From positions 1 through 27,689 of the IMG/VR virus record IMGVR_UViG_3300043331_000569: a DNA stretch of 27,689 bases, one strand, 5' to 3'. The DNA is from a virus. Shown piece by piece: positions 1 through 27,689 of the stretch; positions within the stretch are counted from its first letter, which is position 1; every line of letters starts with the position of its first letter. A model generated the notes under the pieces. It saw only the letters and a program-made list of their open reading frames with translations, was not told the origin of the DNA and searched no databases. Made by a program: the position numbers and the translations under genes.

Positions 1-308
1 TATATATCCCAGTTACGGCAGCGATGAATGGAGCGATACTTACTGGTGTTCGTGCCGAGGTGATTACTGCTGATGCGGGTGGTCCAGTAAATGTCGATTT
101 AGCTAGGGATCGAGGTGGTTCGGTTGTAGATATGCTCAGTACGAATCTTACGATTGATTCTACCGAGAAGAGTTCCGATACGGCGGCTGCTGCGGCAGTT
201 ATAGATACGGCAAACGATGATTTGGCAACGGGTGATCTGGTTCGTATCGACGTAGACGATGGAGAAGGAGCAGACGGGTTGATCGTTACGATGGAGTGGT
301 CATTATGA
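1..308 (+). CDS. Probable virion decoration/fibre protein, 3' end only
   Basis: The reading frame is open to the left edge (codons from position 3 read YIPVTAAMNG), so the ATG at 24 is probably internal and the gene is cut by the window. The visible ~100 residues follow a pattern I know from small phage structural domains: a hydrophobic start, MNGAILTGVRAEV, then VDMLSTNLTID, an alanine-rich stretch, VIDTANDDLATGD and LRIDV-like residues, ending in a beta strand (LIVTMEWSL). This beta-sandwich-like segment is usually found at the C-terminus of head-decoration or fibre proteins. Its stop overlaps the ATG of the next gene (ATGA at 305-308), so the two are translationally coupled. The exact role is inferred from fold pattern and position upstream of the neck genes. 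Confidence 0.6.
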   Translation, partial: YIPVTAAMNGAILTGVRAEVITADAGGPVNVDLARDRGGSVVDMLSTNLTIDSTEKSSDTAAAAAVIDTANDDLATGDLVRIDVDDGEGADGLIVTMEWSL

Positions 309-1066
309 GACAACTTCTTTCACTGCTTATTTTACTCGCTTCGGTTGCTCTGGCTAGGGCCGACGGTTCCATTGACTTCAATGGCACGACCTCGAAAGCC
401 GAAAATACCACGGGCAATGTACTAAATGACGTTGAGCAGATCACTGTTTGTGCATGGACTTACGCAGACGGCATGGGAGAGGGATCACTAGGGGTAGTTT
501 TTGATATTGGTGCTGGTACTTTTGGATTTCGGCACGACAATTCAGCCAACAAGCTGAACGTGCATAAGTTGGGGACCACTACGGGTGAATGGAACTTTGC
601 AGCGAGTGACAATCAATGGAACGCCGTCGCGGTTCGTTTAGACTTCTCTGCTGACAATGCACCAACGATACGGGTCAATTTTGCTCCGGTATCACTCACT
701 ACGGAGTCTTCACCAGTCGGAATTCAGGGTGCCTTACCTGTAGGCTATTTAATAGGCAATCGCTCGAATCAGGCTAGAACGTGGGACGGTCGGTTGGCTT
801 ATATTCAGGTATTCAACGCAATACTTTCTGATGCAGACTGCGATCAAACTCTACGGGTTCCAGGATCAGTAACTACCAACCGTCGTTTGTACGTGAGAAT
901 GTTGACGAGTACTGACTTGACCGACCAGTCTGGCAATGGGTTTAATGCTTCTGGAACTAGTTTGGCGACCGGGGCTGGTGGACCTCCAATAGGGAATTTT
1001 CCCCAAGTTATTTTTGGTTTGTTGCAGGGAAAGAAAAGTCACCTCGTGTGTGAGGTTAAGAGATGA
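305..1066 (+). CDS. LamG/concanavalin-like protein with signal peptide
   Basis: A 253-aa protein. I chose the ATG at 305 over the GTG at 296 because GGAG at 293-296 lies 8 nt before 305 and the ATG overlaps the previous stop as ATGA. Residues 1 to about 19 form a Sec signal peptide: positively charged start (MRQ), hydrophobic core of Leu/Ile/Val/Ala, and an ALARA cleavage region. The mature part begins GSIDFNGTTSKAE, the usual opening of LamG/concanavalin-like jelly rolls, and has strands such as QITVCAWTYAD, WNAVAVRLDF and GRLAYIQVFNAIL. Such domains bind carbohydrate or serve as structural adhesins. It sits between a decoration-like gene and the neck genes, so a surface fibre or head-fibre role is plausible. 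The signal peptide is unexpected for a virion protein; a secreted or envelope-located product is the alternative. Confidence 0.7.
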   Translation: MRQLLSLLILLASVALARADGSIDFNGTTSKAENTTGNVLNDVEQITVCAWTYADGMGEGSLGVVFDIGAGTFGFRHDNSANKLNVHKLGTTTGEWNFAASDNQWNAVAVRLDFSADNAPTIRVNFAPVSLTTESSPVGIQGALPVGYLIGNRSNQARTWDGRLAYIQVFNAILSDADCDQTLRVPGSVTTNRRLYVRMLTSTDLTDQSGNGFNASGTSLATGAGGPPIGNFPQVIFGLLQGKKSHLVCEVKR

Positions 1067-4000
1067 GGAAGCTATTCCTATTATTGATCTTCCTACTGGT
1101 ATCGCCACTGTGGGCTGCCAACGAGATTGAGTACGACGATCCGTCGATTACTGGGCAGACTTTGTACGTTGTGGTGAAGCAGGGAACAAATGCCCTGACT
1201 ACTGGCACCACAATGGCTGCATATACTACGACACGCAGCGACTTCGATCAGGCAATGACGGAAACGGGTACAACAGGATTATTCACCTATTCGTTTCCGG
1301 CTCTCCCGGCTGGCAAATATACTTGGGTCATTTACCAGGATGCTAATGATGATGCAACTCCAAGTCACGCAAACGATATTGGTTTAGCTTTAGGAGCAGG
1401 AGATTGGGACGGAACTAGTTTTGGGACTGATCTTGTGGCTGTAGATGGCAATACAACATCTCCTTCAAATATGAACGTGGTGTTTTCTACTGATTTTGCC
1501 GATAACTATAATACAACCAATAATCAGTGGGAAATTGATGCAGCAGGTGGAGAAACTCTATTAGCGTCTGGCACGGCCCAAGCTCAGGTAGACCCCCCTC
1601 CGAATACAATTAAATTGGCGGCTGATGAGACTGACGAAGCAGACTTCTTTAACGAGACAATCATTACCATCGTGGGTGGTGCCGGTGTGGGACAAGCCCG
1701 GTCTGTACTTGATTCTGACGGGGACGATGCGGGTCAGGTTTTGACAGTAAATCGTGCGTGGGTGGTGCCAGTAGATGAAACTAGTGAGTATGAGATCACA
1801 AAGTGGGGTCAGGTCAAACCTCATGATGCTTCGATTGTGGGTGAAACATTCAACATTCCTCCTGGGGCAGGTAGCTCTATCAATACAATTGTCCACGACG
1901 AGGTGGAGAATGTTGTAGGTGCCAATGGAACTTTGTTGTCCGATATTCCCTGGAATGCAGATTGGGATGCTGAGGTCGAGAGTGAATCTGAGGATGCACT
2001 GAATGATTTTGGCTACTCAGCAGCCAGAGCAGTAAAGTTGGATTTTCTTGACGTTGCTGTAAGTGAAGGTGCCGGTAATGATCTTACCTTACTGGAAGGT
2101 TCGTCGGATATCGAGTTTAGTACGACTTCTGTAGTGTATATTGCTCCTCCTGCTCCTGGTATTGAGGATTATCCAAAAAGTCTTGTTGGAGCAATGGTGC
2201 TAATCACGAAGACTGGAGAAGAGCCAGAAAGATCACGAGTTTCTGCACACACAGTTGGACAGAATACACTTACAGTAAGTCCAACCTTTTCATGGGCACC
2301 TGACGATCAAACAACGGTACAGATTTTGGCAACTCCTGAACAGTTGAATAATTTGGACGTTACAGTAGGGTCAAGACTGGCTGATGCGAATGCTGTGGCT
2401 AGGGTGCAGACTGCGGTTGAAAACAATCACCTCGATCATCTTTTGGCCGTTACCTACGATCCGTCCGCGAAGCCTGGTGTTGCGGGGGCATTATTGAATA
2501 AGTTGGTCGAAGGTGGAGGGGGTGGAGTAGCAACCAACCCACGGTGGACCGAAGAGGCATTGGAACTGACTCCACTTGGGGAAGGAGGGTTGACGGTAGA
2601 TGAAATTGCTGATGCAGTTTGGGATGAGGCTTTGCCCGGAGCGTATGACGCTGGCAGTGCTGGAAAAATGGTTGGAGACAATCTCGATGCTGCGATTAGT
2701 TCCAGGTTGGCAACAGCAGGATATACAGTGCCACCGAGTTCGACGACGATTAGGGACGCCATTCTCAATCAGGATTTGACGGCTTATGTAGGTGCAACTT
2801 CTGCTGGCTTATTGCTCAAGAAGTTGAACGTGACTGGAACTTTAGCCAATTCGGATGCTGCCGATACCTACAAAGCGAACGTAAGTGGTTTGGCTACTCA
2901 GACGAGTGTAGATGACATTCCGACCGTAAGTGAGTTCAATGCCAGAACGCTTCCATCTGCTGATTATGCTACTGACGCCGCTTCTGATGCCATCGGCACA
3001 ATCGTCGCGGACATTTACACTGCTTACGAACTCGATGGAGCAGGTCCAAATTGGCAGTTGAAAGTATCGGCAGTGGATCAAGTATGGGCTGTTGGTACAA
3101 GGGCATTGACCGACAAAGTTGGTTTTTCTCTGACCCAGACGTTTCCAGCCAATTTTGAAGATTTGGCAATTGAGGATACCACGGGCAAGGTCACAACCAA
3201 CAATACAGACTTCCAGCTTGCACCAGAGGACATTGATGCTATCGTGGATGGAGTCATCGCAGAACTTGGAACAGGAGTTCTTGGACCACAGGTTTGGGAT
3301 TATCTGGCTTCTTCGGTTGTAACTAGTGGGTCGATGGGCAAGTTGGTTAAGGATATGCTCAATGCTACAGTCAGTAGCCGTGCGGCACCTGGAGCAGAGA
3401 TGGCATTGATGAACGATGCTCTCACCGGAGCAAAGATTGATCCCACTGCCGTCACCGAGATTCAAGCCGGATTGGCTACGGGAGCAGCCGTTACAAATGT
3501 TCCGGCGGCAGTTAGAACAAATCTGGCTACTGAGTTGGCCAGAATCGACATTCCAATTAGTGACGCGACGACCGACTTGCAGCCGGTGCTAGATGCCATC
3601 GCGGCGATTGATCCGACCGGAGTGTTAGGAAAATTCGCAACTATGATTGTTCTGGATGGGGCAGATCAGGAATTCAAAGCGAGTGCTCTGGAGGAGGCTC
3701 CTACGGCAGACGTTAATCTAACGCCAGAACAGCTCACCACATTGGGGGACAACATTGTTGAAGCGGTAGGAACGAGTGGTGGTGGTACATTGACGGCAAG
3801 GGTAGGACAAGCATCTCTGGCCCCGGATAAATTTTTGCCGATAATTCAAGGAGAGGAAAAGACAATCACGTTCATCGTGGAAGCTGTGGGTCGATTTAAC
3901 GAGGCTCAGGCGGAGACGATTACGGTAAAGATGAGAGGTCCAGGAGCAAACGCCACGACGATTCAAAAGGACACAGACGATGATCCGGCTGCATTTGTGA

Positions 4001-4161
4001 GAGTCACAGAGGAACTAGATGTGCAGGTATTCCGTGTGACTCTCGATCCAACAGATACTGCTGCTCTATCGGCGGGATTGACAAGGATCGAAATTGATTT
4101 TGACAATCAGAAGGCTATGCTCACCCATAGTGTTAAGATCGTAGAATCAGTGGAGGATTAG
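1063..4161 (+). CDS. Large fibre-like protein with signal peptide and internal repeats
   Basis: A 1032-aa protein whose ATG overlaps the preceding TGA (ATGA). Residues 1-18 form a signal peptide: MRK, a long Leu/Ile/Phe core, then PLWA before the mature start. Residues about 20-130 resemble the Ig-like domain common in phage fibres (TGLFTYSFPALPAGKYTW, then NDIGLALGAGDWDGT). The centre holds alanine-rich segments with two related copies, VWDEAL...SAGKMVGDNLDAAISSR (about residues 518-548) and VWDYLA...GSMGKLVKDMLNATVSSR (about 744-775). The last ~110 residues begin LPIIQGEEKTITF and continue with LDPTDTAALSAG, the pattern of BppU-like baseplate or fibre N-domains. GAGG at 1052-1055 is the likely ribosome site. 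Role as tail or head fibre is inferred; no enzymatic motif is visible. Confidence 0.65.
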   Translation: MRKLFLLLIFLLVSPLWAANEIEYDDPSITGQTLYVVVKQGTNALTTGTTMAAYTTTRSDFDQAMTETGTTGLFTYSFPALPAGKYTWVIYQDANDDATPSHANDIGLALGAGDWDGTSFGTDLVAVDGNTTSPSNMNVVFSTDFADNYNTTNNQWEIDAAGGETLLASGTAQAQVDPPPNTIKLAADETDEADFFNETIITIVGGAGVGQARSVLDSDGDDAGQVLTVNRAWVVPVDETSEYEITKWGQVKPHDASIVGETFNIPPGAGSSINTIVHDEVENVVGANGTLLSDIPWNADWDAEVESESEDALNDFGYSAARAVKLDFLDVAVSEGAGNDLTLLEGSSDIEFSTTSVVYIAPPAPGIEDYPKSLVGAMVLITKTGEEPERSRVSAHTVGQNTLTVSPTFSWAPDDQTTVQILATPEQLNNLDVTVGSRLADANAVARVQTAVENNHLDHLLAVTYDPSAKPGVAGALLNKLVEGGGGGVATNPRWTEEALELTPLGEGGLTVDEIADAVWDEALPGAYDAGSAGKMVGDNLDAAISSRLATAGYTVPPSSTTIRDAILNQDLTAYVGATSAGLLLKKLNVTGTLANSDAADTYKANVSGLATQTSVDDIPTVSEFNARTLPSADYATDAASDAIGTIVADIYTAYELDGAGPNWQLKVSAVDQVWAVGTRALTDKVGFSLTQTFPANFEDLAIEDTTGKVTTNNTDFQLAPEDIDAIVDGVIAELGTGVLGPQVWDYLASSVVTSGSMGKLVKDMLNATVSSRAAPGAEMALMNDALTGAKIDPTAVTEIQAGLATGAAVTNVPAAVRTNLATELARIDIPISDATTDLQPVLDAIAAIDPTGVLGKFATMIVLDGADQEFKASALEEAPTADVNLTPEQLTTLGDNIVEAVGTSGGGTLTARVGQASLAPDKFLPIIQGEEKTITFIVEAVGRFNEAQAETITVKMRGPGANATTIQKDTDDDPAAFVRVTEELDVQVFRVTLDPTDTAALSAGLTRIEIDFDNQKAMLTHSVKIVESVED

Positions 4162-4162
4162 A

Positions 4163-4582
4163 ATGTCCGTTGAATTTTTTACTACAGCCGATGCGGTGGG
4201 TGGGATCATTGAGCTAGATGAAGAAATAGACCTAACTCCCTTCATTGAAACGGCCCACAATATTATTGAACGGACATGTTTGGATTCTGACTATGACGAT
4301 GCAACTTTAGAATTGATTGAGCGGTGGCTGTCTGCCCATTTTTACGCCATTCGAGACCCCAGAACGATAGCGGAAGCAGTGAAGGGAATTTCGGAAAGGT
4401 ATGAGAGTGGGATAAGTGGTTCAGCTAAAGGTACAGGATTTAGTTTGACCCGCTATGGCAGGCAGGCGATGCTGTTAGACACGGATGGGAATTTGGCGGC
4501 TCTGGACAATATTGTGACGATGGGTGGTAGGATCAAAGGAAGTATCACCCATATAGGAACTAATTACGATCCGGTTTGGTAG
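4163..4582 (+). CDS. Head-tail connector (adaptor) protein, HK97 gp6-like
   Basis: A 139-aa, mainly helical protein. It shows the features of gp6-type adaptors: an acidic N-terminal helix region (DLTPFIETAHNIIERTCLD), the central WLSAHFYAI motif, a glycine/serine stretch (YESGISGSAKGTGFSLTRYG), and a C-terminal QAMLLDTDGNLAAL segment. In this family the protein forms a ring under the portal and accepts the stopper. GGAGG at 4152-4156 lies 6 nt before the ATG, and the gene follows the fibre gene by one base. Its place as the first of four neck genes supports the call. A DUF4054-type connector is the alternative name for the same job. Confidence 0.7.
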   Translation: MSVEFFTTADAVGGIIELDEEIDLTPFIETAHNIIERTCLDSDYDDATLELIERWLSAHFYAIRDPRTIAEAVKGISERYESGISGSAKGTGFSLTRYGRQAMLLDTDGNLAALDNIVTMGGRIKGSITHIGTNYDPVW

Positions 4583-4589
4583 GATTCCG

Positions 4590-4925
4590 ATGAGACTGTT
4601 AACTAAGATGTTGAAACAGGAAGCAGTGTATTGGGAACCGGATGGGGTAGACCAATTTGCGCAAGAACGATTCCTTTTGCCGGTAGACATCAAATGTAGG
4701 TGGGAGGATGAATTAGAGCAAGGAATAGATGAAACCGGGAATGAGACCATTTTTGTTTCTACAGTGTATGTGGATCGGGACGTGAGGGTGGGTGGTAGGA
4801 TTATGAAAGGGACCGTAAATGATTTGGAAGGACCAGCACCCCCACAGGAATCTCATAGAGTAAGACGTTTCGACTTGATCCCGACACTGGATGCTAGACA
4901 GTTTTTGAGAACTATCAAATTGTGA
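4590..4925 (+). CDS. Probable head-tail stopper / head completion protein
   Basis: A 111-aa protein preceded by TAGGA with 7 nt spacing. No catalytic motif is present. It reads as a small beta protein: EAVYWEPDG, then FLLPVDIKCRWEDELE, then ETIFVSTVYVDRDVRVGGRIMKG, and a C-terminal RRFDLIPTLDARQFLRTIKL strand-helix. Size, beta content and the phrases about a metric conversion-like barrel (W-D-x-G...P-V-x-I-K-C-R-W) are typical of head-closure or stopper proteins. Its place between the gp6-like connector and the gp10-like protein is where the stopper normally lies in siphovirus genomes. The assignment rests mostly on context. Confidence 0.55.
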   Translation: MRLLTKMLKQEAVYWEPDGVDQFAQERFLLPVDIKCRWEDELEQGIDETGNETIFVSTVYVDRDVRVGGRIMKGTVNDLEGPAPPQESHRVRRFDLIPTLDARQFLRTIKL

Positions 4926-5025
4926 TAAAGTCCGACGATGTGAGAACTTAATGCCACGTCTACCATTATATCGTTTGCCCTCATATCTCGCCGATCTTCC
5001 TCACTTCGGTCCTGGTAGATTACCA

Positions 5026-5412
5026 ATGGTGGTAACTATAGAGACGATAGGGATTCCGAATAATATACGAGGTTTGAAGAAGTGGAACCGTAATATGGAA
5101 AGGGCGGCGGAGAGGGGAGTAAAGAAAGCTACCAAGTTCTTGCTCAAAGAGACGTTGAAGGTGACACCCAAAAAGACAGGGATTCTGAGGGATAGTGGCA
5201 AGACGGAATTTAGGGGCAAAGGTAAAAATATTGAAGGTATTGTCTATTTTGACGAAACCGAAGCTCCTTATGCAATTTACGTTCACGAAGACCTAGAAGC
5301 ATACCACAAACCTCCCACTACCGCTAAGTTCTTGCAAAAGACCCAGTATGAAAAGAGGGGCGAGATTTCTAGGATCATTCGGGAAGAGTGTGCGAGAGCG
5401 AGACCAACTTGA
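5026..5412 (+). CDS. HK97 gp10-like neck / tail completion protein
   Basis: About 128 aa from the ATG at 5026; a longer form from ATG 4951 would add 25 proline/leucine-rich residues that do not look like the family. GGTAG at 5014-5018 could serve the shorter start; neither ribosome site is strong. Family features: an N-terminal GLKKWNRNMERAAERGVKKA helix, LKVTPKKTGILRDSGK (the conserved P..TG.LR.S loop), YAIYVHEDLEAYHKPPTTAKFL near the end, and a final helix IIREECARA. Proteins of this kind (HK97 gp10-like, 'minor capsid' in many annotations) link connector to tail. It lies between the stopper-like gene and the tail terminator, in the expected order. Confidence 0.75.
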   Translation: MVVTIETIGIPNNIRGLKKWNRNMERAAERGVKKATKFLLKETLKVTPKKTGILRDSGKTEFRGKGKNIEGIVYFDETEAPYAIYVHEDLEAYHKPPTTAKFLQKTQYEKRGEISRIIREECARARPT

Positions 5413-5436
5413 CAAAAGTAGTTGGAATATTCGATA

Positions 5437-5856
5437 ATGATTTTGGCTGAGCAGGTAATAGCGGAGTTGTTGAGAAAGTATGATGCGGGCACTTATCCCG
5501 ATGATAACTTGCCGTGGCCAGTATTTGTTGGAAGGTTGCCCACGGAACCGGATGAATGTATTGCAGTCTACAGAGTTGAAATCCCAACAGAGGGCAGAAT
5601 CCATAGAATAGGGACTGCTGGTCACGAAGGTTTACAAGTTAGAAGCCGCCATAAGGAGTATGAGCCGGCACAGAAGAAGATTTTGGAGATAGCAGAGTTG
5701 TTTGACCAGGTACTACGAGATGAGGTTACTTACGAAACTGGTAGATATAGGATCAATGCAATTACTCAAACAACCAGAGCGGCATGGATTGGCCCCGATC
5801 CAAACAACCGAGCCAATTTTGTTTTGAACTGTATGGCTTCAATCAATGAGGTGTAG
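5437..5856 (+). CDS. Tail terminator / minor capsid-type protein
   Basis: About 139 aa from the ATG at 5437 (GGAATA at 5424-5429 upstream); a TTG at 5422 would add five residues. The sequence has an N-terminal helix (LAEQVIAELLRKYDAG), then FVGRLPTEPDECIAVYR, and the GLQVRSRHKEYEPAQKKI motif followed by WIGPDPNNRANFVLNCMASI. The order G-x-Q-V-R-x-R ... N-R-x-N-F-x-L-N is the hallmark of tail terminator and Minor_capsid_3-type proteins that cap the tail tube at the neck. It is placed directly before the tail tube gene, as in other siphoviruses. Confidence 0.7.
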   Translation: MILAEQVIAELLRKYDAGTYPDDNLPWPVFVGRLPTEPDECIAVYRVEIPTEGRIHRIGTAGHEGLQVRSRHKEYEPAQKKILEIAELFDQVLRDEVTYETGRYRINAITQTTRAAWIGPDPNNRANFVLNCMASINEV

Positions 5857-5875
5857 ATAAGAAAGAGGTGAAATT

Positions 5876-6382
5876 ATGGCAGTTAGGTTGGATGACGGAT
5901 TCCAAACATTGGTACAGATAACGGATGTGGACGATCTTACGGTCAACGATGTTGACCTCGTTGGTGAATATGCCGGTAGTTTATACTTCTGGGAGAAGCG
6001 AGTAAAACCCCCAGGTATGGTCGGCGGCGGGCCGAACGATACTACCACTATGAGGAATGTCAGATGGAGAACTCAGAACTCCAAGTATCTGATTACATTG
6101 TCTGAAATGACGATGACCGTAGCCTATGACCCGGAAAGCTACGATGTAGTAGTAGGTTTAGTGCAAGTTCCGGCGGTGGTAGATATTCTTTGGCCAGACC
6201 TTTCATTTTTGTCATTTATGGGGTTCTTAGATGAGTTTAATCCGGGTGAGATTACGGAAGGGGCACAGCCGGAGGCAGATATAACGATTGTGCCGACCAA
6301 TCAATATTTTGATGGCACCGAGCTAGCCCCCGTTTATACCGCCCCCGGTGGTCAGCTCCCAGATTGGACACCGTATCCGTGA
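5876..6382 (+). CDS. Major tail tube protein
   Basis: A 168-aa protein with a strong ribosome site (AAAGAGGTG) before the ATG, consistent with high expression. The sequence carries the tail tube pattern: PPGMVGGGPNDTTTMRN, WRTQNSKYLITLSEMTMTVA, a hydrophobic strand with WPD, then GFLDEFNPGEITEGAQPEAD and ITIVPTNQYFDGTELAPVY. In relatives the P-G-E-x-x-E-G-x-x-P segment closes the beta sandwich that polymerises as hexameric rings. Position after the terminator and before the chaperone pair and tape measure fits. It ends at a non-coding, GC-rich gap. Confidence 0.85.
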   Translation: MAVRLDDGFQTLVQITDVDDLTVNDVDLVGEYAGSLYFWEKRVKPPGMVGGGPNDTTTMRNVRWRTQNSKYLITLSEMTMTVAYDPESYDVVVGLVQVPAVVDILWPDLSFLSFMGFLDEFNPGEITEGAQPEADITIVPTNQYFDGTELAPVYTAPGGQLPDWTPYP

Positions 6383-6599
6383 TATTGCGGATTGTCGTTG
6401 CGGATTGGTCGCGGGCTGAGATTTGTTACACAGCTAGCAGCCCACGGCTGCCCGCGTGACGCTGGCCGGGCTGGTGGGTGCGTATTGGAGCTGGCCCCAC
6501 GTTGGAACGCAGCACAAGCGAAGCTAGCCCGGTTAAAATTGAAATTACCCATTTTACCAGATACGACAAAATGTCGTATCTCAACCCGGAGAATAACCG
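6383..6599 (+). other. 217-bp non-coding, GC-rich gap with several inverted repeats
   Basis: This is the only sizeable gap in the + strand module. By eye it is richer in G+C than the flanks. It holds a 10-bp direct repeat (TTGCGGATTG at 6385-6394 and 6398-6407), a 7-bp inverted pair CGCGGGC/GCCCGCG (6410-6416 with 6450-6456), a 6-bp hairpin GCAGCC-CAC-GGCTGC (6437-6451, an alternative to the previous pair), a 7-bp pair CCGGGCT/AGCCCGG (6466-6472 with 6526-6532), and a perfect 8-bp hairpin at 6560-6580. Short open frames across it lack a ribosome site and protein-like composition. It may be a structured leader or small RNA; a decayed gene is possible. Confidence 0.5.
6560..6580 (+). promoter_or_regulatory. 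Perfect hairpin just upstream of a ribosome site
   Basis: GATACGAC-AAAAT-GTCGTATC is an uninterrupted 8-bp stem with a 5-nt loop. It ends 7 nt before the GGAG (6588-6591) that serves the ATG at 6600. There is no T-run after it, so it is not a standard intrinsic terminator. It could be an RNA stability or processing element, a translational operator, or, as a DNA palindrome, a protein binding site. Function is inferred only from position. Confidence 0.5.
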
Positions 6600-7049
6600 A
6601 TGATTACCACGGTACAGGGGTCGGAGTTGGATTTGGCGTTTGACACGACGGAGGGGAAACGAACGGCTACCCGAAAGACGGCCATTATTCGAGTAGAACA
6701 GAAGGACGTTAAAACTACCATCATTGGATTGTCGGACGGCACGGAGTATGAGGTGCCAGAGCCGGTAGACGCAGTGCTGGCTACATTGCACGAGGGGCAG
6801 CACGGCCCATCTGCACGGGGAGGTCCAGGTAGAGGAAGGCGGGAGAGGGCAGCATTTGCAGAACGCCCGGATAGACGACCTCGACAGGGCAATTTGAGCA
6901 AGCGTAGTACACGCAGTAACATATTGTCAAACCCCTCCCGACTGGAAAGATTACGGAGGGTTCGAGATGAAAAGCTCGCAGAGGTTCAAACTCAACGGGA
7001 GGAACCCCAACCAGAAGAACGCGAAACTGTACGTCGGGGCAGAAGTTAA
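6600..7049 (+). CDS. Unknown basic protein between tail tube and chaperones
   Basis: A 149-aa protein with GGAG 8 nt before its ATG. I do not recognise it. Residues 1-65 look folded (ELDLAFDTTEGKRTATRK, IIRVEQKDVKTTIIGLSDG, EVPEPVDAVLATLHEG). Residues 66-149 are disordered and arginine-rich, with RGGPGRGRRER, RPDRRPRQGN, and a charged end EERETVRRGRS. Such a tail could bind nucleic acid or an acidic partner. It lies between the tail tube and the tail assembly chaperones, behind the structured gap, so a role in tail assembly or a morphogenesis accessory is conceivable but unproven. Confidence 0.55.
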   Translation: MITTVQGSELDLAFDTTEGKRTATRKTAIIRVEQKDVKTTIIGLSDGTEYEVPEPVDAVLATLHEGQHGPSARGGPGRGRRERAAFAERPDRRPRQGNLSKRSTRSNILSNPSRLERLRRVRDEKLAEVQTQREEPQPEERETVRRGRS

Positions 7050-7082
7050 TATTTTACAGCGATACCAACATAGGAGAATAAA

Positions 7083-7439
7083 ATGTCCACAGAACGCAGG
7101 GTAGAAGAGTTTGATTTAGAATTGGAGGAGATGGATGTCAAATTAAAACTGAATGGTCAGGTACGAGAATGTGTTTTGCGGGAGTTGGATGGATTTGAAA
7201 GGGACCAATATCTCAATTCTCAGCGGGGTAAGATCGAACGAGGAACCCAGAATCTAAGGGATTTCTCGGACGTACAATCTTCTCTGATTTCGGCTTGTCT
7301 GTTTGAGAAAAACGGTGAACGAATTCCGGTGAAAGAGGTGAGGGAGTTCCCATCTAAAGTTCAAATGCGCATCTATAAATTGTGCATGGAACTCAACGGA
7401 TTTGATATTGTTGCGGAGCAAGAATCAAAAAACGTCTAG
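7083..7439 (+). CDS. Tail assembly chaperone, short form (gpG-like)
   Basis: A 118-aa protein with AGGAG 8 nt before the ATG. It reads MSTERRVEEFDLELEEMDVK, then a conserved-looking LRELDGFERDQYLN, a helical middle, and IYKLCMELNGFDIV near the end. This is the size, acidity and position of the lambda G-type chaperone that binds tape measure protein and recruits tail tube subunits. The final codons TCA AAA AAC GTC TAG contain a -1 slippery heptamer, and the -1 frame continues into the next reading frame, which is the key evidence for the assignment. Confidence 0.8.
   Translation: MSTERRVEEFDLELEEMDVKLKLNGQVRECVLRELDGFERDQYLNSQRGKIERGTQNLRDFSDVQSSLISACLFEKNGERIPVKEVREFPSKVQMRIYKLCMELNGFDIVAEQESKNV
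7415..7433 (+). promoter_or_regulatory. Programmed -1 ribosomal frameshift site
   Basis: The slippery heptamer A AAA AAC occupies 7427-7433 in the correct phase (zero frame AAA AAC, -1 frame AAA AAA). An internal Shine-Dalgarno-like GGAG at 7415-7418 lies 8 nt upstream, the distance at which such elements stimulate -1 shifting in bacteria (as in dnaX). After the shift the frame reads CGT CTA GAC and stays open to the stop at 7814-7816. No convincing downstream stimulatory hairpin was found by eye. Confidence 0.85.
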
Positions 7440-7816
7440 ACCCGTCAGGCGAGACTGTGATCTGGCATCGCTTGGCGGTTAAGTTGGGCTGGCCGGTCCA
7501 ATTATTGCAGCGGTTGACAACATCGAAAGAGTTCAATCGTTGGAAGACGTATCTAGCGATGGAACCGAATGAGTTCAATCCGCTGTTCTACTACCTGGCT
7601 GCTATCGCATTTATCATTGCTAGGGTGAATGCAAAAAACCCAGAACGGATTAGGTTGGAGGATTTCTTGCTCAAGTTTGAGGCCAAAGCAAAGAAAGAAG
7701 AGGGAACACCTCTATGGCAGCAGTCAAAGGCGGCGTGGTTGTCGGCATTAGGAATTAAACGGCCCAAGAAAACTCCTCGAAAGAAACACACACATAGGAA
7801 ATCCATGAGAGGTTGA
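7433..7816 (+). CDS. Tail assembly chaperone, frameshift extension (gpGT-like T domain)
   Basis: The frame is best read as join(7083..7433, 7433..7816), giving a fusion of about 244 aa; the junction reads ES-KK-RLDPSGETVIWHRLA. The only candidate independent start is a GTG at 7457 with no clear ribosome site. The T-part has WHRLAVKLGWPVQLLQRLT, EFNRWKTYLAMEPNE and FYYLAAIAFIIARV, the W..LA..LGWPV...L...EF..W pattern seen in the extensions of tail assembly chaperones, and ends in a Lys/Arg-rich tail (KRPKKTPRKKHTHRK). The T domain is expected to contact tail tube protein while the shared G part binds the tape measure. It lies directly before the tape measure gene. Confidence 0.8.
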   Translation, partial: RLDPSGETVIWHRLAVKLGWPVQLLQRLTTSKEFNRWKTYLAMEPNEFNPLFYYLAAIAFIIARVNAKNPERIRLEDFLLKFEAKAKKEEGTPLWQQSKAAWLSALGIKRPKKTPRKKHTHRKSMRG

Positions 7817-7817
7817 A

Positions 7818-9977
7818 ATGCCGTATAGTTATGATCTGCCGAGACTGGTTACTAGGATTGCTATTGATACCGTCTACATGGGTAGGGGGTTGTCTCTAGC
7901 AGAAAGGAAGATGCAAGAACATGCTATTCGCATGGGACACATAGGGACTACACTGTCATTGGCGGTATCGGTTCCTGTACAAATAGCACTTGCAGCAGCA
8001 ATTCGTACTTTTGCTGAACTTGAGGACTCTGCAATTAAAACTATGAGTAGAATTGAAGGTGGTACTAAGGAGATGGCTTATGAATTAAATCAGTTTTCGA
8101 TTGAGCTGTCTCGAACGATTCCATTTCCTGCACTAGAGATACAAGAGGCAACCGATCAAATTACTAGATTTGGCAAGAGTATTATATTTGCTAAGGGAGC
8201 TGCTGAAGGTATGGCAAAGTTTGCATTTGTTGCCAGGATGAAGGACATTAGAACGGCAACCGATGATACTATGCAAACTTTCATGGCCCTTGGTTTAGAA
8301 ACTGGGAACCTCCGAGAAGACCTTTCCAGACTTCGTGACTTAGAGGAAAAAATAATTATCACCCAACAAGCTACTGGATTTACCGGGGAGGCGATGCTGG
8401 ATGCCTTCCGTACTGGAGCAAATCAGGCTAGGCAATTTGGTCTCAGTCTTAAGGACTATGCAGCGACTCTGAAAGCCATTCAAGTATCTGGGAAAGAAGC
8501 TGGCGAAGTTGGGACTAGTTTTAATATGGCCATGCGAGCTATTATGTTTTCGAGAGGTAAAGTTCCTAATGTGTGGAAGGCACTACTAGGAATTGATCCT
8601 GGGGAAATGCAAAAACTAGACCCTATAAAACAACTAGAACTACTTAGTAGAACCATACGGTCGTTTCCAAAAGAGGACCTACCCAACGTATTCAAAGAGT
8701 TGCTGATTGAACCGAGACAGGTATCTCATGTAATGGGAATTTTACAAAATATTCCTGCTCTTAAATCGTTTAGGGAAGAACTAGAACGAGTAAATGTTAT
8801 TGAGGAACAGTTTGCAGAAATGGTTAAATCAACTAAGGCACAGTTGGTTCTCCTTTGGAATACTTTCGTTGGACTTGGGCAAGGTATTGGTGGGATTGTA
8901 GTTAAACCTATACTACTGTTTCTCAAACTATTGTTTGCAATTGCTGTAGCCTTCGAGACGGTATGGAAAGCGATGGCTCAAATTCCCATCCTGGGACAGT
9001 TTGCTTCTTTTATTATGCAAACCGTTGTTGCTCTTACCTTATTAGGATTGGCTACTTCTGGTCCTGCAATGCTATTCTATAGTTGGTTGTCAAGACTCGG
9101 GCCAATGCTAGCTCTTGGAAGAACTAGACTGGTACAATTTATTTTTTCTTTATTGGCTGTAAGTAAAACCATGAAGGCAAAAATATATGGTGCTCCGACA
9201 ACATTTGCAGGCCTCTTTCAAGTTGCTGGATGGAATAAACTGTCAACTGGAATTAGAAGTGTAGTTACATCCCTTGCGGCTGTTCCCGTTTCTGGGTGGA
9301 TAGCACTTGGAGTTGCAATGACGGGTGTTGTGTATGGACTTAGTAAAATAATAAATAAGCTGAAGGAAACAAAACAAGAAATTTTAGCTCTCAGAGAAGG
9401 ATTCCCAACAGGAATGTTTATGGATAAAGTTCCAAGGTTTAAGCGATTCACGACCCCAAGTGAGTATCTGAGAACATTGTCCGTATTGGAACGTGCTGAT
9501 ATGTATTTCCCTCCTCATGCTCTAAGACATTCCCACGAGAAACTTTTAGAACAAATAAATAAAACGAGAGAAGATTTGGAGAAGAATCTTCAATCCCCCG
9601 TTTCTATTGCAGCTAAGAAGGAGCTTCTAGCAGAGGCCAGAAGATTGAGGGCTATTACGGAGGAAGAGCACCTAAAAGCACTCGAACTAATAACAAAACC
9701 CCCTGAAGTGGAGGAGATTTTAGGAACCAAAAGATATAGGAAAACCATGAAAGAGGGTAGAGCGGGTGAGTTTGGATTCTTTTCTGCTACTACTTATGGA
9801 ACGGAGGCCGAGTACCGGGCTAGAGTTATAGGGCAACAATCCCTACTCGGCGCTTCCACTGGAATCTTACAAGAGACCAAACGAGTTAGGGAACAGGTTA
9901 CCGAGATTCACCGGCATACTCGAGATACGGTTGAAGAACTACGAAAAGGTAAACCCCGACCAGCAAATCTGAAGTGA
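7818..9977 (+). CDS. Tape measure protein
   Basis: A 719-aa protein that sets tail length and passes into the host on DNA entry. Residues about 10-340 resemble the TP901-type minor tail domain: ARKMQEHAIRMG-like helices, SVPVQIALAAAIRTFAELED, MAYELNQFSIELSRTIPFP, QEATDQITRFGK, QATGFTGEAMLDAFRTGANQ and SGKEAGEVGTSFNMAMRAI. Residues about 350-440 and 490-525 are hydrophobic, membrane-like segments (VVKPILLFLKLLFAIAVAF; SGWIALGVAMTGVVYGL). The C-terminal part is charged helix. It begins one base after the chaperone stop with GAGAGGTTG upstream. At about 0.15 nm per residue the tail would be near 100 nm, which points to a siphovirus. Confidence 0.93.
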   Translation: MPYSYDLPRLVTRIAIDTVYMGRGLSLAERKMQEHAIRMGHIGTTLSLAVSVPVQIALAAAIRTFAELEDSAIKTMSRIEGGTKEMAYELNQFSIELSRTIPFPALEIQEATDQITRFGKSIIFAKGAAEGMAKFAFVARMKDIRTATDDTMQTFMALGLETGNLREDLSRLRDLEEKIIITQQATGFTGEAMLDAFRTGANQARQFGLSLKDYAATLKAIQVSGKEAGEVGTSFNMAMRAIMFSRGKVPNVWKALLGIDPGEMQKLDPIKQLELLSRTIRSFPKEDLPNVFKELLIEPRQVSHVMGILQNIPALKSFREELERVNVIEEQFAEMVKSTKAQLVLLWNTFVGLGQGIGGIVVKPILLFLKLLFAIAVAFETVWKAMAQIPILGQFASFIMQTVVALTLLGLATSGPAMLFYSWLSRLGPMLALGRTRLVQFIFSLLAVSKTMKAKIYGAPTTFAGLFQVAGWNKLSTGIRSVVTSLAAVPVSGWIALGVAMTGVVYGLSKIINKLKETKQEILALREGFPTGMFMDKVPRFKRFTTPSEYLRTLSVLERADMYFPPHALRHSHEKLLEQINKTREDLEKNLQSPVSIAAKKELLAEARRLRAITEEEHLKALELITKPPEVEEILGTKRYRKTMKEGRAGEFGFFSATTYGTEAEYRARVIGQQSLLGASTGILQETKRVREQVTEIHRHTRDTVEELRKGKPRPANLK

Positions 9978-9981
9978 TGTC

Positions 9982-11448
9982 ATGCCAACCCAAGATGGAT
10001 TAGATACACTACCCGTACTTGATGAATATAGTCATATTGTCTGGTGCAAATATGATGAAGACTGGACCAGAAATAGAGAAGAAAGTATTGGTCAAATTCA
10101 TGTCTATCAAATAGTTTGGAAGGTCCAGACTAATAGTAATAATCTTCTTGGTGTACAGGTCTTATCTGACTTACGAAGTTTACTTGATGCAGAGATTGCC
10201 AATCCAAACTTCGATCCAATACCACGTCTAAGTTTTTACTATGGCCAACAAAGTATTCCTTGGGCGCAAGACCCTAGTTCCTTCTGTGTCAACATTTCCT
10301 GTGAGATTATTGACGTACAAGACCCTTCACTCTGGCGTGTAATAGCCGATTATGGTCCTGTTACTGAATCGGGTCCTCAACTACTGGACAAAGAACCTTT
10401 ATCACAAGACCCGATGAAGTGGCCTTTTTTTCGTTGGTTAGAAATTATCGACGATCAAGAAGTTGTGGAAACGGCAATTTGTCTTGGTATTCCAGAGTTT
10501 CTGGAAGGCTCTGATTATGCCGGAAAGCAATTTACGGGTAATTTCCTTTCTCTCCATACTATTTTTAGAGGACCCGATTATAACAACAAAGAACCCGGTC
10601 CAATCGTTAATTCAGCAGGACAGCAAACAATTGACCCTCAGATGGAATTATCCCATAGGATGATTTACAATGTTCGTGTCAACTATCCTAATGAATACTA
10701 TGCAATGTTACTTAACGAGCTTTATGGACAGACGGTTCATGCCCCTGATGCCGCTACTTATGGATTAAATAATGCTTATACGGAAAATCCGATTGAGAGT
10801 CAGTATTTTGAACATGCCGCAACCCAGATGTTTCGCATCCTTGGTTTCCCCCACGGGACATGGAAATTTCTTGTTGCCATACCGGAAATAAAGGAGTGGA
10901 GAGTAGATAATGAAGATGGAGATGGGCCTACTCAGTATGCTTCGACAACAATCAAGTTTGAGATTAAGTTAGGGAAACGCATCGAGTGGGGAGATCAGAT
11001 TTATTACTCCGGTTGGAATCGTTTAGTGCTGAATAATGGTCAGGCTTGTTTCAAAAGAGTTAAAGATGAGTATGGGGTTGAGGGAGCATTGATTTATGAT
11101 CCTCAAGATCCTAATAAGAAATTACTTTTCCCGACTCAAGCATGGAGAGTAAAAGAGGGGGAAACCATAAAAATCCAGCCCACAAATAAAGACGAGCTTG
11201 AAGGATTGATGGACCTAGTAGAAACCTCCGAACCAATCAACCTTCGACCCGATGGTACTCAGCATACCGATCCTGATGAACAACCAGATCATATCTGGTA
11301 TCTGAACTTGCGCCCGGCAAATTACTTCAAAATTACAGGATATTATTCCACTCCAATAGGGGATCCTATGCCAGTACTTCCCGTTCTGGGCGGGGCAGAA
11401 GTTTTTCCCCCGCCTCCGCCGTGGCTCAATTTACCTACATTTCCATAA
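9982..11448 (+). CDS. Unknown distal tail / baseplate-region protein
   Basis: A 488-aa protein right after the tape measure gene. I do not recognise a family. It is acidic and aromatic, with segments such as DEYSHIVWCKYDEDWTRN, RLSFYYGQQSIPWAQDP, RMIYNVRVNYPNEYYAMLLN and ASTTIKFEIKLGKRIEWG that look like beta-rich virion protein. There is no signal peptide or membrane helix. The C-terminus ends in a proline run (FPPPPPWLNLPTFP). Position immediately downstream of the tape measure is where the distal tail protein lies in siphoviruses, so this is the best candidate for that role, by context only. Confidence 0.55.
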   Translation: MPTQDGLDTLPVLDEYSHIVWCKYDEDWTRNREESIGQIHVYQIVWKVQTNSNNLLGVQVLSDLRSLLDAEIANPNFDPIPRLSFYYGQQSIPWAQDPSSFCVNISCEIIDVQDPSLWRVIADYGPVTESGPQLLDKEPLSQDPMKWPFFRWLEIIDDQEVVETAICLGIPEFLEGSDYAGKQFTGNFLSLHTIFRGPDYNNKEPGPIVNSAGQQTIDPQMELSHRMIYNVRVNYPNEYYAMLLNELYGQTVHAPDAATYGLNNAYTENPIESQYFEHAATQMFRILGFPHGTWKFLVAIPEIKEWRVDNEDGDGPTQYASTTIKFEIKLGKRIEWGDQIYYSGWNRLVLNNGQACFKRVKDEYGVEGALIYDPQDPNKKLLFPTQAWRVKEGETIKIQPTNKDELEGLMDLVETSEPINLRPDGTQHTDPDEQPDHIWYLNLRPANYFKITGYYSTPIGDPMPVLPVLGGAEVFPPPPPWLNLPTFP

Positions 11449-11453
11449 CCTTT

Positions 11454-13214
11454 ATGGAATACTACTTTACCCCATCTGACAGGGCAAAGATTCAGACGGC
11501 AATCAACGAGATTCGCCAGTTTAGCTCTATCCTTACATCGGTAAGAAGACGTAGGACAAAGCCTGGGGGGAGGCAGCTCCCACTCTACCAGCTCATTCGG
11601 GGAGAGGTGAACGATTATGGGGCTACCGACGGCTCTCAGCCTTATACTGAACTTGAGAACGTCATTGAGTTTGAAGAAGATGCTATTCTACCTCGTCCAG
11701 AGCCAATCAAAGTAGCAGTAGACGGTGCTGTACTCGCCTCTGGTGATATTGTGTGGGCGGCTTACCACAAAGAGTATCTAACTGACCCCGATACGGTAGA
11801 TTGGGTACGGATTCCAACGGCTGAAGGTGCTCCTCCACTAAGAAGGTTTGAGATAGTTGAAGGAAAATATACCACGGATCAGGATGTATTTGTGAGATGG
11901 TTAGACTTTGATGGCAATATGGTTGGCGATCCAGATTATCCAACTTTGATCTACGACCCGGAGGAATTATTTGCTGGACAGGCTGCTAATTATCTACCAG
12001 AGTCATATCCAAAAGGGTTTCGGGGAACGGCATTAGTTCGTGCTGATCTGAACGAATATACCAGTGAAGAGTATGCTCTAGAGGCCCCACGTTGGGAAAT
12101 TATAGGAATGGAAGGGTGGGCAAAGTGGATTACTGCCACTTATGAGGAAGAAGATTACACATTTGAAGATATCAGGAAAGAACAACCTTGGTTTCGTTTC
12201 ACCGGGGTTTTCAATTATCGGGGTGGTTGGGACCGAAAACCTCCTCAGAATGTAGGAGAGCCGATTCGGTGGGCCGATGACGTAGAGGACCCTCTGGTAG
12301 AACCAATCATCGGGGATACGGTACTTTTGAAATTGGTGGATGCCGACGGGTGGGACTATGACGAAGTGCCGGTTGGGTGGGAAGATCAACCGTGGATGCC
12401 TTTATATCTTCCGGTTGCTGTGTTTGAGCGCAATCAATTGGTAATGGTTGCCGAAGCGTCAGACTATGAATATGAATATGAGACCCCCGAAGGGTCTCCT
12501 ATTAACAAGACAGGAGATGTATTTCCAGGTCGTCGGGGGAATTCGGTTGGTATTTTCCCATCGACATTCGATTTTACCAGTACTTGTTGGATCACTGATT
12601 TAGCTGACCAGTCTACACTACCGAATCATTCCAAGTACATAGGTCGATTTGTTGGACTATATAATCCCGATCCAGAGGGAGAATATGGGGGAGATGAAAG
12701 GCCAAGATTTGCAATTAGAAGCGGTGGAACTGGGGGTGGTGATGTTATTATTGCTCTGATTGAAGACGATATAGAAGGAATAACTGAGGACGATCCACCA
12801 ACTAAGTTGGAACAATCTGACTGTGATGCATTAAATCTGTGGGGATTCACTCCCGTCACAGTAGAATTGAAGTATTATATTGATGATTCCGACTATGGTT
12901 ATGCTGGTGGGGAGCACTTTATTTTAGCTACCGAAGAGGGAGATTCCTATGATTATGGTTGTCCAGTATATTCCACTAGGACATTTTATTATTTGGATGC
13001 AAAAAGGTTTGAAACTGGCACCTATACAAGACAACAATATGAGGCTGTCCATGATGACTTGGGGGAGAATGATCTGTGGCCTCCAGAGGGAACAAATCTA
13101 GAGGAACATTGGAAACGGAGATATCGTGTGTTGACAATCAATTCAGTCATTATGATTCGCACCTGTAAAGTTTTACCTCCCCCATCAATATCAGAAGTAT
13201 TAGGTGGTTCTTGA
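11454..13214 (+). CDS. Unknown structural protein, probable baseplate component
   Basis: About 586 aa from the ATG at 11454; a GTG at 11421 would overlap the previous gene by 28 bp, and neither start has a good ribosome site. The N-terminus (FTPSDRAKIQTAINEIRQFSSILTSVRRRR) is helical and basic; the rest is acidic, rich in Trp, Tyr, Asp and Pro, with segments like SGDIVWAAYHKEYL, EVPVGWEDQPWMPLYLPVAVFE and SDYEYEYETPEG. Composition matches the genes on both sides, so the three were probably acquired and evolve together as a tail-tip set. No catalytic motif or known fold is recognised. Confidence 0.55.
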   Translation: MEYYFTPSDRAKIQTAINEIRQFSSILTSVRRRRTKPGGRQLPLYQLIRGEVNDYGATDGSQPYTELENVIEFEEDAILPRPEPIKVAVDGAVLASGDIVWAAYHKEYLTDPDTVDWVRIPTAEGAPPLRRFEIVEGKYTTDQDVFVRWLDFDGNMVGDPDYPTLIYDPEELFAGQAANYLPESYPKGFRGTALVRADLNEYTSEEYALEAPRWEIIGMEGWAKWITATYEEEDYTFEDIRKEQPWFRFTGVFNYRGGWDRKPPQNVGEPIRWADDVEDPLVEPIIGDTVLLKLVDADGWDYDEVPVGWEDQPWMPLYLPVAVFERNQLVMVAEASDYEYEYETPEGSPINKTGDVFPGRRGNSVGIFPSTFDFTSTCWITDLADQSTLPNHSKYIGRFVGLYNPDPEGEYGGDERPRFAIRSGGTGGGDVIIALIEDDIEGITEDDPPTKLEQSDCDALNLWGFTPVTVELKYYIDDSDYGYAGGEHFILATEEGDSYDYGCPVYSTRTFYYLDAKRFETGTYTRQQYEAVHDDLGENDLWPPEGTNLEEHWKRRYRVLTINSVIMIRTCKVLPPPSISEVLGGS

Positions 13215-13217
13215 GAA

Positions 13218-16200
13218 ATGCAAGCTGGAATAGATGGAGTCGGTTGTTGTGATGTTCCTGATGCTGTTTGGGGAGTCTCCTCCAATGCCCCACACTTTCT
13301 TGAGTTGATCGACGCAGGGGATGGTGTTCTTTTCCCTTATGATCTAAGGGGGAACAACGGTTACCTTGATGTTCTGCCGGACTATCCTGGAAACAAGGAA
13401 ATAGTCCCTATAGTTGTTCCACGGCAAGTTGATGGGGTATTTCCCTTCTTTGCAGCTAGGGTTCCATCTAGCTATCCTTATGCCTATTGTGAAGACCATC
13501 CACCAATGAGTTCTGCTGATCCTGAGGCAGAAGAACAGTGGAAGGTGGAACTATCTGAACTTTGGCGGCATAAGGATGAGGAGGCTCCAACCCCCGATGT
13601 TGTTCCAGGTTGGGGATTGGCCTTTTCATCGAGGGCAATCTATGTTGATGGGAAGCAAAGTTATGTTAACTATAGGATTTACCCAAAACAGGAGGACGGA
13701 GACTATTCGCTCAGTGCTTACGAGATACAACCTTGGGCAGTGCATGGAACTCATGCAATCATAGATATTGACAAGGAGGAAAGAATTGCCCTGTATCCAG
13801 TCGAGTATTTCAATTTTCCAACTAGTCCAACTTTGATGGAGAGTATGTATAGTTCATTCGTTCCATCAAACACTCTCAATACGGCTGGATTAGAACGACT
13901 CGAACCAGCAAACGATCAGTATTTTGGACTTGAATACTATGTTGGTTCAGAGTATGATCCATCGAAGCCAATCGAAAGTCATACTTGGAAGGTGTTTAGG
14001 GTTAAGTATGAAGGAACCCGGCTGGGTTCTCCAGGTATTGAAATCTTTTGTACCACTGATAACCACGGGATAGTTGGTGATCCAGCAATCCCATATAGTA
14101 ACGATCATATCATTATGCTCCCTGCTGTGCGGGCATATATTGACACTTCTCTACCCGAACCTGATGAGTGTTGGGTTTGTGCAAAAACAATTGAGGGTGA
14201 TCCAGAATTGGTTGTTGGTCGCTGGTTGCAAAAGGTGTATCGTACTGGTGTCGGAAGTGAGGATGAAGAAACTGGGGCCGCTGATGGCACGTTGACCCCT
14301 GGTGAAATCGAGAAGACAATTCTTCCCACAACTCAAACTGACGAGGATTTTCCGTCTGAGAATTGGGCTGATCTTCGTGTCTGGTGTTACAATCGGATAT
14401 GGGACTATATCAGTAATGAGCCAAAGGATTTATTGTTGTTTACTTCATCTGGGGAAATAACAATTGAGGAGCCAGTCATCGTATTTGAAGATGAAATGGA
14501 TGCCAACCCAGAACTTGATATCAATATCAACCTTCCAGAGGGATTACAGTTTGTCAATGGTGGAAACCCTATTGGCAATCTTTGGATCGTTGACGATTCT
14601 GATTCTCACAGTGGAACCTTTTCTGCAAGGGTGAATGACAACACAGTTACTGAAGGGATAACATCTCTATCCATTACGGTCAATGTTAGGACAGCAAGTA
14701 GTCCTATTTCCTTCTGGTATAGACATGATAATCGGAGGGCTCATGCCCTGCCACCTCACGATCTAATTCCAGTTCCCGATGTTGAGAATACTTTTATCTT
14801 TTCAGTAGATGGAGTTCCAAAGTTAACTGTTACCAACTCAACATTTACCGATCATAGCGACTATACAACTTGGTATCAACATACTGAATCCCTGCCCGCT
14901 GGAACGCATACTTTAACTTGGAAGTTTACCAGAGTTCACCCTCATACGAGCACATTTCAGGAAGCTATTGGAACATGGTTAGACAATATCGAATTTCCAG
15001 AGGTGTTGATCGGTGATGATATCAACGGAACAAAAAGGTGGTGTTACGATGGGGAGAAAGTGATCAGTCTCGAAAATCTTTGGTCGTGGGCGAAGCGAGA
15101 TGATGAAGCTGGGTCAGTAAGTCTTGATGGAAGGGGAACGACCATACCATACTTTGTAACGATGGATCGAAAGGGGAGATTATTGATTGGGAATCCCCAC
15201 TATGTTCTCCGATTGAACCAAGACAGAACACTTGATGAGTCTCATGGAGGTGCAAGATTCGATCCTGGTATTGATAGTGATGAGAGTGGGGGATATGTTC
15301 GGTTTACTGCTTCTCCCAACGTCTACAATAATCTGGACCCTCCGTGTAATGATCCAGATGTCCCAATTCTCCAACCTGATCCATTAGATGATCCACGTTG
15401 GGGGGCGTTCCAGATTCTCCCTAAGAGAGATTGCAGTTACCAGTTACGTGGAGTGAATGGGACTTATCGAGATGCCACCAACTTACTGGTCCCGTTGAGT
15501 GAGTTCAAGTATCGTTATCCACAAGTCGATTTGACTATTACTGAATTATACAAATACAATCATTTACGGTCAAAAGGTTTGTGGACTATGCGTCCGTGTT
15601 GTTGGACAGTCTCCGAAGATGGCAGAACTCTAATTCCCCACTTAGAAGTGATTTGGCGTCCAACGAAGTCGCATCCGGCCTGGCCTGAAGGGCCTCCTTA
15701 TGCTCATCCCCCATACCAATCCGATTTTGCCAATTCAGATCAAAATAACCAGTGGTTACACTTTAGACCGAGGGACCATCGGCATTTGTCTATCGGATCG
15801 GAAAAACCTCGGTGGTCCCCATATAGTTATGTCATATCACGATCCTATAGTGATTCCTGGTCCCAGGACCCCCAATATGTTTGGACTAGAATTTCGGGGG
15901 CTAATCCACCTAATGATCCAGAGCATGAAGATTATTGGGACCCTGATTGGGCACCTGGGGTAGGTTATGGTCCTTGGTCAGATGCAAAGTGGTTCCTTGT
16001 CCAAGCCAGGCATACACCAACTTCAATCGTCACTTCTCGTGGACTGAGTCCGGTCTCTATATCTAATCTGTGTGACGATCCAGAGAATCCAGATGTTCTA
16101 GTAGCTAGTGCTGTTTGGAGGTTGTCTATTGGGGGACCAGGGACTGTGGCATGGCTCAATTATATAGACTTCGATATTGTTGATTGTGACTGCAACTGTT

Positions 16201-16244
16201 GCTTTGAAGGACTACAACCTCCAATAAAAGTTCCAGAAGATTAA
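13218..16244 (+). CDS. Very large unknown tail-tip / baseplate protein with cysteine clusters
   Basis: A 1008-aa protein starting 3 nt after the previous stop. It carries paired cysteines near the N-terminus (GVGCCDV, residues 10-11) and a cluster near the C-terminus (DCDCNCCFEG, residues 990-995). Residues about 460-600 look like a carbohydrate-binding jelly roll: SHSGTFSARVNDNTV, ITSLSITVNVRTASSPISFW, FIFSVDGVPKLTV and ESLPAGTHTLTWKFTRVHP. The remainder is rich in Trp, Pro, Asp and Tyr. Its position, size and composition fit a receptor-binding or baseplate hub protein; the jelly roll suggests glycan recognition. No hydrolase active site was recognised. Confidence 0.55.
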   Translation: MQAGIDGVGCCDVPDAVWGVSSNAPHFLELIDAGDGVLFPYDLRGNNGYLDVLPDYPGNKEIVPIVVPRQVDGVFPFFAARVPSSYPYAYCEDHPPMSSADPEAEEQWKVELSELWRHKDEEAPTPDVVPGWGLAFSSRAIYVDGKQSYVNYRIYPKQEDGDYSLSAYEIQPWAVHGTHAIIDIDKEERIALYPVEYFNFPTSPTLMESMYSSFVPSNTLNTAGLERLEPANDQYFGLEYYVGSEYDPSKPIESHTWKVFRVKYEGTRLGSPGIEIFCTTDNHGIVGDPAIPYSNDHIIMLPAVRAYIDTSLPEPDECWVCAKTIEGDPELVVGRWLQKVYRTGVGSEDEETGAADGTLTPGEIEKTILPTTQTDEDFPSENWADLRVWCYNRIWDYISNEPKDLLLFTSSGEITIEEPVIVFEDEMDANPELDININLPEGLQFVNGGNPIGNLWIVDDSDSHSGTFSARVNDNTVTEGITSLSITVNVRTASSPISFWYRHDNRRAHALPPHDLIPVPDVENTFIFSVDGVPKLTVTNSTFTDHSDYTTWYQHTESLPAGTHTLTWKFTRVHPHTSTFQEAIGTWLDNIEFPEVLIGDDINGTKRWCYDGEKVISLENLWSWAKRDDEAGSVSLDGRGTTIPYFVTMDRKGRLLIGNPHYVLRLNQDRTLDESHGGARFDPGIDSDESGGYVRFTASPNVYNNLDPPCNDPDVPILQPDPLDDPRWGAFQILPKRDCSYQLRGVNGTYRDATNLLVPLSEFKYRYPQVDLTITELYKYNHLRSKGLWTMRPCCWTVSEDGRTLIPHLEVIWRPTKSHPAWPEGPPYAHPPYQSDFANSDQNNQWLHFRPRDHRHLSIGSEKPRWSPYSYVISRSYSDSWSQDPQYVWTRISGANPPNDPEHEDYWDPDWAPGVGYGPWSDAKWFLVQARHTPTSIVTSRGLSPVSISNLCDDPENPDVLVASAVWRLSIGGPGTVAWLNYIDFDIVDCDCNCCFEGLQPPIKVPED

Positions 16245-16261
16245 GGGTGTCCAGTGGGCCA

Positions 16262-16975
16262 ATGAAAATATATACGGTACACTTTGGAACATCACCAATC
16301 TACAAAAGGTTCTGTACTGTACTAGCTACTAGTGTTAGAGTAAATTCTCCTCATACTCCGTTGACCGTCCATAAGGTACAAGATTGTGACCCAGAAATTA
16401 CGTCCCGATTGAGGCATGGCCGGACGGGACACGACATTAACAATGCTCTGAAAACTAAGTACCACAACGATATCATCCAATCTGCAAGGAACGGAGAACT
16501 CCTTTGCCTGATTGACGTGGATGTTATAGTAACAGGAGATATGAGGGATGTGGAGCAAGAGGGAGAATTTGATCTGGCCGTTACAGTTCGTAGTGGGGGA
16601 CGGATCAACAGTGGTGTAGTATTCGTCCTGGTGTCTGAGAAAACAAAGGAATGGTATCGACGTTGGTATGAGCTAGTCTTAGTTTTATTGGATGATCCGA
16701 AACAACTAAGACAACTCAAATCTAAATATGCCGGGATTAATCAGTCGGCTTTGGAGACGATGCTGTTGGAACCACATGATTTGGTAGTTAAAAAGCTCCC
16801 TTGCAATATTTGGAATTGTACTCCTATCTGCTATCCACAATTTAATGAACAAACCAAAGTGGTTCATTTATTGGAGCAAGCTAGAAGGGTTTTTAGTAGA
16901 AGGGGAGTAGCTTCTGGTCCCACCCGCAAGGTTATCTCAATCTGGAATGAACTGGAAAGAAGGATAGGGAGATGA
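16262..16975 (+). CDS. GT-A fold glycosyltransferase
   Basis: About 237 aa from ATG 16262 (a GTG at 16247 would add five residues and sits against TAAGG with no spacing). It starts MKIYTVHFGTSPIYKRF, has a DXD-type metal and nucleotide-sugar site in LLCLIDVDVIVTGD (D85, D87), and the RINSGVVFV motif that follows the DXD in GT8/Nucleotid_trans-like enzymes. A basic C-terminal end (RKVISIWNELERRIGR) closes it. It should transfer a sugar from a nucleotide donor; donor and acceptor are unknown. It is the first gene of the sugar cassette, directly after the baseplate genes, and its stop overlaps the next ATG (ATGA). Confidence 0.75.
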   Translation: MKIYTVHFGTSPIYKRFCTVLATSVRVNSPHTPLTVHKVQDCDPEITSRLRHGRTGHDINNALKTKYHNDIIQSARNGELLCLIDVDVIVTGDMRDVEQEGEFDLAVTVRSGGRINSGVVFVLVSEKTKEWYRRWYELVLVLLDDPKQLRQLKSKYAGINQSALETMLLEPHDLVVKKLPCNIWNCTPICYPQFNEQTKVVHLLEQARRVFSRRGVASGPTRKVISIWNELERRIGR

Positions 16976-17838
16976 ATCTTGCCATAATTACCTCTTACTT
17001 CAATCCGTGCGGCTTCCAGACAATGCCGCAAAATTTCAATACCTTTATTGAGGGTCTCCAACCTTTTCACGACCGGACATTCGTTGGTGCATTGTACTTT
17101 GTAGATGGAGCAGTTACAACTATAAGTGCCCCATCCATCTGTGGATTTGTAGGTACGTTTAAGAACCACTGTATGTTCCAGAAGGAATGCTTGCTAAATT
17201 ATGCTATGGGGCAAGTACCTGTAGATTACGATGCGATAGCTTGGCTGGATTCAGATATTTTGTTTGGTACAGAGGATTGGGTGGAACAAGCTGAGAAACA
17301 GTTAGAACATTACCCAGTCATTCAGTTGTTTGAGCATTGCAAGTTATTAGATAAGGATGGTTCAGTTTTGGGTGTGCGAAATTCGGCAGCTAAATCGAAA
17401 GCCTCTAATGGAACAGGATGGGCTTGGGCAGCTAGGAGAGAAATTATTCAGGACGGTTTGTTGGACTGGGCGATCAACGGATCAGGAGATGGCTGGATGG
17501 CGGAAGCGTGGTTGAAATTAAGTAGATATCCGAGTGGTCGCTGGCGATTGTCATACCTTTCCAAGCCTATGCGTACTAAATTTAATAGATATGCCACGAA
17601 GAATTGGGGATTGGTGAATGGAACGGTGGGGTATATCCCACAGACCATTACACATTTATATCATGGCAGGATGACTGACCGTAAGTATCTACACCGTACT
17701 AGGTTATTGAAGCAGTATCAGTTTGACCCAGACCGAGATATTCAGCGGGATGGTCCTATTTATTGTTGGACTAATCCAGAGTCTAGATTAGCACTAGAAA
17801 TCAAGCAGTGGTTTAGGAGTAGACGAGAGGATGATTAG
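16972..17838 (+). CDS. GT2-like glycosyltransferase
   Basis: A 288-aa protein opening MNLAIITSYFNPCGFQ. Residues 88-97 read AIAWLDSDIL, a DXD-like nucleotide-sugar site. Then GTGWAWAARREIIQDGLLDW and INGSGDGWMAEAW resemble the acceptor-side region of GT-A enzymes in phage cassettes, and THLYHGRMTDRKYLHR near the end is a conserved His/Gly/Arg segment of the same group. Overlap with the preceding gene (ATGA at 16972-16975) and direct abutment with the methyltransferase gene show a single translational unit. Substrates are not predictable. Confidence 0.75.
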   Translation: MNLAIITSYFNPCGFQTMPQNFNTFIEGLQPFHDRTFVGALYFVDGAVTTISAPSICGFVGTFKNHCMFQKECLLNYAMGQVPVDYDAIAWLDSDILFGTEDWVEQAEKQLEHYPVIQLFEHCKLLDKDGSVLGVRNSAAKSKASNGTGWAWAARREIIQDGLLDWAINGSGDGWMAEAWLKLSRYPSGRWRLSYLSKPMRTKFNRYATKNWGLVNGTVGYIPQTITHLYHGRMTDRKYLHRTRLLKQYQFDPDRDIQRDGPIYCWTNPESRLALEIKQWFRSRREDD

Positions 17839-18528
17839 ATGGAGCATCGGGGATCACTATTGGATTATCCAAATCAATTGGTTCCTATGCTTGGCACCAA
17901 CTCTCCAATAATCTTAGAGATTGGTTGTAATGATGGCTCTGACTCATACCGATTTATCCAATTGTTTCCTCGTATAAGTCTCTACTGCTTTGAACCAGAC
18001 CCAAGGGCAGTTTTAGAGTGGGAAAAAAAGAATCTTCCTCAATACTTGGAAGAAGGAGGAAGTTGTCATCTACTAAATGTAGCTTTATCGGATCAATCTG
18101 GAAAAGCCAAATTTTACCAATCGAGTGGGAAAAAACCAAAGGTATTAAAACGGGATTGGGATTTATCTGGTTCCATCAATGTTCCTACTGGACACTTAGA
18201 ATTTAGTCCGTGGATAAAGTTTAGTTCTACTATTGAAGTGGAGACTATGACTCTAGACGAGTTCTATGGTCATTATTTAGCTGATCGGGTTATTGACCTA
18301 GTTTGGATGGATGTGCAAGGAGCAGAGAGAAAAGTAATTGAGGGAGGAGAGTGGGCTTTGTCCAATACAAAATTTTTCTACACCGAATTTGGGCACTGGA
18401 AGAAACCTCTTTATGAGGGACAAATGACGGCAAATGAGACTCAGAATTTCTTGGAACCAGATTGGGAATGTCTAGGAATTTATGAGGGATGTAATCTTTT
18501 AATGGCGAATAAGAAATATGGTGAGTAA
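17839..18528 (+). CDS. FkbM-family SAM-dependent methyltransferase
   Basis: A 229-aa protein whose ATG follows the upstream TAG directly. Motif I for SAM binding is IILEIGCNDGSDS (residues 24-36), followed by SLYCFEPDPRAVLEWE (post-I acidic loop), NVALSDQSGKAKFY, VETMTLDEFY, and DLVWMDVQGAERKVIEGG, the order typical for FkbM enzymes. These O-methylate sugars or other hydroxyls; placed between glycosyltransferases, the likely substrate is a sugar of the glycan being built. It overlaps the next gene by 11 bp. Confidence 0.85.
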   Translation: MEHRGSLLDYPNQLVPMLGTNSPIILEIGCNDGSDSYRFIQLFPRISLYCFEPDPRAVLEWEKKNLPQYLEEGGSCHLLNVALSDQSGKAKFYQSSGKKPKVLKRDWDLSGSINVPTGHLEFSPWIKFSSTIEVETMTLDEFYGHYLADRVIDLVWMDVQGAERKVIEGGEWALSNTKFFYTEFGHWKKPLYEGQMTANETQNFLEPDWECLGIYEGCNLLMANKKYGE

Positions 18529-19312
18529 TAGATTAATTTGTGCAATTTGTCCAACCTTTAATCGGCCACAGTGGTTAGGCAGGGCTATTAGAGCTTTTGA
18601 AAAACAGACCTATGAGAATAGGTTTTTAGTTATTATTGATGATGCGGGTCAGTATGAAAATCAAAAGGGGGATCGGTGGGAACTCATTTCAATACCAAGA
18701 CGAGTGCTGTCTTTAGGAGAGAAGCGCAATATTGGAGCATCCTTAGCTCCTAGAGATACCTGGGCTTATGCAGTTTGGGACGATGATGACCTCTATATGC
18801 CCTGGCATTTGGAAGCACTTGTGGAGGCCCTTTCCAGAGGATTATTTATTCAACCACGATACGCCATAGATTTCTGGCACAGTCGGTGGGTGCAGGTGGA
18901 AACATTTTGCAGGCCAAAACCATTTAGGACCAAAGGTAAGAGGAGACCAAATCGTGGGGGAGGAGATATTCACTCCAACTGGTTTTGTTATCACGGCTGT
19001 TGGGGATATACGAGAGATTTATTTACTAGAGTTGGTGGATATAGAAATTTGTTTGCTACCGATGATTGTGACTTTCAGGATCGTCTGATAGCTTTGCGGG
19101 TAAGGTCGATTGGGTTTTCTAACAAGTTCAAGCCGAGCTATTTCTATAATAGGCCACTCCTAGACAGAATTAGTGAGAACCAAAAAAGGATCGGCCTTGC
19201 TGCGTATTGGAATGATTCCCAAATTCCATATGTAGGAAAGGTCCCCGAGTGGACAGATGAATCAGAGTGGGATAGAGAAATTCCGTCAGAAATAATTCCT
19301 AGGCCCTGGTGA
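18518..19312 (+). CDS. Family 2 glycosyltransferase
   Basis: A 264-aa protein. It has the GT2 hallmarks: CAICPTFNRPQWLGRAIRAF at the start (residues 8-27), FLVIIDDAG, a GEKRNIGASLA segment, and WAYAVWDDDDLYMPWHLEAL (the DXD at about 88-91). A basic, glycine-rich loop (RTKGKRRPNRGGGD) precedes WGYTRDLFTRVGGYRNLF and ATDDCDFQDRL, the acceptor and catalytic acid region. It overlaps the FkbM gene by 11 bp and lies 4 nt before the next gene. It probably adds a sugar to a growing chain in the cytoplasm. Confidence 0.85.
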   Translation: MVSNRLICAICPTFNRPQWLGRAIRAFEKQTYENRFLVIIDDAGQYENQKGDRWELISIPRRVLSLGEKRNIGASLAPRDTWAYAVWDDDDLYMPWHLEALVEALSRGLFIQPRYAIDFWHSRWVQVETFCRPKPFRTKGKRRPNRGGGDIHSNWFCYHGCWGYTRDLFTRVGGYRNLFATDDCDFQDRLIALRVRSIGFSNKFKPSYFYNRPLLDRISENQKRIGLAAYWNDSQIPYVGKVPEWTDESEWDREIPSEIIPRPW

Positions 19313-19316
19313 TACA

Positions 19317-19892
19317 ATGGATTCTCTCGTAATAGACTTTAGTTCGCCAGAAATTCCCTGGTGGATGGTTTCTAGCCTTCGGAACCGATTTCGCTTGGAA
19401 AACTTCATAGAAACCGGAACTGGTTACGGGTTGACTGCAGTAGTGGCTGCAAAACTGTTCAAACGAGTATACACAATAGAGTTACTGCCGGAAGTTTACG
19501 AACAACAGGTTGGAGAGTTGTTGACAATGAAAAATGTTGAACGACTCTGTGGAGATAGTCGAGATTTATTGAAAGACATTGTAAATAGACTTGACAGTCC
19601 TTCGATGTTCTATCTTGATGCTCACTACAATGGAATGGGTGAAAGACGCTCGGATATAGAATGTCCCTTGTTAGATGAACTAGAGATTATCTTTGGGAAA
19701 CCCATGAGAACGAACTGTATTGTAATTGACAACGTAGGAATGTTTGTCCATCCCCATCCTCCCCACCGCCCGGAGGAGTGGCCCAAGATTGGAGAAATTG
19801 GAGAGTTGATCCGTAGTAGATGCCATTCTTCAATCCAGATTTTTTGTGACGTGATGTTAATTACTCCAGTACCTATTTTCACGACTTTATAA
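19317..19892 (+). CDS. SAM-dependent methyltransferase-like protein
   Basis: A 191-aa protein with NFIETGTGYGLTAVVAAKLF (residues 29-48) as a glycine-rich SAM motif I, VYTIELLPEVYEQQ as the acidic post-I strand, LCGDSRDLL, and MFYLDAHYNGMGER (residues 97-110) with ECPLLDELEIIF. The run ETGT ... YTIEL ... LDAHY ... ECPLLDEL is the signature of a class I methyltransferase-like family that recurs beside glycosyltransferases. It sits between a GT2 and a fucosyltransferase, so a sugar is the likely target. The stop overlaps the next ATG as TAATG. Confidence 0.7.
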   Translation: MDSLVIDFSSPEIPWWMVSSLRNRFRLENFIETGTGYGLTAVVAAKLFKRVYTIELLPEVYEQQVGELLTMKNVERLCGDSRDLLKDIVNRLDSPSMFYLDAHYNGMGERRSDIECPLLDELEIIFGKPMRTNCIVIDNVGMFVHPHPPHRPEEWPKIGEIGELIRSRCHSSIQIFCDVMLITPVPIFTTL

Positions 19893-20716
19893 TGATAACT
19901 TTTAGTCGTCTTGGCAGGTACGGTCAATTGGGCAATCAATTATTTCAGGTTTCCCTCCTTCTTGGGGTAGCTGCTAAAACGGGGTATGAAGTTGCAATTC
20001 CCAAAAGATTTAGAGGACATAAGAAAAGAGGCCTGGTTGAGTTGGAGCCGTTTGAGATCAAAATTACTGCTCTGCCAATGAGAGTTTCTGGCAGTCGATT
20101 TAGAATTTATCGGGAAAATGGATTTCCATTCAACCCACAAGTGTTCACACAGCCAGATTGGACCGATTATCAGGGCTATTTCCAGACGGAGAAGTATTTT
20201 GTTCACATCGAGGAAAAAATACGAGAGCAATTTCGTTTCAAGTCAAACATTGTAGATTATGCTTCTCAGTTTGTGTATAAGGAACGCGAAACAGAGAACG
20301 TAGTAGCTATTCATGTACGACGGGGCGACTATTTGGACAAACCAGATTTGTTTCACGTTTTGACCCCGGACTATTATAATTGGGCCGTTCATCATCCAAA
20401 ACTACCTCCCAATAGACAATTCATGGTTTTCTCAGATGATATTCCTTGGTGTACCGAGAATCTGAATCTAACTAGTGATAAAACTACATTTGTTACTTCT
20501 CCTTCCCACTGGCACGACTTAGCCATTATGACTTTTTGTGACCATCATATCATCGCAGCTAGTTCATTTTCTTGGTGGGCTGCATGGCTTTCCCACAATC
20601 GCAAAAATGTAGTGATCGCACCTAATCCCTGGTTCCCCACAACCAATCAAAGGGGATGGGATGATAGAGATATAGTTCCCGAACGATGGGAAAAGCTCAA
20701 CGTCTATGGGAACTAA
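19892..20716 (+). CDS. Alpha-1,2-fucosyltransferase (GT11)
   Basis: A 274-aa protein with the complete GT11 motif set: GRYGQLGNQLFQV (residues 8-20), VAIHVRRGDYLDK (138-150, the GDP-fucose-binding HxRRGDY), FMVFSDDIPWC (178-187) and IAASSFSWWAAWL (221-233). Length and order match bacterial alpha-1,2-fucosyltransferases (WbsJ/FutC type). The enzyme would add L-fucose from GDP-fucose in alpha-1,2 linkage, usually as a terminal cap of a surface glycan. No GDP-fucose synthesis genes are visible, so the donor must come from the host or from outside this window. Confidence 0.92.
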   Translation: MITFSRLGRYGQLGNQLFQVSLLLGVAAKTGYEVAIPKRFRGHKKRGLVELEPFEIKITALPMRVSGSRFRIYRENGFPFNPQVFTQPDWTDYQGYFQTEKYFVHIEEKIREQFRFKSNIVDYASQFVYKERETENVVAIHVRRGDYLDKPDLFHVLTPDYYNWAVHHPKLPPNRQFMVFSDDIPWCTENLNLTSDKTTFVTSPSHWHDLAIMTFCDHHIIAASSFSWWAAWLSHNRKNVVIAPNPWFPTTNQRGWDDRDIVPERWEKLNVYGN

Positions 20717-20718
20717 CA

Positions 20719-20919
20719 ATGGATATTCTTATCCAAAAACAGATCAAGTTTCACTCAGAGAAAATAACTCACCTTGAAAAAGAATTAGAGGCGAGAACGT
20801 CTGCGGGAACGAAACGGATCAATAAAGCAGAAGCCGAATTGCGGTTGGAACTAGATAGAATACGTGAACAAATCCGAGGCCATAAAGAAAAGATTGAAGA
20901 CCTCAAGCGATCAGCCTAA
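20719..20919 (+). CDS. Small coiled-coil protein
   Basis: About 66 aa from ATG 20719, supported by GGGAA 6 nt upstream; an ATG at 20686 would overlap the fucosyltransferase gene by 31 bp. The whole product is one charged amphipathic helix (KITHLEKELEARTSAG, EAELRLELDRIREQIRGHKE). No function is recognised; it could be a small assembly or lysis-timing accessory. It is the last + strand gene, and its end overlaps the end of the convergent ATPase gene by 9 bp, with no terminator hairpin between the two operons. Confidence 0.55.
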   Translation: MDILIQKQIKFHSEKITHLEKELEARTSAGTKRINKAEAELRLELDRIREQIRGHKEKIEDLKRSA

Positions 20920-21543
20920 CCTGATGATCTTCCCATGTCCTAGATTTTCACAATCTTGAATATGAGTCACCACAAGGAATTGAATGTTAAGTTCGATTGC
21001 AAGTTGCCGGATAAGGTCGAGCACCACCGGACGTAAATCTGGGTGAATGTGCCGGGCAGGCTCATCGAGAATTACCAATCTTCTCAGCTTGGGTACTGAG
21101 CTAACAATACAAGCCACTCGCAAAGCCAAGGAGGCTACATCTACTACTCCCCCACCTGCGGCATCCAATGGGTCGATAATCTGACCATTCCGACAGAATA
21201 CCAACTGAGCCTCGGTCTTATTCCTTTTCTTGGTGAATCGAATTTCAAAGTCGTAGGTATTCTCTCCAAACACTGTTTTTAGTGCTCTGGTCACGACGCT
21301 AGCTATCTGACGATGGACTCGATTTTGAATCTCTGCTGCTGCGGTCTGGACTATCTTCTGGGCCTCTTCCAACGCGGCAACCTCTTTTTGCAATCTCTGC
21401 CTATTTTGTCTCTCTGTTTTGTACTGCTGAACCGCAGCCTGGTAATTAGTCAGATGCTTGAGAATTGTGTTTTTCCAATTGCTCAAGGTAGATGTTATAC
21501 TCTCGCTGGAACCGGGCGAATTCCTTGTTGAACTTGCGATCAT
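20911..21543 (-). CDS. SbcC/Rad50-like ATPase, C-terminal half
   Basis: A 210-aa protein from an ATG with AAGGA 6 nt upstream. Residues about 20-85 are coiled coil (YQAAVQQYKTERQNRQRLQK). Then come the ABC-ATPase C-lobe motifs: a signature-like AAGGGVVDVASLALRVA (128-143), Walker B RRLVILDEPARH with catalytic Glu (154-165, D160, E161), D-loop HPDLRP, and the H-loop FLVVTHIQ (189-196). There is no Walker A in this protein; it lies in the gene at 23510-24523. The two must pair to make one active ATP site, as in Rad50 or T4 gp46. The first 98 bp overlap the coiled-coil gene in another frame. Role: DNA end processing with the SbcD-like nuclease. Confidence 0.8.
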   Translation of the reverse strand: MIASSTRNSPGSSESITSTLSNWKNTILKHLTNYQAAVQQYKTERQNRQRLQKEVAALEEAQKIVQTAAAEIQNRVHRQIASVVTRALKTVFGENTYDFEIRFTKKRNKTEAQLVFCRNGQIIDPLDAAGGGVVDVASLALRVACIVSSVPKLRRLVILDEPARHIHPDLRPVVLDLIRQLAIELNIQFLVVTHIQDCENLGHGKIIRLG

Positions 21544-21724
21544 TTTCTTCCTTCTCTTTTTTCAGTTTGGCTATTAGCTTTTTGGCTGCTTGAATCGAGT
21601 TGCAATTAAATTCCTCTTTGAGAGTTTTGAGTAGCTGTTCTCTGGCTCCTCGTTTTTGTTCTCGTTCTCGTTCCAACCTCTCAATTCTTTTTTTCAGCTT
21701 GAGGTATTCTACCTCATTTATCAT
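21446..21724 (-). CDS. Coiled-coil protein beside the ATPase C-half
   Basis: A 92-aa protein preceded by AAAGGAGG, 6 nt before the ATG, which overlaps the upstream stop (ATGA). The sequence is almost all heptad-like and charged (KLKKRIERLEREREQKRG; LIAKLKKEKEENDRKFNKEF). It may supply part of the coiled-coil arm missing from the split ATPase, because the C-half has only a short coil, but this is inferred. The frame of the next gene is offset by +1 relative to this one, so a -1 frameshift cannot join them; an independent start is more likely. Confidence 0.6.
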   Translation of the reverse strand: MINEVEYLKLKKRIERLEREREQKRGAREQLLKTLKEEFNCNSIQAAKKLIAKLKKEKEENDRKFNKEFARFQREYNIYLEQLEKHNSQASD

Positions 21725-21909
21725 CGCTTCCTCCTTTCTTGTTTTGGAGGAATAGCCTCTCCGGCAGCTTCAAGAAATTTCCAGGTCATTCTCCTATTGC
21801 ACACCAATCCTTTGAAGTATCTGTAATGGAGTTCACATTGTCCCCTGTGTTGGGCAGGGCGAGTGCATTGTTTTCCCTCTGTCTTCACCAGGCATCTATC
21901 CTTTTGCAT
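21721..21909 (-). CDS. Small zinc-binding-like protein
   Basis: About 62 aa from the ATG at 21909 (a TTG at 21924 would add five residues; GAGAAG lies upstream of the ATG). It has a Cys/His set DRCLVKTEGKQCTRPAQ then RGQCELHYRYF, that is C-x8-C-x9-C-x2-H, a pattern I know from small phage proteins described as zinc-ribbon-like. The end is basic (PPKQERRKR). It overlaps the SbcD-like gene by 14 bp and the coiled-coil gene by 4 bp, so it is part of the same translated unit. Function unknown. Confidence 0.55.
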   Translation of the reverse strand: MQKDRCLVKTEGKQCTRPAQHRGQCELHYRYFKGLVCNRRMTWKFLEAAGEAIPPKQERRKR

Positions 21910-22846
21910 TTCTAGTCTTCTCAATAATTTCTAGTAAAGCCTTTTTAACATCTGATTTCACCTTGGGATCGTCTAGGTGTTTTTCCAATAGTTCCAAAAA
22001 GTCAATAGTGTCCGTACTTAGTTTCTTAAATCCCTCAATCAGTTCTCTTAGATCGGCTTTTTTGGAATTGAATTTTATTTTATCCTCAGCCAGCCATTTA
22101 TCTTTGCTGGTGTCCAGATAGAGTCGTTGGATGGAACCGTCATCGTGTAGGATTCCAACACTCGGCTTGTAGTTACGCTGGTCTGAGTTGCGGTTGATAA
22201 TTGATCCACAATTAAAAACTGTGACTCCATCGTGTTCCGTCTGAAAGGCTAGATGATTGTCGCCCGTAACGACGTGGGTATATCTGTAGTGCTTGGCGAG
22301 TTTTAGCAGAGAAGTAACATGAGCCGATCTCGGAGCATTCGGAAAACTGGAACTGGCGGTCCAAACATACTGGTGGAGCACGGCAACTTTAATTTGGTCT
22401 TTTTGGTAGGGCAATAACTTTATCGGAGAGAGTTTCGATCCGAAAGGAAATCCTACCACAATAAATTTTGTTCCTAATCCTTCAATGGGAAACGGCTTTC
22501 CGGTGGGTAAGTCCCACAGGGTGTTAGCTTCTACCAAAGTTTGATAGACACTACGGTGTAGATTGTCGGATGAGTGAAATGGCAGATCATGTTGGCCGGT
22601 AACTGAATATGTTTTACTAGGGATGTGGGAAATTGCCCAGTTGATGAGTTCGGCACACTCGTTCCAATGATGTAGGACATCTCCTGCTTGTAGGATGGGG
22701 ATTTCACGAAGTTTACTTTGAAGTTCTTTAATTTGATCTAACTGACGCTGTTGTGCCTTCAACCAATCTGGTTCCGCTGATCTGGCAATCGGGGGTTTGA
22801 GGGACAAATGCCAATCGGCAGTTAATAAGCAAATTGGTTTTCTCAT
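21896..22846 (-). CDS. SbcD/Mre11-like metallophosphoesterase nuclease
   Basis: A 316-aa protein with all calcineurin-type motifs in order: LLTADWHLSL (D11, H13), LQAGDVLHHWNE (D56, H59), VTGQHDLPFH (residues 83-91), VAVLHQYVW (H158) and VVTGDNHLAF (192-201, D196, H198). The core length fits phage SbcD/gp47 proteins; residues about 240-316 form a charged helical tail. It should cut DNA ends in a complex with the Rad50-like ATPase whose two halves are encoded on either side. The third motif has Gln where most members have Asn (GNHD). The ATG is 2 nt after the upstream stop. Confidence 0.85.
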   Translation of the reverse strand: MRKPICLLTADWHLSLKPPIARSAEPDWLKAQQRQLDQIKELQSKLREIPILQAGDVLHHWNECAELINWAISHIPSKTYSVTGQHDLPFHSSDNLHRSVYQTLVEANTLWDLPTGKPFPIEGLGTKFIVVGFPFGSKLSPIKLLPYQKDQIKVAVLHQYVWTASSSFPNAPRSAHVTSLLKLAKHYRYTHVVTGDNHLAFQTEHDGVTVFNCGSIINRNSDQRNYKPSVGILHDDGSIQRLYLDTSKDKWLAEDKIKFNSKKADLRELIEGFKKLSTDTIDFLELLEKHLDDPKVKSDVKKALLEIIEKTRNAKG

Positions 22847-22848
22847 GG

Positions 22849-23046
22849 TTAATCCGTAGGTCCGAGGTCAAGCATTCGAGTAGCGTCAGCTAAGTCGGGT
22901 GGGGTTTCTTCTTCCGGTCCCAATTCTTTTCCAATCAACTGTTCTACCAACTGGGCCGGGGTCAACCTTCGTTTGGCAGCTTCCCGGCGAAGCCGGAGAA
23001 AGACCCTTTTATCAACGTAAACTACTGATTTATTTTTACTCGGCAC
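22849..23046 (-). CDS. Small ribbon-helix-helix-like protein
   Basis: A 65-aa protein starting at GTG 23046, overlapping the upstream gene by 11 bp. KSVVYVDKRVFLRLRREAAK followed by RLTPAQLVEQLIGKELG matches a strand-helix-helix plan like CopG/Arc repressors, in which the strand contacts DNA. The C-terminal 20 residues are acidic and proline-rich. A small DNA-binding regulator is possible; similarity is by pattern only. Confidence 0.45.
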   Translation of the reverse strand: MPSKNKSVVYVDKRVFLRLRREAAKRRLTPAQLVEQLIGKELGPEEETPPDLADATRMLDLGPTD

Positions 23047-23275
23047 TGTTTTTGTTCGATTTCCAGGTTAGAGGGGCGGGATACTTCTTGGTTATATATA
23101 CTAATTGATCTCCTTGGATTATTGGGTTTCCTCGACTATCTGACTCGACATAAGTTACTTCTCCGGTCTTTGTATTAAACTCAATAATTCTTTCCTCGAT
23201 TTCGTTTCCATTACGGTCATAGACCCGGAGAGGGATAAGACCGAGTGCTTCGGCGGTATCAACATTCAGTTTCAT
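23036..23275 (-). CDS. Unknown small protein
   Basis: A 79-aa protein whose ATG overlaps the previous stop (ATGA). It reads as a small beta protein: LGLIPLRVYDRNGNEIEERI, IIEFNTKTGEVTYVESD, then GDQLVYITKKYPAPL. I do not recognise a family. Packed between another small unknown protein and the RHH-like gene. Confidence 0.5.
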   Translation of the reverse strand: MKLNVDTAEALGLIPLRVYDRNGNEIEERIIEFNTKTGEVTYVESDSRGNPIIQGDQLVYITKKYPAPLTWKSNKNSAE

Positions 23276-23496
23276 TCCACACCCCCCAACTCTATATAAG
23301 TTGCTTCCTTTACTTTATTTAAGATGGGATAAGGGTATCCATCCGAGTCAATAGCCAACCATCCATCAGAGCAAGTTAACGTTCCTTCTCTAGTTTCCAC
23401 AGTAAAAGGTCCATCCATACGGATCATTAAGGTAGCTTGTTTCTTCATGCAACGAATCCATTGTCCGAATGGCAAATTTCCTTTTTTGTATATCAT
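23272..23496 (-). CDS. Unknown small protein
   Basis: A 74-aa protein with a strong AGGAGG (23506-23511), 9 nt before the ATG. The core GPFTVETREGTLTC followed by SDGWLAIDSDGYPYPI is a beta-rich pattern I have seen in small phage proteins of unknown role. It begins 13 nt after the stop of the ATPase N-half. No function can be assigned. Confidence 0.55.
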   Translation of the reverse strand: MIYKKGNLPFGQWIRCMKKQATLMIRMDGPFTVETREGTLTCSDGWLAIDSDGYPYPILNKVKEATYIELGGVE

Positions 23497-23509
23497 CTCT
23501 TTGTACCTC

Positions 23510-24523
23510 CTATACCGGGGATTTGTTAGTTAGAACTCCACCACAACTCGGGCATCTGCCACCCAACTGAGTCTCAAGACTTTGCCTTCTTCTCTCCAAC
23601 TCTGTACTGATCTGATTTACCTCTTTTCTCATGCTTCTCTCGGTTGAGATTAGGGCTTCGAGGGTGGAGGTTTGTTGGGATTGTTGTTTGGTTGTGGGCC
23701 AATCGGGCAGAGAGGGGAGTGGGGTGAGATGTCGGTCTAGCTGCGACAATTTGTCGTACATGGTTTGGAGCCGTGCTAGCTGGTTGGTCGAATCATGGGC
23801 TTGACCCCCGTGCTGGTATGCCGTGTGCGCAACGCTAATGGCCCGCCCAAGCGACGGAAGCTGCTGGTCGTATTGCGAGACGGTCCCCACCGTGCCGGCG
23901 AGAGCTTCGACGGTTATAGCGGTTTCCACGATCTCTTTATTTATTTTGTCTATCTTCTCCAATTTAACATTCAGCCGTTTGATGGGATTCAACCGGGCTG
24001 CCGTCCCCCGTGCTGTCTCTAATCGCTTCTCCACCACCTCTAACTCAGCTTTTTTATTCCTTAATCTTTTGCTCACCTCTGCCTGTACCCGGTCAATTGC
24101 ATCCAGATCAACTACACGGTTTAATTCCTTAGCTGCCTCGCCCGGCGTGAGAGAGAACCAAAACAAAGGCTGATGTTGGGATTGAAAATTGATGAGTTCG
24201 AGATTGAGTAGTTTCTGGATGGCTGGGGGAACCTCGTGCTTGAAAGCCCAGAACCGTTTGCTGTCCAGTTTATAGAGGTTTGTTTTGCCGGCTTTCCTTG
24301 TTACTGTGTGCTCATCAATCTCAGCCGATACCATAGTCTGAGTGGAGCCGTGCCGAATGAAGGCTTTTCCGATGGGTCGGTTGAATGTCAGCCATTTGAA
24401 TCCACGGATGATTGCCGATTTGCCAGAGTCATTCGGTCCCACTAGAATCGTCAGGTAGCGATCTAGTTTGATCTTGATTAGTTTGTGGTTCTGGTAGTTT
24501 TTCAGAGTCAGAAGTTTTAGCAT
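23510..24523 (-). CDS. SbcC/Rad50-like ATPase, N-terminal half with zinc hook
   Basis: A 337-aa protein. Residues 1-10 (MLKLLTLKNY) and LVGPNDSGKSAIIRG (28-41, Walker A) open a Rad50/RecF-type ATPase N-lobe; ELINFQSQHQPLFWF is the Q-loop. From about residue 145 it is coiled coil, ending in LGGRCPSCGGVLTNKSPV, with a CxxC zinc hook (C324, C327) just 10 residues from the stop. A normal Rad50/SbcC continues from the hook into a second coil and the C-lobe; here that part is a separate gene (20911-21543). AGGAAG lies about 9 nt before the ATG. The first 95 bp overlap the upstream gene in another frame. Confidence 0.85.
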   Translation of the reverse strand: MLKLLTLKNYQNHKLIKIKLDRYLTILVGPNDSGKSAIIRGFKWLTFNRPIGKAFIRHGSTQTMVSAEIDEHTVTRKAGKTNLYKLDSKRFWAFKHEVPPAIQKLLNLELINFQSQHQPLFWFSLTPGEAAKELNRVVDLDAIDRVQAEVSKRLRNKKAELEVVEKRLETARGTAARLNPIKRLNVKLEKIDKINKEIVETAITVEALAGTVGTVSQYDQQLPSLGRAISVAHTAYQHGGQAHDSTNQLARLQTMYDKLSQLDRHLTPLPSLPDWPTTKQQSQQTSTLEALISTERSMRKEVNQISTELERRRQSLETQLGGRCPSCGGVLTNKSPV

Positions 24524-25049
24524 AGATCATCTTCCTAATAATTTCTTTTTCCTCGTCGATGAGTTTCTTTCTGTCCGGGGTTCCACCTCCCAAGATTATG
24601 TTCTCCATCTGCTCAGCTACCTTCCTAGCTGCTTTATGAACAATCAATTGATCGAGAGGAATCTTTCCATCACGGTAGTCCTTTAATCTTTGGAGTCGCT
24701 TTGGATCGTCCAATCTTGGGGTTAGTTTGTGTCTAACTGTAAATCCTTGATAACTCTTATGGAGATCGTTTTCATCGGAGTGTTCCTTTAGAAGTAGATC
24801 CTTAGATTTCCAACTAAATTGTAATTCGTATGTCTTGTCCTTGTGTTCTTTCCACTCCACATTGACGAGAACCATTTTTTCAAAATCAATCTCAGGCTCC
24901 AGCAGACGTTCTATCTCCTTTGCATACCGAGCAAGTCGCTCCTTCGATCTGAATATAGCAGGGTTGGAGTAGCGATCCAGAACTGTAATCTGGACTCTAG
25001 AATCAGATTCCGAGGTCCCAGAAGTACAAAGGACATTAAGAATTTCCAT
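24429..25049 (-). CDS. Unknown charged protein upstream of the ATPase half
   Basis: A 206-aa protein, acidic and lysine-rich, with no motif that I recognise. Residues 1-100 have alternating strands (SRVQITVLDRYS; KMVLVNVEWKEH; TYELQFSWKSKD); 105-175 are helical (RLQRLKDYRDGKIPLDQL; AARKVAEQMENIIL); the last 40 residues look disordered. Its last 95 bp overlap the ATPase N-half, so translation is probably coupled. GAAGAG lies immediately before the ATG, closer than ideal. A recombination accessory is suggested by neighbours only. Confidence 0.55.
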   Translation of the reverse strand: MEILNVLCTSGTSESDSRVQITVLDRYSNPAIFRSKERLARYAKEIERLLEPEIDFEKMVLVNVEWKEHKDKTYELQFSWKSKDLLLKEHSDENDLHKSYQGFTVRHKLTPRLDDPKRLQRLKDYRDGKIPLDQLIVHKAARKVAEQMENIILGGGTPDRKKLIDEEKEIIRKMIYAKTSDSEKLPEPQTNQDQTRSLPDDSSGTE

Positions 25050-25058
25050 CTCTTCACA

Positions 25059-25742
25059 TTACGTTTTGTTTGTCCTAGCCATCTGCACCACATCAGAGCG
25101 ATGGACGGTGGAAAGAAAATTGTCTAGGGTAGTCGAGTAGATAGACATTAGTCTTCTGGCACTGACCTTTTTCTTGTATCGACGAATCTGTTTGGGAGTC
25201 ATTTTACGGCGTTGTTTGGGGGTGAGTGATGGGAATTGCTTGATCCGGGCCAAGATTCGGGCATGAGGTTTTAATTGGTGAAGTTGCTTTACTAAAGAAC
25301 GATCCATACTTAGCATCATGTGTCCCGGCATCAATATCAGTGGTTGTCGTCGGTCCCGGCGAACAATCAATAACCAACCCAATGAACCAGCTTGGCGATT
25401 GTGTTCACAGCACTCTCGAATCCACCCCTCAATTATACTTTCCCCATCCGGTTTCTCCAACGTATCCAGTAAATCTTGCAGTGATACTTTAGGGTAGCCA
25501 CGCTTCAATGATACCGTAAAACATCTGAGAAACCATCCTCCCCTCGATCCAGTTACTGCAATGTCTCCTACCTGGGACTTAAGTGCTTTCCCTTTTTTGG
25601 ACCGGACAGTTGCACGAGCGCCAGAAGAGTGTGTTCGGTAGAAAACGGCGTCATCTTTTCCGTCGGACCACCATAAAGACAAAGTGGCCGAAACTTCTCT
25701 TTCCCAACTCGCTCCTTTTTTACTACCTCCTCCGGGTTTCAT
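25059..25742 (-). CDS. PD-(D/E)XK nuclease-like protein (resolvase-like)
   Basis: A 227-aa protein with AAGGAG 5 nt before its ATG. Residues 8-50 (KKGASWEREVSATLSLWWSD; VFYRTHSSGARATVRSKKG) match the N-terminal helix and loop of phage PD-(D/E)XK proteins often called Holliday junction resolvase-like, and SQVGDIAV places the first catalytic acid at D60. The next motif, CFTVSLKRGYPKVSL, has Ser78 where the family has Glu (ExK to SxK, K80 kept); the codon is TCA. The C-terminal third is very basic (KQRRKMTPKQIRRYKKKV), suited to DNA binding. It may be an altered or inactive nuclease, or use another acidic residue. Confidence 0.6.
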   Translation of the reverse strand: MKPGGGSKKGASWEREVSATLSLWWSDGKDDAVFYRTHSSGARATVRSKKGKALKSQVGDIAVTGSRGGWFLRCFTVSLKRGYPKVSLQDLLDTLEKPDGESIIEGWIRECCEHNRQAGSLGWLLIVRRDRRQPLILMPGHMMLSMDRSLVKQLHQLKPHARILARIKQFPSLTPKQRRKMTPKQIRRYKKKVSARRLMSIYSTTLDNFLSTVHRSDVVQMARTNKT

Positions 25743-25744
25743 AC

Positions 25745-25930
25745 CTACTCCTTTTTCTTCCCAAACATGGCATGGATAGTTGTTTTAACCAATTCCATTG
25801 ACTGATCTTCGTAAAATCCCTCCTCCATGCACCGTTCGTATAAACGTCGCCAGAGGCCGGGCACTTTGTTTAGGATCATGGTTTCAGCCTCATCAAACTC
25901 ACGAATGTTTCTAACTTGGTCTGGGGTCAT
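25745..25930 (-). CDS. Unknown small helical protein
   Basis: A 61-aa protein, two or three helices (DEAETMILNKVPGLWRRLYE; GFYEDQSMELVKTTIHAMFG). It overlaps the upstream gene by 20 bp; GGAG lies about 10 nt before the ATG. Small proteins of this helix plan with GF..DQ recur in phage early regions, without known function. Confidence 0.5.
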   Translation of the reverse strand: MTPDQVRNIREFDEAETMILNKVPGLWRRLYERCMEEGFYEDQSMELVKTTIHAMFGKKKE

Positions 25931-26204
25931 TGATTGGTGGCTCCAAAATAGGAAATGTTGGAGGTTTAGAGTCGTAAAGGTTTTTATTAGCCTCCAACTC
26001 TTTTAGTGCTTGTAGGCAATCAAACAGTCGTGGGGTGCCGTAGCTGCCGGCAAGTGGCTTGTTTGTACATCCTTGCAATATGTTGTATTTTCTTACTGCT
26101 TGGAGGTAATCAGTATATGATCTGTATTTGAAGGCATCGGGAGGGATAGGAGGATACTCTGTCTGCGGTTTCTTCCTTCTACATTTGGTCTTTTTGGGCT
26201 TCAT
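25911..26204 (-). CDS. Unknown small protein
   Basis: A 97-aa protein. The N-terminus is very basic (MKPKKTKCRRKK), then a Tyr/Pro segment (EYPPIPPDAFKYRSYTDYL) and a helix (RLFDCLQALKELEANKN). The ATG overlaps the exonuclease stop (ATGA), with GGGAG 9 nt upstream. No family recognised. Confidence 0.5.
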   Translation of the reverse strand: MKPKKTKCRRKKPQTEYPPIPPDAFKYRSYTDYLQAVRKYNILQGCTNKPLAGSYGTPRLFDCLQALKELEANKNLYDSKPPTFPILEPPINDPRPS

Positions 26205-27055
26205 TTTGGAAACTCCCTATATTCAATATCAGTTTCTAACGTCCTAATTCCAAGCTCCCTCAACACTCGTCCCCACTGCAAATCTCCATCCGGTTTGATT
26301 TTGATAGGTTTCAACCCATCAAACGGTAATCTGACCAATGGTAGATTTCGCCTTTTGATTGCAATTCCTTCTTGAGACAAAATTTTATGGTATTTTTTTG
26401 ACCCCTCGCTCAGTGTGAGGTTTATAAACTTGATGGCTGTCTTTTCTCCAATTCCTGGGATTCCTTTAACTCCGTCTGTGGGGCACCCAGATAGTGCTTT
26501 TACTACCGCCCAGTCCCAAGGATCAATTTCGTAGATTTTGCGGAACCTCTGTAATGTCCATAGAAATTTCTTCCTCGGATCATATAATTTTACCTGGGTG
26601 CCGAGACATTGTAATAAATCCGAATCAGTGGAAATGATTATGGCCCGTTCGTTCTCCTGAAGGTTTTGACAAATGTGAGCGATCAAATCATCTGCCTCAT
26701 AGCCCGGTACACGAAAGATGTTCTGAAAACCAACCAATTGTAAGTATTTGGTTCGTAGCCCTTTGATCTGCTGCCGTAAATCCCATAGAGCAGCAATTTG
26801 GTTTTGAGTAAGATTTTGATGAGTGTGACGACGTTTCTTATAGTCTGGATAGAGTCGTTTGCGTTTTGATTGTTTACTATCAAAGCAGAATACGTTGGTA
26901 GCCGGACCAAATTGCCCCTCTAGTTGGAGAACAGTACCAAAAAATCCGAATAGGACTCCAGTGGGAGTGTTGTTATAACTCAACCCTCCTGTAGAGTAAA
27001 AAGCCCTCCAACAGAGTGAGTGGGTGTCGTGTAAAATAAACTGTTTCAATTTCAT
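26201..27055 (-). CDS. 5'-3' exonuclease, T5 D15/FEN type
   Basis: About 284 aa from the ATG at 27055, which overlaps the stop of the HNH gene as ATGA; an ATG at 27070 would add five residues. FEN-family metal-binding and DNA-binding motifs are in order: FILHDTHSLCWRAFYS (D10), NVFCFDSKQSKRKR, VPGYEADDLIAHI (E120, D122, D123), IIISTDSDLLQCL (D144, D146), and the helix-3-turn-helix CPTDGVKGIPGIGEKTA (about 191-207). It would remove flaps and RNA primers and resect 5' ends during phage replication. Length fits phage exonucleases. Confidence 0.9.
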   Translation of the reverse strand: MKLKQFILHDTHSLCWRAFYSTGGLSYNNTPTGVLFGFFGTVLQLEGQFGPATNVFCFDSKQSKRKRLYPDYKKRRHTHQNLTQNQIAALWDLRQQIKGLRTKYLQLVGFQNIFRVPGYEADDLIAHICQNLQENERAIIISTDSDLLQCLGTQVKLYDPRKKFLWTLQRFRKIYEIDPWDWAVVKALSGCPTDGVKGIPGIGEKTAIKFINLTLSEGSKKYHKILSQEGIAIKRRNLPLVRLPFDGLKPIKIKPDGDLQWGRVLRELGIRTLETDIEYREFPK

Positions 27056-27651
27056 ACTACGTGGGTCCATACCTTGTTTCTAACTATGAGGGAAACTAAG
27101 TTTTGGGATACCCCAAATCTTCTTCCTAGTCGCATCTGAGTATATTTTCCGGCAGTATGCAAGGTTTTTATTTTTTTAACCTTTCCTTCTGTTAGCTTAT
27201 GATAGGCCCTTCTTCCGTTTTTGAGTGCATCTTTAGAATTTTGCTCTTGGGTTCCCCACCGAAGATTCTGCACACAGTTATTTGTTGAATTGTCGTCTAG
27301 GTGTCTTGTTTGCATCCCCATAGGACATGGACCAACAAATGCCCACAGAACAAGATGATGAACATAATACCTTCTTCCTGTTTGGCCTGGTTTTATCAGA
27401 CTTACACATAAGTGTCCTTTTCCTCGGCCACAATACGACGGTTTAAGTATTCTTGGTTGAACTACTCGATATCCTCTTCTATTTCTTACCCTCCTCCTAA
27501 CCGATTTAATTCTTCCATAGTTTGACACCCTGTAATGCCCAATAAAGGATTCTTTGTTTCCTTTGTAATAGATTATAACCCACTTCCAGATTTCTTTAGT
27601 AGTAGTTTTCAAATTGTGGGCATCAATCAGTATGAGATTACGTAGTTTCAT
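27052..27651 (-). CDS. HNH homing endonuclease (NUMOD4-HNH-HTH)
   Basis: A 199-aa protein. Residues 20-52 (EIWKWVIIYY; GHYRVSNYGRIKSVRR) are a NUMOD4 DNA-binding module. YVHHLVLWAFVGPCP (96-110) and TRHLDDNSTNNCVQNLRWG (115-133) form the HNH catalytic site with H98/H99 and the N-rich helix; QEQNSKDAL follows. Residues about 152-197 (KLTEGKVKKIKTLHTAGKY; FGVSQNLVSLIVRNKVW) are a helix-turn-helix. Unusually, the first 14 residues, MKLRNLILIDAHNL, do not belong to HNH enzymes but match the start of the adjacent exonuclease (MKLKQFILHDTHSL, 8 of 14 identical). The gene abuts the exonuclease (ATGA). It is a mobile gene inserted at or near the exonuclease start. Confidence 0.85.
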   Translation of the reverse strand: MKLRNLILIDAHNLKTTTKEIWKWVIIYYKGNKESFIGHYRVSNYGRIKSVRRRVRNRRGYRVVQPRILKPSYCGRGKGHLCVSLIKPGQTGRRYYVHHLVLWAFVGPCPMGMQTRHLDDNSTNNCVQNLRWGTQEQNSKDALKNGRRAYHKLTEGKVKKIKTLHTAGKYTQMRLGRRFGVSQNLVSLIVRNKVWTHVV

Positions 27652-27689
27652 ACCCTAAGACTTGTCGGGATGATTGACTGTCTCTTTAC

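Follow-up and report, generated by a model that had tools for sequence, protein, structure and literature searches.

Rad50 is among the most conserved DNA-repair proteins and is normally made as one chain. E. coli SbcCD and the archaeal and eukaryotic Mre11-Rad50 complexes share with the phage family described here, in which the two lobes of Rad50 are encoded by separate genes, both lobe folds, the zinc hook and the nuclease fold with its motifs; they differ from it, however, by a single-chain Rad50, longer arms and the canonical SGGE/Q and GHxH motifs. Concerning phages, gp46/gp47 of T4—having a role in recombination and host-DNA degradation according to the T4 database record—resembles the family by the same lobes, a CPTC hook, an SbcD partner, intervening small genes, the company of UvsX and gp32, and a nearly equal total size, but the 560 aa of gp46 form a single chain, its signature being SEGE, in contrast to three chains and GGGxxD in the family. 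The Mimivirus-type Mre11/Rad50 fusions (PMC3175470) represent an unusual viral architecture of the same complex, one that is opposite to the phage split, Mre11 being fused there with an undivided Rad50.

Three phages were matched in 50,697 records, two of them partially, and the full set was found in a single cultured phage, Bacillus phage vB_BboS-125. Its gp32, gp34 and gp35—corresponding to phrog_16465, phrog_18563 and phrog_15167, respectively—exhibit the same split, gp32 ending with ICPLC plus nine residues and being followed by the gene for a small coiled-coil protein (the coil), the C-half and an unannotated nuclease ORF; the nuclease thus comes after the C-half and not, as in the locus analysed here, before the coil. 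The two-chain division in the crystals of Pyrococcus Rad50 is said to be a laboratory construct. The catalytic domain of Pyrococcus furiosus Rad50 (1F2T/1F2U, 1II8, 3QKR), with its head solved as chains A and B like the N-half and C-half, offers a direct precedent for a noncovalent assembly of the N- and C-lobes, although the division in phages is natural and includes the hook.

The window, i.e. the whole stretch of DNA that was analysed, covers 27,689 bases and is identical with the entire virus record IMGVR_UViG_3300043331_000569. The ORFs and coordinates given in an earlier note on this DNA agree with the sequence (Table 1), and so does its gene list, in which an SbcD-like ORF and five small ORFs (74, 79, 65, 67 and 92 aa) separate the two Rad50 halves. 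The plus strand of the window carries head-tail connector and tape-measure genes.

Table 1 Features of the divided Rad50 locus and of its neighbours in the window
Feature	Position	Strand	Evidence
N-half of Rad50/SbcC, 337 aa	23510..24523	-	PF13476 E 2.3e-9; phrog_16465 2.6e-24
N-half parts: N-lobe, ascending arm, half zinc hook, stop	23510..24523	-	AlphaFold2 model, mean pLDDT 88.8
Walker A GPNDSGKS, N-half residues 29-36	24416..24439	-	sequence
Zinc-hook CPSC, N-half residues 324-327; stop 10 residues on	23543..23554	-	sequence
Small ORF, 74 aa	23272..23496	-	no family match (Pfam, PHROGs)
Small ORF, 79 aa	23036..23275	-	no family match (Pfam, PHROGs)
Small ORF, 65 aa, GTG start	22849..23046	-	no family match (Pfam, PHROGs)
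SbcD/Mre11-like nuclease, 316 aa	21896..22846	-	profile matches SbcD 7dog 2.5e-8, Mre11 1ii7 9.1e-8
Small ORF, 67 aa, TTG start	21721..21924	-	no family match (Pfam, PHROGs)
Coiled-coil protein, 92 aa; proposed apex-side segment of descending arm	21446..21724	-	homologues, heptad periodicity, alignment
C-half of Rad50/SbcC, lower descending arm and C-lobe	20911..21543	-	phrog_15167 3.5e-25; AlphaFold2 model, mean pLDDT 91.3
Signature-like GGG, C-half residues 130-132	21148..21156	-	aligned with Rad50 SGG position
Walker B LVILDEP and catalytic Glu, C-half	21058..21081	-	sequence
FEN-type 5'-3' exonuclease, neighbour	26201..27070	-	PF02739 1.5e-26
PDDEXK endonuclease / RusA-like resolvase family, neighbour	25059..25742	-	PF24608 1.7e-9; phrog_244 1.9e-11

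The N-half, a member of both AAA_23 and phrog_16465, contains all the elements ascribed to it previously, i.e. Walker A, the Q-loop (Gln116), a coil formed by long helices and the CPSC motif soon followed by the stop. The glycine and the GK pair of Walker A are kept in 115 of the 116 non-redundant N-halves collected from related loci (see below). A CxxC motif, in almost all cases CPxC, is present in 116/116 of them at a median distance of 6 residues from the stop (5-95% range 4-15; maximum 37; n=116), so that the split exactly past the hook, as had been claimed for the window, is valid for the family as well. Elsewhere, a CxxC occurs in none of the 116 coil proteins, in one C-half and in three nuclease ORFs, the frequency of cysteine being 1.4%. 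Since the motif ends every N-half and is scarce in the other three proteins, its position is beyond chance; as read from the sequence, it is the zinc hook at the apex of the arm, with zinc binding predicted. The AlphaFold2 model of the N-half, built from the window and viral sequences, consists of the lobe and helices 140-177, 179-263 and 277-320 with a loose loop at 264-276. The lengths of the N-arm fall in discrete classes of 139-150, 177-187, 190-198 and 224-298 residues. Repeated PD-containing units are seen in the long N-arms.

The C-half, matching AAA_15 (Pfam) and phrog_15167, possesses—if its 210 residues are counted from the ATG at 21543—a helix at 12-92 running into the C-lobe in the AlphaFold2 model, the GGG, the Walker B and the H-loop VVTH; Walker A was looked for in its sequence and is absent. 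This is the very combination of coil, signature-like motif, Walker B and H-loop without Walker A that had been described for the product. The ORF itself is as delimited before; its real start, however, because of the conservation among relatives, is probably nearer to the TTG at 21486, yielding a protein of 191 aa and an overlap with the coil gene of 41 nt, in comparison with 98 nt from the ATG. The family profile matches chain B of Rad50 (3qkr_B, 2.7e-15); the profile built on the smaller alignment (A5) found a PDB match at 1e-10, that built on the larger one (A10) none. With regard to the signature, LSGGE of Rad50 aligns with xxGGGxxD of the family, the serine being replaced by glycine in 114/116 and the GGG kept in 108-114 of 116 sequences. 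The family thus lacks the serine-containing SGG of the ABC signature, which calls for caution against assuming a normal ATP-driven dimerisation. The DE of Walker B is retained across the set of 116.

In the nuclease, the motifs TADWH, GDVLHH, GQHD, H158 and GDNH can be recognized in the window, its Metallophos_2 match (3.3e-5) being just below the curated cut-off. The nuclease profile aligns with both SbcD and Mre11, with DxH, GD, GxHD, H and the last motif in register. The positions of metal ligands are occupied throughout the family (D/H ligands in 116/116, apart from the GDNH change), the Mre11/SbcD metallophosphoesterase motifs being thus present with two variants—GQHD in 90/116 instead of GNHD, and GDNH as motif V in about 106/116 instead of GHxH. 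It should be pointed out that, with Gly for the signature Ser and GDNH for GHxH, the activity cannot be taken for granted.

A search for the same gene order had been proposed in the earlier note; the four genes were found together in 116 non-redundant loci, nearly always in the order N-half, nuclease, coil and C-half. The first viral relative exhibits the order N-half, nuclease, coil and C-half, its N-half ending with ICPLCNK. A search of viral contigs with the single N-half sequence gave no match, the relatives being too diverged, so that alignments were required. The scan with the nuclease alignment revealed 27 loci, with the N-half upstream in 27/27 and the coil and C-half downstream in most of those with enough sequence; alignments of the C-half (381 relatives, 80 kept) and of the N-half (442 relatives, 80 kept) led to the same four-gene block. 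All four genes are present in 167 of the 201 loci, in 164 cases in exactly the above-mentioned order, and the nuclease gene is found wherever the contig is long enough. The 167 complete blocks were reduced to 116 sharing <70% identity, the genes of each block sharing one strand (116/116) and the median length of the block being 3.1 kb. The scan of bacterial and archaeal genomes added eight contigs of metagenome-assembled genomes (MAGs) with the block, filed under Planctomycetaceae, Parcubacteria, Bacteroidetes, Smithella, Clostridia and Chloroflexi, i.e. at least five phyla, which may be viral sequences within the bins. Since the same block recurs across the loci, the split is not a local accident; a sequencing frameshift or gene decay is ruled out by 116 non-redundant loci that have the same split, other genes intervening between the two halves.

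An intact Rad50 elsewhere in the genome, named before as the finding that would speak against a divided one, was seen in none of the 22 longer records—21 contigs of 54-172 kb and vB_BboS-125, which may be incomplete. Each of them contains one AAA_23 match above the cut-off, i.e. the N-half, and one C-half, with weak second AAA_23 matches in five of the 22, all under the cut-off; the window record likewise has one N-half and one C-half. None of the ORFs in the 201 loci matches both lobes, the scans, seeded from the family's short conserved stretches, being such that they miss fused relatives lacking these. The two lobes are thus not carried by one polypeptide, and Walker A, Q-loop, Walker B and H-loop of the ABC head are all present but divided over two proteins.

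In the searches with sequence profiles, both halves found the same Pyrococcus Rad50 entries, the N-half by their chain A and the C-half by their chain B, and Rad50 ranked first for both halves. The model of the N-half is comparable with 1f2u_A (Z 12.6, rmsd 2.5, 123 aligned) and 9a9j_A (Z 13.0), that of the C-half with 1f2u_B (Z 12.1, rmsd 2.3, 132 aligned) and 9a9j_B (Z 12.7). Structure prediction of the separate halves thus reveals complementary lobes of one Rad50 head. It should be noted that the heads of SMC and RecF score equally high for the N-half alone; the Rad50 identity therefore follows from the paired A/B matches, the hook and the nuclease partner, not from the fold of the N-half by itself. 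That the two halves correspond to the A and B chains of solved heads also suggests that they would form one ATP site together and that such heads would dimerise on ATP.

The recurrent block, the complementary lobe folds and the absence of an intact Rad50 from the records covered support a multi-chain complex as previously proposed, and it is very probable that the locus encodes a phage Mre11-Rad50 (SbcCD, T4 gp46/47-type) complex with Rad50 permanently in three chains. The N-half would contribute Walker A, the Q-loop, the ascending arm and the CxxC half-hook, the small coiled-coil protein the upper part of the descending arm, and the C-half the lower descending arm, the signature, Walker B and the H-loop. 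The two halves would pair noncovalently to form one ABC head and two such heads would dimerise on ATP, one zinc being common to two N-half tips. The adjacent SbcD-like chain would act as the nuclease, and the complex would resect or trim DNA ends for UvsX-driven recombination and phage genome replication.

As far as the coil is concerned, its length is 75-90 aa in most members, with 92 aa in the window. Its averaged hydrophobicity shows the coiled-coil periodicity in both halves of the protein—a level reached by 2 and 0 of 2000 shuffles, respectively—with a phase break at FGCKTLEEA. The earlier suggestion that the 92-aa protein completes the arm finds partial support: the lengths fit in the shortest-arm class, but the length of the N-arm does not covary with the coil. 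In T4 gp46, the CPTC hook and the six residues following it complete the first 297 aa, and 263 aa remain, whereas the shortest N-half class of the split family has about 295 aa, and the coil together with the C-half 285 aa; the length of the coil thus roughly suits the upper part that is missing from the descending arm. No positive correlation, however, was observed between the N-arm length and the C side (near 130 residues; rho -0.18), so that arm-length covariation, tried as a support for the coil in the arm, came out negative. Since the C side is constant while the N-arm varies, the simple picture of matched arms fails for most members unless the surplus part of the N-arm is folded back upon itself; otherwise the coil would have another function.

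The N- and C-halves could also form the complex with the coil as a separate partner, such as an arm clamp or a DNA-binding accessory, which would agree with its constant length in the face of N-arms varying by up to 160 residues, and with its profile having no significant match among solved structures. Such a role is, however, rather unlikely, the C-side arm being then reduced to about 58 residues as opposed to 139 or more in the N-arm, the sum of the coil and C-half fitting the part after the hook in T4 gp46, and coil homologues being present in 175 of 178 C-half loci, with the gene within 30 nt of the C-half in 78/116. The assignment of the coil to the upper, apex half of the descending arm thus seems reasonably probable.

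Concerning the genomic company, a UvsX-like recombinase is encoded in 73/116 loci and a gp32-like SSB in 52/116, in both cases within the flanks covered; neither was seen in the window, which is a fragment. The family is thus encoded with UvsX and gp32, as is typical of T4 gp46/47. A FEN-type exonuclease was found in 51/116 loci, the window included, and a clamp loader in 25/116; RuvC-like resolvases are also recurrent upstream. Since genes for UvsX, the gp32-like SSB, FEN and PDDEXK proteins adjoin, the role of the three-chain complex is likely that of T4 gp46/47, i.e. end resection for recombination-dependent replication.

Inhibition of host recombination nucleases is common among phages, and the deviation of the signature and nuclease motifs from the canonical ones might point to pieces acting as decoys, which would enter the host SbcC/SbcD complex and disable it, SbcCD being an enzyme that attacks phage replication intermediates. 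This is very improbable in view of the retained catalytic motifs (Walker A, the DE of Walker B and, save GDNH, the D/H metal ligands), the cognate nuclease accompanying the halves, the position of the block among UvsX, SSB, FEN and clamp-loader genes, and the MAG contigs spread over phyla in a way ill-suited to a host-specific inhibitor. Joining of the halves into a single-chain mature Rad50 by trans-splicing, a split intein or a coil/C-half frameshift is still harder to believe, as the out-of-frame overlap of the coil and C-half ORFs in the window and many relatives (median gap -9.5 nt in 116 loci) is opposed by a distance of 30 nt to 3.9 kb in 38/116 loci, which rules the frameshift out as a general rule, by the absence of any match of the window to an Rfam RNA family, including group I/II introns, and by the ends of N-halves and starts of C-halves, inspection of which found no intein-like sequence.

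The three-chain Rad50 would show, by a cut at the apex kept in at least 116 diverged phage lineages, that the polypeptide link at the hook is dispensable, and the recurrent split beside a Mre11-type gene, present in many uncultured bacterial viruses, points to a naturally multi-chain form of a universal DNA-repair machine. It could also provide ready-made small subunits for tests of hook-arm-head communication, a long-standing question concerning Mre11-Rad50. Going further, the family might define a widespread class of Mre11-Rad50 machines, in which Rad50 consists of three separable chains, the arm opens or exchanges at the hook, the signature is GGG and the metal set of the nuclease is altered; if true, such a machine could have modes of DNA loading or regulation that a single-chain Rad50 does not allow, but this is a doubtful proposition. 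The natural divided-chain Rad50 appears to be new, no description of a split Rad50/SbcC having been found in the literature, with subscription journals and preprints outside the scope of the search. The halves as such are already known as separate database families with vague names, and hundreds of phage genes designated 'exonuclease', 'ATPase' or hypothetical could be annotated as one system; the annotation of gp32, gp34 and gp35 in vB_BboS-125 goes no further than exonuclease, hypothetical protein and ATPase, respectively.

The nuclease of the module departs from Mre11 in two motifs (window 22250-22600 and homologues): motif III reads GQHD, as opposed to GNHD, in 90 of the 116 non-redundant complete four-gene loci, and motif V reads GDNH, instead of GHxH, in about 106 of them. 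The set of Bacillus phage vB_BboS-125 is completed by an unannotated ORF, SbcD-like as judged from its sequence. At one relative's locus (L171:7536-8992), the nuclease gene is seemingly broken into pieces of 208 and 113 aa with about 490 bases between them, possibly by an inserted element.

As for the two halves, almost the whole C-half family carries GGGxxD, i.e. a glycine in the place of the ABC signature serine (window 21148-21156 and homologues). The arm region of the N-half family (window 23543-24094) is quantised in length, in steps of roughly 40 residues, its long members containing repeated 'PDxxxL' units; no matching change was seen in the coil and the C-half.

Concerning two other phages, the distant N-half of Microbacterium phage Magritte is without CxxC and lies about 39 kb from the C-half, counted across the record ends, no coil having been found beside the latter. 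The 309-kb record of jumbo phage Tunturi_5 has a C-half and throughout its length no match to AAA_23, the Pfam family of the N-half.

Features of relatives' loci (L handles) and of the window
Feature	Position	Details
Magritte distant N-half	L003:5001-6053	OR553905.1
Magritte C-half	L004:284-934	OR553905.1
Tunturi_5 C-half	L005:5025-5690	PP885688.1
vB_BboS-125 SbcD-like ORF, 326 aa	L002:8238-9218	NC_048735.1 22423-23403; Metallophos 2.1e-10; phrog_100 3e-21
HNH endonuclease with NUMOD4	window 27052-27651	adjoins FEN gene; PF13392 3.4e-11
Candidate alpha-1,2-fucosyltransferase	window 19892-20716	end of structural gene cluster; GQLGNQLFQ, HVRRGDY
Coiled-coil-like ORF, 77 aa	window 20686-20919 (+)	weak match phrog_11350

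Among the other window genes, one product looks like an alpha-1,2-fucosyltransferase by reading of its two motifs, and the 77-aa ORF is convergent with the C-half gene, overlapping it by 9 nt.

Follow-up and report, generated by a model that had tools for sequence, protein, structure and literature searches.

A Probable Remnant of an Invaded Exonuclease Gene at the Start of a Phage HNH Endonuclease Gene

Introduction

Free-standing homing endonucleases are common in phages, and where such an enzyme cuts and how its gene comes to settle beside a gene that the phage needs are usually hard to read from a single genome. The window analysed here, a 27,689-base virus fragment (IMGVR_UViG_3300043331_000569) taken at its full length, holds a locus that raises this question directly. 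An HNH endonuclease gene lies immediately upstream of a 5'-3' exonuclease gene, and the two proteins begin alike. Why should a nuclease gene open with a leader that resembles the start of its neighbour? Our reading, to which we give a probability of roughly 80%, is that an HNH element invaded an exonuclease gene, of which the leader is the stub, and that the donor brought both the HNH gene and a new start for the exonuclease gene. The features of the locus are collected in Table 1.

Table 1. Features of the HNH/exonuclease locus, in coordinates of the window.
Feature	Position	Strand	Remarks
End of upstream reading frame (VKRQSIIPTSLRV, then stop)	27648-27689	(-)	TGA overlaps the stub ATG; just 38 bases in view
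HNH ORF	27052-27651	(-)	199 residues; starts MKLRNLILIDAHNL
Predicted stub MKLRNLILIDAHNL, 14 codons, read as the 5' end of an exonuclease gene in frame with HNH	27610-27651	(-)	17.8 bits against the FEN N-terminal profile
TTG, stub codon 14, possible HNH start codon (MKTTTKEIWKW)	27610-27612	(-)	8 codons before the aligned Trp
HNH endonuclease proper	27052-27609	(-)	NUMOD4-like N-terminus, HNH_3, helix-turn-helix-like C-terminus
ATGA overlap of HNH stop and exonuclease start	27052-27055	(-)	Direct sequence reading
5'-3' exonuclease, FEN / PolI 5'-nuclease family	26201-27055	(-)	284 aa; starts MKLKQFILHDTHSL
Second exonuclease 5' end MKLKQFILHDTHSL	27014-27055	(-)	DNA-diverged from the stub; 20/42 bases common

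The HNH and Exonuclease Genes

The HNH ORF matches Pfam HNH_3 at 3.4e-11 (43 bits against a cut-off of 24.8) and NUMOD4 at 2.1e-4, the 21.9 bits of the latter falling slightly under the curated cut-off of 23.4. It also matches phrog_59 (5e-40) and, weakly, the HTH family phrog_517 (0.003). The exonuclease belongs to the FEN / PolI 5'-nuclease family. It matches Pfam PF02739 (5_3_exonuc_N) at 1.4e-26, its family profile matches Taq polymerase (3e-37) and the 5'-exonuclease 1exn (3e-24), and it keeps every column that is invariant in the family (D10, D59, E120, D122, D123, D144 and D146). In an AlphaFold2 model made from 14 sequences, with a mean pLDDT of 92.2, residues 4-10 form strand 1, which ends at the invariant Asp10. 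It follows that the reading frame from 27055 onward already encodes a complete exonuclease. The GC contents of the stub (0.36), the HNH gene (0.39) and the exonuclease start (0.38) are so close that composition says little here.

Elsewhere in the window, an SbcC/SMC-like ATPase is seemingly split. Its N-terminal half is at 23510-24523 (AAA_23, phrog_77), its C-terminal ATPase half, recognized by eye, is at 20911-21543, and the several genes that separate them include a phosphoesterase-like gene at 21896-22846. A run of genes at 16247-20716, between the structural and recombination genes, resembles glycosyl- and methyltransferases by eye.

The first-pass annotation, made from the window alone, proposed that the HNH protein proper starts after residue 14, and conceded that its reading would suffer if the same leader were found on HNH genes away from exonucleases. 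The leader is present on none of the best 80 related HNH loci. In 30 of 31 HNH relatives, the nearest start codon, with ATG preferred, lies 1-11 codons before the aligned NUMOD4 Trp; in the other, it lies at 29. The ATG of the window HNH ORF is 21 codons before this Trp, and leader codon 14, a TTG, stands 8 before it, at the typical distance. No clear ribosome-binding site was seen by eye for the candidate TTG start. The distances bear out the proposal that the HNH core starts after residue 14.

The Leader and the Exonuclease N-Termini

The leader and the resident exonuclease start agree at 8 of 14 residues and at 20 of 42 bases, which reproduces the counts first reported, and different codons are used at five of the seven identical residues that have degenerate codons. 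For comparison, at least 135 exonuclease loci were gathered in two profile scans, and a FEN profile was made of residues 5-14 from 130 of them, comprising 103 unique contexts, with the window left out. The leader scores 17.8 bits against this profile, above 25% of the family (103 contexts among the matches listed). The resident exonuclease start scores 6.0 bits, under all 103 of the contexts among the matches listed, mainly because of its His9, a residue found at that position in none of them. Thus, the leader is a better FEN start than the one the exonuclease has at present. The unusual His9 could be a mark of decay and not of import. It had also been allowed beforehand that uninterrupted relatives might prove unlike the leader; by the FEN profile, they resemble it. 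A separate peculiarity in the family is an exonuclease relative with an in-frame stop ahead of the conserved Asp (L060:3001-3020).

Could the leader simply be an N-terminal segment of the HNH protein that resembles FEN starts by chance or convergence? The match is short, and both proteins begin MKL. Among 3,433 background N-termini, only the window's own HNH, which had been read from locus L001, equals the leader score when the register is kept; two do so when any register within the first 30 residues is allowed. A shuffled leader attains it 8 times in 200,000. The profile score and these counts oppose a coincidence, as do the lack of the leader on the related HNH loci and the existence of four other HNH loci that match their own neighbour instead (see below), and we find this explanation hardly credible. 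The likeness of the leader to the exonuclease start that was remarked on in the first pass goes beyond chance by these measures, and that observation is confirmed.

It had further been suggested that transcripts might be spliced from 27610 to 27013, so that the stub would be exon 1 of the exonuclease gene, joined to residue 15. HNH genes in phage introns are known (excerpted text of PMC10448857), and a chimaera of stub and exonuclease would give a better FEN start. Over 26100-27689, however, there is no Rfam match at E<=1, a search that a divergent intron could escape. The HNH frame fills 27609-27052, nearly the whole of the supposed intron, so that a ribozyme core would have no space of its own. 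The second start also keeps Asp10 and forms strand 1 in the confident model. Since there is neither an Rfam match nor room, and since the second start is complete, splicing is most improbable, and the suggestion is unsupported.

Relatives and Neighbourhood of the Exonuclease

A near-identical uninterrupted relative of the window phage was not found. The closest exonucleases among the matches listed are about 45% identical, and for that reason the transfer proposed for the window is argued from the FEN profile and from the parallel cases described below. When viral_contigs was searched with the exonuclease or the HNH protein as a single query, no relative was returned, so profiles were needed. 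A DNA pattern of both starts joined to CWRA[FY] matched 0 stretches, and a scan of genome_contigs yielded distant relatives only, the best listed rows being about 33-35% identical, which were set aside.

A RecA-like gene lies upstream of the exonuclease in 106 of the 135 loci listed, no more than 60 nt away in 38 of them; it is downstream in 9, and none was found in 20. Relative to the stop of the adjacent RecA-like gene, the exonuclease start is offset by -7 in 14, by -3 in 11 and by 0 in 5 of these 38 listed loci. The leader ATG of the window has the same -3 overlap with the upstream frame, of which the window holds just the final bases (Table 1). A count of ATGA overlaps in relatives (91/121) was discarded because any ATG followed by A yields ATGA.

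Several relatives have an HNH gene at this junction. In L050 and L056, HNH genes of other kinds are flush against an intact exonuclease start. In L223, an HNH gene is likewise flush, and the exonuclease has one extra base just before the Asp10 codon, which breaks the frame of the start (L223:2638-2700); sequencing error, decay or an imperfect joint are candidate causes. In L190, another HNH gene lies between the RecA-like gene and the exonuclease, not flush. A copy of the leader is absent in all four. The layouts of L050, L056 and L223, with HNH directly upstream of the exonuclease, look like the one predicted for a donor, the kind of HNH being different from the window's in each (0/3 the same). 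More generally, the RecA-like/exonuclease junction holds varied endonuclease-like genes (L050:2388-3002, L056:2435-2989, L190:2312-2770 and L024:1930-2973), representing three HNH kinds and, in L024, a gene that is GIY-YIG-like by eye only. Two candidates of similar appearance were rejected. Sinorhizobium phage phiM19 has an HNH gene before an 'exonuclease', and it is a different case in which the two gene starts are dissimilar. The HNH of EBPR siphovirus 3 begins 16 residues into the aligned HNH, and the next gene is unrelated.

Recurrence at Other HNH Loci

If the leader is the remnant of an invaded gene, is the arrangement found elsewhere? The N-terminus of each related HNH ORF was compared with the starts of the ORFs directly downstream, anchored on Met and with upstream starts considered in all three frames; 73 of the best 80 related HNH loci were testable. 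At four of these 73, a diverged copy of the downstream gene's N-terminus opens the HNH ORF and is in frame with it. The recurrence score is reached by 3 of 5,256 mismatched pairs. The downstream gene is without a Pfam match in L159 (stub MPVIAGIGDMAN, new start MPIITGIGDMAA), NblA-like in L169 (MNNLPPEKEFTH and MNDLPIEKQLTH), a lysin B in L166 (MRVIKLNGAGES and MKVIAVRGAGEE) and a RecD2-like helicase in L113 (MHRHKELIGVEY and MHRHEEVSGVFD). Across all three frames of the 73 loci, no out-of-frame stub match was found at a score of at least 28. For four of four matches to be in frame has a random chance of about 1 in 81, which is to be read with the small number in mind.

Controls of this kind are sensitive to what lies downstream. 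A first control that kept HNH-like downstream ORFs gave 50 of 4,032 mismatched pairs at score 35, a poor result because neighbouring HNH genes resemble each other. Removal of the HNH-like downstream ORFs brought this down to 4 of 4,032 mismatched pairs, with 5 of 64 loci matching. L128, among these five, is an apparent tandem HNH pair and was left uncounted. L102 and L112 appear to be tandem pairs as well, and the alike N-termini of such pairs disturb simple controls. A second, zinc-ribbon-like HNH family, taken from L050, L223 and Malisha, gave 0 of 71 at a score of at least 33; L321 and L322, which are copies of L050 and L223, were left out of that test.

At the window and at all four loci, the stub and the second start differ at the DNA level. 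Different codons are used for identical residues at 5 of 7 positions in the window, 6 of 9 in L159, 4 of 9 in L169, 5 of 6 in L166 and 2 of 6 in L113. These figures bear on the possibility that the 5' end of the exonuclease gene was merely copied when the HNH gene inserted, the copies having drifted since. The two copies do flank the HNH gene and agree at 8 of 14 residues; the codon differences in the window speak against a copy, and a sharper comparison is available in Malisha (next section).

In L159, the stub has a third-position GC of 0.93, the new start one of 0.45 over its first 20 codons, and the seven blocks that follow have values of 0.85-1.0, a pattern that points to a short imported tract. 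Searches of named phages for relatives of L159, L169 and L113 that lack the HNH gene gave no match, or only ones of <60% identity; two short matches fell outside the target. The relatives of the L159 target (L402, L404 and L405, from viral_contigs) are no closer to the stub than to the new start and are too distant to distinguish the two.

Malisha, Spooky and the Lysin B Genes

In Gordonia phage Malisha (OP434458), the lysin B gene, gp30, is immediately preceded by gp29, annotated as an 'HNH endonuclease'. Over its first 83 nt, gp29 is 100% identical to the beginning of lysB in Spooky and Squiddly, phages with no HNH gene there. Only one of 63 matching records, that of Malisha, holds at least 80% of gp29, and in 59 other gp29 matches listed, the similarity extends no further than base 83 and falls in a gene annotated as lysin B or endolysin. 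In the stretches compared, Malisha and Spooky are identical at 2,464 of 2,464 nt up to lysB nt 83 and then differ. Right of this junction, Malisha has the HNH gene and then a complete, diverged lysB, which matches that of Spooky at 54 of 87 aligned nt at the start and at 445 of 534 afterwards. The protein is largely kept, with a start of MTRVYKLRGAGEPLDGRNMLSSIPG versus MRVVKLRGAGESLGGRNMLSSIAG. The later tail genes differ more than lysB, and 100% identity never resumes in the 6.5 kb compared. From the identity on the left and the divergence on the right, the joint of stub and HNH in Malisha is the exact edge of a recombined segment. By this comparison, the stub comes from a Spooky-like parent, and the HNH gene and the intact lysB from another parent.

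Malisha also decides against a duplication there. With the stub at 83 of 83 nt to Spooky and the second copy at 54 of 87, the second copy is no recent duplicate of the stub. Taken with the codon differences in the window, we consider that local duplication is very unlikely as the origin of the two starts.

The target of L166 is also a lysin B of Gordonia phages, its HNH is of the NUMOD4 type, and the joint is at codon 12 of the same gene. The 72 nt upstream match Ecliptus at 63. Identity of the lysin B is 40-65% over the first four 60-column blocks and rises to 77-94% in the later ones.

The divergence profiles bear on a variant of the invasion, in which the HNH element carries a spare recoded 5' end as cargo and enters as a closed cassette, both flanks then belonging to one recipient. 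This would be a mirror image of the mitochondrial elements that bring a foreign C-terminus (see below). In L159, the foreign-looking tract after HNH runs for about 20 codons, after which the genome composition returns, and in L166 lysB is strongly diverged in only about the first 70 codons; both agree with such a cassette. Malisha does not, since it differs from the left-hand parent everywhere right of the junction, with no 100% identity within 6.5 kb. A closed cassette fits L159 somewhat better than a long donor tract of the Malisha type does; for the window we judge it unlikely. The first-pass annotation had proposed that the second 5' end was supplied to keep the exonuclease whole. It does complete the gene; in Malisha it is no spare carried by the element, since the second end there belongs to a complete donor gene directly downstream of HNH, and the stub is the part of the recipient's gene left at the recombination boundary.

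Another annotated HNH endonuclease follows a few kilobases later in Malisha and Spooky alike (L408:5679-6248 and L409:5622-6200), at a place where both genomes are partly alike again.

Proposed Course of Events

Insertion of the HNH gene after codon 14 of an exonuclease gene and the presence of a second, diverged 5' end, as first proposed for the window, make up the best explanation and are supported by the FEN profile, the four further loci and the comparison of Malisha with Spooky. The invasion might have run as follows. In the ancestral operon, the exonuclease gene would have begun at 27651, directly after the upstream gene, which is RecA-like in relatives. The donor would have been a related phage in which a free-standing HNH homing gene stood immediately before that phage's exonuclease gene. 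During a co-infection, the HNH protein may have cut the recipient's exonuclease gene near codon 14. Repair would then have left codons 1-14 of the recipient gene fused to the beginning of HNH, a step for which the DNA boundary is seen in Malisha, and would have imported the donor HNH gene along with at least the start of the donor exonuclease gene. The in-frame joint would let ribosomes that initiate at the former exonuclease ATG continue through HNH and stop at the ATGA that includes the new exonuclease start. The overlaps suggest that both genes stay translated by this read-through and by re-initiation. The new start encodes a similar peptide in different codons, so that it would not need to be cut again. 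The stub and its family, the in-frame fusion and the start/stop overlaps are seen directly in the window, as is the recombination edge in Malisha; we infer that the HNH protein made the cut, that it did so near the end of the stub, and that the second start is resistant.

Relation to Known Systems

Mobile ORF (mORF) elements of fungal mitochondria bring a foreign gene end, as in Allomyces atp6 and Glomus atp6, atp9, cox2 and nad3 (excerpted text of PMC3630166). As described there, such elements share with the window an endonuclease ORF inside a gene and a native end left as a remnant. In them a foreign end continues the gene, as is probable in the window; a foreign origin of the second gene end is seen in Malisha and indicated by composition in L159. 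The mitochondrial elements replace the C-terminus (same excerpt of PMC3630166). In the window it is the N-terminus of a phage gene, and the frame of the stub runs on into that of the endonuclease; in Malisha, the right side is donor DNA over all that was compared. The resemblance to end-replacing elements drawn in the first pass holds for the gene remnant and for an HNH gene lying inside a gene, and does not extend to which end is replaced. The window element works like an mORF element and is not classed as one because the replaced end is the N-terminus.

Mitochondrial introns of Tremella fuciformis come with an N-terminal duplication, for which an exchange of gene fragments was proposed (excerpted text of PMC7315562). 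They share with the window a mobile DNA accompanied by a diverged duplicate of the N-terminal part of the host gene. By that excerpt, they are predicted introns, one of six being confirmed, whereas the window has a free-standing HNH gene and no intron signal (PMC7315562).

In T4-like phages, free-standing endonucleases are described that home without introns, as are gene-splitting insertions (excerpted text of PMC2988022). A free-standing endonuclease gene beside or inside its target, marker exclusion and the start/stop overlaps of mobE/nrdA are points in common. In the cases treated in that excerpt, the target is left whole or in two working parts, whereas in the window a second 5' end gives the gene a new beginning and the old one persists as a stub. 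Nuclease genes at the boundaries of genetic exchange are also known, and the Malisha HNH gene lies, like the homing genes there, exactly at the edge of a recombined segment; the excerpted text of PMC10448857 makes no mention of a recipient-gene stub in frame with the nuclease gene. Cluster J mycobacteriophages have HNH insertions near lysin genes, so that HNH next to lysis genes is common to both. The right junction is unclear there, with unmatched lysin A 5' ends, and one insertion gives lysin A a new 3' end; a stub fused to the HNH gene is not described in the excerpted text of PMC3706429.

In the open-licence PMC literature, we found no description of a phage HNH gene that opens with an in-frame stub of the gene it targets. 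We regard the arrangement as a probably new variant of free-standing phage homing that mirrors mitochondrial gene-end replacement, the cleavage and the homing being the presumed part of it.

Implications

An in-frame stub, an HNH gene and a codon-diverged second start together record both parents and bracket the likely cut site. Any phage genome can be screened for this layout if the first 10-30 residues of each HNH ORF are set against the gene that follows. It also carries two warnings for annotation, namely that the N-terminus of such an HNH protein may not belong to the nuclease, and that the second gene start may differ in origin from the rest of its gene. Malisha and Spooky, both cultured on Gordonia terrae 3612, are a ready laboratory pair for testing homing.

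Tentatively, and with less than even odds, we extend the reading to the NUMOD4-HNH_3 homing genes as a group. They may spread by cutting within the first 10-30 codons of conserved phage genes, with selection retaining only the in-frame stub fusions. The old start would drive HNH, re-initiation from an overlapping start codon would drive the synonymously recoded, cut-resistant target, and for many of these genes the stub would be a readable scar of the recipient, the donor and the cut site.
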